Positions 1 to 64,000 of a stretch of DNA of 64,000 nt are shown here, in pieces. The number at the start of each line of letters is the position of its first letter. The stretch's first letter is position 1. The notes beneath the pieces were generated by a model that worked only from the letters and a program-made list of their open reading frames with translations, did no database searches and had not been told where the DNA came from. The translations under genes were made by a program, and so were the position numbers. Source of the DNA: Acetobacterium woodii (GTDB taxonomy: Bacteria; Bacillota; Clostridia; Eubacteriales; Eubacteriaceae); contig JACQZP010000031.1 in the NCBI GenBank assembly GCA_016213825.1, positions 62,001 through 126,000 of the forward strand, given 5' to 3'.

Positions 1-1
1 C

Positions 2-520
2 CCGACTAATTTAAAAAATCCGGCGGTCAATACCTATATGACTGTTTTTAACAATGCCAAGGAATATATTTATCTTACAACGCCCTATCTTATTCTAGAT
101 ACCGACCTGACAAATTGTATTTTATTGGCGGCACGTAGTGGCGTCGATGTCCGCATTATTACTCCGGGGATTCCTGATAAAAAAATGGTTTATGCCACAA
201 CCCGGGCCTTTTATGGGGATCTTTTAGCTGAAGGGGTGCGAATTTACGAATACGCTCCGGGATTCATTCACGGAAAGGTTCTGGTAACAGATGATCAGGT
301 GTCAATTGTTGGATCAATTAACATGGATTATCGTAGTCTGACCTGGAATTATGAATGTGGAACCTGGATTTATGGGTCTGAAACGGTGTTGGAGATCAAA
401 AAAGATCTGTTGGACTGCATTAATGTAAGTCGAGAGGTGCGCTATGCGGATTGGGAGAAATCATCATTTATTAAAAAGGTGGGGCAGTCTGTTTTAAGAA
501 TCATGGGTCCGTTGATGTAA
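2..520 (+). CDS. cls: Cardiolipin synthase (phospholipase D family), 3' part only
   Basis: The frame is open to the left window edge, so the gene is truncated here; about 172 C-terminal residues are visible. They contain the second HKD motif of the phospholipase D superfamily (HGKVLVTDD followed by GSINMDYRS), with the conserved segment YIYLTTPYLI upstream of it. In cardiolipin synthases two HKD motifs form one active site that transfers a phosphatidyl group between two phosphatidylglycerol molecules at the membrane. The first motif and the N-terminal membrane helices would lie outside the window. The C-terminus is the usual short basic/hydrophobic tail. The next gene starts 22 bases later in the same direction and may be co-transcribed. 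The family is certain; cardiolipin synthase rather than another PLD enzyme is very likely from the GSxNxDxRS pattern. Confidence 0.9.
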   Translation, partial: PTNLKNPAVNTYMTVFNNAKEYIYLTTPYLILDTDLTNCILLAARSGVDVRIITPGIPDKKMVYATTRAFYGDLLAEGVRIYEYAPGFIHGKVLVTDDQVSIVGSINMDYRSLTWNYECGTWIYGSETVLEIKKDLLDCINVSREVRYADWEKSSFIKKVGQSVLRIMGPLM

Positions 521-542
521 TTAAATAATGGAGGAAACGTTT

Positions 543-1331
543 ATGAAGATAGTTGCAGTTCAAATGAAGGTTGCGTTAAAACAGGTCGAGCAAAATTATG
601 CCAATGCCGAAGCATGGATTCGAAAAGCCGCAACTGCTGAAGCAGATGTGGTGGTGTTGCCGGAAATGTGGAGCGGTGGATTTATTACCAGTGAGTTGGA
701 TGAGCGGCTGGCAGATGTGGATGGACAACGTACGCGAGCATTTTTGGCAAAACTGGCTGGTGAACTGAAGATTAATATTGTGGGTGGCTCGGTGGCAACT
801 AAAAAGGGCGCGGATTATTTTAATACGTGTTACGTAGCTGACCGCGAGGGCCGTATTATAGCAGACTATGATAAGGCTCATTTGTTCAGTTTTGCAGGCG
901 AAGACCAACGCTATCGTTCTGGTGATAAACTGGCGACTTTTCAACTTGATGGGATAGCGTGCGGCGTTGTGATCTGCTATGAGATCCGTTTCCCTGAGTG
1001 GTGCAGAAAACAAGCCCTAGCTGGGACAAAAGTCCTTTTTATACCAGCCGAATGGCCCTTGCTGCGGGTGGGTCACTGGCGTATTTTAAACCAGGCCAGA
1101 GCCATCGAAAACCAGATGTTTGTAGTGGCTGTCAATGGCTGTGGTGATGCGATGAAAGATCGTCAAAACGCCGGGAATTCGGTGATCATTGATCCTTTGG
1201 GAAATCTGCTGGCCGACGCCGGAGAAGTACCACAAGAAAAGATGATTCTGGGGGATCTGGATTTGGCCGAGCTGGATAAGATTAGAAATAACATGACCGT
1301 CTTTAATGATCGGAGAATCGATCTTTATTAA
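543..1331 (+). CDS. Carbon-nitrogen hydrolase (nitrilase superfamily, omega-amidase-like)
   Basis: A 262-residue cytoplasmic amidohydrolase of the nitrilase superfamily. The catalytic triad is visible: Glu near residue 41 (VVVLPEMW), Lys near 111 (DYDKAHLF) and Cys near 145 (GVVICYEIRFPEW). The length is normal for stand-alone family members, and the C-terminal pattern RRIDLY is typical of the omega-amidase/Nit2-like branch. Such enzymes hydrolyse small amides to acid and ammonia; the substrate here cannot be read from sequence. An upstream in-frame ATG at 528 exists, but the GGAGG at about 531-535 lies inside that extension and sits correctly for the ATG at 543, which I chose. It follows the cls fragment closely. 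No terminator is evident before the next gene. Confidence 0.88.
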   Translation: MKIVAVQMKVALKQVEQNYANAEAWIRKAATAEADVVVLPEMWSGGFITSELDERLADVDGQRTRAFLAKLAGELKINIVGGSVATKKGADYFNTCYVADREGRIIADYDKAHLFSFAGEDQRYRSGDKLATFQLDGIACGVVICYEIRFPEWCRKQALAGTKVLFIPAEWPLLRVGHWRILNQARAIENQMFVVAVNGCGDAMKDRQNAGNSVIIDPLGNLLADAGEVPQEKMILGDLDLAELDKIRNNMTVFNDRRIDLY

Positions 1332-1578
1332 TTTAATGAAAAAATTTAATAAAAATAGCAGTAAAAAATAATGTGAGATTCGTTACCGGGTGGCAGGTCT
1401 TTTGGTAGCGTAATAAAAAAGTGGGATAAGTCGTTTAAAATTGATCCTGGCGGGTATGAGGACAAAAGGAATGCATGTGAATAAGCCCATTTTATTTGAT
1501 TTATTCTGGTTGAAGATGATCGTTTAATCTTTGGAAAATGGTAAGTACGATGATTGAAAGTTTAAGGAGGCTAAAATA

Positions 1579-2754
1579 ATGAAAGCAATGCGAAAACAAG
1601 TCTTCAGTTGGTTGATCATTTTAAGTATGTACGTCAGTCTCATCCCGATGGGGGTCTGGGCCGAAGAATTAAATGAAGCGGTCGGGCTAAGTGGCAATAA
1701 TGAAACGATCGGGATGATGGATGAAAGCCAGATATTGGACATGAACGTTAACCCTCCGGGAATTGATATTAGCAGTATCCAATCCGGTGACTACTGGTAT
1801 GAAAATATTGCTGGCGGCATAAAAATTGTATCGTATACCGGAAGTGGCGGAAATGTGGATATTCCATCGACGATTGATGGAAAAAGCGTATTGGAAATTG
1901 GTGCCGATGCATTTAACGGAAAAAGTGCCTTAACAGGTGTCAATTTGCCAAACAGCGTAACCGTACTTGGTTTACGTTCTTTTTACAATTGTCCGAATCT
2001 GGATTCGGTGTTTTTAGGAAATGGGTTGGTAACCATTGGAAACGGCTCGTTTTGGGGAGCAAAAGCACTGACCAGTATTATGATCCCGCATACGGTCACA
2101 TCGATCGGTTATGCAACCTTTGCCAGTTGTGACGCGCTGAAAAAAATCACTTTTTTTAACAGTTCGATAACTTTTAACGGGCAGGTATTTGGGACGATTC
2201 CAAACCTGACAATTTATGGGTATTCTGGCTCCACCGCAGATTCCTATGCTTACGCCAATACCAGACCCTTTGTGGCCTTGCCACCTTCTTATGTGGATGT
2301 CTATTATTCCACCCATGTCCAAAATGTTGGTTGGCAGGCATCCCAAAAAAATGGTGAAATCAGTGGCACGGTTGGTCAGTCATTACGTTTGGAAGGAATC
2401 AAAATTCTGATTGATAATAGTGAGGTGAATGTGGTGATCGAGTATCAGACGCATGTTCAGAATATTGGCTGGCAATCGATGGTCAGCAATGGCGCACTTA
2501 GCGGAACCACCGGCCTTGGTCTGCGATTGGAAGGAATCCGTATCGAGCTTGACGGAACGGATGTCGGAAAATATGATGTCTATTATCGTGTTCATGCCCA
2601 GAATTTTGGATGGTTGGATTGGGCGAAAAATGGTGAAAGTGCCGGAACTCAAGGCATGGGTCTACGACTGGAAGGGATTCAGATCATTGTTGTCCCAAAA
2701 GATTCGGCAGCACCGGGGTCAACTGCCTTCCCTTTTATGAGCAGTTTAAATTAG
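1579..2754 (+). CDS. Secreted leucine-rich-repeat (BspA-type) protein with three ChW repeats
   Basis: A 391-residue exported protein. Residues 1-28 form a signal peptide (basic start, hydrophobic core, cleavage near VWA-EE). Residues about 95-215 are BspA-type leucine-rich repeats (LTGVNLPNSVTVLG, LTSIMIPHTVTSIG). Residues about 241-375 are three clostridial hydrophobic-W (ChW) repeats, each with a THVQNxGW and GxxLRLEGI core. ChW repeats are extracellular modules found mainly in clostridia and thought to bind surfaces or carbohydrate. The C-terminal tail (PKDSAAPGST) resembles that of the subtilisin-like protease ending at 46355. AAGGAGG at about 1564-1570 fixes the start. No catalytic domain is present, so an adhesin or scaffold role is inferred. 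Apparently monocistronic. Confidence 0.85.
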   Translation: MKAMRKQVFSWLIILSMYVSLIPMGVWAEELNEAVGLSGNNETIGMMDESQILDMNVNPPGIDISSIQSGDYWYENIAGGIKIVSYTGSGGNVDIPSTIDGKSVLEIGADAFNGKSALTGVNLPNSVTVLGLRSFYNCPNLDSVFLGNGLVTIGNGSFWGAKALTSIMIPHTVTSIGYATFASCDALKKITFFNSSITFNGQVFGTIPNLTIYGYSGSTADSYAYANTRPFVALPPSYVDVYYSTHVQNVGWQASQKNGEISGTVGQSLRLEGIKILIDNSEVNVVIEYQTHVQNIGWQSMVSNGALSGTTGLGLRLEGIRIELDGTDVGKYDVYYRVHAQNFGWLDWAKNGESAGTQGMGLRLEGIQIIVVPKDSAAPGSTAFPFMSSLN

Positions 2755-2943
2755 ACGAGAAAAGAGAACTTAGAATAGTGATACAAGCTATTGTGGTATC
2801 AGTTAAGGTCTCGTTTGCAGTTTGGTGAACAATTTCGTCGGTAAAAAAGTATTGGTAATCTCTGATGAAAAAGAGGGCCGCAAGTTCAGGACGACAATGC
2901 TGAGCTCATAAGAAAGTTTGAAAAATAACCAATGGAGGAAAAC

Positions 2944-3612
2944 ATGAGTATATTTGATATTATCGGGCCCATTATGGTTGGGCCGTCCAGCTCCCATACT
3001 GCGGGAGCGGTGAAAATTGGTTATCTTTCAAGAAAACTGATGGGTGAGAAGATCCATTTGGCAAAGATTTATTTGCACGGATCGTTTCTAACAACAGGGA
3101 AAGGCCATGGCACCGATCGAGCCCTAGTTGCCGGATTGTTGGGAATGAAACCGGATGATATTCGTATTCCACAAAGTTTTGCGCTGGCTGAAAAAGAAGG
3201 GATGGCTGTTGAGTTTGGCGGCATTGATCTTCGGGAGGCACATCCCAATTCGGTGAAGTTGATTTTGACCGGGGTATCTGGAAGGGAACTGGAGATTCTG
3301 GCGTCGTCATTAGGCGGTGGACGGATCCGGATCAATCAGATTGATGGTCTGGATGCCAGTTTTTCTGGGGACTATCCTACTTTAGTTGTTCATAACCTGG
3401 ATCAGCCGGGCTATGTAACCGAAGTGACATCCATGCTCAGTCATAAATCCATTAACATCGCCACAATGCAGCTGTATCGCGATCATCGCGGTGGCGAAGC
3501 AATTATGGTATTAGAATGTGACGAGGAAATATCACCGGATTTCATTAGTTGGCTGAAAGAGCGGAAAGGGATTAGAAAAGTGATTTATCTCAGTTTGGAG
3601 GAATCATCGTGA
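2944..3612 (+). CDS. sdaAB: L-serine dehydratase, iron-sulfur-dependent, beta subunit
   Basis: A 222-residue beta subunit of the two-subunit anaerobic L-serine dehydratase, which deaminates L-serine to pyruvate and ammonia. The N-terminal SDH beta signature (FDIIGPIMVGPSSSHTAGA) is complete, as is the GKGHGTDRALVAGLLG segment. The C-terminal third, from about residue 150, is an ACT domain (VHNLDQPGYVTEVTSML), a ligand-binding regulatory fold typical of this subunit. An upstream ATG at 2932 lies just ahead of the GGAGG at 2935-2939; that site serves the ATG at 2944, so the shorter form is preferred. The stop overlaps the GTG start of the alpha subunit by four bases, indicating translational coupling. 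Confidence 0.95.
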   Translation: MSIFDIIGPIMVGPSSSHTAGAVKIGYLSRKLMGEKIHLAKIYLHGSFLTTGKGHGTDRALVAGLLGMKPDDIRIPQSFALAEKEGMAVEFGGIDLREAHPNSVKLILTGVSGRELEILASSLGGGRIRINQIDGLDASFSGDYPTLVVHNLDQPGYVTEVTSMLSHKSINIATMQLYRDHRGGEAIMVLECDEEISPDFISWLKERKGIRKVIYLSLEESS

Positions 3613-4478
3613 GTTTTAAAGCGTTACAAGAAATTGTGGATAAAGCAAAAGAAAGCGGTAAAGCGTTTTGGGAAATCATTCTGGAAGATGAAATCAATGA
3701 GAGTCAGATTTCCAGAGAAAAAGTTCTGGAAAAAATGGAAAAATTATTTTTAGCCATGAAAGATGCAGATGATAATTATAATGGTCATTTAAAATCTCCC
3801 AGCAAACTAGTTGGAGGAGACGGAGAAAGAATCAGTGAAGCCCGAAAAAATCAAACGATGATTTGCGGCGATTTCATGGCACAGGTTATGGAAAAAGCCA
3901 TTAAAATGGGAGAATCCAATGCTTGTATGAAACGGATCGTAGCAGCTCCGACGGCGGGTTCCTGTGGTGTCATTCCCGCTGTCTTATTAACCTATCAAAA
4001 TGAAAATAAGATCGCTGAAATGAAAATGATCGAGGCTTTGTTTATAACTGGCGGTATTGGTCAGGTGATCGCCCATCGTGCTTCGATTGCCGGTGCCACT
4101 GGTGGTTGTCAGGCGGAGATTGGTTCGGCCAGCGCCATGGCAGCAGGAGCGATGGTATATCTTGCCGGCGGGGATGAAGAAGCGATTGTTCATGGTGCTG
4201 CATTAGCCCTGAAAAGTTTATTAGGTCTGGCCTGTGATCCGGTTGCCGGGTTGGTGGAAGTCCCTTGTGTGAAGCGAAATGTGATTGGCGCATTTAACGC
4301 CCTGGCGAGTGCCGATATGGCCTTGGCAGGGATTCGGAGTCAAATCCCTCCCGATGAAGTCATCGATGCCATGCGCTCCATAGGCGATGCGATGCCCAGC
4401 TCGTTAAAAGAAACCGGTGAAGGGGGCTTGGCAAGGACTCCCAGAGGGATGCGTATTGAAGAAGAATTAAAGAAATGA
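3609..4478 (+). CDS. sdaAA: L-serine dehydratase, iron-sulfur-dependent, alpha subunit
   Basis: A 289-residue catalytic subunit of the oxygen-sensitive L-serine dehydratase. Cysteines in the conserved contexts AAPTAGSCGVIPA, LACDPVAGLVEVPC and SNACMKR are expected to hold the [4Fe-4S] cluster that acts as Lewis acid for serine dehydration. The length matches the clostridial two-subunit type rather than the fused enterobacterial SdaA. It starts with GTG at 3609, overlapping the TGA of the beta subunit, and the two genes form one operon. In an acetogen this gives pyruvate directly from serine. No clear hairpin follows; the downstream region is A-rich. Confidence 0.95.
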   Translation: MSFKALQEIVDKAKESGKAFWEIILEDEINESQISREKVLEKMEKLFLAMKDADDNYNGHLKSPSKLVGGDGERISEARKNQTMICGDFMAQVMEKAIKMGESNACMKRIVAAPTAGSCGVIPAVLLTYQNENKIAEMKMIEALFITGGIGQVIAHRASIAGATGGCQAEIGSASAMAAGAMVYLAGGDEEAIVHGAALALKSLLGLACDPVAGLVEVPCVKRNVIGAFNALASADMALAGIRSQIPPDEVIDAMRSIGDAMPSSLKETGEGGLARTPRGMRIEEELKK

Positions 4479-4713
4479 AGGCCGATTAAAAAAAATCAAT
4501 TACCCCGTAATAAATAATCAATTAGCTGGATTAATGCAAACTGCTAACAAAAAAAGAATTGAAATAATAAAAAAAAAGCAAAAAAAAATTTTAATGTGTT
4601 ATTTATAGAAAAAGAGGGTAAAAATAGTATCGTAATGTATAACTGTGTAATTTCATACCAATCCGGGTGTGATGTATGCAGCAAACGATTCCATTGAAAG
4701 GAGGAATAGTGAA

Positions 4714-6003
4714 GTGAAAAAAATGTCGAAATTGATGGCTTTGTTGCTGGTAGTGGTGATGGTGTTGATGCTTGTACCGGTATCAACCTTTGCCGCAGAA
4801 GAAGTTGTTGTAGAAGAACCTACCCTAGTTGTACTAGCAGTTGAGGGGGCCCCTGTTGATGGGACTTTGACTACAGCGGTTGAAACGCCTGTAGCTGAAA
4901 CACCTGTAGTAGAAGCACCCGTGGTGGAAGCACCTGCCGTAGTAGCACCAGCGGTAGTAACACCAGCGGTCGAAACTCCAGCTGTAACAGCACCGGTAGC
5001 AGCAGCTCCCGTTGTTGAAGAACCTGCAGTTGTTGAAACACAGGCAGTTGACCAAGGAACCATTGAAGTCAAGGCAGTTCCCGCATTAGGTTTATGGAGA
5101 GATTCCGTAACATTTATTGACGTACTTCTTAACAGTGTTGGCGCTGACTACTCATATGATGCAGTAGCAAATGCATTGACACTCAACAATTTTGTTGGTC
5201 GAGAAGTAGTTGCATCAGATATGGGCAGCAATTTTGCCATGATTCTCAAAGGCACCAATATTGTTGCTACTGATGATACTTGTGCGATTGATGTAATGGG
5301 GAATTTGACCATGAGTGGCGATGGCGAATTAACCGCAGTTGCAGCTAATAATGCAATCCATGTAACAAATGGCGATCTCGTTATTAACGATGGCGATTAT
5401 GAACTGTATGCGATTACTGGCGTTGGCGATGCCGCTGCTGTTAATGTTGAAAACGGCGATTTAATCATCAATGATGGTTGGGTTGACGCAACTGCAGTTA
5501 ACACAGGAACTGGTGGAGCATGGGGACTCTGGGCAGACAATGATCTCGTTATCAATTGTGGCGATATCGATGTCGTTACGGATTCAATCAGTGGCCGAAG
5601 TACAGGAATTGGAGCCGGTGATGATGCAATCGTTAAAGGCGGATACACAACTGTTAAGTCAACAACCGAAACTGGTATAGCAACTGCATTATATGCAGAT
5701 AGCTGGGTTGTTATTCGAGATGGGATCCTGGATCTTTGTACTCAAGGCGGAGTTGATCCTTTAGCTATTTACGGTGGTGACGGCGTTTATATCAGTCCTT
5801 GCTATGGTGATGTAGATCTTACCGCATCTTGCTTGTATCTGGAACCAGGTTGTTGCGGACATTGGAATCACCATCATGCAACATCTTCTAACCCCAAAAC
5901 TGGTACTCAAGACATGGCTCAACAAGCTTTAATGGCTACCATGGGATTACTGGCACTGCTGGGAATGGCTTATCTGATCAGCAGAAAAGAAATCAAAGCA
6001 TAA
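4714..6003 (+). CDS. Secreted repeat protein with C-terminal NPKTG sortase-type anchor
   Basis: A 429-residue surface protein of unknown function. A signal peptide (KKMSKLMALLLVVVMVL, cleavage near TFAAEE) is followed by a low-complexity Val/Ala/Pro/Glu stretch of about 65 residues with repeating VETP, VEAP and VAP units, which looks like a wall-spanning stalk. The middle carries beta-helix-like short repeats (NGDLVINDGDYE, NGDLIINDGWVD). A Cys/His-rich patch (CCGHWNHHH) precedes the C-terminal NPKTG motif, a hydrophobic segment and a basic tail ending SRKEIKA, the layout of a sortase substrate. AAAGGAGG at 4697-4704 points to the GTG at 4714, not the ATG at 4669 that would bury the signal peptide. 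No sortase gene is in the window. Ends before a strong hairpin at 6081-6133. Confidence 0.75.
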   Translation: MKKMSKLMALLLVVVMVLMLVPVSTFAAEEVVVEEPTLVVLAVEGAPVDGTLTTAVETPVAETPVVEAPVVEAPAVVAPAVVTPAVETPAVTAPVAAAPVVEEPAVVETQAVDQGTIEVKAVPALGLWRDSVTFIDVLLNSVGADYSYDAVANALTLNNFVGREVVASDMGSNFAMILKGTNIVATDDTCAIDVMGNLTMSGDGELTAVAANNAIHVTNGDLVINDGDYELYAITGVGDAAAVNVENGDLIINDGWVDATAVNTGTGGAWGLWADNDLVINCGDIDVVTDSISGRSTGIGAGDDAIVKGGYTTVKSTTETGIATALYADSWVVIRDGILDLCTQGGVDPLAIYGGDGVYISPCYGDVDLTASCLYLEPGCCGHWNHHHATSSNPKTGTQDMAQQALMATMGLLALLGMAYLISRKEIKA

Positions 6004-6080
6004 CACACACTATTCACGAAAGAAAAGCGGTGCAGCTGACTAAAACTAAGGGTTTTAGCGGACTTCACTTGTAATTAGAA

Positions 6081-6137
6081 AAGAACTCCAATTTCTGATC
6101 AATTCTACGGAACGATCAGGAAGCGGAGTTCTTTTTC
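6081..6137 (+). terminator. Terminator of the NPKTG surface-protein gene
   Basis: A 20-base inverted repeat (6081-6100 with 6114-6133) contains a perfect outer AAGAACTCC/GGAGTTCTT stem and a GATC inner stem, with mismatches between. It is followed by a T-rich stretch, as expected for intrinsic termination. Confidence 0.8.
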
Positions 6138-6287
6138 TGTATTTGAAGGAATTAAGCGTCAAAATAAACATCATTCATCGAATGATTATTCGCCAGACGA
6201 GCGCCTTAATTTGCTGGCAATTAGATGAGCTGAATTAAATTAATGGCAGCTTATAATATTTTTAACTGGAGTTGTTAAAATATTTCA

Positions 6288-6316
6288 TTGACATCGATTA
6301 CTACTGTAGATAAGAT
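6288..6316 (+). promoter_or_regulatory. Sigma-70-type promoter for the TetR gene
   Basis: TTGACA (6288-6293) and TAAGAT (6311-6316) are separated by 17 bases, about 60 bases upstream of the TetR start. Boxes and spacing are close to the housekeeping consensus. Confidence 0.65.
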
Positions 6317-6376
6317 TATTTGTAAGTAAATGGATCGACCGATACGTTTTAAAATATTTAAATAAGAGGGATAGCA

Positions 6377-6925
6377 ATGGATGCAAATGATCGAACAAAA
6401 GAACGGTTGGCAAAAGGGATCAAAGCGATAATGGTTAATAAAGCTTTAGATAAGATAACCGTAAAGGAAATAGTAGATCAAAGTGAGTTAACCAGACAAA
6501 CTTTTTATCGCTATTTTCAGGATAAATACGATCTGGTTAACTGGTACTTTGATAAGTTGGCACAGCAATCCATCAAACAAATGGGCGTCAGCTTAACTCT
6601 AGAAGAGGGATTGACACAAAAATTTGCATTTGTCCGGGCAGAAAAAGATTTTTTTACAGCGGCATTTAAATCAAGTGATTGCAATTCAATTTATGATTAT
6701 GACTTAAAATTAATTACTGATTATTATACCAATCGGATTGTCCAAAAAACTGGGAAACCATTGGATTCGGATGACAAATTTTTATTGGATATGTATTGTC
6801 AAGGATCAATGGATATGACATTCAAGTGGGTAACTGAGGGAATGATTATGGAACCGGAAGAATTTGCCAAGTTGTTAATTGATGCGATACCTGAAAAACT
6901 CAAACATTATTTGTTATTTTTGTAA
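6377..6925 (+). CDS. TetR/AcrR family transcriptional regulator (DhaS-like)
   Basis: A 182-residue one-component regulator. The N-terminal helix-turn-helix spans about residues 25-50 (ITVKEIVDQSELTRQTFYRYFQ), the TetR signature with YRYF at its end. The C-terminal domain, including TFKWVTEGM, resembles the DhaS-like TetR branch linked to dihydroxyacetone and alcohol metabolism; this assignment is by recollection of the family pattern. The gene has its own promoter (TTGACA-17-TAAGAT) and its own terminator. It lies directly upstream of, and in the same direction as, an iron-dependent alcohol dehydrogenase, whose promoter region contains two inverted repeats (7031-7064 and 7131-7144). Control of that dehydrogenase is the simplest inference. 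The ligand is unknown. Confidence 0.85.
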   Translation: MDANDRTKERLAKGIKAIMVNKALDKITVKEIVDQSELTRQTFYRYFQDKYDLVNWYFDKLAQQSIKQMGVSLTLEEGLTQKFAFVRAEKDFFTAAFKSSDCNSIYDYDLKLITDYYTNRIVQKTGKPLDSDDKFLLDMYCQGSMDMTFKWVTEGMIMEPEEFAKLLIDAIPEKLKHYLLFL

Positions 6926-6956
6926 TAGTCAAATAATAATCATTTTAAATAAGTAG

Positions 6957-7026
6957 CCAACTTGTAGCTGATTATATTCGAGAAGGATAAATGCAATCAG
7001 CTACAAGTTGGTTTTGAAGTTTTTTG
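6957..7026 (+). terminator. Terminator of the TetR gene
   Basis: A perfect 17-base inverted repeat (6957-6973 with 6995-7011) is followed by a T-rich tract. It separates the TetR gene from the alcohol dehydrogenase, so the latter needs its own promoter. Confidence 0.9.
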
Positions 7027-7030
7027 CTTT

Positions 7031-7144
7031 CAAAAGTTACACTTAGGCAGAGTTGTAACTTTTGTGACAGTTCAAGGGCGTTGTCAATTGAATCATGACG
7101 ATAATTTGATAAAATTAAAACCATAAATGTAACTGTTTACAGTT
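7031..7144. promoter_or_regulatory. Two inverted repeats in the alcohol dehydrogenase upstream region
   Basis: CAAAAGTTAC (7031-7040) is the exact reverse complement of GTAACTTTTG (7055-7064). AACTGT-TT-ACAGTT (7131-7144) is a second perfect palindrome, 24 bases before the dehydrogenase start. Both are operator candidates for the TetR regulator upstream or another factor. I found no matching copy in front of the TetR gene itself. Confidence 0.4.
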
Positions 7145-7167
7145 GCTGAAATTTTGGAGGTACTCTA

Positions 7168-8316
7168 ATGGCAAGAACCTATTATTTTCCACCAGTAGTA
7201 ATTATGGAACCCGGTGCAATTGAATTGATTGCTCCTGAAATTAAACGAATGAACGTGAAAAAAGCCCTTGTTGTAACTGATAAAGTCCTTATTGAAGCAG
7301 GAATTGTTCAAGACGTATTAAATGTTTTGGATAATGCCGGAGTAGCATATTCAATATTCTCGGATGTTAAACCAAACCCAACGGTAACGAATGTCAATGC
7401 CGGACTGCAGGTTTTGTTAGATAATGAATGTGATTTTGTCGTTAGTATTGGTGGCGGTTCGCCTCAGGATACGGCCAAAGGGATTGCGATTCTGGCAACC
7501 AATCCAGGAGATCTTCGGGATTATGAAGGAGTCGGGAAAACAGCTAATAAATCACTACCGATCGTGGCGATAAATACGACCGCCGGCACTGCCAGTGAAG
7601 CAACCATCAATTATGTCATTACGGACGAAGATCGCAAACTAAAAATGGTTATTGTCGATCCCAATTGTTTAGCAACGGTTGCTGTGAATGATCCCAATTT
7701 AATGATAAAAATGCCGAAATCACTAACCGCAGCAACGGGCATGGATGCCCTTACCCATGCAGTTGAAGGCTATACTTCAGCAGGCTTATCCCGGTTCACT
7801 GATCTTTTTAATTTAGAAGCCATCAAAGCAATTTCTGGTAGTTTGAGACAAGCAGTTGCCAATGGTGAGGATGTCGATGCCCGGGATGATATGGCTTATG
7901 GACAGTTTGTAACTGGCATGGGCTTCTCAAATGGTGGATTAGGTATCGTTCACTCAATGGCTCATCAATTAGGTGGATTCTATGACCTGCCTCATGGTGT
8001 TTGTAATGCCATCCTGTTACCCCACGTTGTTGCCTTCAATGCCGATGCCGTTGGCGATCGCTTAAAAGACGTTGCAGAAGCAATGGGTGTTGATGTTGCT
8101 CATAAAAGCCGGGCAGAAATCAACGAGCTGGCGATTGAAGCGATTAAAACCCTGTCTAAAGATGTTGGCATTCCTTCGGGATTGGCAGAAATTGGTGTTA
8201 AAGAAGCGGACTTCGGCGAATTAGCGGATCTGGCTTTGGCCGATATTTGCACCGGTGGAAATCCCAAATGCCCAACTAAAGATGATGTAATTGCTATTTA
8301 TAAGGCGGCTTTCTAA
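7168..8316 (+). CDS. Iron-containing alcohol dehydrogenase (group III)
   Basis: A 382-residue NAD(P)-dependent alcohol dehydrogenase of the iron-containing family, of normal length. The nucleotide-binding segment GGGSPQDTAKGIAIL and the metal-binding signatures MDALTHAVEGY and GIVHSMAHQLGGFYDLPHGVCNAILLPH are intact, supplying the Asp and His iron ligands. It resembles 1,3-propanediol or butanol dehydrogenases and would interconvert an aldehyde and an alcohol in the cytoplasm. Substrate preference cannot be told from sequence. A TTGGAGG site precedes the ATG. It lies between a TetR gene and a PocR-domain diguanylate cyclase; PocR domains are often associated with diol metabolism, which hints at a diol or alcohol substrate. 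It is followed by its own terminator. Confidence 0.92.
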   Translation: MARTYYFPPVVIMEPGAIELIAPEIKRMNVKKALVVTDKVLIEAGIVQDVLNVLDNAGVAYSIFSDVKPNPTVTNVNAGLQVLLDNECDFVVSIGGGSPQDTAKGIAILATNPGDLRDYEGVGKTANKSLPIVAINTTAGTASEATINYVITDEDRKLKMVIVDPNCLATVAVNDPNLMIKMPKSLTAATGMDALTHAVEGYTSAGLSRFTDLFNLEAIKAISGSLRQAVANGEDVDARDDMAYGQFVTGMGFSNGGLGIVHSMAHQLGGFYDLPHGVCNAILLPHVVAFNADAVGDRLKDVAEAMGVDVAHKSRAEINELAIEAIKTLSKDVGIPSGLAEIGVKEADFGELADLALADICTGGNPKCPTKDDVIAIYKAAF

Positions 8317-8434
8317 AAAAACAATCCAATAATCGAACTTGCTATAGAAGCTTAAACTAGTTGTTCAGAAAGCCATCACGGTTGCCTAAATTGGTTTGGA
8401 TGGATTGTAGTCGAATAAATAATTGAAATATTTT

Positions 8435-8466
8435 AAGGGATTTGTCCTGTATGGGATAAATCCCTT
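8435..8466 (+). terminator. Terminator of the alcohol dehydrogenase gene
   Basis: A 13-base stem (8435-8447 with 8454-8466, one G-U pair) is followed by a T-rich run. Confidence 0.88.
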
Positions 8467-8473
8467 TTATTTA

Positions 8474-8508
8474 TTTACTGAGCTTTATCAATGATAAAAC
8501 TCAGTAAA
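8474..8508. repeat. Near-perfect 35-base palindrome
   Basis: Arms 8474-8490 and 8492-8508 are reverse complements apart from one G-U type position, with a single central base. It sits just after a complete terminator. It could be a second hairpin, a terminator for opposing transcription, or a protein-binding site. Confidence 0.5.
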
Positions 8509-8640
8509 TGCTCATAGATTTCAAAATAATTGCAATTAATACGAAATTTTATTCATAGATCATAAATTTTTTTCAAATATTGGGGTATATTAATTGACAG
8601 TGTTATAAAATAAAAACCATTTAAAAAGAGGGGATGACAT

Positions 8641-10449
8641 ATGAATGACAGTTTTTACAAATCCGTAGTTGAACACTCCCCAGTAGGGTATGCTTATCAT
8701 AAAATTATCTGTGATCAAGCAGGAAATCCTTGCGATTATGAATTTCTGGAAATCAATAGGGCTTTTGAAAAATTAACGGGGCTTATTGGCACCGAAATAA
8801 TCGGGAAGCGAATAACTCAGGTGCTTCCGGAAATCGTAAATGATGAATTTAATTGGATTGCATTTTATGGGGACGTTGCTTTAAACGGTGGCGAAAAAGA
8901 ATTTGAACAGTATACGGCAGCTTTGGATATTTGGTGTCGGGTAACCGTATATACCCAAGAGCCAGGCTTTTTTACAACTAATTTTGTTGATATTTCTAAA
9001 GAGAAGACGCAATTAGAGGAGTTGAATAATTTTTTCGAACTAAACTTGGACTTGTTATGCATTGCTGATACCGAAGGAAATTTCGTAAAGACAAATAAGT
9101 CTTGGGAGGATATTCTGGGCTATACCTGTGAAGAGTTGATCAAAACAAAATATCTTGATTTTGTCCATCCTGATGATCTCCAAGCTACCCGAGAGGTCAT
9201 GGACAGGCTTAATGAACAGAATCCTGTGGTCAATTTTATCAATCGATACCGAGCCAAAGATGGAACTTATCACTGGATTGAATGGAGTTCACGGCCGCAG
9301 GGAAAGTTTGTCTATGCAGCCGCACGGGATATCACTGATCGAAAAAAATTGGAACAGCGATTGGAAAAACGGATGTTGGAGTTAACCAGGCCGCTGGAAG
9401 ATGCTGGTAATATTAATTTTACCGAATTAATCGATCTGGCTGACATTCAAAAATTGCAGGATGAGTTTTCAGACGCTACCGGTGTCGCTTCGGTGATCAC
9501 CCTTACGGATGGAACGCCCATAACAAGAACCTCAAATTTTACCAGACTTTGCGAGAATATTATTCGAAAGACCGAAAAAGGCCGCGAAAACTGTTATAAA
9601 TCGGACGCTGACATTGGTGCATATTCGGCTGATGGACCCATCATAAAAACCTGTTTAAGCGGGGGATTGTGGGATGCCGGAGCGGCCATTACGGTTGGTG
9701 GCAAACATGTTGCAAATTGGCTGATTGGCCAGGTAAGGGATGAAAATCTAAAAGAGGAACAATTGGTCGCCTATGCCCGGGAGATTGGTGCAGATGAGGC
9801 GGAAGCATTAATGGCATTTAGGGAAGTTCCGCAAATGTCCTTCTGGAGATTTGAAAAAATAGCAAAGTTGCTTTATACAATTGCCAATCAATTGTCGAAT
9901 TTAGCTTTTCAAAATATCCTGCAGGCGCGTTTTATTAATGAAAAACGGCGGATCGAGAAGGAAATTCTGTACCTCAGTTATCATGATTATTTAACGGGGC
10001 TTTATAATCGCAGGTATTATGAGCAGGAATTGATTCGTCTGGATAAAAAAGAAAATTTGCCATTAACCCTTTTATTGGGAGATGTGAATGGTTTGAAACT
10101 GATCAATGATACACTGGGACATCTGCTGGGGGACGAGTTACTGATCAAGACGGCTAGGATTATTAATCAGGTGTGCCGAAAAGATGACATTGTCGCCAGA
10201 CTTGGTGGCGATGAGTTTATTGTGATTTTACCTAAAACAGAAGGTTCAGAGATTACTGAAATCATCGAAAAAATAAGGAAACTGACCTCGGAGGAAAAAG
10301 TTGGTGGCATGGATGTTTCCATTTCGTTTGGACACGAAACAAAGAAGAATGAAGAAGAAGACATTGAAGAAATTTTTAAACGGGCCGAAGATGACATGTA
10401 TCGCCACAAGCAATACCAAAGTGCCGCAATGAGAATTAGACAAAAATAA
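8641..10449 (+). CDS. Diguanylate cyclase with PAS, PAS, PocR and GGDEF domains
   Basis: A 602-residue cytoplasmic signalling protein with no membrane segments. Domain order: PAS about 5-120, a second PAS about 125-245 (LDLLCIADTEGNFVKTNKSW, ending in the usual DITDRKKLE linker), PocR about 260-435, and GGDEF about 440-600. The active-site motif is an intact GGDEF near residue 523 (RLGGDEFIVIL), so cyclic di-GMP synthesis from GTP is expected. The PocR domain carries its conserved Cys-containing pattern (ENCYKSDADIGAYS, KTCLSGGLWDAGA) and is known as a small-molecule sensor in propanediol regulators. It lies downstream of an iron-dependent alcohol dehydrogenase, making a link between alcohol or diol sensing and c-di-GMP plausible. 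It ends at a hairpin at 10451. Confidence 0.88.
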   Translation: MNDSFYKSVVEHSPVGYAYHKIICDQAGNPCDYEFLEINRAFEKLTGLIGTEIIGKRITQVLPEIVNDEFNWIAFYGDVALNGGEKEFEQYTAALDIWCRVTVYTQEPGFFTTNFVDISKEKTQLEELNNFFELNLDLLCIADTEGNFVKTNKSWEDILGYTCEELIKTKYLDFVHPDDLQATREVMDRLNEQNPVVNFINRYRAKDGTYHWIEWSSRPQGKFVYAAARDITDRKKLEQRLEKRMLELTRPLEDAGNINFTELIDLADIQKLQDEFSDATGVASVITLTDGTPITRTSNFTRLCENIIRKTEKGRENCYKSDADIGAYSADGPIIKTCLSGGLWDAGAAITVGGKHVANWLIGQVRDENLKEEQLVAYAREIGADEAEALMAFREVPQMSFWRFEKIAKLLYTIANQLSNLAFQNILQARFINEKRRIEKEILYLSYHDYLTGLYNRRYYEQELIRLDKKENLPLTLLLGDVNGLKLINDTLGHLLGDELLIKTARIINQVCRKDDIVARLGGDEFIVILPKTEGSEITEIIEKIRKLTSEEKVGGMDVSISFGHETKKNEEEDIEEIFKRAEDDMYRHKQYQSAAMRIRQK

Positions 10450-10450
10450 T

Positions 10451-10476
10451 AAACCCACTGTGAAAACGGTGGGTTT
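10451..10476. terminator. Bidirectional terminator
   Basis: An 11-base stem (10451-10461 with 10466-10476) with a GAAA loop lies just after the GGDEF gene. A-rich and T-rich flanks allow termination in either direction between this gene and the convergent deacetylase. Confidence 0.82.
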
Positions 10477-10558
10477 ACTTGATTGATTATTGATTATATT
10501 GTCATTGATTAGGCTGTCAAAGTGATTAAGATGAGGTAATGTTTGGTGGTGAGATTTC

Positions 10559-10590
10559 ATCAATCGGTGTTTAGCTTAACACCGGTTGAT
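10559..10590. repeat. Hairpin abutting the deacetylase stop codon
   Basis: A 12-base stem (10559-10570 with 10579-10590, one mismatch) lies directly after the stop of the minus-strand deacetylase gene. No T-run follows on either strand, so it may stabilise the 3' end rather than terminate. Confidence 0.5.
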
Positions 10591-10591
10591 A

Positions 10592-11524
10592 TTAAACTTC
10601 TAATTGGCGAGGGTAAGTATAATCACTTTCCATAGGTAAAAAGGTGTAACCTTCAGATTGTAGGGTCTCAATTATGGTGGGGAGGGCTGCTCGTGTTTCT
10701 GGTTTAAGTTCAGCATGACATAAAACGACCGAAACATCGTGACTGCGGCAACCGCCAATAATTGTCTGTGCAACAACATCCTTCAGTGGAGGATCTGAAC
10801 TACCATCGCCGGAAGAGACATTCCAGTCACTGTAATTCCATCCTCGTTTTACAATCCCTTGAACACAGGTTTCGTTAGCATTTGAAGAACCACCTGGGAA
10901 GCGAAAAACGTGGCTGGTTTCGGTTTGACCGGTTACCTGTTTTTGATATTGATCCAGCTGATCAACATCAGCATAAAATGCCTCGGGATTGTTATAAAGA
11001 CTGTAATCGTGACTGCTGGTATGATTAGCCAGGGTATTTCCGTCAGCAACAATTTGTCGATACATAGCTTTAGCATTCTCGCCATCGTGAAGAGTTGTAA
11101 AGAAGGTGGCTTTGGCATCATATTCATTAAGTATATCCAGAACCTCCCCGGTGTGTTCAGTGGGACCATCATCAAAGGTCAGAAAGACAACCTTGATTCC
11201 ATCAGTGTCACCGCTTCGAAGGCGTGATTTGATCGTTTCTAAAGGATCGGTATTTTTGGGGGATGTGGCAGTAGCGTTTGCTTCTTGCTTGCTGTTGGCC
11301 GTGGTGGGGGTGTTTGCAGCTTTAGGGGTGTTGTTTTCAGTCGAATTTGATGACGAAGACGTTTGCAAGGCCAGTCTCTGGGCATTAAAAACTTCAACCA
11401 TTTTGGTCATCAAAAAAAACAATGACATGGTAATCATAACAATGAGAATAAGGCTCATAAAAGAGAACGTTATGAAACGCGGTAAATTCTTTATTTTTAC
11501 TTTTGGAGTCGACTTTTTTCTCAT
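10592..11524 (-). CDS. Polysaccharide deacetylase (CE4), membrane-anchored
   Basis: A 310-residue carbohydrate esterase family 4 protein. An N-terminal membrane anchor (ITFSFMSLILIVMITMSLFF) is followed by a Ser/Thr/Asn/Ala-rich linker, then the NodB-type catalytic domain. The metal and catalytic motifs are present: TFDDGP (Asp pair near 118-119), HTSSH (His near 168 and 172) and RFPGGSS. Such enzymes remove acetyl groups from peptidoglycan GlcNAc or other surface polysaccharide, acting outside the membrane. The longest frame begins at 11578, but GAGG six bases before the ATG at 11524 supports the shorter start. It is transcribed alone, convergent with the GGDEF gene. Confidence 0.9.
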   Translation of the reverse strand: MRKKSTPKVKIKNLPRFITFSFMSLILIVMITMSLFFLMTKMVEVFNAQRLALQTSSSSNSTENNTPKAANTPTTANSKQEANATATSPKNTDPLETIKSRLRSGDTDGIKVVFLTFDDGPTEHTGEVLDILNEYDAKATFFTTLHDGENAKAMYRQIVADGNTLANHTSSHDYSLYNNPEAFYADVDQLDQYQKQVTGQTETSHVFRFPGGSSNANETCVQGIVKRGWNYSDWNVSSGDGSSDPPLKDVVAQTIIGGCRSHDVSVVLCHAELKPETRAALPTIIETLQSEGYTFLPMESDYTYPRQLEV

Positions 11525-11751
11525 TTTTACCTCAGATTCTTTATCGCACACAAAGCTGTCAAACAACAACTGCTGCAAAGATTAATTATTTTTATTGTAG
11601 CAGAAAATCAACCAGATGTGTAAATAATTTCGATTATTTAAAAAAAATTTGATAAAACAACAGAAGTTATTTTGAATACGATTGAGTGACAGCCCAGGGT
11701 TGAATTTAAGCAGATCTTATGTTAGGCTATTCTTATTTAAGGAGAAAGCCC

Positions 11752-12669
11752 GTGGACATTATAATAGTGATTAGTCAGATGTTGGAGTTATTTCTGATTC
11801 TGACATTAGGATATATTTCAGCAAAAGGAAAGATTGTCAGCCCCAAGTTCGGGACACAACTCTCGAATTTTATTTTAAGCATTACCCTTCCCTGTATGAT
11901 GATTGCTTCAGTGGCAACGATGCCAGACGATACAAATAAAAATGATGTACTACTAATGTTTGTCATTGCCATTCTTTTTTATGTAGTCATGCCCGTTGTG
12001 GCCTATGGTATTACGAGAATACTGCTGGTAAAAAAAGAAGAGCGCAATTTATACATGTATATGACCATCTGGTCCAATGTCGGATTTATGGGTTTTCCGG
12101 TGATTGCATCGATCTTTGGAGAAGGTGCGATTTTTTATGCCACCATTTTTAATCTTATTTTCAATATAAGTAACTTTACCCTTGGGATTATGTTGATGTC
12201 AAGCGAAGGAAAAAAAGCTCTGAGCCTAAAGAAGCTCCTATCTCCGGGAATGATTGCTTCAATTGTTGCTGTGATAATGTTTGTTGCCAATCTTCGGCTG
12301 CCAGAAATTCTGAATGCAACCTTAAAAACTGTTGGTAGTACCACCACCACCCTGGCCATGATTGTTATTGGTATTGCTTTATCCAACATTCCAATCAAGA
12401 GTGTCTTTACTGAGATCAGACTATATCCTTATGTTATTATTAAGCAGATTCTGCTGCCCTTATTTGCATGGGAGATTTTAAAAAATATCATCACAAACCC
12501 ATATTTGCTGGGAATTGTAATTGTCATTATTGCGATGCCGGTGGGAACCTCCTCGGTATTGTTCGCAAATCGATATGAAAATAATGTTTCACTTGCCACT
12601 AAAGGTGTTTTTATTACGACTCTGGCTTCGGTATTAACGATCCCGATTATCAGTTATCTGTTGCTTTAA
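11752..12669 (+). CDS. AEC-family (auxin efflux carrier-like) permease
   Basis: A 305-residue integral membrane protein with about ten hydrophobic segments and the AEC family pattern (LGYISAKGKIVSPKFGTQLSNFIL near the start, MPVGTSSVLFANRY near the end). Bacterial members move small organic acids such as malate or malonate; the substrate here is unknown. AAGGAG at 11739-11744 sits upstream of the GTG at 11752, while the in-frame ATG at 11719 has no ribosome-binding site, so GTG is preferred. The gene stands alone, with no clear terminator and no linked catabolic gene. Confidence 0.85.
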   Translation: MDIIIVISQMLELFLILTLGYISAKGKIVSPKFGTQLSNFILSITLPCMMIASVATMPDDTNKNDVLLMFVIAILFYVVMPVVAYGITRILLVKKEERNLYMYMTIWSNVGFMGFPVIASIFGEGAIFYATIFNLIFNISNFTLGIMLMSSEGKKALSLKKLLSPGMIASIVAVIMFVANLRLPEILNATLKTVGSTTTTLAMIVIGIALSNIPIKSVFTEIRLYPYVIIKQILLPLFAWEILKNIITNPYLLGIVIVIIAMPVGTSSVLFANRYENNVSLATKGVFITTLASVLTIPIISYLLL

Positions 12670-12860
12670 CCATGTCTAAATTATAGTAAGAAGTCCGTGA
12701 CTAATAAACGATGAACGGAAGCACACAAATTTGTTTGTACAAGATCGATTTAAAGGCATTTTAAAAATATAATGTATTTTCTGAAAAGTTGTGCTAAAAT
12801 GATTTACAATTTAGTGGGAACTAAAAAATCATTTCCCACAGTAAGGCGGAGAAAGTAACA

Positions 12861-13400
12861 ATGATCGAAATAACAGAAGTTTTGGATTTGGCAAATGGAA
12901 GTGGATTTACAAGAGCGGCGAAACTCGATGTAGCTTCCATTGAATTAAACCCGGAAGTTAGAAAAATGTGTGCCGATAACAAGTGTCAAATTTATGATAC
13001 GAATTGGGCATGCCCTCCGGGATGTGGAACATTGGACGAATGTGGAGCGAAGGTAAAAAACTATAAATACGGTGTGATTCTACAAACCACTGGCGAATTG
13101 GAAGATAGTTTTGATTTTGAAGGCATGGAAGAAACCAAGGAAAAACATAATGCCAGCTTCGATCGATTGGTCAATGCATTAGCTGAGAAAGAAGTCGATA
13201 TGCTGCCATTGGGGGATGGGTGTTGTTCCCTATGTAAAAAATGTAGTTATCCGGATGAACCATGTCGATTTCCAGATAAGGCATTTTCATCAATGGAAGC
13301 CTTTGGGATTCTAGTCAGCGACCTGTGTAAAGCGAATGATATTGATTATTATTATGGACCCAATACCCTTACTTATGTTGGCTGTGTTTTATTTAATTAA
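12861..13400 (+). CDS. DUF2284 cysteine-rich metal-binding protein
   Basis: A 179-residue soluble protein of the DUF2284 family. It is rich in clustered cysteines: CADNKC, WACPPGCGTLDEC and GDGCCSLCKKCSYPDEPC. This is the conserved pattern of the family and is expected to bind iron-sulfur clusters or other metal. Members are common in methanogens, acetogens and other strict anaerobes; no reaction is established that I can name. The gene is transcribed alone and ends at a strong hairpin (13453-13494). It sits just upstream of a UroD-type methyltransferase but is separated from it by that terminator and a new promoter. The ribosome-binding site (GGCGGAG) is weak. Confidence 0.82.
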   Translation: MIEITEVLDLANGSGFTRAAKLDVASIELNPEVRKMCADNKCQIYDTNWACPPGCGTLDECGAKVKNYKYGVILQTTGELEDSFDFEGMEETKEKHNASFDRLVNALAEKEVDMLPLGDGCCSLCKKCSYPDEPCRFPDKAFSSMEAFGILVSDLCKANDIDYYYGPNTLTYVGCVLFN

Positions 13401-13452
13401 ATAAGCTGGCGGCGACAGTTACCCATAAAGATCATCTAATCTGCAGTAGACG

Positions 13453-13494
13453 CCCCTTCTCATAATGGATTTTTCAATCTGTTTTGAGAAGGGG
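13453..13494 (+). terminator. Terminator of the DUF2284 gene
   Basis: A perfect 10-base stem (CCCCTTCTCA with TGAGAAGGGG) with a 22-base loop is followed by a T-rich tract. Confidence 0.82.
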
Positions 13495-13611
13495 TATTTA
13501 TTTACGTATGACAGAAATAAGTTATGCAGGTCAATTTAGTGAGAATTAGTTTGTTTGATAAAAGATCTTATTTTTATAATTAGTAAAAACGCATTATTTT
13601 ATAAATAATGG

Positions 13612-13653
13612 TTGACATAAACATTAAATTGATTTAAAATTTGTCTATGTCAA
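13612..13653 (+). promoter_or_regulatory. Consensus promoter overlapped by an inverted repeat
   Basis: TTGACA (13612-13617) and TAAAAT (13635-13640) are 17 bases apart. The -35 box is part of an 8-base inverted repeat, TTGACATA at 13612-13619 and TATGTCAA at 13646-13653, bracketing the promoter. This is a plausible repressor site for the methyltransferase gene at 13811. Confidence 0.65.
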
Positions 13654-13810
13654 AGATAGAAAAAGCAGGGGCTTATCGATTAAAGGCGACCAGTTTAGAT
13701 GGTAGATTTGTAATCGCTAACATCTTGTAAAAAAGCTATGCTCGCCTTAATAAAAAAGCTCATGGCACTTTCGAAATTACCTAAATATAAAAATCATAGG
13801 AGGTATTACC

Positions 13811-14788
13811 GTGTTAACAAAAAGACAGAATGTGTTGGAAACAATCAGAGGTGGAAATCCAGATCGGTTTGTAAAACAATATGAGTTTATGAATATCATT
13901 ATGGAAGCGCCAATTGGTGCCATGTGTGGACCGGGCCAGACAATTAAGAACGGATGGGGAATTACATTTACTTGGCCAGAAGGTCAATTAGGCGGTTTTC
14001 CAATACATGATGATGCCCATAAGGTATTAAAAGATATCACCGACTGGCGAAATCAGGTAAAAGCTCCAGCTGTAGAAACCTCAGATGAAGCCTGGGCAGC
14101 AGCTGTTGCTCATGCGAATGCCATTGATCGCAATGAAGAATTTGCGACTGCTTTTGTAGCACCCGGTATTTTTGAAATGACCCATCATCTCATGAGTATG
14201 GAAGATGCCCTAATGGCATTATATGAAGAGCCTGAAGACATGCATGATCTGATTGATTATCTGGTTGAGTATGAACTGGCTTATGCCAAAGAAATGATCA
14301 GCCGCCTTCATCCGGATTGTATTTTCCATCACGATGATTGGGGTAGCCAACGTTCTTCGTTTGTCTCACCAGAAATGTTTGAAGAATTTTTTGTCCCTGC
14401 TTACAAAAAAATCTACGGATTTTATAAAGATAATGGTGTAGAATTGATTGTTCACCATAGTGATTCCTATGCTGCCAACTTGGTTCCCGCAATGATTGAA
14501 ATGGGCATCGATATCTGGCAGGGAGTTATGACAACCAACAACGTGCCAGAGCTGATCAAAAAATACGGCGGGCAAATTTCCTTTATGGGCGATATTGACA
14601 GTGGTGTGATTGACTTCCCAGGCTGGACTCCGGAGATCATTTTTGAAAAAACGAAGGAAGCCTGTGAACGTTGTGGGAAATTATACTTTATTCCAGGGGC
14701 AAGTCATGGCTTGAACTTTGGCTGTTTCCCAGGAGTTTATGAATCAAACGACGAAGCCATTGATAAGATGAGCGAGTTGATGTTCTAA
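13811..14788 (+). CDS. UroD-family methyltransferase (MtvB/OdmB-like candidate)
   Basis: A 325-residue protein of the uroporphyrinogen decarboxylase superfamily, in the branch used as corrinoid-dependent methyltransferases rather than in haem synthesis. It is collinear and clearly paralogous with the protein at 31801-32784 (shared TKRQN, GGNPDRFV, FEMTHHLMSMED and GIDIWQGVMTTNNVPELIKKYGGQI). That paralogue is linked to a corrinoid protein, which supports a role in demethylating a methoxy or similar compound. I do not see the HxC...C zinc motif of MtaA/MtbA. AGGAGG precedes the GTG start. No corrinoid protein is adjacent, so it would have to share one encoded elsewhere. It has its own promoter and a terminator. 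The substrate is unknown. Confidence 0.8.
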   Translation: MLTKRQNVLETIRGGNPDRFVKQYEFMNIIMEAPIGAMCGPGQTIKNGWGITFTWPEGQLGGFPIHDDAHKVLKDITDWRNQVKAPAVETSDEAWAAAVAHANAIDRNEEFATAFVAPGIFEMTHHLMSMEDALMALYEEPEDMHDLIDYLVEYELAYAKEMISRLHPDCIFHHDDWGSQRSSFVSPEMFEEFFVPAYKKIYGFYKDNGVELIVHHSDSYAANLVPAMIEMGIDIWQGVMTTNNVPELIKKYGGQISFMGDIDSGVIDFPGWTPEIIFEKTKEACERCGKLYFIPGASHGLNFGCFPGVYESNDEAIDKMSELMF

Positions 14789-14838
14789 TTTTTAGAAATT
14801 AATCATAAATCTGATTATTTAAAAACGAGAGAAATTTA

Positions 14839-14870
14839 AAACCGCTGAGAATGTAAATTCCCAGCGGTTT
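14839..14870. terminator. Terminator between the UroD-type gene and the convergent lipoprotein
   Basis: A 14-base stem (14839-14852 with 14857-14870, one G-U) with a GTAA loop is followed by T6 on the plus strand. A-rich upstream sequence would also allow minus-strand termination. Confidence 0.88.
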
Positions 14871-14890
14871 TGAATTTTTTGTTTTATTTT

Positions 14891-15310
14891 TTACTTGAAT
14901 GTTGCTGTAGGTGTTCCATTTTCAATGGTTAATGTAATTTCTGAAACGGTGAAAAGATCGATTTTGGTCCATTCCACACTTCCACCAGCGGAGTCGGCAA
15001 CTTTTAAATCCCAATATTGATCTTGTACATCGGTATTAAATGTAATGGGGACAGATTGCCCATTTGGGATCGTTGTACCAGATGACAGTAGACTCGTTCC
15101 CCAATTGTCGTCACCATTTGGAGAGAGATAAAGTTCATAGATATCGATACCTGTTTGATTGTTTAAGGTAAAGTCTTGAGTGTAAGTCTGTTCTGAATCG
15201 GAAGATGATGATGAGTCCGATGATGAGGAACCCGAACCGCCGCAGCCTGCGAAAAGAAACACAGACAGAGCAAAAACCATTACCACACTAAAAAATTTCA
15301 TTTTTTTCAT
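14891..15310 (-). CDS. Small secreted lipoprotein, function unknown
   Basis: A 139-residue predicted lipoprotein. The signal peptide ends in a lipobox (LFAGC) followed by a Gly/Ser/Asp-rich spacer of about 20 residues. The remaining roughly 95 residues form one small domain (DFTLNNQTGIDIYELYLSP, DLKVADSAGG) with alternating polar and hydrophobic residues suggesting beta structure. I do not recognise the family with confidence. The N-terminal Cys would be lipidated at the outer face of the membrane. AGAGGTG six bases before the ATG at 15310 supports the start, and a promoter matches at 15345-15373. It is divergent from the Agr-like two-component genes. Confidence 0.75.
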   Translation of the reverse strand: MKKMKFFSVVMVFALSVFLFAGCGGSGSSSSDSSSSSDSEQTYTQDFTLNNQTGIDIYELYLSPNGDDNWGTSLLSSGTTIPNGQSVPITFNTDVQDQYWDLKVADSAGGSVEWTKIDLFTVSEITLTIENGTPTATFK

Positions 15311-15344
15311 TTTTTCACCTCTTAAGTAAATTCATAATAGATTT

Positions 15345-15373
15345 ATAATAACACTAGATAGAGCAGAAAACAA
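15345..15373 (-). promoter_or_regulatory. Promoter for the lipoprotein gene
   Basis: On the minus strand TTGTTT (15368-15373) and TATTAT (15345-15350) are 17 bases apart, 35 bases upstream of the start codon. Confidence 0.5.
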
Positions 15374-15427
15374 TTCAAATTCGCGAATAAAAACAGTATT
15401 TCGCACCTGGTTTAAGTTGCAAATAAA

Positions 15428-15456
15428 TTGTGAAATTGGATTCAATATGATAAAAT
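15428..15456 (+). promoter_or_regulatory. Promoter for the LytTR/GHKL pair
   Basis: TTGTGA (15428-15433) and TAAAAT (15451-15456) are 17 bases apart, 44 bases upstream of the regulator start. It is back-to-back with the lipoprotein promoter, leaving about 55 bases between the -35 boxes. Confidence 0.5.
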
Positions 15457-15500
15457 TAGATCAGAACAGTCAATGCGTTAATCGTCGGATGGAGGACAGC

Positions 15501-16235
15501 ATGGTTTATATTGCAGTTTGCGAAGATGAACAGGAACATCAGGAAAAAATTAGTATTTTCATAGAAAAATATGGAACCATCAATTGTTGCGATTTTAGGG
15601 TCTCTTTTTTTTGTTCAGCGGATGATTTTTGGGAACATTATCAGGTGGGATCTTTCAATATTATATTTTTGGATATTTATTTAGAAGATGGCAACGGAGT
15701 CGAAATTGGAAAAAAAATCCGGAATCTGGGGGATGATAGCCAAATTGTGTTTATTACTTCAAGCAGAGATTTTGCGATTGAAGGGTTTGAGTTAAAAGCC
15801 CGACATTATATTATTAAGCCAATCGCTGAAGAAAAACTGTTTGAAGCATTAAATCGATGTCTGACAATGCTTAGAGAGGATACAAAAACCATTCAAATTT
15901 CCAATGGTAAACTGGAAGTCGCCATTAGATTGAAAGAAATTATTTATGTGGAAGTTTTTAACAAAATATCCATTATTCATACACTTAACGAAGAAATAAA
16001 AACCTATATGCCATTATCTCAGCTGGAAAATCTGCTGGGGGGAATGCCTTTTTTACGTTGCCACCGCTGTAGTATCATCAATATGAATTTTGTAGAGGAT
16101 TATACTAATACCGATTTTATCATGAAAAATGGCGACAAAGTAGCGATTCCAAGAAGTAACAGTGTGGCAGTTCGACAGCAGTATTTGGATTTTGTATTCA
16201 CAAAAGTCAGAGGTGAACCGAGTGCTAAGCAGTAA
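15501..16235 (+). CDS. LytTR-family response regulator (AgrA-like)
   Basis: A 244-residue response regulator. The receiver domain (about 1-125) contains the acidic pocket (CEDEQEHQ) and the phosphoacceptor Asp in NIIFLDIYLEDGNG. The C-terminal LytTR DNA-binding domain (about 140-240) has the pattern FLRCHRCSIINMNFVEDY. This architecture is that of AgrA/ComE-type regulators of peptide signalling. GGAGG at 15491-15495 directs translation from the ATG at 15501; the TTG-started extension from 15417 overlaps the promoter and is unlikely. Its coding end overlaps the start of the kinase gene by 14 bases, so the two are translationally coupled. No agrB gene is in the window. Confidence 0.88.
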   Translation: MVYIAVCEDEQEHQEKISIFIEKYGTINCCDFRVSFFCSADDFWEHYQVGSFNIIFLDIYLEDGNGVEIGKKIRNLGDDSQIVFITSSRDFAIEGFELKARHYIIKPIAEEKLFEALNRCLTMLREDTKTIQISNGKLEVAIRLKEIIYVEVFNKISIIHTLNEEIKTYMPLSQLENLLGGMPFLRCHRCSIINMNFVEDYTNTDFIMKNGDKVAIPRSNSVAVRQQYLDFVFTKVRGEPSAKQ

Positions 16236-17637
16236 TCTGAACATTGTCTGGGGAATTGGGCTTTCTATTTTTCCTTATTTTATATTGGCATTTATTCCGG
16301 TCTGGAATCAACTTCGATATTCGCGAAAAACCGTGGTTATAGTCGGAACCATGTGTATGCTACTGAACATTGTTTCAGTAATAATGATTATCCAATGGGT
16401 TCCCAATTGGAACAATTTGCGTTTTTTTCATAGTGTTTTTTTCCTGATCTTATATATTGTTGTTTACATTGTGATGGTTCAGGGGACTTCCTCGAAACTG
16501 ATATTTATCGCATTTTTGATAAAAAGTTATGCTGATTTTATTGTCAGTATGGCAAAATTTTTTGAGGTTTCTTACCTTACTTATGGATTGCATCATGTCT
16601 ATGTCCAGACCTCCTACTCATTTTACTTTAACTTGTTTCAATGTTTGATTTTATTGATTACCTATCCGTTGATCTGGATCTTTTTCAGAAAAAAAATTAC
16701 GCATGTTATGCAAACCCATAACAAAGCCTGGGGATATCTATGGATTATTCCGATGGTCTACTACATTATCAGTCTGGCATTTGGGGCTATGAATGCTTCT
16801 TTAATAGCGCAATGGCAGTTTTTAGTATTTGATATGGTATCGTTTTTGGGATTTTACCTGATCTATTTTGTGGTCATTGAAATGTTGGAACAATCAGAAA
16901 AAAATATCATTTTAGCCGAAAGTAATGAGGTCATCAAACAACAGTTATTGTTTCAGTCAGAATATTACAAGAAATTTGGCGAGTGTATTGAAGAAACCAG
17001 AAAAGGCGAACATGATCTGCGGCACCATTTAAATGCGGTACTGGGATTGAGCCAACAAAAGAATAATGAAAAAATTGAAAAATATATTTCCGAACTGCTG
17101 GGAAATCGATTAAGTATTTCAGAGATTCTGCACTGTGAAAATGATGCAGTAAATGCCATATTAGGTTATTATGCCAATATTTGCAAACAGGAAGGCATCG
17201 ATTTTATAATCGAAACAATGGTGCCCCAGGATCTGGAAATCGATGAAACGGATTTATGTGTGGTCTTTGGAAATATCTTGGAAAATGCACTGGAAGCATG
17301 TCGACGAATTACATTTGGGGAGAAAATTATTAAATTATCATCCCAATTTATTGGCAACAAGTTGTTTATTACTGTCGATAATCGCTTTACTGGCGACATT
17401 AGACTAAAAAATGGCGTGTACCTTTCACAAAAAAGAAACGAAGAGCCCGGTATTGGGGTTATTTCGGTAGTAGCGATTGCCAAAAAGTATGCTGGTGAAG
17501 CAAGTTTTAAAGCAGTTGATCAGATTTTCATGGTTTCGGTTGTTTTGACTAATCCCCCCCAAAAAAAGAGCCCACAAACAGCAATGGCACCAGTTCCTTT
17601 GGGAATCAATAATAACACTTGTCATGTGGAGCATTAA
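16222..17637 (+). CDS. GHKL sensor histidine kinase (AgrC-like) with unusual C-terminal tail
   Basis: A 471-residue membrane kinase. About six hydrophobic segments occupy residues 1-215, followed by a coiled linker, the phosphoacceptor box HDLRHHLNAVLG, the N box NILENALEACRR and the G box PGIGVISVVAIAKKY. It is the partner of the overlapping LytTR regulator. AGAGGTGA at 16210-16217 favours the GTG at 16222 over the ATG at 16162. After the normal kinase end (FMVSVVLTN) the frame runs through a C7A7 run into about 28 extra residues ending PLGINNNTCHVEH, which look foreign to the fold and resemble the core of a cyclic-lactone signal peptide (see findings). The tail could reflect a deletion or a slip at the homopolymers. 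Confidence 0.85.
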   Translation: MLSSNLNIVWGIGLSIFPYFILAFIPVWNQLRYSRKTVVIVGTMCMLLNIVSVIMIIQWVPNWNNLRFFHSVFFLILYIVVYIVMVQGTSSKLIFIAFLIKSYADFIVSMAKFFEVSYLTYGLHHVYVQTSYSFYFNLFQCLILLITYPLIWIFFRKKITHVMQTHNKAWGYLWIIPMVYYIISLAFGAMNASLIAQWQFLVFDMVSFLGFYLIYFVVIEMLEQSEKNIILAESNEVIKQQLLFQSEYYKKFGECIEETRKGEHDLRHHLNAVLGLSQQKNNEKIEKYISELLGNRLSISEILHCENDAVNAILGYYANICKQEGIDFIIETMVPQDLEIDETDLCVVFGNILENALEACRRITFGEKIIKLSSQFIGNKLFITVDNRFTGDIRLKNGVYLSQKRNEEPGIGVISVVAIAKKYAGEASFKAVDQIFMVSVVLTNPPQKKSPQTAMAPVPLGINNNTCHVEH

Positions 17638-17751
17638 TCTCTATAATAAATACAAATATAAAGAATATTAATACAATAGCCAGAACGAAATGGCGATTAA
17701 AAACCATACCAGTGTGAATAGGACTGAAAATAGTTTAAGAGGGAGTAATAA

Positions 17752-18780
17752 ATGAGTTTTGAGTTGATCCAGGAGATTCCGTCGCCAGACGAAATATTTA
17801 AAATGATGCCGCTGTCTGAAGCCGGCAAAAAAATAAAAGCAGAACGCGACCGAATGATCAGAAATGTTTTTGAAGGAAAAGATGACCGTTTTATTTTAAT
17901 TATCGGTCCTTGCTCTGCTGATAATGAAACGGCAGTAATTGATTATGTCAACCGTTTAAGCAAGATCCAAAAAGAAGTAGAAGATAAAATTATCATTATC
18001 CCAAGAATCTATACAAATAAGCCGAGAACCACTGGCGAAGGTTATAAGGGAATGCTTCATCAACCAGATGCAAACAAAAAGGCAAACATGGTTGAGGGCA
18101 TTAAAGCGATTCGTCAATTGCATATCCGATCCATCGAGGAAACCGGCTTATCCTGTGCCGATGAAATGCTATATCCAGAAAATTATGCTTATTTGGAAGA
18201 CTTATTAAGCTATGTGGCCATCGGCGCCCGATCAGTTGAAAACCAGAAACATCGTTTAACCGTCAGCGGTTTGGAGATCCCAGTAGGGATGAAAAATCCA
18301 ACCAGCGGGGATATTACGGTCATGCTGAATTCCATTCAGGCAGCCCAGGCTGGCCATACCTTTATTTATCGGGGCTGGGAAGTAAAAACTTCCGGGAATC
18401 CGCTGACCCATGCAATCATGAGAGGTTCAGTAGATCAGCATGGTCGTAATTATCCTAATTATCACTATGAGGACATTATGCACCTGATCAGAATGTATGA
18501 AAAACGGGATTTTTCCTGTCCGGCAATTGTGATCGATTTGAATCATGCTAATTCAAACAAGCTTTTTGGCGAACAGCCACGAATCGCCCGGGAAGTGCTG
18601 CGCAATCGTCATTATGATGCGGATATGAAAAAATATGTCAAGGGTCTGATGATTGAAAGCTATATTGAAGAAGGCAATCAACCGGTTGATGGTGGTGTTT
18701 ATGGAAAATCCATTACTGATTCCTGTTTGGGATGGAAGGCGTCAGAAGATCTGATTCGAACGATTGCCGAAAAAGTATAA
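17752..18780 (+). CDS. 3-deoxy-7-phosphoheptulonate (DAHP) synthase, type I (AroF/AroG/AroH family)
   Basis: A 342-residue first enzyme of the shikimate pathway, condensing phosphoenolpyruvate and erythrose 4-phosphate. Active-site signatures are clear: IGPCSADN, KPRTTGEGYKG and DLNHANSNK, plus the metal-binding Cys in GPCS. The length equals the Escherichia coli AroFGH type without an added regulatory domain. That type is feedback-controlled by aromatic amino acids through its N-terminal extension; which amino acid acts here cannot be told, so I leave the gene letter open. The residue run MRGSVDQHGRNYPNYHYED is highly typical. GAGGGAG lies upstream of the ATG. It is monocistronic, ending at a strong bidirectional hairpin. 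Confidence 0.94.
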   Translation: MSFELIQEIPSPDEIFKMMPLSEAGKKIKAERDRMIRNVFEGKDDRFILIIGPCSADNETAVIDYVNRLSKIQKEVEDKIIIIPRIYTNKPRTTGEGYKGMLHQPDANKKANMVEGIKAIRQLHIRSIEETGLSCADEMLYPENYAYLEDLLSYVAIGARSVENQKHRLTVSGLEIPVGMKNPTSGDITVMLNSIQAAQAGHTFIYRGWEVKTSGNPLTHAIMRGSVDQHGRNYPNYHYEDIMHLIRMYEKRDFSCPAIVIDLNHANSNKLFGEQPRIAREVLRNRHYDADMKKYVKGLMIESYIEEGNQPVDGGVYGKSITDSCLGWKASEDLIRTIAEKV

Positions 18781-18801
18781 GGATGAATTGAACAATAAAA
18801 A

Positions 18802-18853
18802 CAAACAAAATGCCATGAGTCGATTTTCTAATCGATTCATGGCATTTTGTTTG
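18802..18853. terminator. Bidirectional terminator between DAHP synthase and DUF2252 genes
   Basis: A 23-base inverted repeat (18802-18824 with 18831-18853) with one G-U position and a six-base loop lies between convergent genes. The A-rich left arm and T-rich right arm suit termination in both directions. Confidence 0.9.
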
Positions 18854-18860
18854 GGACCAA

Positions 18861-20210
18861 CTAAGATTTTTTATAAATCTCAAAATCTTTGTGGATCTGT
18901 TTGGCATAGGCATCGCACCACTTGACAATGGCGTGATCAAATTCATCGGAGCTGCCCAGATAGCCGGTAACCCAGTTGGCATTCCGGCTTTGAGCATGAG
19001 CCCGAGCCAGAACGACCCCACAATCGGTAACATATTGTTTAAAGGCATCATAATTAAGGGTATCCAATTCAATGGATCCTTTCATATCGCGAAATTGACG
19101 GACATAAAAGTCCAGCCCGTTTTCGGTCTGAAAATGACCAAGGAAGGGATCTGATGCAGATTGAAGAATTTGCTGATGACTGACAACGCGATAACCATGA
19201 CCGTGTTTAGTGGAGAGGGTATCCGGGGTTGTAAAATTCGGTCGATTAAACCGTGAAATTACCGATTCATTAGCTTGTTTGATTTGTAAGACTAAGTGAC
19301 TTTCATCCTCACAAGTAAGCACCAGCAGAAAGCACTGGGTACCCACACTACCAACGCCAACAACCCGACGAGCCACATCGGTCAGAATGTGCTGGGAGAG
19401 GAGCAATTTGATATCGGGTCGCACACTTTTTAAATAATGGTTATAATTTTTCTCCACCTGTAAGACCATTTTCGGTTCAAGATGGGTAAGTACGGGCGGA
19501 TTTTCAATAAAAATCCGGCGTCCAAACTGGTCAGCCTGAGTTGTTTTTTTGATTACCTGATCGGAGGTGCGTTTTTTGGCTTTTTCGGTAATTTTTTCAA
19601 AAGACATCCGGGAAGATTTAGAAAAACTATCTAAGAATAATTTTTCATCGCCACTGACAAAATATCGCTCCAGTGAAGTGATGTTCATAATTGCCCGAAG
19701 ACCCAGTCGATAATAGGTGCTGGCTTGAAGGGCTGCATCATGAATCTGGTCTTTATTAAAACCCAGATCTTCACCGGCAAGGATAATGCTGGTAACCAGG
19801 CGTTTGAGATCCCATTCCCAGGGGCCTGGGGCAGCTTCATCAAAATCGTTGAGTTCAAAAATCAGATGTCTTTCAGGTGATGCATAGAGTCCGAAGTTAC
19901 CGATATGGGCATCCCCACAAATAACAAGCTGAGAACCCGTAACTGTTTGACTCGCCAGATCGTTTGCCATGATTATGGCAGTCCCCCGATAGTAGGTAAA
20001 AGGTGATATTGACATGCGTTCTTTTCTTAAAGCCAGCAGATCCGGCAATCGATTCTTATTTTGCTCGTCAATGATGGCAACCGGATCGCGATTCACCGGA
20101 TTAAATACCGCATGGGCTGAAAAAGGGATTTTATCGCGGACAGATTTACCATTGTTACGGCTATCTTTGGCATTGGGTAAAATCTGGCTCTTGGTAAGTC
20201 CATAAAGCAT
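18861..20210 (-). CDS. DUF2252 family protein, copy 1
   Basis: A 449-residue protein of the DUF2252 family, whose fold is related to aminoglycoside phosphotransferase and protein kinase-like enzymes. Visible conserved segments are FTYYRGTA, LVICGDAHIGNFG, NDFDEAAPGPWEWDLKRL and RVVGVGSVGTQC. GDAHxxNFG and NDFDEA correspond to the catalytic loop and metal-binding positions expected of that fold. The biochemical role is not established. It is closely paralogous to the protein at 42914-44263, of the same length. AGGAGG precedes the ATG. It is transcribed alone and ends in a shared terminator with the DAHP synthase gene. No partner gene suggests a substrate. Confidence 0.88.
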   Translation of the reverse strand: MLYGLTKSQILPNAKDSRNNGKSVRDKIPFSAHAVFNPVNRDPVAIIDEQNKNRLPDLLALRKERMSISPFTYYRGTAIIMANDLASQTVTGSQLVICGDAHIGNFGLYASPERHLIFELNDFDEAAPGPWEWDLKRLVTSIILAGEDLGFNKDQIHDAALQASTYYRLGLRAIMNITSLERYFVSGDEKLFLDSFSKSSRMSFEKITEKAKKRTSDQVIKKTTQADQFGRRIFIENPPVLTHLEPKMVLQVEKNYNHYLKSVRPDIKLLLSQHILTDVARRVVGVGSVGTQCFLLVLTCEDESHLVLQIKQANESVISRFNRPNFTTPDTLSTKHGHGYRVVSHQQILQSASDPFLGHFQTENGLDFYVRQFRDMKGSIELDTLNYDAFKQYVTDCGVVLARAHAQSRNANWVTGYLGSSDEFDHAIVKWCDAYAKQIHKDFEIYKKS

Positions 20211-20483
20211 GGTGGTTCCTCCTGAAACAAAGAATGAAAGAAAATGTGGCTAGATTAGGTCTTTTTTACGATTATATCTTATTTTCAGTCATTTATCCAT
20301 GCAAGAATTTCTCAAATTAATTTAATATTTAACGAGCGGTCAATTCACATCGAAATATCGGGAATAGGGTAATGGGATCCAAATTTATGACTAAATGGAG
20401 AATGAAAGGGTATTTAATTAGAGAAATCATAATTCAGTAAATTTTTTAGAAGTTCTATAACAAAAATATTTGTTGAAAGGGTT

Positions 20484-22238
20484 ATGAAAAGTGTGAATCA
20501 TATATTTAAACAAAAGGTTATTGAGGGAATGTTGTTTATACGAAAAATGTTCAGACGTCTAAACATCAACCCTTCCAATGATGAAACGATTAGTAATGGG
20601 GATAGAGATCTCAATTATTTAAAAAATCAGCTGTTTTATACGGTAGCGTTCTATTTTGTTATTCTAGGTCCGATACTTTTCTTTTATGGTGCTTATTTAT
20701 TTTATCAAGAAGGTAAATTTGTTGTAGCCACTATTGAGTTTACATTATATTTTCTTTCGCTGATGGTGCTCATCAGTCAAAGCATTAATATCAATATTAA
20801 AAAGATATATCTTGTCAGTATGGGTTATTTTGCCAGTTTGCTGGTACTCATTGTTGCTGGACCCATGGGAGCCGGGATGGTATGTGTGACGGTGGTTCTG
20901 GTTTTATCAGGGTCACTGTTAGAAAAGAAACAAACTTTTATATTTATTGTTTTAAACTTCTTTTCATTTATGGTGATTACTATATTACTGGCAGTTGGAT
21001 TCTTTCATGAATTTGCTATCAATGACTATGGGACCAGATGGCCGATTGTTTCGTTAAGCAGTCAAGTTTTAGGAATTGGCTTACTGTTTCTGATTCAAAC
21101 CATTTATAATGGACTGGAGAATCAAGCGAAAATAATTGTCAGGTCTAAAGAAACGATCCAGGAGAGTGAACAGAAATATCGCTATCTCAGTTATCATGAT
21201 CATTTGACGGGGTTATACAACCGGTTGTTCTGGGAAGAAGAACTGAAACGAATTGATATGGAGAATCAACTGCCCATCTCAGTAATCGTTGGTGATATTA
21301 ATGGGATCAAACTAATGAATGATGCCTTTGGTCATGAAGCTGGCGATCGAATTATTTTGGAAACAGCAAAAATTATGGAAGCCTGTTGTCATAATAATGA
21401 AGTGGTGGCCAGAACCGGTGGGGATGAATTCAGTATCCTGTTGCCTAAAACGACACGCGAAATGGCATTAAAATGTATGTCGGAAATAAAACAATCGTTT
21501 CGCTTGTACAATCGACGTATTCTGAATGAGGCCTTCCATATCAATGTTGCGCTAGGAACCGGAACAAAAGAAACACCCTATGGTAATTTGAAAGAAACCA
21601 TCAAAATAGCAGAAATGCATATGAATCAAAGAAAGCTCTTAGAGCAGCGGAGTTCACACAGTGCGATTATTTCTTCTATCAAGGCAACGATGTATGAAAA
21701 AAGCCATGAAACAGAAGAACATTCGGAACGATTAGCAGCCTTATCCAGGAAGGTTGGTGAAGCATTGCATTTATCACAAATAGAGCTGGATAATCTTGAA
21801 CTGTTGGCGACCCTTCATGACATTGGCAAGGTGGGGATTGATGACCGCATTTTAGGAAAACCGGAAAAACTGAATGATGAAGAGTGGATTGAAATGAAAA
21901 AACATCCAGAGATCGGATATCGTATCGCAGTTGCTTCCCCAGAGCTGGTGTTAATTTCAGAATATATTCTCAGTCATCATGAACACTGGGATGGCAGCGG
22001 GTACCCTAAGGGTTTAAAAGGAGAAGACATTCCGCTTTTGTCACGCATCATTGGCATTACCGATGCCTATGATGCCATGACTGAAAATCGCGTCTATCAA
22101 CGTGCAACAGATAAAGAATCCGCATTAAGAGAAATTGAGAAAAATGCCGGATCTCAGTTTGATCCTGAAATCGTGGCATTGTTTATAAAAATTATGAAAG
22201 AAACAGAAGGAATTGATCCCAAATGTAAAAAGCGATAA
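20484..22238 (+). CDS. Membrane GGDEF and HD-GYP domain protein
   Basis: A 584-residue c-di-GMP signalling protein. About six transmembrane helices lie within residues 50-220, followed by a GGDEF domain (motif GGDEF near residue 312, intact) and a C-terminal HD-GYP phosphodiesterase domain with LHDIGKVG near 445 and HHEHWDGSGYPKGLKG near 500. Both the synthetic and the degradative motifs look complete, so it may switch between making and breaking c-di-GMP; which activity dominates is unknown. The membrane region has no recognised sensor fold. AAAGGG precedes the ATG. It is divergent from the DUF2252 gene and ends at a strong hairpin. Confidence 0.92.
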   Translation: MKSVNHIFKQKVIEGMLFIRKMFRRLNINPSNDETISNGDRDLNYLKNQLFYTVAFYFVILGPILFFYGAYLFYQEGKFVVATIEFTLYFLSLMVLISQSININIKKIYLVSMGYFASLLVLIVAGPMGAGMVCVTVVLVLSGSLLEKKQTFIFIVLNFFSFMVITILLAVGFFHEFAINDYGTRWPIVSLSSQVLGIGLLFLIQTIYNGLENQAKIIVRSKETIQESEQKYRYLSYHDHLTGLYNRLFWEEELKRIDMENQLPISVIVGDINGIKLMNDAFGHEAGDRIILETAKIMEACCHNNEVVARTGGDEFSILLPKTTREMALKCMSEIKQSFRLYNRRILNEAFHINVALGTGTKETPYGNLKETIKIAEMHMNQRKLLEQRSSHSAIISSIKATMYEKSHETEEHSERLAALSRKVGEALHLSQIELDNLELLATLHDIGKVGIDDRILGKPEKLNDEEWIEMKKHPEIGYRIAVASPELVLISEYILSHHEHWDGSGYPKGLKGEDIPLLSRIIGITDAYDAMTENRVYQRATDKESALREIEKNAGSQFDPEIVALFIKIMKETEGIDPKCKKR

Positions 22239-22263
22239 TGGAAAATTAAATACCATTTATAAG

Positions 22264-22296
22264 CAGCGGCTGACTCCTAAAAAGAGCCAGCCGCTG
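22264..22296. terminator. Terminator after the GGDEF/HD-GYP gene
   Basis: A 13-base GC-rich stem (22264-22276 with 22284-22296, one G-U) lies between two convergent genes. Confidence 0.85.
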
Positions 22297-22376
22297 TTAG
22301 CTTATTAATAAAAAAATATATGATCGAACAGCAAAACTGTGAATTTACAAGCTAAGTTATCAATTTAAACGGCTAG

Positions 22377-23159
22377 CTAGTCGAGAAACATGTTAATAAT
22401 TAAGCTGAATTTATCAGGATATTGAAACATCAAGGCATGCCCAGCTTCAGCAATTAAAACAAGTTTGGAGTTAGGAAGTTTACTGGCCAGATATTCGGAA
22501 TTTTCCGAGGGCAAAATCAAATCATCATTTCCGTCAATAACCAGGGTTTCGTGGTGGAGAAAGGGTATTCGGTTACAAGTTCCTTCCCATTTATTAATAG
22601 CCTCGGCCTGTTTGATAATCGTTTCCGAATTCATATTCCCTAATGGCCGTTGAAATATTTCCCGAATCCGATCTTGATTGTGTTTGATCCAGGTTGCCGG
22701 AAAAATAAGACGTAACCAATCGTTAGCCTTTTCTGTAGAAGCACCTAATGAGTTTTCAAGTTTGGATAGGACTTCCGGTCCTGGTGGGAAAATTTCAGGA
22801 TGGCATAGCGATGCATAAAGGATCAATTTGTTAACGTTTTCAGGATGCCTCAGAGCTAGTTCCTGAGCAATCGATGCACCCATGGACCATCCCAGAACAT
22901 GGGCTTTTTCGATATTCAAGGCACGCATCAATTCATAGGTATCATCAGCAAATTGCTCAATTGTAAACGCCTTATGGCCTGAACTGGTTTCTCCCATGCC
23001 CCGGTTATCAAAGACAATAACCTTATATTTTTTAGAAAATGAACGAAGGAGCCGTTCTTCCCATAAATTCATGGTACCCCCATAACCCATTATTAAAAGC
23101 AGAGGATACCCGTCTCCGTAAATTCGGTAGCTCATCTTAATGTCTTCAACTTTTACCAT
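22377..23159 (-). CDS. Alpha/beta hydrolase
   Basis: A 260-residue soluble alpha/beta-fold hydrolase. The nucleophile elbow GWSMGAS (Ser near 92), the acid in VIDGNDDLI (Asp near 212-213) and the His in EAGHALMF (near 241) form a complete triad, and the oxyanion segment LLLIMGYGGTMNLW is present. Family members cleave esters, lactones or carbon-carbon bonds; the substrate is unknown. The longest frame starts at 23228, but AGAGGTG upstream of the ATG at 23159 supports the shorter form, whose first residues (VKVEDIKMSYRIYGDG) are typical. It is monocistronic. Its upstream region is the start of a 0.9-kb noncoding stretch. Confidence 0.88.
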   Translation of the reverse strand: MVKVEDIKMSYRIYGDGYPLLLIMGYGGTMNLWEERLLRSFSKKYKVIVFDNRGMGETSSGHKAFTIEQFADDTYELMRALNIEKAHVLGWSMGASIAQELALRHPENVNKLILYASLCHPEIFPPGPEVLSKLENSLGASTEKANDWLRLIFPATWIKHNQDRIREIFQRPLGNMNSETIIKQAEAINKWEGTCNRIPFLHHETLVIDGNDDLILPSENSEYLASKLPNSKLVLIAEAGHALMFQYPDKFSLIINMFLD

Positions 23160-24063
23160 AACAACACCTCTCTTTATTGAACTAATCACCGTATATTTAA
23201 TACCCATAAAACGGGAATATATTATCATAAAAGTATAAAAAATTGAAAAAATATGTTAAATTAGGTGGTGAAATGGTTAAAAACGCTGTGATTAGGAAAA
23301 TAATTTGGATATTTACAAAAGAGTTACAAACGTTTACAATATAACCATTTACTTATGGAATAAACATGATACAATATAATTGAATCAAGGATCAACCAAT
23401 CTCTTTCCAATTGAATGATTAGATCATTGAAAAGTAAATAATCACTTGGCTGAATGATCGAAATTAAGGAGAAGACGATCGGCTTAGCGTTTAAAGCTAA
23501 AAAGATAGAACTTCAAGGAATTAATTTCATCGATCATCGACTCTACTGTGTAGCATCATTGATATGTTAATTGCATAGTTAATCACCGTTAGATTTATTT
23601 GAGATCGGTATTCTGATTATGATAAACTGCATGTAATATTATAAAAATGTGGTCATAATAAAAGATAATGGATCAAGGGTAGGTAATCGACGTGAGAAGA
23701 GATGATGGTTTCTAATAAAATTCAGAGCAACAAAAGGGTGAGATTTGAACGAAAGAACAAATTGTTCGGAAATTTATTTTATTGAAAAAAAACGGTATGA
23801 AAATACTGAAAAAAGATAGGAATAAAGAGTATGATAATCCCCAACAAGTGAACATTTACAATGGAAAAGTGAAAAGGAAGATTTTTGAAACACAGAAAGG
23901 GGTGAGTCCCAAACAATGACAACTGAGATTGCAAGCTGAGGCCGATTCTACAGAAATAAATGTGGAATCGGCTTTCAGCATTTTTTGTGTTTGATTAAAG
24001 TTATTTTCATGTCTGATTGGGTAAAAAAGGCTACAGTAAGTAAACGATGTTGGGAGATTTAGT
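23160..24063 (+). other. Long noncoding region with putative attenuator before a DUF389 gene
   Basis: 904 bases without a convincing gene. A possible promoter lies at 23348-23375 (TTTACT-16-TACAAT). A strong terminator-like hairpin (23935-23979, T6 at 23981-23986) lies about 80 bases before the DUF389 start, preceded by a GGGG...TCCC segment and a 7-codon reading frame ATG ACA ACT GAG ATT GCA AGC TGA (23916-23939). The arrangement suggests a regulated leader or a small RNA. I could not match it to a known riboswitch. Confidence 0.5.
23935..23986 (+). terminator. Terminator or attenuator hairpin upstream of the DUF389 gene
   Basis: An 18/19-base stem (23935-23952 with 23961-23979, one bulge and a G-U) is followed after one A by T6. 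No gene precedes it on this strand within 1.6 kb, so it ends either a small RNA or a leader transcript of the downstream gene. Confidence 0.8.
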
Positions 24064-25110
24064 ATGATTGATTATCTTAAAAATGGTTTATTCAATATCA
24101 AATCCGATCAAATGGATGCCAATACCATTCATGAAAGTGTTGTCGCTGGCGTTAAGCTAAAAGGAGCGCCGCTGATAATTCTATTTTGCGCAATCATTGT
24201 AGCCTCGGTTGGTCTGAATACCAATTCCACTGCAGTAATCATTGGAGCGATGCTGATTTCACCGTTAATGAACCCGATTATTGCCATGGGCTATAGTCTG
24301 GCAACCTATGACGGGTTACTGTTGCGAAATGCGGCCATTAATTTTTTGCTACAAATTGTTATTGCTTTAATAGGTGCTGCTATTTATTTTTCGCTGACGC
24401 CGATTCACGAAGCCACCAGTGAATTAATAGCCAGAACCGGCCCTTCTTTTTTTGATATGCTGATTGCTTTTTTTGGTGGAACGGCAGGGGTTATCGGCAT
24501 AACCCGAAAAGAGAAAACCAATGTCATCCCGGGGGTGGCCATTGCCACGGCGTTAATGCCACCAATGTGCACGGTTGGTTACGGGATCGCCAATAGTAAT
24601 CCCAATTATATTTTTCCGGCGGCTTACTTATTTTTGATCAATACTTTTTTTATCATGCTGGCCACCTTTGCTTTTTGTAAGCTACTGCAGCTCAAACAGG
24701 CTGAGGTGGTTAAAGAGCGTTTCAACAAGATCATAAAGCGAGGAATCATTATCGGGATGATTTTGATCACGATACCAGCAGCGGCTTCAGCAGGCTATGT
24801 AGCCACTAACTCGATTATGAATAATAACCTGACCGGTAAGGTACAAGCATTTGTAAATACAGAGGTTAATTCATCGACAGCTACGACCATGAGAGCAACC
24901 ATCGATCCAGAGACTAAAAATCTGCGGTTGGATCTGGTCGGTGATGTCTATACGCCTGAGCAGATCGAAATGATTAAAGGGACAATGACTAATTATGAAT
25001 TGGGAGATTATCAGCTGGAAGTCGTTCAGGATATCCGGACGACACTCTTTAATTATTTTGAAAATATCAACAGTGCCGGGATTCAAGAAGGTGAGATCGT
25101 AATCGTGTAG
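24064..25110 (+). CDS. DUF389 family integral membrane protein
   Basis: A 348-residue membrane protein of the DUF389 family. Conserved features are ASVGLNTNSTAVIIGAMLISPLMNPIIAMG near residues 50-80, FFGGTAGVIGITRKEKTNVIPGVAIATALMPP near 135-170 and five or six hydrophobic segments, followed by a soluble C-terminal domain of about 110 residues (TIDPETKNLRLDLVGDVYTPEQ). The function is unknown; a transport role is often assumed from the membrane repeats. GGGAGA lies upstream of the ATG. The gene is preceded by an unusually long leader containing a complete terminator hairpin, so its expression may be controlled by read-through. Confidence 0.85.
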   Translation: MIDYLKNGLFNIKSDQMDANTIHESVVAGVKLKGAPLIILFCAIIVASVGLNTNSTAVIIGAMLISPLMNPIIAMGYSLATYDGLLLRNAAINFLLQIVIALIGAAIYFSLTPIHEATSELIARTGPSFFDMLIAFFGGTAGVIGITRKEKTNVIPGVAIATALMPPMCTVGYGIANSNPNYIFPAAYLFLINTFFIMLATFAFCKLLQLKQAEVVKERFNKIIKRGIIIGMILITIPAAASAGYVATNSIMNNNLTGKVQAFVNTEVNSSTATTMRATIDPETKNLRLDLVGDVYTPEQIEMIKGTMTNYELGDYQLEVVQDIRTTLFNYFENINSAGIQEGEIVIV

Positions 25111-25151
25111 AAGGCAATCAAGATAGCGCTACCTTATATTACTAATATAAA

Positions 25152-25188
25152 AACAGCCACAAGATTCAGAGCGAAGCTTGTGGCTGTT
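25152..25188. terminator. Bidirectional terminator between DUF389 gene and gltD
   Basis: A perfect 12-base stem (25152-25163 with 25177-25188) lies between convergent genes, with A-rich sequence to its left. Confidence 0.85.
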
Positions 25189-25209
25189 AAGATTGAAGGT
25201 TTTATTTTT

Positions 25210-26691
25210 TCAGACGTTATTTTTTTCTAAATAAGCATGGCAGGCTCTGGCCGCTTCACGGCCTTCGTTAATCGCCCAGACAACCAGACTTTGGCCGCGG
25301 CGCACATCGCCGGCAGCAAAAATACTGTCGGCGCTGGTCTGATAAACACCGTAATCGGCTTGGACATTGGAACGAGGATCCCGATCCAGACCTAATTGGT
25401 CAACCAACAGGTCGTCTGGTCCCAGGAAGCCCATCGCCAGTAAAACAATGTCAGCAGGCAGGATTTTTTCGGTTCCGGCAATTTCTGTCATGGTCATTCG
25501 GCCCGTTTCATCAGCAATCCATTCGATTTCGACGGTGTGCACTTCGGTCACATTGCCATCGGCATCGCCGACAATTTTCTTGGTGGTGGTGCAGTATTGG
25601 CGGGGATCATTTCCATAAATAGCGACTGCTTCTTCCTGGCCATAATCCAGTTTATAGGTTTTTGGCCATTCCGGCCAGGGATTGCCTTCCGCCCGGGTTG
25701 CCGGTGGCTTCGGCATAATTTCCAGTTGCAGCACGCTTTTACAGCCATGACGGATGGAGGTGGCAACACAGTCGGTTCCGGTGTCGCCACCGCCGATAAT
25801 GACCACATGCTTGTCTTTGGCTGATGTATAGTTGCCATCGGCTAAATTGGAGTCTAACAGGCTTTTGGTATTGGCTGATAAAAAGTCAATCGCGAAATCG
25901 ACACCTTTGAGGGCTCGGCCTTCTACCGGTAAGTCCCGAGGTTTGGTGGCACCGCAACATAAAACGACGGCGTCATAATCAGCCTTAAGATCTGCAACAG
26001 CATAATCTTTACCGACCTCGGTGCTGGTGACGAAGTTGATGCCTTCGGCAGACATCAGGTCAACCCGTCGCTGAACGACGTCAATTTTGTCCAGTTTCAT
26101 ATTGGGGATCCCATACATTAACAGTCCGCCAATGCGGTCAGCTCGTTCGTAGACGGTGACATGATGGCCAGCTTTGTTCAGCTCGGCAGCACAGGCCAGC
26201 CCAGCCGGGCCGGAACCGACGACGGCGATTTTCTTATCGGTACGATTTTTGGGCGGATTTGGGGTAATCCAGCCTTCTTTAAAGGCGCGGTCAATAATCG
26301 CGCACTCATTGGTTTTAATGGTAACCTGAGGCTCGTTCAAGCCGACAGTGCAGGCTCCTTCACAGGGCGCGGGGCAAACCCGTCCGGTGAATTCTGGAAA
26401 ATTGTTGGTTTTAAGCAGTCTGACTAAAGCCTCTTTCCATAAACCTTTATAAATCATATCATTCCATTCCGGAATTAAATTATGAATCGGGCAGCCAGAG
26501 GCACCGCCGGCGATCATCATCCCAGAATGGCAGTAGGGAACGCCGCAATCCATACAGCGGGCTCCTTGTATCTGTTGGACTTCTTCGGGAAGCTCCAGAT
26601 GGAATTCTTTCCAATCTTTAATCCGTTCGAGAGGTTCCCGATCCTTGGGTACTTCACGTGTATATTCTAAAAATCCTGTTGATTTTCCCAT
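25210..26691 (-). CDS. gltD: Glutamate synthase, small (beta) subunit
   Basis: A 493-residue flavin- and iron-sulfur-containing subunit that passes electrons from NAD(P)H to the large subunit. The N-terminal cysteine clusters for [4Fe-4S] centres are present ([19 protein letters not shown]), followed by the FAD-binding motif [16 protein letters not shown] and the second nucleotide-binding motif [13 protein letters not shown]. The length is normal. GGAGG precedes the ATG. It starts 17 bases after the stop of the large subunit, forming the gltB-gltD operon, and terminates at the hairpin shared with the DUF389 gene. Confidence 0.96.
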
Positions 26692-26708
26692 AATTGTTTA
26701 CCTCCTCT

Positions 26709-29700
26709 CTAATTTCCGCTAACCCGGGACAGATCCCGGTTATTTTCATCAAAAGCTGCCATTAAGGCATCATCGCCGGTCAGACCCTGAGCTTTAACCC
26801 GCTCCATGGCATCCAGCATTCGTTTATAATCTCGAGGTAACACCTTGGTGAACTTTTTCGCATAGCTATCAAAGTCAGCCAGAATTTTCTGAGCCAGTGC
26901 ACTGTTGGTATAATCCTGGTGTTTTGCGATTAGTTCTTTGAGTTCGGCCAGTTCAGCGGCATCGGTGATCTTAACCAGATCAACCATTTCAGCGTTGCAG
27001 CATTCAATGAAGGTTTCATCCAGATCTAGAACATACGCGACCCCGCCAGACATTCCCGCGGCGAAATTCCGTCCGGTTTTACCAAGAATGACAACTTTTC
27101 CACCAGTCATATATTCACAACCGTGATCTCCGACCGACTCAACCACTGCGGTAACCCCGCTGTTTCTTACACAAAAACGTTCGCCAGCGGCGCCGCGGAT
27201 GTATGCTTCACCTTGGGTTGCGCCGTAGAAGGCTACATTTCCAATGATGATGTTGTCTTCAGGTACAAAGGTAGCTTCTTTTGGTGGATAGATAACCATT
27301 TTTCCACCGGATAGACCTTTGCCAAAGTAGTCATTGGCATCTCCTTCGAGTTTGATGGTAATCCCTTTAGGAATAAAGGCACCCAGACTCTGGCCGGAAG
27401 AACCGGTTAGATTAAGGGTAATGGTGTCTTCCGGTAAGCCGGCTTCACCATATCGTTTGGAAACCTCATTACCAACGATGGTACCGACAACCCGGTTAAC
27501 ATTTTTGATGGTGGTAGTGATATCAACTTTTTCAGCTTTTTCAAGGGCTGGTTGACACAGCTCCAGCAGTTCAGTGATATCCTTGGATTTTTCGATGTTA
27601 TGGTTTTGTTCCATTTGGCAGTATAAACCGCCGCCTTCCGGAACTTCTGGTTGATATAGAATACTGGAGAAATCCAGTCCTTTTGTTTTCCAGTGATCAA
27701 TGGCATCGTTCATTTCCAATTTATCAGACCGACCGACCATTTCATCAATGGTTCTAAAACCAAGTTCAGCCATGATTTCCCGGAGTTCCTGGGCGATAAA
27801 CTTCATGAAATTAACAATGTGTCCCGGATCGCCGGTAAACCGTTCGCGAAGTTTAGGGTTTTGAGTCGCAATCCCGACTGGACAGGTATCCAGATGGCAA
27901 ACCCGCATCATCACACAGCCAAGAATAACCAGCGGCGCAGTAGCAAATCCGTATTCTTCCGCACCCAGTAAGGTAGCAACAGCTAAATCCTTACCGGTTA
28001 ACAGTTTCCCATCAGTTTCAACTTTAACTCGGGTTCGTAAATTATTGAGCACCAGGGTTTGGTGGGTTTCGGCCAGACCCAGTTCCCAGGGCAGACCAGC
28101 ATGACGAATACTGGTTCGAGGTGAAGCTCCGGTACCGCCGTCATAACCGCTGATCAGAATAACATCGGCTTTAGCTTTGGCAACGCCGGCAGCAATGGTG
28201 CCAACACCGACTTCAGAAACCAGTTTGACATTAATTTTTGCTTCACGGTTGGCATTTTTTAAATCGTGGATCAGTTCAGCTAAATCCTCAATAGAATAAA
28301 TATCATGGTGAGGCGGTGGCGAAATCAGTCCCACGCCAGGGGTTGAGAAACGCGTTTTAGCAACCCAGGGATAAACCTTACGTCCCGGTAGCTGGCCACC
28401 TTCACCTGGTTTTGCACCTTGAGCCATCTTAATCTGGATTTCTTTGGCACTAGACAGGTAATGGCTGGTAACGCCAAATCGTCCCGAAGCTACTTGTTTA
28501 ATGGCACTGAGTCGTGAATCACCATTGTGTAAGGGAATATGTCGTTCGGGATCCTCGCCGCCTTCACCGGTATTGCTTTTTCCGCCAATTCGGTTCATGG
28601 CGATGGCCAGGCTTTCATGAGCTTCGCTACTCAAGGAACCATAGGACATGGCACCGGTTTTAAAACGGGTACAAATACTTTCGACTGATTCAACCTCATC
28701 AATGGAAATTGGTTGCAGGTCTTTGAAGGTCATCATCCCTCTTAAGGTACAGGTACTCTGACTCTGTTCGTTAATCAGACTTGTATATTCCTGATAGGTC
28801 TGATAATCAGCATTGCGGCAGGCTGTTTGCAGTTTATATACGGCTTCGGGATTATAGGTATGATACTCACCATCAGCGCGCCACTGGAAATTTCCCCCAG
28901 ATTCAAGGGAGTCTGCATCGGCAAATGGATTATGATAGGCTTCATCATGACGCATTTGCGATTCCCGGGCAATTTCGTTAATGCCAATCCCTTCGATTCG
29001 GGATGGGGTTCGGGTGAAGTATTTTTCGATAACATCCGAGTTAATCCCGACGGCTTCAAAGATCTGAGCACCATGGTAACTTAAAATAGTGGAGATCCCC
29101 ATTTTTGACAGCACTTTAATAACACCTTTGCTGACGGTTTTAATATAGGTTTTAACGGCTTTTTCAAAAGTCACATCGGTTAGCAAGCCTTTTTCGATCA
29201 GATCTGCCACTGTTTCAAAAGCCAGATATGGATTAATTGCGGTAGCACCATAACCGATTAAAACAGCAAAATGATGAACTTCTCGTGGTTCACCGGATTC
29301 CACAATCAAACTGACTCTGGTTCGGGTCAGATTTTTTATTAAATGATGATGTAGCCCTGAAATGGCCAGGGCCGAGGGAATGGGAACCATCTTGGCATCC
29401 ACGCCACGGTCGGAAAGGACAATAATGGTGTTGCCATCTGCGATGGCTTGATCTGCTGCCGCAAAGAGGTTATCTAGTGCTAGCGTTAAACCATCACCAC
29501 CGGTATTGCTTTCAAAGAGGGTTGAAAGGGTGATCGTTTTGATTAATGGATCATCCAGTTCCTTAATTTTCTCCAAATCGTCGTTACTTAGAATTGGCAT
29601 ATCCAGACTGATCTGGTGGCAGCTTTCTGGTTTAGGTTGAATGAGGTTGCCTTCGCCGCCCAAATAAACTTCAGTGCCGGTGATTAATTCTTCCCGCAGG

Positions 29701-31298
29701 GCATCAATCGGTGGATTGGTTACCTGAGCAAACATTTGCTTGAAGTAATTAAAGAGCACCTGAGATTTGTCCGATAAAACAGCCAGCGGGATATCATTAC
29801 CCATGGCACCAATCGGATCGACGCCGTCTTTGGCCATTGGAATGATCAGCGCTTTTAAATCCTCATAAGTATAGCCAAATGTTTTTTGACGCTGAACCAG
29901 GGTTTCTTTATCAGCTGTTATTTTTGTTTTAGGTTCGGGAAGCATATCCAGCGTGATATTATGTTCAGCAATCCATTTTGCATAAGGTTCCTGAGAAGCT
30001 ACTGAATATTTCAGGTCCTCATCATTGATGATTTCACCTTTTTCAGTGTCAATCATCAGCATTCGACCTGGTTTTAACCGCTCTTTACAGAGAATATTTT
30101 CTGGGGGTATATCAAGCACGCCAACTTCTGAGGATAGAATAACCATATCGTCTTTGGTAACATAGTAACGGGAAGGTCGCAGACCATTTCGGTCAAGTAC
30201 CGCACCCAGACGAACACCATCTGTGAAAGCGATGGCCGCTGGGCCATCCCAGGGTTCCAGCATTCTGGAATGATAGTTATAAAAGGCCTTTTTCTCAGAG
30301 CTCATGGTTTGGTGTTTGGACCAGGGTTCTGGGATCATCATCATGGCGCTATGGGCCAGTGAACGGCCGGTTAAGCTTAAAAACTCAAAAGTATTATCAA
30401 AGATGGACGAGTCGCTGCCATCAGTATCAACAACCGGGAAGGTTTTTTCCAGTTCATTGCCAAATAAATCACTTTGAAGCAGGGACTGACGTGCATACAT
30501 CCAGTTGACATTACCACGCAGTGTATTGATCTCACCGTTATGGATAACATAACGATTCGGATGAGCTCTTTCCCAACTGGGGAAGGTGTTGGTGCTGAAA
30601 CGGGAATGCACCATGGCAATGGCTGTGGTTACATCTGGATCCTGGAGATCCAGATAGAACTCGCCAACCTGGTCTTCAGTCAGCATCCCTTTATAAACAA
30701 CCGTTCGCGAAGAAAAGCTGGCCGCATAAAAAGCGAGCTTCTTCTTTTTAGTGATCTTTTCGACCTGTTTCCGGATGGTGTAAAGCTTGCGTTCAAATTC
30801 CATGGAATCTGTAATCGCCGGGTCTTTCTTTATAAATACCTGTTTGAGGAAAGGCATGCTTTCAACGGCGGTTTTACCGAGATCACAGAGATCGACGGGA
30901 ACATCACGCCAGCCAAGAAGTGTTTGTCCTTCTGCTGTGATGATATCGGCCAGTATTTTTTCACACTGGCTTCTTTCGCCGGCATCAGTGGGCATAAATA
31001 GCATCCCCAAACCGTAATCCCCGGGTTGCGGCAGAGAAAAACCTTCTTTAATAGCAGCCTTTTCTAAAAACTGGTGGGGGATCTGAATCAGGATCCCGGC
31101 ACCATCACCAGTATTTTGTTCAGAACCCCGTCCGCCACGGTGCTGTAAGTTGACAAGTGTCGTTAAAGCCTGTTGGACGATATCGTGGGATTTCTTTCCT
31201 TTAATATGTACAATGGCTCCGATGCCACAGGCATCATGTTCGAAAGCAGGATCGTAGAGTCCCTGCTTTGGTGGTAAATTAGTGTGTTTCATACGCAT
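26709..31298 (-). CDS. gltB: Glutamate synthase, large (alpha) subunit
   Basis: A 1529-residue enzyme that converts glutamine and 2-oxoglutarate to two glutamates. The N-terminal class II amidotransferase domain has Cys24 in EHDACGIG, expected to become the N-terminal nucleophile after removal of a short propeptide. It is followed by the central domain, the FMN-binding synthase domain ([34 protein letters not shown]), the [3Fe-4S] cysteines ([15 protein letters not shown]) and the C-terminal beta-helix GXGXG domain. Length and order are normal. AAGG lies seven bases before the first ATG; a second ATG two codons later is possible. With gltD it provides the assimilatory GOGAT route. Confidence 0.97.
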
Positions 31299-31337
31299 TT
31301 TAACCTTCCTCAGAAAAATCTTTTAGTAATGAACAGA

Positions 31338-31366
31338 ATACTATTGTCCCATTAATAATTCAACAA
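31338..31366 (-). promoter_or_regulatory. Putative promoter of gltBD
   Basis: On the minus strand TTGTTG (31361-31366) and TAGTAT (31338-31343) are 17 bases apart, about 40 bases upstream of the gltB start. Confidence 0.45.
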
Positions 31367-31655
31367 TTATTATTCATGTTTTGTGAGTAAATTTTTATAT
31401 TTTACTGTACTGTACGATAATAAAACATCATGGAAAATGTCCATAAAAAATAACGGAATTCACCTAATTATAAAGAATAATATACAGTTTTATAATTATA
31501 CTATAAACTTAGATAATAATCACAAAAATTTCTACATATTATTCAATTTTATAGGATATTTTCCATTTGTATTTGGCAATTAAAAGCAATCGGTGTTTTT
31601 AATTGGCGTTCAGTTGTATGTGAAAACCGCACAGTTGAAGCTTGTATTCGGTTAC

Positions 31656-31686
31656 ATTAATCGTTGAACGGAGATCAACGATTAAT
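31656..31686. repeat. Perfect inverted repeat, 12-base arms
   Basis: ATTAATCGTTGA (31656-31667) and TCAACGATTAAT (31675-31686) are exact reverse complements around a seven-base loop. No T-run adjoins it. It could be an operator or RNA hairpin. Confidence 0.5.
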
Positions 31687-31730
31687 AACTCAGTGACGAA
31701 TGTTTTTTTAAGATATTTAATCAAAAAATA

Positions 31731-31777
31731 GCTCTATCCCAAATTAGAACGGATCAAGTTTTAATTTGGGATAGAGC
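31731..31777 (-). terminator. Terminator of the UroD/corrinoid operon
   Basis: A perfect 16-base stem (31731-31746 with 31762-31777) lies just downstream of the minus-strand stop at 31801, followed on that strand by a T-rich tract. Confidence 0.9.
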
Positions 31778-31800
31778 CGATTCATTAAATTAACTTAAGT

Positions 31801-32784
31801 CTAAAACATTTCTTTGCTGAGTTGATCGATGACGTCGCTGGTTGCTTCGTAAACGCCTGGGAATGAGCTGATGTTCAAACCCTGACTTAAGTTTGGAATA
31901 AAATATAGCTTGCCGCATTCTTCGCAGGCTTTTTTTGCATCGGCATAGATCAGCTCTCGGGTCCAACCCGGGAAATCAACCCGACCACTGTCGATGTCAC
32001 CCATAAATGTGATTTGTCCACCGTATTTTTTGATGAGCTCAGGGACATTATTGGTAGTCATAACGCCCTGCCAGATATCGATACCCATTTCGATCATTTC
32101 AGGAACTAACGTTGCAGCATAGGAGTCGCTGTGGTGAACAATTAATTCAACGCCATTTGCTTTCCAGTAGCCGTAGACTTTCTTGTAAGCGGGCAGAATA
32201 AATTCGTCAAACATTGCTGGCGAGATGAAAGTGGAAATTTGGCTACCCCAATCGTCATGATGAAACAATGCGTCGGGGTGAATGTGTTCAATACATTCTT
32301 TGGCATAAGCTAGTTCATACTCAACGACGTAATCAATCAGTTCTTTCATCGCTTCAGGTTCTTCATATAAGGCCATCAGGGAATCTTCCATACTCATGAG
32401 ATGATGGGTCATTTCAAAAATGCCTGGGGCGCAAAAAGCGGTGACAAACTTGTCATTGCGATCAACGGAATTTGCATGAGCGACTGCTGCTGCCCACTCT
32501 TCGTCGGTATAGAAAACCGAGGGCGCCTTGACGGTTTCTTTCCAATTGGTGATATCTTTTAGAACCTTGTGTTCATCGTCATGCATCGGAAAAGAACCAA
32601 TCTGATCGGCTGGCCAATCGAAGGTGATACCCCACTTATTTTTGACTCTGGTGCCTGGAGCTGGTGCCAGCGGAAGATCCATTGGTGCTTCTAAGATTAT
32701 TTCCATAAATTCATATTGATTGACAAAGCGATCGGGATTTCCGCCCTTCATGACTTCCATCAAATTCTGTCGTTTAGTTAACAT
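31801..32784 (-). CDS. UroD-family methyltransferase linked to corrinoid protein (MtvB/OdmB-like)
   Basis: A 327-residue member of the uroporphyrinogen decarboxylase superfamily. Shared landmarks with the paralogue at 13811 include FEMTHHLMSMED, HHDDWGSQ, IVHHSDSYA and GIDIWQGVMTTNNVPEL. It is encoded 104 bases downstream of, and in the same direction as, a corrinoid protein, the typical pairing of methyltransferase I with its methyl carrier. Known relatives in acetogens demethylate phenyl methyl ethers such as vanillate; the actual substrate here is inferred only at class level. AGGAGG precedes the ATG. No methyltransferase II or reductive activase is in the cluster. Confidence 0.82.
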   Translation of the reverse strand: MLTKRQNLMEVMKGGNPDRFVNQYEFMEIILEAPMDLPLAPAPGTRVKNKWGITFDWPADQIGSFPMHDDEHKVLKDITNWKETVKAPSVFYTDEEWAAAVAHANSVDRNDKFVTAFCAPGIFEMTHHLMSMEDSLMALYEEPEAMKELIDYVVEYELAYAKECIEHIHPDALFHHDDWGSQISTFISPAMFDEFILPAYKKVYGYWKANGVELIVHHSDSYAATLVPEMIEMGIDIWQGVMTTNNVPELIKKYGGQITFMGDIDSGRVDFPGWTRELIYADAKKACEECGKLYFIPNLSQGLNISSFPGVYEATSDVIDQLSKEMF

Positions 32785-32888
32785 CGTAATACCTCCTAAA
32801 ATTTTGGCTGTTTATTTTTATTTTTCAGATCTTTGTTTCGTCGTTGAATCTGGTTTATAAAAAAATGTTGTATGGATCAGGAGAATGG

Positions 32889-33518
32889 TTAAGCAGTCGC
32901 CAGTTCTTTTGCTTTAACCGCTGCACTACCAGCATCTGGTGCGTATCCATCAGCACCAACTTCAGCTGCATATTCCGGTGTAACCGGTGCGCCACCGACA
33001 ATCACTTTCATGTCTGGATATGCGGCTTTCACAGTTGCAACGGCTTCTTTTAACGCCGGCATGGTAGTGGTCAACAGTCCAGAACAGGCAACCAGTTTGA
33101 CGTTGCTATTATCTTTTATCGCTTTGACAAAAGTATCAGCAGGGACGTCAACGCCAAGGTCAACCATATCAAAGCCAGCACTTTCGATCATCATCGAAAC
33201 GAGGTTTTTTCCGATGTCGTGAAGATCGCCGGCAACGGTTCCGATAATGCAGGTTCCCAGAGAGGTGGAGCCATCACCAGCCATCAGTGGTTTTAGGACT
33301 TCTACTCCTTTTGACATCGCTTTAGCGGCGATCAGCATTTCTGGTACGAAAATTTCTCCGGAAGAGAATTTATCACCAACAACACTCATCGAATCGACCA
33401 TCGCCTGGAGAATTTCTGCTGGCGCACTACCTTCATCCAATGCTTCCTGAACCAGTCCAGGTACCAATTTTGACTTTCCAGCCTCAACCTTTGCTTTGAC
33501 TTCTTCAATTTTTGACAT
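32889..33518 (-). CDS. Corrinoid methyl-carrier protein (MtvC/OdmC-like)
   Basis: A 209-residue methyl-carrier protein. The N-terminal four-helix cap (about 1-85) contains the GEIFVPEMLIAAKAM motif, and the C-terminal Rossmann domain has the B12-binding signature DLHDIGKN (His near 100), then CSGLLTTTMP and GGAPVT. The His replaces the lower axial ligand of the cobamide. It accepts a methyl group from the UroD-family protein encoded next in the operon and donates it to a methyltransferase II. AGGAGG precedes the ATG, and a promoter with an overlapping palindrome lies 180-210 bases upstream. The nearby TetR gene on the same strand is a candidate regulator. Confidence 0.92.
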   Translation of the reverse strand: MSKIEEVKAKVEAGKSKLVPGLVQEALDEGSAPAEILQAMVDSMSVVGDKFSSGEIFVPEMLIAAKAMSKGVEVLKPLMAGDGSTSLGTCIIGTVAGDLHDIGKNLVSMMIESAGFDMVDLGVDVPADTFVKAIKDNSNVKLVACSGLLTTTMPALKEAVATVKAAYPDMKVIVGGAPVTPEYAAEVGADGYAPDAGSAAVKAKELATA

Positions 33519-33682
33519 GTTTTTTCCTCCTATTTAATGTTTTATTTATGATTGCGAAATACGATCACAATTCACGGGTTATGAATTTTGCCATTTCCAG
33601 TAGGCGATATCGTTTAAGTTTGTTATCCATAAGTTCGTACATTCTGATTGTGGTGTGTTTATTTGGATGGGACATTCAATAC

Positions 33683-33728
33683 TGCTTGCAAGCAATTTAA
33701 ATATAAACGATAGTAGGTGAAAAGTCAA
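33683..33728 (-). promoter_or_regulatory. Promoter and operator-like palindrome of the corrinoid/UroD operon
   Basis: On the minus strand TTGACT (33723-33728) and TATATT (33700-33705) are 17 bases apart. TGCTTGCAAGCA (33683-33694) is a perfect 12-base palindrome exactly where transcription would start, a classic repressor position. Confidence 0.65.
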
Positions 33729-33806
33729 TGAAATTCGTAAAATAATTATAAAAGACTAAAACAATGTTAAAGAAAACGATTAATTAACACATAAAATAAA
33801 AAAAGA

Positions 33807-33846
33807 GAAGATGATACTATTGTTCGCAAACAATAGTATCATCTTC
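33807..33846 (-). terminator. Terminator overlapping the 3' end of the TetR gene
   Basis: A perfect 18-base stem (33807-33824 with 33829-33846) with a CGCA loop is followed on the minus strand by a long T-rich tract. The last ten codons and the stop of the TetR gene lie inside it. Confidence 0.93.
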
Positions 33847-34509
33847 AATATATAAATAATTTTTAACTTCTTTTAATTGTGGATATTCTTCAAGTAAACG
33901 ATCAATGGTGCAGTTAGCAGAACTGATCAGTGATTTAAGAAGTAGGTTATTATAGTCAATTTTCAAAGAATAAAGCATTTGATTGATGCACAGATCAAAG
34001 AGTTCCTCTTTAGTGAGGATAATTTCTTTTTCAAATTGCTTCATCGTGAGCGCTCTGATAACTCCAAAAGATGCAGTTACTGCGCAATCACAGAGAAGTT
34101 CTTTTTCAGATGCGTTAATTTGATCATTATGGTTAACCAGCGTTTTATAAAGCTCAAAGAGGTTCCCATCTCTGGTCGCTTTTTCAAGTAAATCAAATTT
34201 ATTCATTTCGTAAATAAATCGATCGTAGTGAGCGTCAATTTCAGTTAATTTAAAATGTAATTTAAAAAAAGTTATCAATTGCAACAGTTCATCATCAGTA
34301 GGAAGATATCTAAGTAGATGAGAATAGAGTGTTTCATAGTTATTATTGAGCATATCGCTGGCAATGATGTCTTTTGTCTTAAAATAATAGGTGACTAAAC
34401 CCAGGTTGACACCAGCTTCTTTGGCAATCAAAGTATTTGGCGTATTTTCATACCCATTTTCCAGGTAGAGGCGCTTGGCTGTATTATATATATTGTCTCT
34501 TGTGTTCAT
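33817..34509 (-). CDS. TetR/AcrR family transcriptional regulator
   Basis: A 230-residue regulator with the TetR helix-turn-helix at about residues 22-45 (NTLIAKEAGVNLGLVTYYFKTKDII). The C-terminal domain is all-helical and unassigned. The longest frame begins at 34605, but its first 32 residues read through the promoter-like TATACTATA region; the ATG at 34509 gives the usual short N-terminus. GAGG lies about 12 bases upstream of it, a little far, so the start is moderately sure. The 3' end is embedded in a strong terminator hairpin. The gene is just upstream of the corrinoid/UroD operon, whose promoter has a palindrome at the start site, so local control is a reasonable inference. The ligand is unknown. 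Confidence 0.82.
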   Translation of the reverse strand: MNTRDNIYNTAKRLYLENGYENTPNTLIAKEAGVNLGLVTYYFKTKDIIASDMLNNNYETLYSHLLRYLPTDDELLQLITFFKLHFKLTEIDAHYDRFIYEMNKFDLLEKATRDGNLFELYKTLVNHNDQINASEKELLCDCAVTASFGVIRALTMKQFEKEIILTKEELFDLCINQMLYSLKIDYNNLLLKSLISSANCTIDRLLEEYPQLKEVKNYLYIEDDTIVCEQ

Positions 34510-34628
34510 GATCAGGTTATCCTCATTCTCTTTTTTATAGTATAATAGCACAAAAAATAAAAGAACGTCCATGTTTAAAATAAAATAGCCATATACAAGG
34601 AGCAATTGTTTCCTTGATAACGTAAAAA

Positions 34629-34653
34629 AATCTGCATTAGAATAACGCAGATT
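34629..34653 (-). terminator. Terminator of the two-TM protein gene
   Basis: AATCTGC/GCAGATT arms (34629-34635 and 34647-34653) form a short hairpin that is followed on the minus strand by a run of seven T. Confidence 0.7.
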
Positions 34654-34688
34654 AATGATTGGAAAAATGATTGCTTTAATTAGTTAAT

Positions 34689-35192
34689 TTAGACAGTCGC
34701 CGATTTTTTATCATCAGGTAGTTCGGTGGGTATTTCAGTTTCGGAAATTTCAGCAGTGTTTTGATCGGTAGTGGATAAGATTGGATCAGCTGCTTCTAAA
34801 GCTTCAGCGCTGTCAGCTTCTTCAATAACATTGACGGACAAAGAGGTGAGATTAATTTCATCAACAATTGGTTGATTTAAGAGAACGGGTTGATCAATGA
34901 AATGAGAAATCTTGTTGAAAATCAAACCCATACAGAATAAAATCAGTGATACGCCGCCATAGAGACCAATGGCCTGAAATACAATTGGCAATAACTGTGT
35001 TGGTGGCATTTGGGCAACAACTTCAGCGGAATCATAACCTTGGGCCACGTACTGAGCGATGGTCTGGTTATAAAGGATGATATTATTGACTAATAATGCG
35101 ATACCCATAACAGCGACAATGGAACCGCCAATATAAAGAACGAGGGATATTTTATTTTTTTTACTTTGAGTCGAGTTGTTTTCTGTTTGCAT
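34689..35192 (-). CDS. Hypothetical protein with two transmembrane helices
   Basis: A 167-residue protein I do not recognise. After a polar N-terminus rich in Asn, Ser and Lys, it has two membrane helices (YIGGSIVAVMGIALLVNNII and VFQAIGLYGGVSLILFCMGL) linked by about 28 residues containing AQGYDSAEVVAQMPP. The C-terminal 70 residues are acidic, Ala/Glu/Thr-rich and likely disordered. The longest frame would start with TTG at 35225, but the ATG at 35192 is preferred, with GGAG about 12 bases upstream. It is monocistronic and divergent from a lipoprotein gene. No functional inference is possible. Confidence 0.65.
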   Translation of the reverse strand: MQTENNSTQSKKNKISLVLYIGGSIVAVMGIALLVNNIILYNQTIAQYVAQGYDSAEVVAQMPPTQLLPIVFQAIGLYGGVSLILFCMGLIFNKISHFIDQPVLLNQPIVDEINLTSLSVNVIEEADSAEALEAADPILSTTDQNTAEISETEIPTELPDDKKSATV

Positions 35193-35537
35193 AATAGATA
35201 TACTCCGTTTCTGCCGATTTGGCAATTGATTGATACAAATTTTAATGAAAAGTATATGTTGTGGCCATCAACAAATAGAGTTTACCAGCTGAAACCTGAT
35301 AATTACCTTAATATTAAGACTTTTTAAGATTTTATTTTAATTTTATCGGTTGAAAGATAATCTGCGAAGTTTAACATAACAACTTAATGGCGGTTAGCTA
35401 CTGTGGAAATTGATTGCATTTCACTGTAAATTTAAATGGCATCAGAACCGAAATGATAGTACAATGAATTATCGGGTAATAAAATTAGAGCAATCGGTTT
35501 GACAATAATTTTAAAAAGGAATGAGGAGGATTAGCGG
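35193..35537. other. Divergent intergenic region
   Basis: 345 AT-rich bases between a minus-strand membrane protein and a plus-strand lipoprotein. It contains one 12-base palindrome, CTTAATATTAAG at 35307-35318, and no supported gene. I see no promoter pair with good boxes and spacing. Confidence 0.4.
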
Positions 35538-36110
35538 ATGAAAAAAATAAAATTACTTTCAATGGTTATCATCAGCCTATTATTCGTTTTCACTGTAGCA
35601 GGTTGTGGTGGAAACAATAGGGAAAGCAGTTCCGGGAGTCAAAGCAGTGGCTCAAAAGATACTGTTTTTGAATTTTATGACAAGGTTCAGTTAGACCAGA
35701 CAAAAGCGCAGGTCGATGCCGAATTAGGAGTGACCCCAACCGAAAGCACCCAGATGAAAAATATCTTTGTGTATGTCAACGAGGATACTGGTTTTGGGGT
35801 GAGTGTTATGTTCAATGAAGATGGACTGGCAACGAGTAAAACTTTATTTTATCCAAATGCTGAAGATCTGGCGTTTTTAACTCCGAAAGCGGTAACTCAG
35901 GCACAGGCAGACAGTATTCCAGATGGAGCCACATATGATCAAATAAAAACTATTTTGGGCGAAGATGGAATCGAAACCAATGCCACCCAGATTCCTTTTG
36001 AAAACAATCAGGTAAGTTATATTAGAATCTGGGCCAATAAAGATGGATCTCTCCTTCAGGCAGTCTTTTTAACCGACGGTACGACGAACAACGTAATGTT
36101 TTTTGATTAA
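35538..36110 (+). CDS. Lipoprotein, BamE/BLIP-like fold candidate
   Basis: A 190-residue predicted lipoprotein. The signal peptide ends in a lipobox (TVAGCGG) followed by a Ser/Gly linker. The mature part has two similar halves, each beginning with a helix pattern like KVQLDQTKAQVDAELG and PDGATYDQIKTILGED, followed by strands (IFVYVNEDTGFGVSVMF, ISYIRIW-type). This duplicated layout recalls the small SmpA/BamE or beta-lactamase-inhibitor-like modules found in Gram-positive lipoproteins; that is inference from pattern only. GAGGAGG lies ahead of the ATG. It is monocistronic, ending at a hairpin with a T-run. The role at the cell surface is unknown. Confidence 0.75.
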   Translation: MKKIKLLSMVIISLLFVFTVAGCGGNNRESSSGSQSSGSKDTVFEFYDKVQLDQTKAQVDAELGVTPTESTQMKNIFVYVNEDTGFGVSVMFNEDGLATSKTLFYPNAEDLAFLTPKAVTQAQADSIPDGATYDQIKTILGEDGIETNATQIPFENNQVSYIRIWANKDGSLLQAVFLTDGTTNNVMFFD

Positions 36111-36113
36111 ATA

Positions 36114-36163
36114 AAAACCAAATTGTCTCAATTTGTCTTTTGGCAGATTGGGACGATTTTTTT
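36114..36163 (+). terminator. Terminator of the lipoprotein gene
   Basis: Arms 36121-36134 and 36145-36158 pair with G-U positions, and T7 follows directly. Confidence 0.75.
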
Positions 36164-36255
36164 GATAGCACCGTTACTATTGCATCTTTTCAAATTTGTT
36201 GGTATAGTAAGAAAAATAAATTATGGTGAAATGATAAAATTTGAGGAGTTGGGAA

Positions 36256-37302
36256 ATGATAACGATAAGCGCGACAATCATATTAGTTTTAGTCATTTTA
36301 ATTGGGCTTGTTTTTGCATTGACAAATGGCCTTCATGATGCCAGCTCAGTGGTGGCAACCTTTATCAATTGTGGAGCCGCCAGTCCTAAACAAGCCATCG
36401 CCGTGGCATCTTGCTTTGGTTTGGTGGGGGCGGTAATTGGCGGGAACCTGGTAGCCGATGCTATATCCGGGTTAATTGATCTGCCAACCGATACGGCTTT
36501 GCTAAGCATCCTTTTCGCGGCCGTTTTTGGAGCGACCTTATGGAATTTAATTACCTGGAAATTAGGACTACCTTCCAGCTCTACTCATGCACTAATTGGC
36601 GGGATCATTGGCGCCGTGATTGTATCATCTGGTTATCAACATATTTTGTGGGGGTGGTCGGAATTGATTGGCGAGAATCACCAAATCACCGGGATTGTAA
36701 AAGTGATCATGGCCTTGTTTTTATCGCCATTCATCGGTTTTATAATTGCGTTCTTTCTGGAAAAAATGACAAAACTGCTATTGCGAAACGCCAAGGTTTC
36801 CATTAATAGTAAGATTAATAAAATACAGTGGTTGATCGTGGCGGGTCTTTCATATAGCCACGGATCCAATGACACCCAAAAAATTATCGGGCTATTCACC
36901 TTGGCTTTGGCAGCCTGGAGTGGAACGGCTGTCCACGCGGCCCCGTTGTGGGTTCGGGGTAGTGGGGGGATCGTCATGTTCATGGGCACTTTACTGGGGG
37001 GGTGGAGTATCATGAAGACTCTGGGACGAGGTATTTTCGATATTAAACCACTGCATAGTTTAAATTCTCAATTGGCCTCGGTGAGTTCGATTTTGGGAGC
37101 TAACCTTATTGGCGCACCGGTTTCGACAACACATGTGGTCGTCGGCGGGATTATGGGTGTTGGCGCCGGCGATGAATATAAAATGGTCCATTGGGGAATT
37201 GTCAAAGAAATTTTGGTGGCATGGTGCATCACCATTCCGTTATCCGCTTTGGTTTCCGCCGTGATCTATGCCATAACAACGATTATTTTTAATGTGATTT
37301 AG
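36256..37302 (+). CDS. pit: PiT-family inorganic phosphate transporter
   Basis: A 348-residue membrane permease of the PiT family, cation-coupled phosphate importers. The two inverted signature repeats are visible: GLVFALTNGLHDASSVVATFI near residue 15 and GLSYSHGSNDTQKIIGLF near 200, and the GxPxSSTHAL and GAPVSTTHVVVGG repeats are intact. GAGGAG at 36243-36248 supports the ATG at 36256 rather than the TTG at 36241. It is followed 15 bases later by a DUF47 protein, the usual Pit accessory partner, forming a two-gene operon. Sulfate is a rarer alternative substrate in this family. Confidence 0.92.
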   Translation: MITISATIILVLVILIGLVFALTNGLHDASSVVATFINCGAASPKQAIAVASCFGLVGAVIGGNLVADAISGLIDLPTDTALLSILFAAVFGATLWNLITWKLGLPSSSTHALIGGIIGAVIVSSGYQHILWGWSELIGENHQITGIVKVIMALFLSPFIGFIIAFFLEKMTKLLLRNAKVSINSKINKIQWLIVAGLSYSHGSNDTQKIIGLFTLALAAWSGTAVHAAPLWVRGSGGIVMFMGTLLGGWSIMKTLGRGIFDIKPLHSLNSQLASVSSILGANLIGAPVSTTHVVVGGIMGVGAGDEYKMVHWGIVKEILVAWCITIPLSALVSAVIYAITTIIFNVI

Positions 37303-37317
37303 AGAGTGAGAAAAGTG

Positions 37318-37941
37318 ATGGAAAAAAGAAATATTATTGACCGTATTTTTCCAATAAAATACCATTTTCATCGGATGCTTATTATGCAGGCGCAAAGTAA
37401 TGCTTTAGGTGTTATGGCATTATGTAATTGGTTGAAAAGCGGATCCGAAGAGGATAGTGAAGCAGTAACCAAACATGTTAAAGAAGCTGATGAAACGCGG
37501 ATGGAAATGGAAAAAAATCTGACGGAAGCATTTGTAACGCCTTACGATCGTGGCGACATCTATTCCATATCGGTGGGGATGAATCGGGTTTTAAAATATG
37601 CCCAATCAACCCTGGTCTCGATGAAGGCTTTTGACGTGAACGCCAATGATACAATCATTGACATGGTCGAACAATTAAATTTAGGGGTGGAAGTCTTTGC
37701 CGAAGCTATCGGTGATTTAAAAAAGAATCATAATAAGTCAGAAGATGCCGTTGTTAAAATGCGAGAAACCCACCAAAAGATAGAGGGATTTTATATTGAG
37801 GGGATGTCTTCTTTGTTTTTAGGTGGAGATTCTATGGATGCTCTTAAAAAGCGGGAGGTTTATCATCATATTAAAGATGCCTCAACAAACCTTGAGGAAA
37901 CGGTCGATGTGCTTCATCGGATCATTGTTCGGTTGACTTAG
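37318..37941 (+). CDS. DUF47 (PhoU-like) Pit accessory protein
   Basis: A 207-residue all-helical cytoplasmic protein of the DUF47/PhoU-like family, found next to PiT transporters in many bacteria and thought to regulate them. Helical heptads dominate (EADETRMEMEKNLTEAF, the common AFVTPYDRGDIY segment near residue 68, and EVYHHIKDASTNLEETVDV near the end). AFVTPYDREDIY is the hallmark sequence. A GTG at 37306 is an alternative start, but the ATG at 37318 better fits the family's N-terminus. It ends before a long G-U-rich hairpin. Confidence 0.9.
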   Translation: MEKRNIIDRIFPIKYHFHRMLIMQAQSNALGVMALCNWLKSGSEEDSEAVTKHVKEADETRMEMEKNLTEAFVTPYDRGDIYSISVGMNRVLKYAQSTLVSMKAFDVNANDTIIDMVEQLNLGVEVFAEAIGDLKKNHNKSEDAVVKMRETHQKIEGFYIEGMSSLFLGGDSMDALKKREVYHHIKDASTNLEETVDVLHRIIVRLT

Positions 37942-37973
37942 GTGAGTTTGTAAATATGAAAAATCGGAACACT

Positions 37974-38009
37974 ACTAAGAAAAGTCTATGGTTATAGGCT
38001 CTTTTTAGT
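37974..38009 (+). terminator. Terminator of the pit-DUF47 operon
   Basis: A 16-base stem with G-U pairs and one mismatch (37974-37989 with 37994-38009) contains a T5 run in its right arm. Confidence 0.65.
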
Positions 38010-38122
38010 TGGCTTACCTTTCAATAGTGTAAGGTGCTTCAAGAATACTGTAAGGCTAATCGATGGCAGCTAAAAAAATGGAGTGATAGAATTAGTTTAA
38101 AGTAAATTATTGGAGGCGTTTT

Positions 38123-38890
38123 ATGACAGTATTAAAAGTAAGTGATGTTAGAAAAGTATATGGTTCAAAACAGGGCGGCAGTGTATCAACGGCACTGAAT
38201 GGCGTGAGCTTTGAGATTGAGAAGGGAGAATTCGTTGGAATTATGGGGCCGTCAGGAGCAGGGAAATCGACCCTGCTAAATGTAATTGCGACCATCGATA
38301 CGGTTACGGCGGGAGAAATTTCCATTGGTGGGCAGGATATTTGCGGCATAAAGGAACCGGAGCTTTCAGATTTTCGCAGGAGCAAACTGGGCTTTATCTT
38401 TCAGGATTATAACCTGTTGGATACCTTGACCTTAAAGGAAAATATCGCCTTACCCTTGATTTTATCTAAAAAAAATCTCCAAGAAATTGAGCAGACCGTT
38501 AATCATGTCGCCATGGAACTGGGTATTGAAAACTTTTTAAGTAAGTATCCCTATGAAGTATCCGGTGGTCAAAAACAACGGGCATCTGCGGCCAGAGCGA
38601 TGGTTAATGCTCCGGAACTGGTACTGGCAGATGAGCCAACCGGGGCTCTGGATTCCAAATCGTCAAAAGATCTGCTACAATGCATGCAACGATTGAATGA
38701 AAAAAATCAGGCGACGATTATGCTGGTAACCCATGACGCCTTTGCGGCAAGTTTCTGCAAGCGAATTATTTTTATCAAGGATGGCGTCTTGTTTATGGAA
38801 ATATTCAACACCAGCACCAGGAAGGAATTTTTTGACAAGATTCTAAAAGTCCTGTCTTCGTTAGGAGGCGATAACAGTGAACTTTTTTAG
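38123..38890 (+). CDS. bceA: ABC transporter ATP-binding protein, BceA type
   Basis: A 255-residue ATPase with Walker A GPSGAGKST near residue 42, the signature VSGGQKQR and Walker B LVLADEPTGALD. It is the first gene of a four-gene set (ATPase, FtsX-like permease, OmpR response regulator, short intramembrane-sensing kinase) that is diagnostic of Bce-type antimicrobial-peptide resistance modules. The transporter both removes the peptide from its lipid II-cycle target and signals its own activity to the kinase. TTGGAGG lies upstream of the ATG. Its end overlaps the permease gene by 14 bases. The peptide recognised cannot be deduced. I use the symbol for the family type. Confidence 0.9.
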   Translation: MTVLKVSDVRKVYGSKQGGSVSTALNGVSFEIEKGEFVGIMGPSGAGKSTLLNVIATIDTVTAGEISIGGQDICGIKEPELSDFRRSKLGFIFQDYNLLDTLTLKENIALPLILSKKNLQEIEQTVNHVAMELGIENFLSKYPYEVSGGQKQRASAARAMVNAPELVLADEPTGALDSKSSKDLLQCMQRLNEKNQATIMLVTHDAFAASFCKRIIFIKDGVLFMEIFNTSTRKEFFDKILKVLSSLGGDNSELF

Positions 38891-40895
38891 TCTTGCCATC
38901 AATAATATCAAAAAGAAATTTGGCAGTTATTTAATCTATTTAATCAGCACCATCTTTGCAGTGACCATTTTTAGCATCTTCTGCTCAATTTATTTTAATC
39001 CGCAGTTTTCCGGGTATCGGTTTGGAGCCGGCAAGATTACCGTTTTGTTTAGAGCGGCAGCTATTGCGATTGTAATATTTTCTTCGGTCTTTGTACTGTA
39101 TTCCAATAAGTTTTTTGTCAAAACAAGAAAAAAAGAAATCGCTATTTATTCGCTGGTGGGCATGAAAAAAAGTCAGATTGGCCGGATGATGTTTTATGAA
39201 AATATCATCATGGGACTGATTGCCACAGTTTGCGGGACGATTCTAGGAATTGTATTTTCACGCTTTTTTTCGATGATCTTATTAAATCTGATGGCCGATG
39301 GAACGGCGGTGACCTTTTCAGTTCAATGGCAGGCAGTTATCACAACGGTGGTGGCATTTCTGATTTTGTTCATGATCAGTTCGCTTAATGCTTATGGAAT
39401 TATTTACCGCTATAAACTGATCGAGTTATTATCCGCAAATAAAGAAAGTGAAAAACTGCCCAAATATTCGGTAATAGGTGGGATATTGGCAATTGTGCTG
39501 ATTATCCTGGGTTACACAATCGCCATGGTCATGAATGTCAATGAAGGGGGATTTCATCTGATGATCCCGGCGCTAATTATTTTAGTTTGCATTGTCATCG
39601 GAACATTACTGTTATTTAAAAATTTTATTCCCATGGCCATGTTGGCGCTGAAAAAAAACAGAGCCTTTTATTACAAAACAGAAAATATTATCAGTGTATC
39701 CCAGATTGTGTATCGGATTAAGGCCAATTCTAAAATGCTGAGCTTTATTGCCATTACTTGTGCCATTACAATCACGATGATGAGCGCAACATTCTCGATG
39801 TACCGCGCTTTGTCCAATCTGGTACCTTACTACTCGCCATTTTCATATATGGTTAAAAATGTCGATGATCAACAGTTTAATGGGATGCTTGAAGTGATCC
39901 AGCAGACCGGTGAAGTTAAGGTGACGGCCACCAATCAGTTTGAAATCATAAAAACACAGCTTCAGAATGATGGTTACTCAACTGAAACCGAGAACAACCC
40001 AGGAATGACGGTTGATGGGTATATTATGTCGCAAAGCACCTATCAGTCAATCATTAAGGATACCAAAGTTGAAACCGGCACGTTTAACAATTCAAAAACA
40101 GATTTCAATATGGATTTAAAAGATGGCGAAGGTTATTTTATTGATGGGAATACCAAAAAGGATTACTGTGAAAATCTAACTGGTCGTGCCATGAATTTGC
40201 AATTTTCAAATGAAACCGACGCTTATAATATTGTTGGAGTTTCCTTGCATAAATACATTGGCTTTTTGGATTTGTATTTAAGACCAACGATGGTATTAAG
40301 CGATGCGGACTACAATAAATATCGGGAGCAGGCTGGAGCAGACGATGTGCTGAACTTTACCGGCATCATGTTTGATAATCCGGCCGGATCAGAAAATACA
40401 GTGGCGGCCTTAAACAAAATCGTTCCAGAGAATACCCATTCCAGCAGTACCCTAGGCATTGCCAATCTGAGTTATATTGGGGTCTACAAATCGATCTTTT
40501 CGCTGTACGGTGCTTATGTATTTATTGGATTATTTATTGGTATCTTGTTCTTACTTGCTTCGGGGAGCATCATGTATTATAAACAAATTATTGAGGCGCA
40601 GGAGGAAGTGAGCCGCTATGACATCCTCAAGAAAATCGGGATGAGCAGGGATGAGATAAAAAAATCGATTACCAGACAACTGGCGATTGTGTTTGGATTG
40701 TCGTTAACAGTTGGGCTGCTGCATTCTGCTTTTGCCTTATTAACTTACAACCGAACCATGGATCTGGCTGGAAAAGAGATGCCAACGATGATTAATGCCG
40801 GCATTATTGTGGGGATCTACATGATCATCTATTGTTTTTTCTATTTTTTATCGGTTAATAGTTATATGCGCATTGCCTGGGGTCGGAAAAAATAA
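38877..40895 (+). CDS. bceB: ABC transporter permease, BceB type (FtsX-like)
   Basis: A 672-residue permease with the ten-helix plan of the BceB family: helix 1 at about 15-40, three around 55-180, two around 190-250, helices near 285-305 and three at the C-terminus. A large extracellular domain of roughly 220 residues lies at about 310-535, between helices seven and eight, and is the peptide-sensing part in characterised members. FtsX-like motifs are seen at KKKEIAIYSLVGMKKSQIGRM and YDILKKIGMSRDEIKK. It starts with GTG at 38877, preceded by TTAGGAGG inside the ATPase gene. Confidence 0.9.
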   Translation: MNFFSLAINNIKKKFGSYLIYLISTIFAVTIFSIFCSIYFNPQFSGYRFGAGKITVLFRAAAIAIVIFSSVFVLYSNKFFVKTRKKEIAIYSLVGMKKSQIGRMMFYENIIMGLIATVCGTILGIVFSRFFSMILLNLMADGTAVTFSVQWQAVITTVVAFLILFMISSLNAYGIIYRYKLIELLSANKESEKLPKYSVIGGILAIVLIILGYTIAMVMNVNEGGFHLMIPALIILVCIVIGTLLLFKNFIPMAMLALKKNRAFYYKTENIISVSQIVYRIKANSKMLSFIAITCAITITMMSATFSMYRALSNLVPYYSPFSYMVKNVDDQQFNGMLEVIQQTGEVKVTATNQFEIIKTQLQNDGYSTETENNPGMTVDGYIMSQSTYQSIIKDTKVETGTFNNSKTDFNMDLKDGEGYFIDGNTKKDYCENLTGRAMNLQFSNETDAYNIVGVSLHKYIGFLDLYLRPTMVLSDADYNKYREQAGADDVLNFTGIMFDNPAGSENTVAALNKIVPENTHSSSTLGIANLSYIGVYKSIFSLYGAYVFIGLFIGILFLLASGSIMYYKQIIEAQEEVSRYDILKKIGMSRDEIKKSITRQLAIVFGLSLTVGLLHSAFALLTYNRTMDLAGKEMPTMINAGIIVGIYMIIYCFFYFLSVNSYMRIAWGRKK

Positions 40896-40956
40896 TTCAT
40901 AATTTGCCACGATTCCGTTATAATGTAATAAGAAAAAGCACTCGTGTTAATGGCCT

Positions 40957-41047
40957 GATTGTCGGCTGGACAATCACTTGTGAAATTTTAATAACAAGCC
41001 TTACTTACTTGCTTCGCTGCTGGTTTCTATGAAACCGGCAGCGAGGC
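40957..41047 (+). repeat. Two hairpins between bceB and bceR
   Basis: GATTGTC/GACAATC (40957-40963 and 40969-40975) and a 17-base stem (41011-41027 with 41031-41047, three G-U positions, TAT loop) occupy the gap. Neither is followed by a T-run. They may modulate transcript stability between transporter and regulator genes. Confidence 0.55.
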
Positions 41048-41098
41048 TCGTTGCGTTATGACAAATAGATTGTGTTATTGATGGAAAGGATGAAATTA

Positions 41099-41770
41099 GT
41101 GTTTAAAATATTGTTGATTGAAGATGATAAAAAAATAGCGGATATTGTGGTGGAAAATCTTGTAAAAGCGGGCTACGACTCCCTTGCAGTCACTGATTTT
41201 TCGGATGTTTTGCCTGAATTTATGGCATTTAAGCCGGATCTGGTATTGTTGGATATTATTTTGCCATTTTACGATGGGTATTATTGGTGCGGGCAAATCA
41301 GACTACTGTCAAAGGTTCCGATTATTTTCATTTCATCCAAAAGCACCGACATGGATATCATCATCGCAACCAATATGGGCGGCGACGATTATCTGGTCAA
41401 GCCCTTTTCCATCGATATTCTGCTGGCCAAGATGGCAGGGCTTTTGCGACGTACCTATTCCTACGATAACACTGAAATGGATATTATTTCCCATCAGGGG
41501 CTTATTTTTAATATTGGCAGTGGGGTGGTGTCCGTCAATGAAAAAAGTGTTAAATTGACAAAAAATGAAGCTCAGATTCTTGGTTTACTATTAAAGAGCC
41601 GCGGCAATACGGTCAGTCGCGAAAGAATCATGCGAAGTCTCTGGAAAGATGCCAGCTTTATTGATGACAATACCCTGACAGTCAATATCACCCGGCTAAG
41701 AAAAAAGCTCAAAGATCTTGGACTTGAAAGCTACATTGAGACCATAAAAAACTTAGGTTATAAGATATGA
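41099..41770 (+). CDS. bceR: OmpR-family response regulator, BceR type
   Basis: A 223-residue response regulator. The receiver has the acidic pair in LIEDDKK, the phosphoacceptor Asp in LVLLDIILP and the Lys in VKPFSIDIL. The C-terminal winged helix ends with TVNITRLRKKLKDLGLESYIETIKNLGY. Start choice: GGAAAGGA at about 41083-41090 fits the GTG at 41099, giving the family's usual MFKILLIEDD start; the TTG at 41072 and the ATG at 41090 would be less well placed. It overlaps the kinase gene by four bases (ATGA). Confidence 0.9.
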   Translation: MFKILLIEDDKKIADIVVENLVKAGYDSLAVTDFSDVLPEFMAFKPDLVLLDIILPFYDGYYWCGQIRLLSKVPIIFISSKSTDMDIIIATNMGGDDYLVKPFSIDILLAKMAGLLRRTYSYDNTEMDIISHQGLIFNIGSGVVSVNEKSVKLTKNEAQILGLLLKSRGNTVSRERIMRSLWKDASFIDDNTLTVNITRLRKKLKDLGLESYIETIKNLGYKI

Positions 41771-42792
41771 CGCTAAAAGATTATTTATGGGATAAAAAAT
41801 ATTTGATTCTGATATATACCATCACGGTTTTGTTTACCGGAACGGTGATATATATCGGCGAATCGGTTGCTGTGAATCAATCAAACGGGTTGTATGTTGT
41901 GGAAGTAGCGCTGCTGTTATTTGCCATCTATTTAGCGGTTGATTTTATCGTTAAGCGTAAGTATTACCAGCGGTTAAAAACAATATCAGATTTGGAGGGC
42001 CTGGACTGGGTAAATTCTCTGCCGATACCAGCGAGCTCAGAACAACGGATTTATAATGAGCTCTTGCAAAAACAATATCAGGCGATTAATAAAAGGTTAA
42101 GTGAACACCAATCAAAAAGCATTGAAAACCGTGAATTCATAACCATGTGGGTTCATGAAATAAAAACCCCCATCGCGGCGTCAAAACTGATCATTGAAAA
42201 CAGTCTGGATCATCCCTCCGAAGAAGTGCTATACAGCATTGAGGATGAGATTGATAAAATTGAAGATTTTGTCCAAATGACACTGTTTTATTCCCGAACC
42301 GATGATTTCGCGACAGACTATCTCATCAACAGCATGAATCTGAAAAAAGTGGTCAATGAATGTATTAAAAGAGAGTTCTCCAGTATTACAAATAAAAAGT
42401 TAAATTTGCAACTGAAAAATCTTGATTTGCAAATTGATTCGGATGAAAAATGGTTGGGCTTTATTATCAAGCAAATCCTCGACAATGCCATCAAATATTC
42501 GGCGGCAAATGGTAAAATCAGTATTTATGCAGAATCGCTTAAAGATGAAGTGGTGTTAATCATTGCAGACGAAGGGGCTGGTATAAAAGAGGAAGACATT
42601 CGACGGGTTTTTGATAAAAATTTTACCGGCGGCAATGGCCGTAAATATGTCACCGCCACCGGAATGGGGCTGTATCTGAGTCAGAAAATCGCCAAAAAAC
42701 TGAGTCATCGGATTACAATTTCGTCTGATTCAGGAAAGGGGACCAGGGTAAGCATCCATTTTCCCCGCTGGAATGATTTCTATGACGTTTAA
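41767..42792 (+). CDS. bceS: Intramembrane-sensing histidine kinase, BceS type
   Basis: A 341-residue kinase with two N-terminal helices (about 13-33 and 42-60) joined by only a few residues, so it has no extracellular sensor, as expected for BceS kinases that read the state of the transporter. The H box is WVHEIKTPIAASKLIIEN, the N box ILDNAIKYS, and the G boxes DEGAGIKEEDI and TGMGLYLSQKIAKKL. The start overlaps the stop of bceR. A strong hairpin follows at 42827-42864. Confidence 0.92.
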   Translation: MTLKDYLWDKKYLILIYTITVLFTGTVIYIGESVAVNQSNGLYVVEVALLLFAIYLAVDFIVKRKYYQRLKTISDLEGLDWVNSLPIPASSEQRIYNELLQKQYQAINKRLSEHQSKSIENREFITMWVHEIKTPIAASKLIIENSLDHPSEEVLYSIEDEIDKIEDFVQMTLFYSRTDDFATDYLINSMNLKKVVNECIKREFSSITNKKLNLQLKNLDLQIDSDEKWLGFIIKQILDNAIKYSAANGKISIYAESLKDEVVLIIADEGAGIKEEDIRRVFDKNFTGGNGRKYVTATGMGLYLSQKIAKKLSHRITISSDSGKGTRVSIHFPRWNDFYDV

Positions 42793-42826
42793 TCTGATTT
42801 CATCGATTAAGCCAGTTTAGGCCAAA

Positions 42827-42864
42827 CAACCCGAAGAAATTACATGGCTAATTTCTTCGGGTTG
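42827..42864. terminator. Hairpin between bceS and the convergent DUF2252 gene
   Basis: A perfect 16-base stem (42827-42842 with 42849-42864) with a six-base loop lies between convergent genes. No long T-run adjoins it, but stem strength and position favour a terminator role. Confidence 0.7.
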
Positions 42865-42913
42865 GAGGCAGTTGCCGATTACAAGCACGCCGTCGGTAAG
42901 CGGTGTTTCATAA

Positions 42914-44263
42914 TTACCGCTTAATGAATTTTTCATAATCCCGATAAACCTGCTTGGTATAGGCGTAACACCAGTTTACAATCATTTGATCAAACAGCGG
43001 AGATTTGCCCATGTACCCGGCGACCCAGTTGGCATTAGGACTTTGGGCATGCGCCCGGGCTAAAAGAAAACCGCAATGGGCAGCATAACGCTTGAAGCCA
43101 TCATCAGTAAGTGCGGCAACTTCAATGGAGCCTTTCATATCCCGAAATTGGCGAACGTAAAAGTCGCGTCCATTTGCCTGGAAATGCCCGAGAAATGGAT
43201 CAGATACAGCCTGGAGTATCTGTTGATATTTGGCAACCCGATAGCCTTGGTTTGTGATGGCAGTAATGGGGTGGGGGGTAGAAAAGTTGGTTTGACTGTA
43301 CCGCGAAATAACAGAGGGGTTCGCTTCTTTAATCTGGAGAACCAGATGACTGGCATTTTCACAGGTTAAGGCAAGGACGTAACAGCGCGTCCCGACGCTG
43401 CCAACACCAACAACTCGGCGGGCAGCATCCGTTAAAATATGCTGAGATAATAACAGTGCGATATCCGGTCGGACTGTTTTTTTATATTGTTCAAAAGCAT
43501 CTTCAACCTGATGAACCAGTTCCGGCTCCAGATGGGTGAGTACCGGTGGGTCTTCCACAAAAAGTTGGCGGCCATATGCATCGGCTTGGGTGAATTTATC
43601 AATCACCTGGGTAGAGGTTCGTCTTTTGGCATTTTTGGTTATTTTTTTAAATGAGCTTTTCGTGGGTTTGGGCATATCTTTGAGCAGTTTTTCATCATCG
43701 ATACTGACGTAATAACGATCCAATGAGCTCAGTTTTAAGATGTCCCGCAGACCAGTGCGATAATGATGGGCAGTTACCAGGGCGGCATCCTGGATTTGGT
43801 CGCTCCGTAGCTGTAGATCTTCGCCGCAGAGAATCACGCTGGTGACTAAACGCTTGAGATCCCACTCCCAGGGCCCAGGTGCGGCTTCATCAAAATCATT
43901 GAGATCAAAAACAAGGCGACGTTCAGGCGAAGCATAAAGTCCAAAGTTATTAAGGTGGGCATCGCCACAGATAATCAGCTGATGACCGGTGATAGGTTGT
44001 TTGGACAAATCATGGGCCATCAGTAGAGCCGATCCCCGATAAAAGGTAAAAGGTGAAGTTGACATTCTTTCTCTTCTCAAATCGATTAGATCAGGAAGAC
44101 GGTTAGTATTTTGAGATTCGATGAGTGCAACCAGATCGCGGTTAACTGGAGACAGTGTGGCCTGGGCGGAAAAAGGGATCGTTTTTCGAGCTTCTTTGCC
44201 TTTTTCCCGTTGGGCTTTGGCAGTCGGAATTAGCTGATTTTTATTTAAACCATAGAGAATCAT
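42914..44263 (-). CDS. DUF2252 family protein, copy 2
   Basis: A 449-residue DUF2252 protein, collinear from start to end with the one at 18861-20210 and of exactly the same length. Shared motifs are FTFYRGSA, LIICGDAHLNNFG, NDFDEAAPGPWEWDLKRLVTS and ARRVVGVGSVGT. The kinase-like fold suggests phosphotransfer or nucleotide binding, but no activity is known. GGAGG precedes the ATG. It is transcribed alone and convergent with the bce module, so linkage does not suggest a function. The copies are diverged enough, mainly in the N-terminal 40 and central 50 residues, to be old paralogues. Confidence 0.88.
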   Translation of the reverse strand: MILYGLNKNQLIPTAKAQREKGKEARKTIPFSAQATLSPVNRDLVALIESQNTNRLPDLIDLRRERMSTSPFTFYRGSALLMAHDLSKQPITGHQLIICGDAHLNNFGLYASPERRLVFDLNDFDEAAPGPWEWDLKRLVTSVILCGEDLQLRSDQIQDAALVTAHHYRTGLRDILKLSSLDRYYVSIDDEKLLKDMPKPTKSSFKKITKNAKRRTSTQVIDKFTQADAYGRQLFVEDPPVLTHLEPELVHQVEDAFEQYKKTVRPDIALLLSQHILTDAARRVVGVGSVGTRCYVLALTCENASHLVLQIKEANPSVISRYSQTNFSTPHPITAITNQGYRVAKYQQILQAVSDPFLGHFQANGRDFYVRQFRDMKGSIEVAALTDDGFKRYAAHCGFLLARAHAQSPNANWVAGYMGKSPLFDQMIVNWCYAYTKQVYRDYEKFIKR

Positions 44264-44537
44264 AGTAACACCTCCGCTAGATTAATATGATGTTAACAAA
44301 AATTATTGAATTTGTATAGCAATATGAAAGAATTTTGAACTGCTCAAAAAAACAATATCAGTTTGTTTGAAAAACAAAATTAAAATCTTTAAGCATTGAC
44401 TGAAATAATAGCAGAATATAATTATTTTGTGTTATAGTATTAAATCCCAATTGAAAAGGGTATTATAAAAGTAAAGGATTACACCATGAATGAAAAAGTT
44501 GCTAAAGACAAGACACGCAGTACTGAGGGAGGACATC

Positions 44538-46355
44538 ATGAATAAGAGAATAGGAATAATAACACGATGGCTTGCAATCATGATGATTTTCTGCTTGTTG
44601 TTTCCAGCCGGGATATCGGCAGAAGATGTAGTTAATAATGAACAGCAAACTATTATTACAGAAACACCAACCAATGTGAGTTCATCTCTAAACCTGGCAT
44701 CTGCTCAGGATAACGAAACACCGTCTGAAATTCAAACCCTTGAACAGGTGCCAGCGATTAATATTAATGATCATATCGATCAGCAGATTGTGGTTATCTA
44801 TACCAATAGTGGTGAATCCAATGTAAAAGATCTGTCGCTGACAACTGATGAGGTTGTTTCTGGAGAGCAGGTCTCTGATCGGGTTGACTTAATCGAAGTC
44901 AGCAATGGAACAAATGTGGAAGCGATGATGGCTGATCTGGAACAAAATCCCAATGTTCTGGCGGTAGATAAAAATGATAAAATTGAAGTGACTGCCCTGC
45001 CCAATGATCCCTATATTGTCAATGGCTCAGCCTGGCAATTTCAACGGATTGGCGCGGACCAAACCTGGAACCAGGTGTCCAATACTGACCCTGTGGTAGT
45101 AGCGGTTATTGATACCGGCTTAAATGTTAATCATCCGGATCTGATTGGTAATACAGTGGCCGGATATGATTTTGTAACTGGTCAGGAGAGTGCTGTGGAT
45201 CTGGCTGGTCATGGCACGGCAGTAAGCGGATGCATTGCTGCCGTTACCAATAATGGAATAGGAACTGCTGGGATTTCGGGGATGGCTAACATAAAAATTG
45301 CCCCCTATCGTGCTGGTGGCGAATATAGTGGGGATACGCAGCTGGATGTGGCCTATATTTGTGCCGCCTTGCTTAAAGCGGCCGAGCGACCAGACGTAAA
45401 AGTAATCAATATGAGTTTTGGTGGTTATGGAACATTTCCGACGCTGGCTGCAGCAGTTAATGAAGCGGTTAAAGCGGGAAAAATAGTCGTTGCATCTTCA
45501 GGCAATGAAGGTGAATCATGGAGTTCCCGGGTGGGGCAATATTCCTATCCGGCATCCTATGATCATGTTATTTCAGTGGGTGCTACCGCTAAGGACAATA
45601 CGCGGTCTTCCTTTTCTCAATACAATGATCGAGTTGATTTGTGTGCGCCTGGACAATCGGTCTTAACAACCGCCAGAAACGGTGGATACGAGTATGCCAG
45701 CGGGACGTCTTTCTCCAGTCCCATTGTTGCTGGTGCCTGTGCGGTGTTGATGGCTGCCGATACTAGTTTAAAGGCCGATGAGGTTGAAACGATTCTAAAA
45801 GATACGGCCCTGGATCTGGGAACCGTTGGCAGTGATCCTTACTATGGTAGCGGTTTGATTCAGCTAAATTCAGCAGTAGCTTCTATTAATTCAAGTGAAA
45901 CCGTAAGCAGTACCTACCGAACCCATGTCCAGAATGTCGGTTGGCAGGGATGGAAAAGTGATGGGCAGATCAGTGGCACTTCAGGGCAATCACTGCGGCT
46001 TGAGGGAATTGAAATCAAGATGAATAATCTAGGTTATGATCTTGGGATTGAATATCAGACCCATGTTCAAAATATTGGTTGGCAGGGTTTTAAAAGCAAT
46101 GGTCAAACCAGCGGCACTTATGGCCAATCCTTGCGCTTGGAAGCGATTCAAATTCGTCTGACTGGAGCGGATGCGAGTAACTACGACGTCTATTATCGGG
46201 TTCACTGTCAAAACTATGGTTGGTTGGACTGGGCAAAAAATGGTGCATCAGCTGGTTCGCAAGGTTTGTCATTAAGACTTGAAGCAATTGAAATACAAGT
46301 CGTTCCCAAAGGCACTTCAGCACCGGGGTCAACCAATCGTCCGTTTATTATTTGA
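44538..46355 (+). CDS. Secreted subtilisin-like (S8) protease with three ChW repeats
   Basis: A 605-residue exported serine protease. A signal peptide (cleavage near GISAED) is followed by a propeptide-like region to about residue 150. In the S8 domain the triad is complete: Asp near 192 (VAVIDTGLNVNHPD), His near 225 (AGHGTAVSG) and Ser near 391 (SGTSFSSP), with the oxyanion Asn in SSGNEGE. The C-terminal roughly 145 residues are three ChW repeats (THVQNVGWQGW, THVQNIGWQGF, VHCQNYGWLDW) and a PKGTSAPGST tail, closely matching the protein at 1579-2754. GGGAGG ahead of the ATG at 44538 overrides the TTG at 44490. Substrates are unknown; maturation or surface-protein turnover are options. Confidence 0.9.
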   Translation: MNKRIGIITRWLAIMMIFCLLFPAGISAEDVVNNEQQTIITETPTNVSSSLNLASAQDNETPSEIQTLEQVPAININDHIDQQIVVIYTNSGESNVKDLSLTTDEVVSGEQVSDRVDLIEVSNGTNVEAMMADLEQNPNVLAVDKNDKIEVTALPNDPYIVNGSAWQFQRIGADQTWNQVSNTDPVVVAVIDTGLNVNHPDLIGNTVAGYDFVTGQESAVDLAGHGTAVSGCIAAVTNNGIGTAGISGMANIKIAPYRAGGEYSGDTQLDVAYICAALLKAAERPDVKVINMSFGGYGTFPTLAAAVNEAVKAGKIVVASSGNEGESWSSRVGQYSYPASYDHVISVGATAKDNTRSSFSQYNDRVDLCAPGQSVLTTARNGGYEYASGTSFSSPIVAGACAVLMAADTSLKADEVETILKDTALDLGTVGSDPYYGSGLIQLNSAVASINSSETVSSTYRTHVQNVGWQGWKSDGQISGTSGQSLRLEGIEIKMNNLGYDLGIEYQTHVQNIGWQGFKSNGQTSGTYGQSLRLEAIQIRLTGADASNYDVYYRVHCQNYGWLDWAKNGASAGSQGLSLRLEAIEIQVVPKGTSAPGSTNRPFII

Positions 46356-46393
46356 AACAAATGATGGTTATAAATAAAAATCGATGAATAAAA

Positions 46394-46422
46394 TTGACTT
46401 ATTGGGGTACATGAACTAAGAT
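46394..46422 (+). promoter_or_regulatory. Promoter for the small 85-residue protein gene
   Basis: TTGACT (46394-46399) and TAAGAT (46417-46422) are 17 bases apart, about 50 bases before the start codon. Confidence 0.6.
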
Positions 46423-46473
46423 TGAATAAATATTAGTTGATTGCAAAATCATTAATGAAAGGAGTATCTGGAG

Positions 46474-46731
46474 ATGATTATTACCTGGGATAATATTAGT
46501 GAAGTGAACAGACGCATCAAAGAGCGCGATTTGGCATACAAGGTTCATTTAAGTGATGCTTGTGGCGGACAGAGTATGTGGATTGAATCGATGAATAAGG
46601 ATAATCGTTTTGAAAATTTGGATGATTTAAACGATTTGATACGTGATTATTTTACCGAGATTCATGCCGATGTTGTGTTCAGTTGGGATAAAAAATCATT
46701 TTGGTCAAAGGATCGTTCCTTAATATTTTGA
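46474..46731 (+). CDS. Small conserved-looking protein, possibly the RDAC-type family
   Basis: An 85-residue soluble protein. The segment HLSDACGGQSMWIE, with a single Cys next to Gly-Gly, looks like the hallmark of a small uncharacterised clostridial family that I recall as RDAC-type; that identification is weak. The rest is mixed polar with Trp- and Asp-rich ends. GAAAGGAG lies upstream of the ATG, and a good promoter and terminator frame the gene, so it is very likely real. Nothing is known of its function; the conserved Cys suggests a redox, metal or active-site role as a guess only. Confidence 0.7.
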   Translation: MIITWDNISEVNRRIKERDLAYKVHLSDACGGQSMWIESMNKDNRFENLDDLNDLIRDYFTEIHADVVFSWDKKSFWSKDRSLIF

Positions 46732-46769
46732 TCGGAATTTTTAATGGAATAGCCCATCCAAATAAATAG

Positions 46770-46820
46770 ACCACAACCAAGGATCTTATGAAAGCCCCCG
46801 GTTGTGGTTTTGTTATTTTT
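46770..46820. terminator. Terminator between the small protein and the sigma-54 activator genes
   Basis: Nine-base arms (46770-46778 and 46800-46808) with a 21-base loop are followed on the plus strand by a T-rich tract that runs into the convergent gene's last codons. Confidence 0.7.
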
Positions 46821-48237
46821 TGATATATTTATTTACCAGGCGATAAGCGGTGGTTTGGCTTAGCCCCAGCGATTCGGCCATGTCATTGATATTATCGTAA
46901 ATCTCATAATAATCTTCAATAATTCCTCGCTTGTAGTTTTCAACCAGGTCGTCAAAAATGACCTGTCTTTTTTTGATACCCTCGTTGGCAAAAAAAGCAC
47001 CCAACTGTTCTGGTAATTTATCAATGCCAATGACGCTGCCAAGACTCATCACTGCCATCTGTTCCACTGCATTTTTAAGCTGCCGAACATTTCCCGGCCA
47101 ATCGTATTGAATCAGTGATTCAATCACCTGATTGGAGAAAACTTTATTTTGATTATATTTTTTGTTGTACTCTTTTAAATAATACTGGGCAATGGGAAAA
47201 ATATCATCCCGTCGTTCCCGGAGGGCAGGGACCGTTTGGGTGATTCCGTTAATTCGCCAGTACAAGTCCTCCCGAAAAGTATTTTTGGCTACTAATTCTG
47301 CCAGATTTTTATTGGTAGCCGTGATGATCCGGGTGTTCACCGTTTTAGATTCCAGGCCGCCAACTGAGGTAAAACGCTGATTTTCCAGAAAATCAAGGAG
47401 CTTGACCTGAATATTGGGAAGCAATTCGCCAATTTCGTCTAAAAACAGGGTGCCATTATTGGCCATTTCCACCAATCCCTTTTTTCCTTTGGGGCTGGCT
47501 CCGGTAAAGGCATAGGGGACATAGCCAAAGAGCTCACTTTCAATGAGATTATCCGGAATGGAGGCACAGTTAATTGAAACGAAGGGATGGGCTTTTCGAG
47601 GGCTGCAATCGTGGATAAATTTGGCGATCAGACTTTTACCAACTCCGCTTTCACCCAGCAAAAGAATCGGGATATCCGATTTTGCCGCTTTTTTCAGTTT
47701 GTGCAGGGTCTGGTAGAGAATGTAACTGCGGCCGACAATGTTATTACTGGCTTTGGTCCGTTCTTCCCGGGAACTTTTTTTGTCTTTAAGTTCGTGATCA
47801 TCATTCTTTTCTTTTTCCGGATTCAGATAATCCAAATCAAACTCCACAAAAGATTCTCGTTTTAAGGTGTTGTAAACCAGCATGACCAGTTCATGATCGG
47901 GATTATAAAGCGGTGTGGTTATGGTGATATGTTCTTCATCGGTAATTAATGAACGTTGTCTCGAGATGATGGTGCGTTTTTTTTCCATGGCGGTAGCGGT
48001 GGAGGGCGGTGTCCATAGACCCTGGAAGGACGTTAAAAAATTAAGCTTCCACATTTTTTCAGCTGAAATCCCATGGTATTCCAGACAAGCCGGATTGGCA
48101 TAAAGGACCTTCCCATCCTTATCGGTTACCGTTACTTCGATAAAACTATTTTCCAGAATATCCAAAAAAAATTCACTGGAAAGTGTTTTTAAATAGTCCA
48201 AGTATTCCTGGCTGTGATTAAATTCGTTTGTTATCAT
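46813..48237 (-). CDS. Sigma-54-dependent transcriptional activator (PAS-AAA+-HTH)
   Basis: A 474-residue enhancer-binding protein. A PAS-like sensor (about 25-130) is followed by a charged linker and the AAA+ domain (about 165-395) with Walker A GESGVGKS (195-202), Walker B TLFLDEIGEL and an arginine-rich FREDLYWRIN segment. The sigma-54 contact loop reads YAFTGA (242-247) instead of the usual GAFTGA. The C-terminal HTH (DMAESLGLSQTTAYRLVNKYI) is TyrR-like. It is divergent from the methyltransferase operon, which is preceded by a -24/-12 promoter, so it is very probably that operon's activator. The PAS domain may sense the methylated amine or a cofactor; this is inference. AAAGGA precedes the ATG. 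Confidence 0.92.
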   Translation of the reverse strand: MITNEFNHSQEYLDYLKTLSSEFFLDILENSFIEVTVTDKDGKVLYANPACLEYHGISAEKMWKLNFLTSFQGLWTPPSTATAMEKKRTIISRQRSLITDEEHITITTPLYNPDHELVMLVYNTLKRESFVEFDLDYLNPEKEKNDDHELKDKKSSREERTKASNNIVGRSYILYQTLHKLKKAAKSDIPILLLGESGVGKSLIAKFIHDCSPRKAHPFVSINCASIPDNLIESELFGYVPYAFTGASPKGKKGLVEMANNGTLFLDEIGELLPNIQVKLLDFLENQRFTSVGGLESKTVNTRIITATNKNLAELVAKNTFREDLYWRINGITQTVPALRERRDDIFPIAQYYLKEYNKKYNQNKVFSNQVIESLIQYDWPGNVRQLKNAVEQMAVMSLGSVIGIDKLPEQLGAFFANEGIKKRQVIFDDLVENYKRGIIEDYYEIYDNINDMAESLGLSQTTAYRLVNKYIKK

Positions 48238-48497
48238 TGGTTATCCTTTTTACACATCATTGTGTGGTCTTTCTAGTCATTTTATTATTAAGCTTATAGA
48301 TTATATAGAAGAATTATAAATCGTTTTCATCCATAGAACTGATAATAAATCAAATTGGGCCAAGGTACAAGAGGAAAAAAAGAAATATTCCCAAAAGTGA
48401 AAAACAATCAAACTGTTTTATCATATTTGGAAAGGATATCAGCGTTACGAATCTGCTGAAAGGGCAGTAATTAAAGTATCATACCTAGAAAACATGT

Positions 48498-48512
48498 TGG
48501 CACGATTATTGC
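48498..48512 (+). promoter_or_regulatory. Sigma-54 (-24/-12) promoter
   Basis: TGGCAC at 48498-48503 and TTGC at 48509-48512 match the sigma-54 consensus with the required GG-to-GC spacing. It faces the methyltransferase operon and lies next to a divergent sigma-54 activator gene. Confidence 0.88.
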
Positions 48513-48624
48513 GATACATATTATCAAGATTTGACATGACATCTCGTAAATATGTGAGAAAGGAGATAAATAGATTTGTAATCGTTTGTTCTACGAGAAA
48601 GAAAAACAGAAGTCCATGACAAAG

Positions 48625-48659
48625 TGCCCCATGCGGGGAACGGGGCAACCAAGTTTTTT
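48625..48659 (+). promoter_or_regulatory. Attenuator-like hairpin in the operon leader
   Basis: CCCC (48627-48630) can pair with GGGG at 48635-48638 or, extended to TGCCCC, with GGGGCA at 48642-48647. The second hairpin is followed by AACCAAG and T6, so alternative folding could switch termination. No regulatory ligand motif is recognised. Confidence 0.4.
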
Positions 48660-48705
48660 AGTTGTGAATTTCGCAATCATCAATTATATGTTTATGAAGG
48701 AGTAA

Positions 48706-49629
<924 letters not shown>

Positions 49630-49685
49630 AAAGATTTTGATCTAAAAATAAAAATTAAAATAAAAATAAAAGGAGGATAACTAAA

Positions 49686-51248
49686 ATGCAAGAAAAAATG
49701 ACAAAGAATAGAACAGTTTTGTACGTTTCAGCAGCAATCGCCATCGTTTTTGTATTAGCTAGTATGCTTTTTACTGAAGGTACAACAGCCGTATTTAATC
49801 TGCTAAATTCATTTATTACAACGTCTTTTGGGTGGTTGTATTTATTGGCAGTTGGAATATTTATTGTGTTTGCCATTGGTGTTGCCATCAGTCCATATGG
49901 AAAGATTAAATTGGGCAAGGATGAAGACAAACCTGAATTTACTAATTTCCAATGGTTCTCAATGTTGTTTGGCGGCGGGATGGGAATTGGTTTGGTATTC
50001 TGGTCGGTATCAGAACCGATTATGCATTACCTCAGCCCACCCATGGGAGAAGGCGGAACACAAGCAGCCATGGAATTGGCGATGCGCACCACCTTCTTTC
50101 ATTGGGGACTGCATCCATGGGTAATCTTTGCGATTGGTGGTTTGGGATTGGCATATTTTCAATTTAGAAAAGACTTACCATTCCTGATCAGTTCGGCTTT
50201 TTATCCTTTAATTGGCGAGAAGATACATGGACCAATCGGAAAAACCATTGATATCTTGGCAGTTTTTGCAACTATATTTGGAGTTGCAACAAGCCTTGGT
50301 CTTGGTTCAACTCAGATTGCCACTGGTTTGCAATACATCTGGGGGATTCAATCATCGCCAATGGTAGTTTCGATTATCATTGCTATAATGACGGTAATAT
50401 TTACTTTGGCAACGATATCCGGATTGCATAAGGCGATGCAAGCTGCAGCTAATTTAAAAATCTGGTTATCCATTGCATTTATGGTTTTTATCTTTATTTT
50501 TGGCGGAAGCGTATTTATCTTAAATAACTTTACCAATACGTTAGGTTCTTATCTGCAGAATATTGTCGGTCAAACCTTCTGGATGGGAAATATTGAATGG
50601 TTGAACGGTTGGACTGTCTTCTATTGGGCATGGTGGATTGCCTGGGCTCCATTTGTTGGACAGTTCGTCGCCCGCGTTTCAAAAGGCCGGAGCATTCGAG
50701 AATTTATTTTAGCAGTATCGTTACTACCTTCTGGTTTTTCACTGATTTGGATCGCGATTTACGGTGGTGCAGCATTTAATTTAAATGCCATCTCCGGTGG
50801 TGCCATTGAAACAGCAGTTGGAGCTGATTATACTACTGCTCTCTTTGCCCTGCTGCAACAACTGCCATTGTATGGGCTAACCTCAATTCTGGCAATTGTG
50901 TTGATTGTTGTCTGTTTTGTCGGAGCGGCAAACTCAGCAACCTATGTATTGGCAATGCTGACATCTGGCGGAGACATGGATCCAGACAAAAAATTAAGAG
51001 GCGGCTGGGGTATCGCTCAGGGTCTAATCACAATTATGTTAATCCTTGTGGGTGGAACTTCTGCTCTAAAAGCCTTACAAACGGCTTCGATTGTGGCAGC
51101 CTTCCCATATATGCTAATTATGATTGTGATGTGCTTTAGTATTCTAAAAGCCCTGAAAGCAGATTATGCTGAAACCCAACTGTTACTCAACCAAAAAAGC
51201 CTTAAAGATATTGGCAGCGGTCAAGCTGTTGCTGATGTCCAGGAATAG
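49686..51248 (+). CDS. BCCT-family transporter for betaine/carnitine/choline, copy 1
   Basis: A 520-residue twelve-helix secondary transporter. The glycine-rich unwound stretch GGGMGIGLVFWSVSEP and the aromatic box FYWAWWIAWAPFVGQF are intact; both line the quaternary-ammonium site in BetP. The GMGIG pattern resembles sodium-coupled betaine importers rather than the CaiT exchanger. The short C-terminus lacks the long basic osmosensing tail, consistent with nutrient uptake rather than osmoregulation. It lies inside the methyltransferase operon, so it probably imports the methyl donor. AAAGGAGG precedes the ATG. Substrate among the betaines is not resolved by sequence. Confidence 0.92.
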   Translation: MQEKMTKNRTVLYVSAAIAIVFVLASMLFTEGTTAVFNLLNSFITTSFGWLYLLAVGIFIVFAIGVAISPYGKIKLGKDEDKPEFTNFQWFSMLFGGGMGIGLVFWSVSEPIMHYLSPPMGEGGTQAAMELAMRTTFFHWGLHPWVIFAIGGLGLAYFQFRKDLPFLISSAFYPLIGEKIHGPIGKTIDILAVFATIFGVATSLGLGSTQIATGLQYIWGIQSSPMVVSIIIAIMTVIFTLATISGLHKAMQAAANLKIWLSIAFMVFIFIFGGSVFILNNFTNTLGSYLQNIVGQTFWMGNIEWLNGWTVFYWAWWIAWAPFVGQFVARVSKGRSIREFILAVSLLPSGFSLIWIAIYGGAAFNLNAISGGAIETAVGADYTTALFALLQQLPLYGLTSILAIVLIVVCFVGAANSATYVLAMLTSGGDMDPDKKLRGGWGIAQGLITIMLILVGGTSALKALQTASIVAAFPYMLIMIVMCFSILKALKADYAETQLLLNQKSLKDIGSGQAVADVQE

Positions 51249-51288
51249 AATCTCAAAATAAAATTATAAGAAAAAGAGGTATTTGAAT

Positions 51289-52719
51289 ATGTTACCAAAA
51301 TTTGATATTTTGACGGAAGAACAGATTGATAAGATTCACAAAAACAGTTTAAAAATTCTCCAGGAAATTGGGGTAGAGTTTTCCTACGATCCAGTTATTG
51401 AAATCTTGAAAAGCCATGGTCAAAGGGTCGAAGGCCATCGGGTTTATTTTGATCCGGATTTTGTGGAAAACATGGTTGAAAAAGCACCTGCAAAATTCAC
51501 CCTTCATGCCCGAAACCCAGAACATAACTTAGTTTGTGGCGGTGAAGATATTATCTATATGCCAGGCTACGGGGCCCCCTTTGTTTATGATGCCGATGGT
51601 GGAAAACGGGATGCTACCATGGCTGATTATGATAACTTTGTTAAATTAGCTGGGGCCAGCAAAAACATGCATATGACCGGTGGTACCGTGGTTGAACCTA
51701 CCGATGTTGCGGATGAAATCAGACATTTGAAAATGGCTTATAGCCATATTACAAATTCAGACAAATGCTTTATGGGTAGTTCCTCAGGTTATGAATTTGC
51801 TAAAGATTCAATTGAAATGACCGCTTTGCTTCATGGCGGATTGGATGTAATCAAAGAAAAACCAGCCCTGATCTGTTTGATTAACTCCGTAACGCCGCTC
51901 AAATATGATGACCGAATGCTTGGTGGTTTAATGGCTTATGCTGAAGCTGGCCAGCCGATGGTAATTGCTTCATTGGTTATGGCCGGCTCAACTGGCCCGG
52001 CAACCATGGCCGGTGCCTTATCGCTTCAAAATGCTGAAGTTCTGGCAGGGATTACCCTAACTCAATGCATTAACCCAGGAACACCTGTGGTTTATGGATC
52101 AACCTCAGCAGTAACCGATATGTCAACTGGGTCACTTTCGATCGGAAATCCTGAAAATGCCTTGTTTACCTCAGCAAGTGCCCAGTTTGCACGATTTTAT
52201 GGAGTCCCATGTCGAGGCGGCGGTGGCTTAACCGATGCTAAGACTGTTGATGCTCAGGCCGGTTATGAATCGATGATGCTGCTCTTTGCGACCAGCACCA
52301 CCGGTGTCAATTTTGTCCTTCATACAGCCGGGATTCTGCAATATTACATGGCGATGTCTTATGAAAAATTTATGGTGGATGATGAAATCGCTGGGATGGT
52401 GTTACGCTACCTCAAAGGATTTGATTGCGACAGTGACGAAAAAATGGCTTATGATGTTATTGAAAAAGTTGGTCCTGGCGGACATTTCCTGACCCAGAAG
52501 CATACACGTAAAAACTTTAAAACCGAATTCTTCAGACCGGCACTCAGTGACCGACAATCATTTGATGGATGGTCGAAAGATTCATTAGACACCAATCAGC
52601 GGGCAAAACTCAAATGGCAGGAAGTATTGGCTAACTATACCGCACCTGAGCTGGACTCAGCAGTCAAAGAAAAAATTGAAGCTTTTATTGAAAAGCGATC
52701 AAAAGAATTACTGAAATAG
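51289..52719 (+). CDS. mtgB: MttB-family non-pyrrolysine methyltransferase (MtgB-like)
   Basis: A 476-residue member of the trimethylamine methyltransferase (MttB/COG5598) superfamily. The frame has no internal amber codon and ends in TAG only at the normal length, so it is the non-pyrrolysine branch whose members demethylate quaternary amines such as glycine betaine, proline betaine, carnitine or butyrobetaine. Typical segments are CGGEDIIYMPGYGAPFV near 80, the run PGTPVVYGSTSAVTDMSTG near 265 and GGLTDAKTVDAQAGYESM near 310. It transfers a methyl group to the corrinoid protein encoded next. AAGAGG ahead of the ATG at 51289 argues against the TTG at 51283. Glycine betaine is the leading guess from operon layout. 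Confidence 0.87.
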   Translation: MLPKFDILTEEQIDKIHKNSLKILQEIGVEFSYDPVIEILKSHGQRVEGHRVYFDPDFVENMVEKAPAKFTLHARNPEHNLVCGGEDIIYMPGYGAPFVYDADGGKRDATMADYDNFVKLAGASKNMHMTGGTVVEPTDVADEIRHLKMAYSHITNSDKCFMGSSSGYEFAKDSIEMTALLHGGLDVIKEKPALICLINSVTPLKYDDRMLGGLMAYAEAGQPMVIASLVMAGSTGPATMAGALSLQNAEVLAGITLTQCINPGTPVVYGSTSAVTDMSTGSLSIGNPENALFTSASAQFARFYGVPCRGGGGLTDAKTVDAQAGYESMMLLFATSTTGVNFVLHTAGILQYYMAMSYEKFMVDDEIAGMVLRYLKGFDCDSDEKMAYDVIEKVGPGGHFLTQKHTRKNFKTEFFRPALSDRQSFDGWSKDSLDTNQRAKLKWQEVLANYTAPELDSAVKEKIEAFIEKRSKELLK

Positions 52720-52765
52720 CTAAAAAATAATACAAAAAATAAGATAAGAAAAAAGGAGAAAAATA

Positions 52766-53413
52766 ATGAACCCAATATTTGAAGAAATTAAAGATGCAAT
52801 TGTGGATGGTGATGAAGATTTAGCAGTTGAACTGGCAGAAAAAGTTGTCGCTGAAAAAATAGATCCGGTTCAAGCGGTGCAGTTTGGATTTATTAAAGGA
52901 ATTGAAGAAGTAGGGAAAAGCTGGACGAATGGGGAAGCTTTTTTACCAGATGTTATGATGGCAGCAGATGCTATGAAAGCTGGAATGGATGTCCTGGAAG
53001 AAGTATTGGCAGCTGGCGAAGGTGAAGGCGCCTATGAAGATAAAGGAAAAATTGTCCTTGGAACCGTCGAAGGCGACATTCATGATATTGGTAAAAATAT
53101 TGTGGGAGCTCTTTTAACCTCAGCTGGTTTTAAAGTTTATGACATTGGTATCGATCAAAAAGCTGAAGATTTTGTTGCTAAAGCAGACGAAGTCGGTGCA
53201 AAAATCATCGCAGCCAGCTCACTGTTAACGACCACCATGAAATCTCAAAAAGTTCTGGTTGAGTATCTGGATGCTCAAAACCTGCGTGATAAATATAAGG
53301 TTATCATCGGCGGCGGCCCTACCAGTGCTAAATGGGGTGAAGAAATTGGAGCCGATGGCTGGGCTGAAACGGCCGATGAAGCGGTTGAGTTGTGTAAACA
53401 ATTACTGAACTAG
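52766..53413 (+). CDS. mtgC: Corrinoid methyl-carrier protein (MtgC/MttC-like)
   Basis: A 215-residue methyl carrier: a helical cap (about 1-85, with GEAFLPDVMMAADAM) and a Rossmann domain with the B12 signature DIHDIGKN (His near 106), ASSLLTTTM and IIGGGPTS. It receives a methyl group from the MttB-type enzyme and passes it to the MtrH-type enzyme of the same operon. AAAAAGGAG precedes the ATG. It ends the operon, followed by a hairpin at 53471-53497. No reductive activase (RamA-type) is encoded in the cluster, so reactivation of the Co(II) form must rely on a gene elsewhere. Confidence 0.92.
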   Translation: MNPIFEEIKDAIVDGDEDLAVELAEKVVAEKIDPVQAVQFGFIKGIEEVGKSWTNGEAFLPDVMMAADAMKAGMDVLEEVLAAGEGEGAYEDKGKIVLGTVEGDIHDIGKNIVGALLTSAGFKVYDIGIDQKAEDFVAKADEVGAKIIAASSLLTTTMKSQKVLVEYLDAQNLRDKYKVIIGGGPTSAKWGEEIGADGWAETADEAVELCKQLLN

Positions 53414-53470
53414 TCAAATCGAATCTAATTTAATCGAGATAAGTATTAACATCTAAAAATAATTAAAAAA

Positions 53471-53497
53471 AGCGCCAGAATTTTATATTTTGGCGCT
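53471..53497 (+). terminator. Terminator of the betaine methyltransferase operon
   Basis: An 11-base GC-containing stem (53471-53481 with 53487-53497, one G-U) is followed by a T-rich stretch. Confidence 0.78.
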
Positions 53498-53692
53498 GAC
53501 TTCTTTAAAAATTAAGTAAAAAGTGGCTTTAATAGTTCGACAATACCCAGATTGGCTGTTTTTTATTTTAATACGAATAATTTATGTTTATAAAAAAAAG
53601 AACATGGATAGATAAGTGTTATAATGATAATATGAAATCGTTTAATTCATATTGAAATGATAAAGAAAGCCAAGTCGGGAGGGAGAATACAG

Positions 53693-55324
53693 ATGAAAAG
53701 CAAAATAAAACAGACTGGGAATTTTGTTCCCAGAAATAGGACAGACGTTACTCAATCATGGGGGATTTTTGGCCGTTTGGATTCAGTGGTCTTTATCGTA
53801 TCAGCAATTATTTGTTTTGGATTTATTTTATGGGGTGCTGCGGATCCTGGGTCTTTGGCTGTGGCTCTTGGCCAATTACTTTCGGCGACCGTATCAAACT
53901 GGGGTTGGATGTACCAGGCTGGGGTGCTCTTTTTTGTGGTTTTTTGTTTTGCAGTTGCCTTAAGTAAATATGGAAAAATAAAATTTGGTAAAGATGATGA
54001 TGTGCCAGAATATTCTAATTTTTCATGGTTTGCCATGTTATTTGGAGCCGGGATGGGGGTTGGACTCATCTATTGGTCAGTGGCGGAAACCGTTTCACAT
54101 TTCTTAAATGGTCCAGTTTATGCTGGCGCTTCAGGAAGTCCCCAGGCTGCAGAATGGGCCATGGCGATTTCTTTTTTGCATTGGGGAATCAGTCCCTGGG
54201 CAATTTATGTCGTTGTCGGGATTCCGATGGGTCTGGTGATTTTTAGAAAAGGGTTGCCAGCACTGGTCAGCTCCTGTTTTTATCCCATCTTAGGAGACCG
54301 AATTTATGGGCCATTGGGTAAATTGATTGATATTGTTGCCCTATGTATTACTTTTTTTGGAGTATCCACAACCATTGGACTGGGAACCATGCAACTGGGG
54401 GCAGGGTTATCGTTTAACTATGGCATCCCCTTAAATAACAATTTATATATTATCATTTTAATTGTAGTTGCTGCTGCCTATCTGGCATCGGCCTGTTTGC
54501 CCATTGATCGAGGCATCAAGGTCGGTTCGGATGTCAGCATGATCGCTTGTTTGGGTTTATTATTGTTTCTGTTTATCCTTGGTCCGACAAAATATATTAT
54601 GGATAATTTTGTTAATGCCACTGGTCTCTATGTTCAAAATTTCATCACCATGAGCACTTGGACAGACCCAGTAGGACAGACCGGCTGGTTGAATTCATGG
54701 ACGATATTTTATTGGGCCTGGTGGATATCGTGGGCACCATTTGTGGGTATGTTTATTGCCAAAATATCAAAAGGTCGGACAATCAAGCAGTTTGTAATTG
54801 CCGCAATTATTGCGCCATCATTATTTGATATGATTTTTTTCGATATTTTTGGTTCAACAGCCCTGCATTTTGAATTTGCTGAAGCAACAAAGGGCCTTAT
54901 TCAAAACGCTATCGCATCAGATGTAGCCAATGGAATATATGTCCTTTTTAATCAATTTCCTTTTAGCGATGTAATAATAATTGTTATTCTGTTTGTCGTC
55001 TTCACATTTTTTGTGGTTTCGGCCGATTCAGCAACGATTGTTCTCGGGATGCTCTCGAGTGGGGGAAATGATTCACCCCGAACCAGCTTAAAACTTTTGT
55101 GGGGGATCGCCTTGGCTTTTTCAGCAGGAATTCTGATTATTATGGGAGGGTTAACTGCGGTGCAGACCGTTCCGATTGTCGCCGTTTTTCCATTTATATT
55201 TATTCTTTTTGCCATGTGTTATTCAACAATTAAGATGTTGCAGGAAGATCATTTATTCAAGGAGACGCCAGAGATTAGCAGTGGGGAAAAAGAGCAAGCG
55301 TTAGAAAAAAATATAGCTCAATAA
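53693..55324 (+). CDS. BCCT-family transporter, copy 2
   Basis: A 543-residue twelve-helix transporter of the same family as the copy at 49686, with GAGMGVGLIYWSVAETVSHF and FYWAWWISWAPFVGMF at the substrate and sodium sites. It is somewhat longer at both ends than copy 1 but still lacks a large regulatory tail. GGGAGGG at about 53678-53684 directs the ATG at 53693, not the ATG at 53657. It is separated from the upstream operon by a terminator and linked to a chemoreceptor gene only 31 bases downstream. It likely takes up another or the same quaternary amine, with its own regulation. Confidence 0.9.
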   Translation: MKSKIKQTGNFVPRNRTDVTQSWGIFGRLDSVVFIVSAIICFGFILWGAADPGSLAVALGQLLSATVSNWGWMYQAGVLFFVVFCFAVALSKYGKIKFGKDDDVPEYSNFSWFAMLFGAGMGVGLIYWSVAETVSHFLNGPVYAGASGSPQAAEWAMAISFLHWGISPWAIYVVVGIPMGLVIFRKGLPALVSSCFYPILGDRIYGPLGKLIDIVALCITFFGVSTTIGLGTMQLGAGLSFNYGIPLNNNLYIIILIVVAAAYLASACLPIDRGIKVGSDVSMIACLGLLLFLFILGPTKYIMDNFVNATGLYVQNFITMSTWTDPVGQTGWLNSWTIFYWAWWISWAPFVGMFIAKISKGRTIKQFVIAAIIAPSLFDMIFFDIFGSTALHFEFAEATKGLIQNAIASDVANGIYVLFNQFPFSDVIIIVILFVVFTFFVVSADSATIVLGMLSSGGNDSPRTSLKLLWGIALAFSAGILIIMGGLTAVQTVPIVAVFPFIFILFAMCYSTIKMLQEDHLFKETPEISSGEKEQALEKNIAQ

Positions 55325-55355
55325 TATGAATTAGTAAGCATTGAAAGGGATTCAC

Positions 55356-58300
55356 ATGAAAGTAAATAATCAGACAGTTAAGCGCAGATCCATTAAAACA
55401 AAATTATTAATTGTACCACTCATTTGTGTACTGGCTGGCGTTTTTATGATTGGAGCAATTTCGTCATATTTAGCAAGAGACAGTTTGCTTGCTGAAATGC
55501 GAGAAAATGGTTTTTCATCATCGCAGCGTTTTGTCAATCGAATTGAAGATAACACAGAAGCGGTGCGGACCATGAATGAACAATTGGAAGCACAGATCCG
55601 TAGTATCGGGAATATCGTCCTCGGGAATCGCGTCAGTATTAATGATGGTTATTTAACCCAATTAGCGGCGCAAACAGGGATTGATCATATTTATTTATAT
55701 AACCCTTCCGGAGAAATTATCAACGCTGCCAATGGTGAATATTTGGGATGGAAGGCGACGCCTGGTGATCCGATCCATAACTTTATGATCAGTGGGGCCC
55801 CGGAATTGATGGAAGAAATCAGAAAGAGTACCGAAACCACTGAAAACTTTAAATACGGTTATGTTCGAAGCAATACTGGGGAATTTGTCCAGGCGGGTGT
55901 TTCCGCTGACCGGGTTTTGGAACTGACCGAAAAGTTTGGCTATCAGGCTTTAATCGACGAGTTGGCATCGGATGATAGCATTGTTTATGCAAGTTTTATT
56001 GACCAAGATCTTATCGGGGTTGCGGACAGCAATAAGGATAATATTGGCAAAAACTATCAGGAAGATGAAAGCATTAAAAAGGTCGCCCGGGATGGCGAAA
56101 TGAGTGCCAAAGAATATTTTTATGAAGCTGAAAATACCAATGTTTATGATGTTTTATATCCGGTTGTTATTAATGGCGAATTAAAAGGTGCTCTGAATAT
56201 CGGGTATTCCATGAACACCATCCAGTCGGCGATCGCAAAAAATATTTTATTGATTGCTATTGCGGGGCTGATTGTTTTTCTGATATTAGGATTTATTTTA
56301 TATAAGATTTCAACTTCCATCACCAGGCCGATTGCGAGCATCAACCATATGATCAAGGAAATGGGAAAAGGTCATCTGGGGATTCGTCTAAATCTTGATT
56401 CCCAGGATGAAATTGGCGAAATGGCAATAACCATGGATGAATTTGCTGATGATCTGCAAAATGTTGTTATTGGCACCATGAATCAGATTTCAGCCGGAGA
56501 TGTGTCGGCTGATATTGAAGAAAAGGATGATTTGGATGAGATCGCACCGGCTTTGAAACGAACCATTGAAACCATTCGTAATTTGATCCAGGAAACAACC
56601 CGGCTATCACAGGCAGCTGTTGCAGGAAAATTGGAAACCAGGGGAAATATAAAAGCATTTGAAGGTGGATTCAAAGATATTGTCGAAGGTGTTAATGCCA
56701 CTTTAGATGCAGTCGTTGGCCCGCTGAACATTGCCGCCGATTACGTGAACAAGATTGGTCAAGGGGAAATCCCGGAACCAATTACTGAGGCTTACGAGGG
56801 CGATTTTGATAAGCTGAAACAAAGCATCAATGCCTGTATTGATGGTTTGGGAGCTTTAAAAGAAGGCAACCGGGTGCTCGCCTTAATGAGTCAAAATGAT
56901 TTCAGTCAAAATATTGAGAATCAATACCTGGGAATCTATGGCGAAATTGGCGCAGGGATTAATTCAGTTCATGATCAACTGGTACGGATTGTTCAGATTG
57001 CTAACCATATTGAAGCCGGCGAACTTGGGGATTTAAGCGAATTGAAAGCGATTGGCAAAAGAAGTGCTAATGATACGTTGATTCCAAGCCTCATTGGAAT
57101 GATGGAGAACATTGTTCGATTGGTGGCCGAGACCCAAAAAATGACGCAAATCGCCGTCGCCGGGGATCTGAGTTTCAGAGGCGATGAAACCCGTTTCGCC
57201 GGGGAGTATAGCAAAGTCATTGCAGGATTCAATCAGACCTTGGATGCGGTGATCAATCCAATTACAGAAGCTTCGGGAACCTTGAAAGAACTGGCCGCCG
57301 GGAATTTAAATACAGCAATGACCGGTGATTACCAGGGTGACCATGCCATTATCAAAGAGGATCTGAATCAGACCATTGCGAATCTGAAACGTTACGTCAA
57401 TGAAATTACCAGCACCCTGGAAGAAATGAGCCAGGGGAATCTGGATCAGGAAATTACCTCTTCCTACACCGGTGATTTCCTGGCGATAAAAAAAGCCCTC
57501 AACGGCATCAGTTCAAGTTTGAGCTCAACCATGACGGATATTGATACGGCTGCCGCCCATGTGGAAATTGGTGCCAGACAAATTTCCGATGGCGGCCAGG
57601 CCCTGGCCCAGGGAACCACCGAACAGGCCAGCTCCATCCAGGAATTGACAGCCTCCATTGAAGAAGTCGCCAGCGAAACCAAACAGAATGCCAGTCGCGC
57701 CAATGATGCCAATGAACTGGCCGTTAGAGTGAGGAAAAATGCCGAAGTCGGCAATGCGCAAATGAAAAAGATGATCGTCGCCATGCGAGATATTGATGAT
57801 TCATCGAACAATATTTCAAAAATAATTAAGGTGATTGATGATATTGCCTTCCAGACCAATATTCTGGCGCTTAATGCCGCCGTTGAAGCGGCTCGAGCCG
57901 GACAACACGGCAAGGGTTTTGCGGTTGTTGCCGAAGAAGTTCGAACCCTGGCAGCCCGAAGTGCCGAAGCCGCCAAGGAAACCACCGGACTGATTGAAGG
58001 CTCTATTGAAAAGGTCGGTGCGGGAACAAAAATTGCCGACGAAACCGCTGAAAGTCTAAAAGAAATCTTACTTGAAATTGAAAAAGTGACCAGTTTGGTG
58101 GGGAATATCGCCAGGGCGTCCACCGATCAGGCATCAGAAATCGCCCAGATCACCCAGGGGATTGAACAGGTTTCTCAGGTTGTTCAAACCAATTCGGCCA
58201 CTGCTGAAGAAAGTGCCGCCTCCAGTGAAGAATTATCCGGTCAAGCCGAAATGCTTAAACAGATGGTGGGCGCATTTAAGCTTAAAAAGCAAGTGCGAAT

Positions 58301-58400
58301 AGACAGAGAAATCTCAGTAAGGGTAAATGAAAAAATAGATTTGCCAACTCAAGCTCAGCCCAAGATTTTTTTAGATGATATGGAAATGGATAAATATTAA
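55356..58400 (+). CDS. Methyl-accepting chemotaxis protein with poly-HAMP linker
   Basis: A 1014-residue chemoreceptor. Helix 1 (about 15-40) and helix 2 (about 294-318) flank a periplasmic-side sensor of roughly 250 residues with a Cache-like pattern ([36 protein letters not shown]). A canonical HAMP domain follows, then an unusually long series of HAMP-like repeats (about 380-715; repeated [19 protein letters not shown] and GNLN/GNLDQ units). The kinase-control domain has the hairpin-tip sequence [25 protein letters not shown]-type motif. AAAGGGA precedes the ATG at 55356. Its coupling to a BCCT gene suggests taxis towards the transported compound, an inference. Confidence 0.9.
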
Positions 58401-58501
58401 ATAAGATCCATATTAATTAAGAAACCAGAATAACTAAATAACGGCTCTGATATCGACGCAGATTGGAGTTGAGTATTTTCAAAATTCGATGGATCAATTT
58501 A

Positions 58502-58543
58502 AAAAACGAGACCTTCAGCTTAAATGTAGAAGGTCTCGTTTTT
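58502..58543. terminator. Terminator of the BCCT-chemoreceptor unit
   Basis: A perfect 15-base stem (58502-58516 with 58529-58543) has an A-rich left arm and T5 in its right arm, suited to both converging genes. Confidence 0.9.
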
Positions 58544-58622
58544 AAGTTTACCATCACAATTGTTAATGAAACAGTGGTAGACATAGATAATTAGCGCAAT
58601 GCGTTTGATTCAAGAAGATTTA

Positions 58623-59843
58623 CTATAATTTAGCCAGCAGTTCCTGCTTTTTCTGATTAAATTCAGCTTCACTGATAATGCCCTTTTCTTTTAAACTGGC
58701 CAGTTTTTCAATCATGGCAATGGGATCCTCCTGGGGAGTTGTGGATTGCTGGGCAGTTGCCTGTGATTGTGGGGCGGATGATTCTTCAGATGGATCCTGG
58801 TGAGTCCCTTCTGGTTTATGGGCATTGTAGATTTGAATAACCCGCTGCGCTTCTCGGGGATAGAGGATGCTGATGGTTTCAATGGCACCCGCTGTCTTAA
58901 TTTCAGTATCATTGGGATTCATCCCCAGGGTCAGTGACAAATCTAAAAAAGAAACGGTGCTCGGCTGCGTTGTCAGTGATAGGATTTGATCGTAGGCAAA
59001 GGTTTTTTTAGCCGTCAAATCCCGATCATAAAGGACGATCTTCTCGCTGGTACAGGTCAGGAATTTTTTTGAAACCAGGTTATCGAGACCCCAGGCAAAA
59101 TAGATCAACTTTTCATCGGCGTCTAAAAATGTTTTCACAATTTCCAGAGTAGTGGGATCGAGCTTGGTTTGAATAAAGGCATCAACCTGATCATCGGTAA
59201 TCATAAGATCGTTTTTCTTCAGGCGGCAGAGATATTCAGTCAATGTAATAGTATCGATGGTTTTGATTTCAGCCGCAGGTATGGTAATTAATGTGATGGC
59301 ATTAACAATCAGGGTGCATTGTTCATCACCTCGATTTATTGATATATCAAAGAGTTTTTCTTTCGGCAGGGAACCCGCTGCAAAAAAAGAATTGTTTTCA
59401 GGAAAAAGAATTTTAAAATAAAGATTACTGGAGGTAAGCAGAATTATCTGACCTTTAGAATCTTTGAATTGAAATAAAAATTTTTCCTGCATATTATAAG
59501 TGGGAAAGGTTTTTAAAACATTTTTTAAGACCTTTTCTTCATAGGGGTACATGTCGATTTTTGTAGCTGACGCACTGTTGGCAGGCAACAGCAGTTTCTC
59601 ACTAAAATTTTTAGTAAATTCGACGATTTCATCATCCTCGGTATTGATGAGAGGGTTGGTAGACGCATCGACTGGATTAAGAAGCTGTTCCATCAGGGTT
59701 TCGGTATAGGTTTTTATCCGCTGATCCATTTCCGCCCGTAAGCGTTCCTGTTCTTCTTTTTTTAGGGCTAAATCTGCTTGAATTGAATCAATACTTTCTT
59801 TTGCCAGATCGGTAACATCTTTAAATAGATCTTTTAATCCCAT
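58623..59843 (-). CDS. PH-like and SHOCT domain protein, function unknown
   Basis: A 406-residue soluble protein. An N-terminal coiled-coil (about 5-45, Glu/Lys/Arg-rich) leads to two PH-like beta regions (about 95-200 and 235-335; the second contains FLTCTSEKIVLYDRDLTAKKTF). A low-complexity Gln/Ser/Thr/Pro linker is followed by a C-terminal SHOCT module (IEKLASLKEKGIISEAEFNQKKQELL). SHOCT is a short oligomerisation motif seen at the ends of many bacterial proteins. The overall function is unknown. AAAGGAG precedes the ATG. It is downstream of the FMN-dependent synthase gene but separated from it by a hairpin. Confidence 0.78.
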   Translation of the reverse strand: MGLKDLFKDVTDLAKESIDSIQADLALKKEEQERLRAEMDQRIKTYTETLMEQLLNPVDASTNPLINTEDDEIVEFTKNFSEKLLLPANSASATKIDMYPYEEKVLKNVLKTFPTYNMQEKFLFQFKDSKGQIILLTSSNLYFKILFPENNSFFAAGSLPKEKLFDISINRGDEQCTLIVNAITLITIPAAEIKTIDTITLTEYLCRLKKNDLMITDDQVDAFIQTKLDPTTLEIVKTFLDADEKLIYFAWGLDNLVSKKFLTCTSEKIVLYDRDLTAKKTFAYDQILSLTTQPSTVSFLDLSLTLGMNPNDTEIKTAGAIETISILYPREAQRVIQIYNAHKPEGTHQDPSEESSAPQSQATAQQSTTPQEDPIAMIEKLASLKEKGIISEAEFNQKKQELLAKL

Positions 59844-59913
59844 AATTAGTCTCCTTTTTCGTTGAATAATCTAGTTTCATTTTACCTAAGGTTAGCGGAA
59901 ATAGCAAATTAAA

Positions 59914-59956
59914 ACAGCCATTTGAGCGAATCTTTAAGATTCATTCAGATGGCTGT
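59914..59956 (-). terminator. Terminator of the FMN-dependent synthase gene
   Basis: A 20-base stem with three non-Watson-Crick positions (59914-59933 with 59937-59956) is followed on the minus strand by a T-rich tract. Confidence 0.82.
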
Positions 59957-59985
59957 GAAAAGTAATTAATTTGGTTTGATGATGC

Positions 59986-61578
59986 TTAGCCTTTTAATAT
60001 CGAAAGGGCTTCTTCACGTCCACAATCCATTAAATATGGAATCTTCGTGACTTTGGCACATTCTTCTGTTAACGACATTAGCTCATTTCTGGTAATGCTG
60101 TCGGTATTAAAGCAACGGGCACCGGCCATTAACTGCTGTAAGCCAACCCGGATTTTATCTGAATAGCTGTAGATCCCAATCGCTCCCAAAGGAATGTTTT
60201 TGATTTCTTTGGCACCAACGATATCTTTAACTGCTTCATAGCAAACAAAGATTTCTTCAGGAGTAGAACCAAATTCGCTGACTGTTTTTGGCAGGTTATT
60301 TGCTTTCATCCATTGGTCGATGTTTTTACCAACCATCCCAGGAATCATCAGGGCACGACCCATACAAACTGCTTTAACATAAGGTGCGCCAAGTGCTAAA
60401 GCTTTAAAAACACCGTCTTCGCTGCTGAATCCGCCGGCAAAAGCCAGATCAGGAACGCGTTCGCCATTAGCTTCCAGAATTTGTGCAAATTCAACGGCTG
60501 CTGAATGCAGGTAAATGGAAGGCATACCCCATTCTTCCATCATTCGCCATGGGCTCATGCCAGTTCCACCAGGAGCGCCGTCAATGGTTAGCAGGTCAAT
60601 TTTGGCTTTTGAACACCATTTCATTGCCATGGCCAGTTCTCTTAAACCGTAGGCACCGGTTTTTAAGGTGATCCGTTTATAGCCTAAGGCTCTTAGACGT
60701 TCAACTTCGGCCATAAAACCATCTTCACTGATAAAGCCGAGGCGGCTGTGTCGTTCAAATTCCTTAATGGCACCGTCATTGAAGGCCGCCTGAATAACCG
60801 GATCCATGGGATCTGGAGTGACAATATAGCCACGTTTTTGAAGTTCCATGGCCCGTTCAATGGTATTAACCTTGATTTCACCACCGATACATTTAGCACC
60901 CTGGCCCCATTTCAATTCAATGGTCTCGATATTATGTTTGTTAATGATATATTCGGCAACACCTAAACGGGTATCTTCAACATTCATTTGAATGAGGATT
61001 TCACCTTTGCCGAAGTGATATTTTTTATAGGCTTCGATGCGGCGATCCATGTCAGGTGCTTCGATAACCATATTGTTTTTGTCTAAAACCAGACGTGGGT
61101 CAATCCCGCAGACGTTTTCACCACAGACAATGGTGACACCAGAAATAGCCGCACCAACGGCGAAATGATCCCAGTTTTTCCGGGCGATTTCGGTGGAACC
61201 CAAAGCTCCGGTAAAAATAGGCACATTCATGGCTACTTTATTATCCCAACCATAGGCACATTCGGTGCTGACATTTGGGAAACGAGCGTTATCTGGCGTT
61301 CCTACTTCACCATTTGGTAAACCTTTAGCCCCTAATGCATAACCCTGAATATTAAGATGTGAATAATCGATGGGATAGTCTTTATCACCACCGGCGGTTA
61401 CATCACCAAAAGGACCTGGATAAATCAGTTCCCGGCCTCGGAAGGTCGCCTTGAAAATTTCACAATTACCCCGACATCCATCCACACAGCGTGAACAGAG
61501 ACCGGAACAGGGTACAACACTTTTAGAACGGTTGAAGGTTTCGGTGGCATCGTTGCCATTAGGTCTTTGAAGATTCAT
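59986..61578 (-). CDS. FMN-binding glutamate-synthase-domain protein with N-terminal Cys cluster
   Basis: A 530-residue protein homologous to the FMN-containing synthase domain of GltB but lacking the amidotransferase and GXGXG domains. The N-terminus has five closely spaced cysteines (24, 28, 31, 35 and 39 in CSGLCSRCVDGCRGNC), suggesting an iron-sulfur centre. The barrel core shows KWGQGAKCIGGEI, TLKTGAYGLRELA, LLTIDGAPGGTGMSPWRM and FAGGFSSEDG. Archaeal-type relatives are often labelled glutamate synthase, but activity in this form is not established. AAGGGGG precedes the ATG. It has its own promoter, a repeat-containing leader and its own terminator. It is distinct from the gltBD pair at 25.2-31.3 kb. 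Confidence 0.86.
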   Translation of the reverse strand: MNLQRPNGNDATETFNRSKSVVPCSGLCSRCVDGCRGNCEIFKATFRGRELIYPGPFGDVTAGGDKDYPIDYSHLNIQGYALGAKGLPNGEVGTPDNARFPNVSTECAYGWDNKVAMNVPIFTGALGSTEIARKNWDHFAVGAAISGVTIVCGENVCGIDPRLVLDKNNMVIEAPDMDRRIEAYKKYHFGKGEILIQMNVEDTRLGVAEYIINKHNIETIELKWGQGAKCIGGEIKVNTIERAMELQKRGYIVTPDPMDPVIQAAFNDGAIKEFERHSRLGFISEDGFMAEVERLRALGYKRITLKTGAYGLRELAMAMKWCSKAKIDLLTIDGAPGGTGMSPWRMMEEWGMPSIYLHSAAVEFAQILEANGERVPDLAFAGGFSSEDGVFKALALGAPYVKAVCMGRALMIPGMVGKNIDQWMKANNLPKTVSEFGSTPEEIFVCYEAVKDIVGAKEIKNIPLGAIGIYSYSDKIRVGLQQLMAGARCFNTDSITRNELMSLTEECAKVTKIPYLMDCGREEALSILKG

Positions 61579-61590
61579 TAATTTTCCCCC

Positions 61591-61663
61591 TTGAAAATTT
61601 TATTCTGTTTTTATCTTTTGAAAATTTCATTCAGCGATTGTTTTCCCCATTGAAAACAATCAG
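61591..61663 (-). repeat. Direct repeats and hairpin in the FMN-synthase leader
   Basis: TTGAAAATTTTATTCTG (61591-61607) recurs as TTGAAAATTTCATTCAG (61618-61634), with a third partial copy at 61650-61663. GATTGTTTTC/GAAAACAATC (61636-61645 and 61652-61661) forms a hairpin. The first copy borders the ribosome-binding site of the minus-strand gene, so control of translation or a protein-binding array is possible. Confidence 0.5.
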
Positions 61664-61696
61664 AAATGTGACAGCTGATAAAAAACTTACTTTACC

Positions 61697-61724
61697 ATTA
61701 TAAATCAAATAGCGACAATGTCAA
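61697..61724 (-). promoter_or_regulatory. Promoter of the FMN-dependent synthase gene
   Basis: On the minus strand TTGACA (61719-61724) and TATAAT (61697-61702) are perfect consensus boxes 16 bases apart, about 120 bases upstream of the start codon. Confidence 0.75.
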
Positions 61725-61872
61725 TTGTTCTGGCTGAATTACGAATAATAACGAAGACGATCCGCGAATAGGGAAGAAGATATCAATGAAAACAAGAAAA
61801 AAACGAAATTGGATTTAACTGTTAAAGTGCTGGAACAGTTTAAACGCCATTTTCGTTTTATTAGGAAAGTGT

Positions 61873-62562
61873 TTAGATATAAACTTTTTCATCAGGAATT
61901 TCAGTATTAAGAACGATGCTTAAATTGCCATTACGACATCTTAATTTGTCAATGAATTCTTTTTGATCGATATCATCTTTAAGACGGATACAGTAGATAA
62001 TCTCAAACAGAGAGCCGAAATCACTGGTTTTAACCCGCTGGATTTTGTGACTGACAGCATACTGCTTTAGAATATCGTCAAAACAATTTTGATAATCAAT
62101 GTCTTCAGGAATCGTGATCTTGAGCTGCATATTCTTGACTTTAGATTTACCATATTTAGTAAAATTGAGGATCACCATTACCGTACAGAGGATGACGGCG
62201 AACAGGGCACCGTAGAAGATATAGCCCATCCCACAGGCAAGTCCCACTGCCAAGGTAAAGAAGACATAGGAGATATCAATGGGATCCCCAGGGGCACTAC
62301 GGAAACGGATCAGGCTGAAAGCGCCAGCCAAACTGAAGGCCCGGGCAACATTGTTACCGACTAATAGAATGATAATTGAAATAATCGCTGGCAGCATAAT
62401 CAGGGTGACTACAAAGCCCGGCGAATAACCTTCTTTACCTCGGGTGCGGATGTAAACAAAGCTGATAAACAGACCCATGATCAGGGAAGCGAAGACGACC
62501 CCTAAGGTCGTTTGGATGGTCAGGGTTTCGGTTACGGTTGATGCTAAAAGTGATTCAATCAT
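61873..62562 (-). CDS. DUF4956 membrane protein
   Basis: A 229-residue protein with an N-terminal membrane part of about four helices (about 17-140; AFSLAGAFSLIRFRSAPGDPIDISYVFFTLAVGL is the family hallmark) and a soluble C-terminal domain of about 80 residues. The function is unknown. It is encoded ten bases downstream of a VTC-domain polyphosphate polymerase, an association common in bacteria, and presumably serves the same polyphosphate or surface process at the membrane. AAGGAG precedes the ATG and overlaps the end of the upstream gene. No clear terminator follows. Confidence 0.87.
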   Translation of the reverse strand: MIESLLASTVTETLTIQTTLGVVFASLIMGLFISFVYIRTRGKEGYSPGFVVTLIMLPAIISIIILLVGNNVARAFSLAGAFSLIRFRSAPGDPIDISYVFFTLAVGLACGMGYIFYGALFAVILCTVMVILNFTKYGKSKVKNMQLKITIPEDIDYQNCFDDILKQYAVSHKIQRVKTSDFGSLFEIIYCIRLKDDIDQKEFIDKLRCRNGNLSIVLNTEIPDEKVYI

Positions 62563-62572
62563 GATGTTCTCC

Positions 62573-63352
62573 TTAATTATTGATGCATGCGGTTAATGGT
62601 GTGTTGGGATAAATTGGCAGCGTGATGAGCTTGCCCATACTTTGTTTACGATAGTCTTTATAGGCTTTGCCATATTTCGAAAAACTGGTGCTGTATATCT
62701 GCAATTCGGATAGCGCATGGGTCAACCACAGCGGAATAGCCCCCAGTATTTTTATTTCCATCAGATATTGATCCTCGGGAATAAGGAAATTTCCAAAATC
62801 GCCTTTTTCCAATGACAGTAACTGTTGTCGGCTTTTTAAATTATAGTCAAAGGTGACTCGCAGTTCGGGATCATCTTTCCCTACAAAGGCAATTCGTTCA
62901 TAACCGATGTAAGCTTTTGGAACCACTGGATGATTCTTTAAAAAAAACTCAATTTCTTCCAGAACCAGTTGGTTCATGGTATTGGTTTCTTTGGGATACT
63001 CTAATTTTGAAATAAACCGGTTGGCTTCATTCAGGGTCAGGGTCGCCCGTCGCTTATTGACAACGCCGCCAATTTTCTTTTTCAGCTCCAGAAAGACCTG
63101 ATCATCGGGAGAGGTTGGGATTGAATAGCTTCTTAAACGAAGCTTTTCTTTATAATAGGGTTTGGAAAGGGAGTGGCGGATAATATCATAATTTTCAGTA
63201 TCAAAATAGATATTGTAGATCGAATAACCATCATTTTTGGATGTATAGGAATCTGGTTTCATCTGAGTTAAAAGCATTGGCATTAATTGTTTGAGCTGGC
63301 TTTCATTTAATTGATATTTATTTTCAAAGCGCTTAAACGTTTTTGTGATCAT
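62573..63352 (-). CDS. VTC-domain polyphosphate polymerase
   Basis: A 259-residue protein of the VTC family, whose tunnel-shaped domain polymerises ATP gamma-phosphate into polyphosphate. Basic and acidic tunnel residues occur in the expected order: KRFENKYQL near 7, YFDTENYDIIRHSL near 50, EKLRLRSY near 68, FLELKKKIGGVVNKRR near 87 and YLMEIKI near 198, with the C-terminal SKYGKAY. It is the first gene of an operon with a DUF4956 membrane protein. GGAGG precedes the ATG. The promoter region has an 11-base-period TTAACA direct repeat like a phosphate-regulon box, so induction by phosphate limitation is plausible. Confidence 0.86.
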   Translation of the reverse strand: MITKTFKRFENKYQLNESQLKQLMPMLLTQMKPDSYTSKNDGYSIYNIYFDTENYDIIRHSLSKPYYKEKLRLRSYSIPTSPDDQVFLELKKKIGGVVNKRRATLTLNEANRFISKLEYPKETNTMNQLVLEEIEFFLKNHPVVPKAYIGYERIAFVGKDDPELRVTFDYNLKSRQQLLSLEKGDFGNFLIPEDQYLMEIKILGAIPLWLTHALSELQIYSTSFSKYGKAYKDYRKQSMGKLITLPIYPNTPLTACINN

Positions 63353-63410
63353 GGTGTTACCTCCATAGAATTTATTATTATTATTTTTTGTTGTTGTCTT
63401 ACTTTTCTAT

Positions 63411-63444
63411 AGTATACAAGACCAGTTTGTTAAGCGTTTGTTAA
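63411..63444 (-). promoter_or_regulatory. Pho-box-like repeats and -10 element of the VTC operon
   Basis: On the minus strand TTAACA-N5-TTAACA (63439-63444 then 63428-63433) has the 11-base period of PhoP boxes known from Bacillus. TATACT (63411-63416) follows 11 bases later, and no -35 box is present at the right distance, as expected of an activator-dependent promoter. Confidence 0.55.
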
Positions 63445-63481
63445 CTTTGTGTTTTTTTTGTGAACGGATTGAGAAAATAAA

Positions 63482-63506
63482 AAAGATGCACGTAATGTGC
63501 ATCTTT
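63482..63506 (-). terminator. Terminator of the histidine kinase gene
   Basis: A perfect 10-base stem (63482-63491 with 63497-63506) is followed on the minus strand by a T-rich run. It separates the kinase from the VTC operon. Confidence 0.9.
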
Positions 63507-63525
63507 GAGGTTGATCGATATTCGA

Positions 63526-63999
63526 TTAAATTTTTAAAGTAAACCAGAAAACTGATCCTTCATTGACTTTTGAATTAACACCATAGTTGCCACCGTGTAT
63601 ATCAAGGATGGACTTGACGATGGATAGACCGAGACCGGTACCGGTAACAGCCCGTTTATGGGTTTTATCTACCTTATAATAGCGTTCCCAAATATAGGGC
63701 AGATCTTCTTCAGCAATACCTTCGCCGGTATCGGCCACCTCAATTTTCACCCATTCTGCTAAAGCGTCATCGGGATTTTTAAAGGTGCTTTGGGTGACGG
63801 CAATTTTCTTATCGGCACCAGTATAATTGATGGCATTGGTTAACAGGTTGTAAAAAGCCTGAGAAATGCGTGTTTCATCAGCCGACAGCGTAATTTCTTG
63901 ATTCGTTATAAAGTCAATCTGGTAGCCATCTATTTCCATGAGCTTATTCATGCGGTTAATGGAAGCTCCCAGACTGGCGGTCAGGTTGTAAGTCTGGGG
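63526..63999 (-). CDS. Sensor histidine kinase, C-terminal part only
   Basis: The last 158 or so residues of a histidine kinase; the frame is open to the right window edge. The visible ATPase domain has the N box YNLLTNAINYTG, the G1 box DTGEGIAEEDLPYIWERYY and the G2 box GTGLGLSIVKSILDIHGG. The H box and the sensor lie outside the window, so the signal cannot be judged. The pattern is that of OmpR-partner kinases such as PhoR or VanS types. Its response regulator would be expected upstream on the same strand. The gene lies just upstream of the VTC operon but has its own terminator. Confidence 0.92.
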   Translation of the reverse strand, partial: PQTYNLTASLGASINRMNKLMEIDGYQIDFITNQEITLSADETRISQAFYNLLTNAINYTGADKKIAVTQSTFKNPDDALAEWVKIEVADTGEGIAEEDLPYIWERYYKVDKTHKRAVTGTGLGLSIVKSILDIHGGNYGVNSKVNEGSVFWFTLKI

Positions 64000-64000
64000 A

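Follow-up and report, generated by a model that had tools for sequence, protein, structure and literature searches.

The stretch of DNA analysed here (64,000 nucleotides, called the window) comes from an acetogenic anaerobe and carries what is very probably a glycine betaine operon that is transcribed from a sigma-54 promoter and switched by a divergently encoded activator, which we named MtgR. In the proposed mechanism glycine betaine would be imported by the BCCT transporter, MtgB would transfer one of its methyl groups to the corrinoid of MtgC in the Co(I) state, with dimethylglycine as the other product, and MtgA would pass the methyl group to THF and into the Wood-Ljungdahl pathway. The four genes would be read by sigma-54 polymerase from a -24/-12 promoter, which would remain closed until MtgR hydrolyses ATP. 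The divergently encoded MtgR would act from a pair of inverted sites located roughly 80-110 bp upstream, and the binding of glycine betaine or its product by the PAS domain would turn MtgR on.

The sequence-only reading had placed a PAS/AAA+ activator divergent from mtgA-BCCT-mtgB-mtgC genes within 46813-53413, and all of these genes were found there. On the + strand, mtgA (48709-49629) encodes a methyl-corrinoid:THF methyltransferase (NF047990, 604.7 bits with a cut-off of 550), which also matches structure 6sj8 at 2.3e-141. It is followed by the gene of a first BCCT glycine betaine transporter (49686-51248, + strand; NF047988, 743.6 bits, cut-off 650), by mtgB (51289-52719, + strand) for a non-pyrrolysine MttB-family glycine betaine:corrinoid methyltransferase (PF06253, 1.1e-171), and by mtgC (52766-53413, + strand) for the corrinoid protein (NF047995, 339 bits, cut-off 310). 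An ORF check showed that the mtgB frame is open with no internal stop; it starts with the ATG at 51289, and a TTG is located at 51283. MtgB matched the glycine betaine methyltransferase 9yce over nearly its full length (1.6e-227 over 474 residues); the structures 9yce, 2qne and 6sj8 are presumably all from D. hafniense.

The earlier proposals of quaternary-amine uptake and demethylation to methyl-THF and of a sigma-54 promoter with a PAS activator are both well supported, and the first could be narrowed. The substrate appears to be glycine betaine, because MtgA and MtgC are of the glycine-betaine-specific type in NCBIfam, with scores above the curated cut-offs, the transporter matches the corresponding BCCT model, and MtgB matches 9yce. 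Another quaternary amine (proline betaine, carnitine or butyrobetaine) could be considered, since substrates vary across the MttB family, the sole NCBIfam model offered for MtgB was the trimethylamine model TIGR02369 with a score under its cut-off, and a relative of MtgR in E. limosum may be the activator of an enzyme for carnitine or butyrobetaine. Such a substrate is very improbable in view of the extent of the MtgB match to 9yce, the types of MtgA and MtgC encoded in the same operon, and the assignment of the A. woodii counterpart to glycine betaine in the available part of PMC9768040.

The four-gene operon likely ends at a terminator-like hairpin (53471-53497, + strand), which was identified by a pattern scan only. 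Downstream of it are a second, betaine-type BCCT gene (53657-55324, + strand; NF047988, 652.2 bits, cut-off 650) and a gene of a methyl-accepting chemotaxis protein (55341-58400, + strand) with matches to the sCache_3_2, HAMP and MCPsignal domains. The description of the locus as complete was thus inexact, as it left out these two. The second BCCT gene is probably transcribed separately from the operon; a scan for a promoter of its own gave matches at chance level only. A BCCT gene was present 3′ of mtgC in 17 of the 18 orthologous loci fetched, mostly as a different paralog, and a chemoreceptor homolog was present in 9 of the 18, with one of the loci lacking it ending early at a contig end. 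As the sequence-only reading had noted, the operon contains no reductive activase; activases are encoded elsewhere in the genome.

The sequence-only reading had also pointed to a TGGCAC-N5-TTGC element ending at 48512, before the operon. This -24/-12 sigma-54 promoter, TGGCACGATTATTGC (48498-48512, + strand; TGGCACG-N4-TTGC), is one mismatch away from TGGCACGNNNNTTGCW. Because matches to TGGCACGNNNNTTGCW with up to two mismatches are not rare in the window (11 found versus 8.69 expected), a single such site alone proves little. The comparison of orthologous loci argues that the promoter is more than a chance match, because it was retained in 17/17 activator-bearing loci, with C changed to T in one, at positions between -83 and -217 relative to the start of mtgA. 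Of 19 close orthologous loci, 17 had both promoter and activator, and the other two (G048 and G051) had neither. A search of the genome for the DNA-binding domain of sigma-54 gave a single match, and we infer that transcription of the operon depends on sigma-54. If the -24/-12 site were incidental, the operon could be driven by a sigma-70 promoter, for which there is a TTGGCA-16-TATTAT match (10/12) at 48497-48524 that overlaps the -24/-12 site. However, such matches occur in the region at chance level (24 found versus 23.4 expected), while the -24/-12 bases form the most conserved upstream stretch, with a mean pairwise identity of 0.94 in ten genomes, and they are lost jointly with the activator in the two exceptional loci, which makes sigma-70 control highly unlikely. 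The sigma-54 promoter is also a candidate inducible promoter for acetogen engineering.

Further upstream, two 17-bp enhancer-like sites are arranged as an inverted pair, of which the putative first half, TTCCCAAAAGTGAAAAA, is located at 48388-48404 on the + strand (-110 from the -24 element), and the putative second half, TTTCCAAATATGATAAA, at 48417-48433 on the - strand (-81 from the -24 element). The pair was found at a near-constant distance in 13 of the 17 loci with promoter and activator, and it was absent among the top matches in G005, G013, G014 and G016. The consensus of the sites was built from the very alignment on which it was scored, and shuffled sequences equalled the score in 2/100 cases for G017, 3/100 for G016 and 10/100 for G013. 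The block that holds the sites had a mean pairwise identity of 0.72 in ten genomes, slightly above that of its neighbours (0.46-0.69). Both are putative binding sites of MtgR.

A conserved element is also present in the 5′ leader (48531-48620, + strand), where a 7-bp stem around AAAGGAGA could be formed by 48542-48548 and 48592-48598. The mean pairwise identity of the element in the ten genomes was 0.81; the blocks that precede the promoter had 0.46-0.72, and the remaining leader blocks 0.59-0.84. The search against Rfam gave no gathering-level match anywhere in the window, with two matches in the leader far under the gathering scores, and the fold of the window leader was no better than those of shuffled sequences (z -0.67). 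Two hairpins of 7 bp make up the consensus fold. Two-sided changes affected one base pair of the first hairpin, in a single sequence, and four base pairs of the second, which is close to the ribosome site, again in a single sequence per pair; four pairs of the second hairpin were also disrupted in one or two sequences. The consensus fold had a slightly unfavourable covariation term (+0.21). When 20 genomes were searched with a covariance model, with 150 candidates scored per genome, the strong matches were confined to the mtgA leaders in the ten genomes used to build it; there were also three weak ones (E 0.03-0.06), one of which was at the mtg leader of G016. A riboswitch was rejected on the basis of the Rfam result, the shuffle-level fold and the lack of favourable covariation. 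A start-stop codon pair (GTG/TTG TAA) following the leader AAAGGAG was dropped, as it is missing from some of the aligned sequences.

MtgR (46813-48237, - strand, 474 aa) is a PAS-AAA+-HTH sigma-54 activator with Pfam matches to Sigma54_activat (1.5e-60) and HTH_50. PF00158, PF25601 and PF18024, all above cut-off, define the AAA+ sigma-54 interaction domain, the lid and the C-terminal HTH, and the Walker A motif is GESGVGK. The GAFTGA loop reads PYAFTGA in 12/12 aligned orthologs, so that five of six letters are kept; the replacement of the first glycine by tyrosine counts against the proposed mechanism. Five activators encoded near MttB genes in E. limosum also have tyrosine or histidine at this position. 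The idea that YAFTGA characterises the entire activator clade was rejected, because 7/12 rows have glycine there. The PAS sensor predicted earlier scored below the Pfam cut-off, and it was recovered as a PAS fold in the predicted structure (AlphaFold pLDDT 80.8), with the NifL PAS domain as the top Foldseek match (2.3e-07) and a VIA Z of 13.8 against 3b33 (rmsd 2.7, 104 residues).

The MtgR clade comprises 18 rows with support of 100/99, all of them encoded next to an mtgB operon or no more than 3 kb from an MttB gene; the MtgR family thus recurs next to MttB-type enzymes. In G022, which we take to be E. limosum ATCC 8486, 18 of 19 strong activators had an MttB gene at a distance of 3 kb or less, against a mean of 1.1 at random; across eight genomes from the same genus as the window, just 21 of 81 had one within 5 kb. 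The sequences retrieved around the mtgB operons of Alkalibacter, Alkalibaculum, Geosporobacter and Desulfosporosinus, in some cases short ones, contained no activator, which suggests that the mtg enzymes do not need one. The similarities of activators and MttB proteins co-varied at most marginally in 18 pairs (17 from E. limosum, one from the window) and in subsets of 12 and 11, so co-divergence was not upheld; the pairs seem to have been reshuffled, which weakens the idea of a co-evolved sensor. This reshuffling, together with the nearest folds of the PAS model, which include NifL (FAD, redox), LOV and CitA/NtrB domains, could suggest sigma-54 control in which the PAS domain responds not to a betaine but to redox conditions, the energy state, flavin or some general signal of methyl groups, with gating by physiology. 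We consider this rather unlikely, because the activator adjoins one substrate-specific operon in 17 loci, activators near MttB genes at many places in E. limosum would be needless for a single global signal, and in E. limosum each of the proteins MtyB and MtcB was detected with its own substrate but not with that of the other (PMC8604678, available part). MtgR is most likely switched on by binding of glycine betaine or its product to the PAS domain.

In E. limosum and its kin, we tentatively suggest, sigma-54 could largely be a quaternary-amine sigma factor, with an enlarged family of short PAS activators, including MtgR, spread over MttB operons, so that every activator would respond to a methylated amine of its own, and with pairs swapped in evolution. 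The MtgR-like activator of G022 (495901-497334; 81% identity in AAA+, 55-57% in the sensor) faces an MttB gene (494205-495671) whose product is just 28% identical to MtgB. This MttB is quite unlikely to be the glycine betaine methyltransferase of E. limosum itself, a case in which the ligand would have been kept and the enzyme replaced. No paper naming such an enzyme in E. limosum was among those listed by a literature search. A further comparison favoured the alternative that it is MtcB or MtyB, with a sensor fold whose specificity shifted between glycine betaine and either carnitine or butyrobetaine; this comparison left the broader suggestion on sigma-54 as likely as before. The odds of a glycine betaine enzyme were lowered because this MttB and that at 1024275 (53% identity, 71% positives, over 99%; each with a divergent activator and an MFS-like gene, as judged by eye) resemble MtcB and MtyB, for which 53%, 70% and 99% and the same kinds of neighbours are given in the accessible text of PMC8604678. 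In that text MtcB and MtyB are described as the two that resemble each other most, and no MtyB sequence or primer is given. Because further pairs among 21 compared MttB proteins also reached 53%, and one pair 65%, the match to MtcB and MtyB is a lead rather than an identification. The genome of the gut acetogen E. limosum has 42 MttB genes, mostly with substrates not known, and the 18 activators nearby, most with a short sensor, offer a route to these substrates via ligand-binding or reporter assays. The window operon is a clean entry point to the regulation of MttB genes.

The D. hafniense MtgABC proteins, reportedly a glycine betaine system described by Ticak in 2014 (a study cited in PMC12155760), are the same enzymes as those of the window. 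The window MtgB is 94% identical to MtgB of G009, which we take to be A. woodii, and of G001, taken as A. dehalogenans. The second BCCT of the window is unlike theirs (42-44% identity), and it has counterparts at 80-96% in G010, G016 and G017. The window shares the gene order mtgA-BCCT-mtgB-mtgC-BCCT with the A. woodii (Awo_c07520-07560) and A. dehalogenans (A3KSDRAFT_02713-02709) operons, which the available part of PMC9768040 lists as the glycine betaine operon, attributing it to Lechtenfeld 2018 and describing the A. woodii one as experimentally proven. The enzymes and operon are already known biology, the Acetobacterium glycine betaine catabolic operon. The view of the sequence-only reading that sigma-54 control with a PAS sensor is less commonly described was not supported, as precedents appear in the accessible parts of three papers. 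Sporomusa sphaeroides KIAC has sigma-54 promoters and activators in a SigL-regulated betaine methyltransferase cluster (PMC12456013), MttB (COG5598) is among sigma-54-regulated genes in Clostridia (PMC12316311), and a paper of 2021 mentioned RocR-like activators encoded divergently from mtcB and mtyB (PMC8604678). In four Sporomusa genomes other than KIAC, the mtg-side activators had no sensor-domain similarity to MtgR above noise; the three included in the tree belong to another clade than MtgR, and two of the activators accompany a BCCT just 27-29% identical to that of the window. The E. limosum mtcB and mtyB loci, described in the available text of PMC8604678 with a divergent RocR/FIS-type activator and an MFS transporter, resemble the window in that the activator adjoins the MttB gene, and the MtgR clade is present in the E. 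limosum genome too; they differ in using shared MtqC and MtqA encoded elsewhere, while the window operon holds its own mtgA and mtgC. To these systems the present analysis adds the co-occurrence of promoter and activator, the paired upstream sites and the clade placement of MtgR.

The genes and promoter described in the sequence-only reading were confirmed by the gene and domain check of the window: the activator MtgR (46813-48237, reverse strand) is divergent from mtgA (48709-49629), a BCCT transporter gene (49686-51248), mtgB (51289-52719) and mtgC (52766-53413), with the promoter at 48498-48512. Matches to TGGCACGNNNNTTGCW with up to two mismatches were found 11 times in the window versus 8.69 expected, so the -24/-12 site is weak evidence by itself, and the question was settled by comparison across orthologous loci. 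The search covered 61 genomes, the window's own and 60 relatives, among them G009, which we take to be A. woodii. An MttB relative was present in 28 of these and a close MtgB (74-100% identity) in 19, the window's own counted. Neighbourhoods of 12-16 kb were retrieved around the 18 non-window close-MtgB loci, together with two other stretches. The data showed that the activator divergent from mtgA-BCCT-mtgB-mtgC is kept in 16 of the 18 fetched loci (17 of 19 with the window), and that TGGCAC(or T)G-N4-TTGC lies between activator and mtgA in all 17 activator-bearing loci, at -83 to -217 relative to the mtgA start. The two close-MtgB loci without the activator, in G048 and G051, were also without this motif.

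Upstream of the promoter, two inverted copies of TTYCCAAANRTGANAAA, putative enhancer halves (48388-48404, forward; 48417-48433, reverse), are located at -110 and -81 relative to the -24 element. The 64-kb window has no other perfect match to this sequence, and a search allowing up to two mismatches gave four matches versus 2.47 expected. An inverted pair within three bases of these positions was among the top three matches in 13 of 17 loci; the two sites of G014, at -106 and -76, share one orientation, and only one of the two was seen in G005, G013 and G016. In 14 of 17 loci all of the 100 mononucleotide shuffles stayed below the summed site score; in G017, G016 and G013 it was reached by 2, 3 and 10 of 100, respectively. 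The test is partly circular because the site consensus was drawn from the same alignment. Across ten genomes, the pairwise identity of the site-bearing block (0.72) has only a slight edge over its neighbours (0.46-0.69). The mRNA leader at 48531-48620 has a pairwise identity of 0.81 across ten genomes. A 7-bp stem is possible in it around AAAGGAGA; the leaders in G005, G013 and G014 are too short for this element.

The Pfam domains of MtgR are Sigma54_activat, its lid and HTH_50, while Pfam PAS models matched below cut-off only. The PAS sensor claimed from sequence was nevertheless borne out: residues 1-155, modelled with AlphaFold (pLDDT 80.8), take a PAS fold similar to the NifL PAS domain 2gj3 (E 2.3e-07) and to 3b33 (Z 13.8, rmsd 2.7, 104 aligned). 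The sigma-54-contacting loop reads PYAFTGA instead of GAFTGA in all 12 aligned MtgR orthologs. The window's genome has nine further strong activators, with G (eight) or S (one) as the first letter of this loop, and in five E. limosum activators near MttB genes that letter is Y or H. An E. limosum activator with a GAFTDA loop, changed at the fifth letter, was also seen (L208, 759911-761281). No statement on a YAFTGA-type variant was found in the literature covered, including the available portion of PMC2745333.

Activators and MttB genes were scanned in nine genomes. G022, which we take to be E. limosum ATCC 8486, has 42 MttB genes, as many as are printed for it in the accessible part of PMC12155760. 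Its activator-domain matches numbered 21, of which 19 strong ones were used and two weak ones dropped. An MttB gene is no more than 3 kb away from 18 of the 19, whereas random placement (5000 trials) gave 1.10 such activators on average and never more than 6. In 11 of the 42 MttB genes, the 400 bp upstream hold an exact TGGCAY-N5-TTGC on the gene's own strand (0.09 sites expected). The tie is weaker in the window's genus than in E. limosum. Eight genomes of this genus, counted without weak activator matches and one MttB fragment of G008, have 81 strong activators, of which 21 are no more than 5 kb away from an MttB gene; in the window's genome this holds for one of 10. One E. limosum activator near an MttB gene (763379-764761, in L207 763379-766235) is divergent from a sigma-54-like site at 764887 that precedes a gene not recognised as MttB; hence, some of these activators may serve genes other than MttB.

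For the activator tree 36 loci were chosen, and 31 yielded a sequence passing the motif filter; the five drop-outs were three from E. limosum (including the only activator far from MttB) and two from the window's genome, and two further E. limosum activators were not chosen. The tree has 33 rows, with one E. limosum activator present twice. The MtgR clade (100/99) comprises 18 rows, and all of their source stretches are close to an MttB or mtgB gene. The mtg-side activators of three Sporomusa species form a separate group of 7 (100/99), which also holds three E. limosum activators near MttB genes and one Desulfotignum activator near an MttB-family gene. Of 125 named loci found, 80 were kept, and 39 of these had an MtgB of at least 65% identity. 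An activator was present in the fetched stretch of 15 of these 39, several stretches ending at contig ends: 10 Acetobacterium-type loci, which overlap the 61-genome search (same genomes, partly other names), all four Sporomusa loci and Peptococcaceae bacterium CEB3. The exact TGGCAY-N5-TTGC was upstream in all 14 Acetobacterium-type and Sporomusa activator-bearing loci. Since the tree has two clades and the sensor similarity between the Sporomusa and window activators is at noise level, mtg operons are served by sigma-54 activators of two clades, probably recruited independently. In Alkalibacter, Alkalibaculum and Geosporobacter, which are without the activator, a second MtgC-like corrinoid protein gene is located upstream of mtgA (L129 4263-4847, L130 3798-4418, L134 4506-5138), and an opposite-strand MtgC-like gene recurs downstream of the mtg genes in Desulfosporosinus (L139 12782-13405, L143 12916-13539 and other loci).

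The similarities of activators and MttB proteins were compared in 18 pairs (17 from E. limosum, one from the window), the partner being the nearest MttB, which may be wrong for some activators. The correlation was r 0.199 (p 0.055) for the full activator and 0.209 (p 0.0496) for the sensor. For the 12 pairs assigned to the MtgR clade, four activators absent from the tree being assigned by loop motif, the values were 0.03 and 0.10; leaving out the window gave 0.12 and 0.17. None of these four reached significance. This weak correlation argues against tight co-evolution. The E. limosum activator closest to MtgR is 81% identical in the AAA+ domain and 55-57% in the sensor, and the MttB facing it has 28% identity to MtgB, with an MFS-like gene behind (by eye). 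This enzyme and a second MttB, at 1024275, are similar to MtcB and MtyB as described in the published text available, which makes a glycine betaine reading of the facing enzyme less likely; that reading has lost weight.

The operon had been noted to lack a reductive activase, and none was found within 46813-53413. The window's genome has four RACo-type C-terminal domains, and a 519-aa RACo-type gene, with AcsV as its best NCBIfam match (below cut-off), lies on the same contig outside the window (window-equivalent 66347-67906), 12.9 kb beyond mtgC. Downstream of the operon are a BCCT gene and a large chemoreceptor gene (53657-58400), whose close paralogs (80%, 85%) are near two other MttB genes on another contig of this genome (L078 2380-4038 and 9096-12146), which suggests chemotaxis to quaternary amines.

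NCBIfam cut-offs were passed by MtgA (NF047990, 604.7 versus 550), MtgC (NF047995, 339 versus 310), the operon BCCT (NF047988, 743.6 versus 650) and, narrowly, the second BCCT (652.2). No NCBIfam model was above cut-off for MtgB, which over 474 residues matched 2qne and 9yce, the latter a glycine betaine methyltransferase. In the literature covered, partly in excerpt, no account was found of these activators viewed as a family, of the upstream site pair or of the 18/19 activator count, and term counts in the main text of the 2019 Clostridiales sigma-54 reconstruction (PMC6615313) gave no betaine, trimethylamine or methyltransferase. The wider interest of the locus is moderate and comes via the regulator family. 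Sigma-54 control of a betaine cluster, with a mapped transcription start, is described for S. sphaeroides KIAC (PMC12456013), and MttB is among the sigma-54-regulated genes in Clostridia (PMC12316311), according to the accessible parts of both papers. According to the available text of PMC9768040, the operon of A. woodii is experimentally proven; the loci given there are Awo_c07520-07560 and, for A. dehalogenans, A3KSDRAFT_02713-02709. The MtgB of G001:C17, which we take to be A. dehalogenans, is 94% identical to that of the window. The enzymes and the operon are already known, and the locus is a catabolic operon of an ordinary kind, whose sigma-54 switch is soundly conserved.
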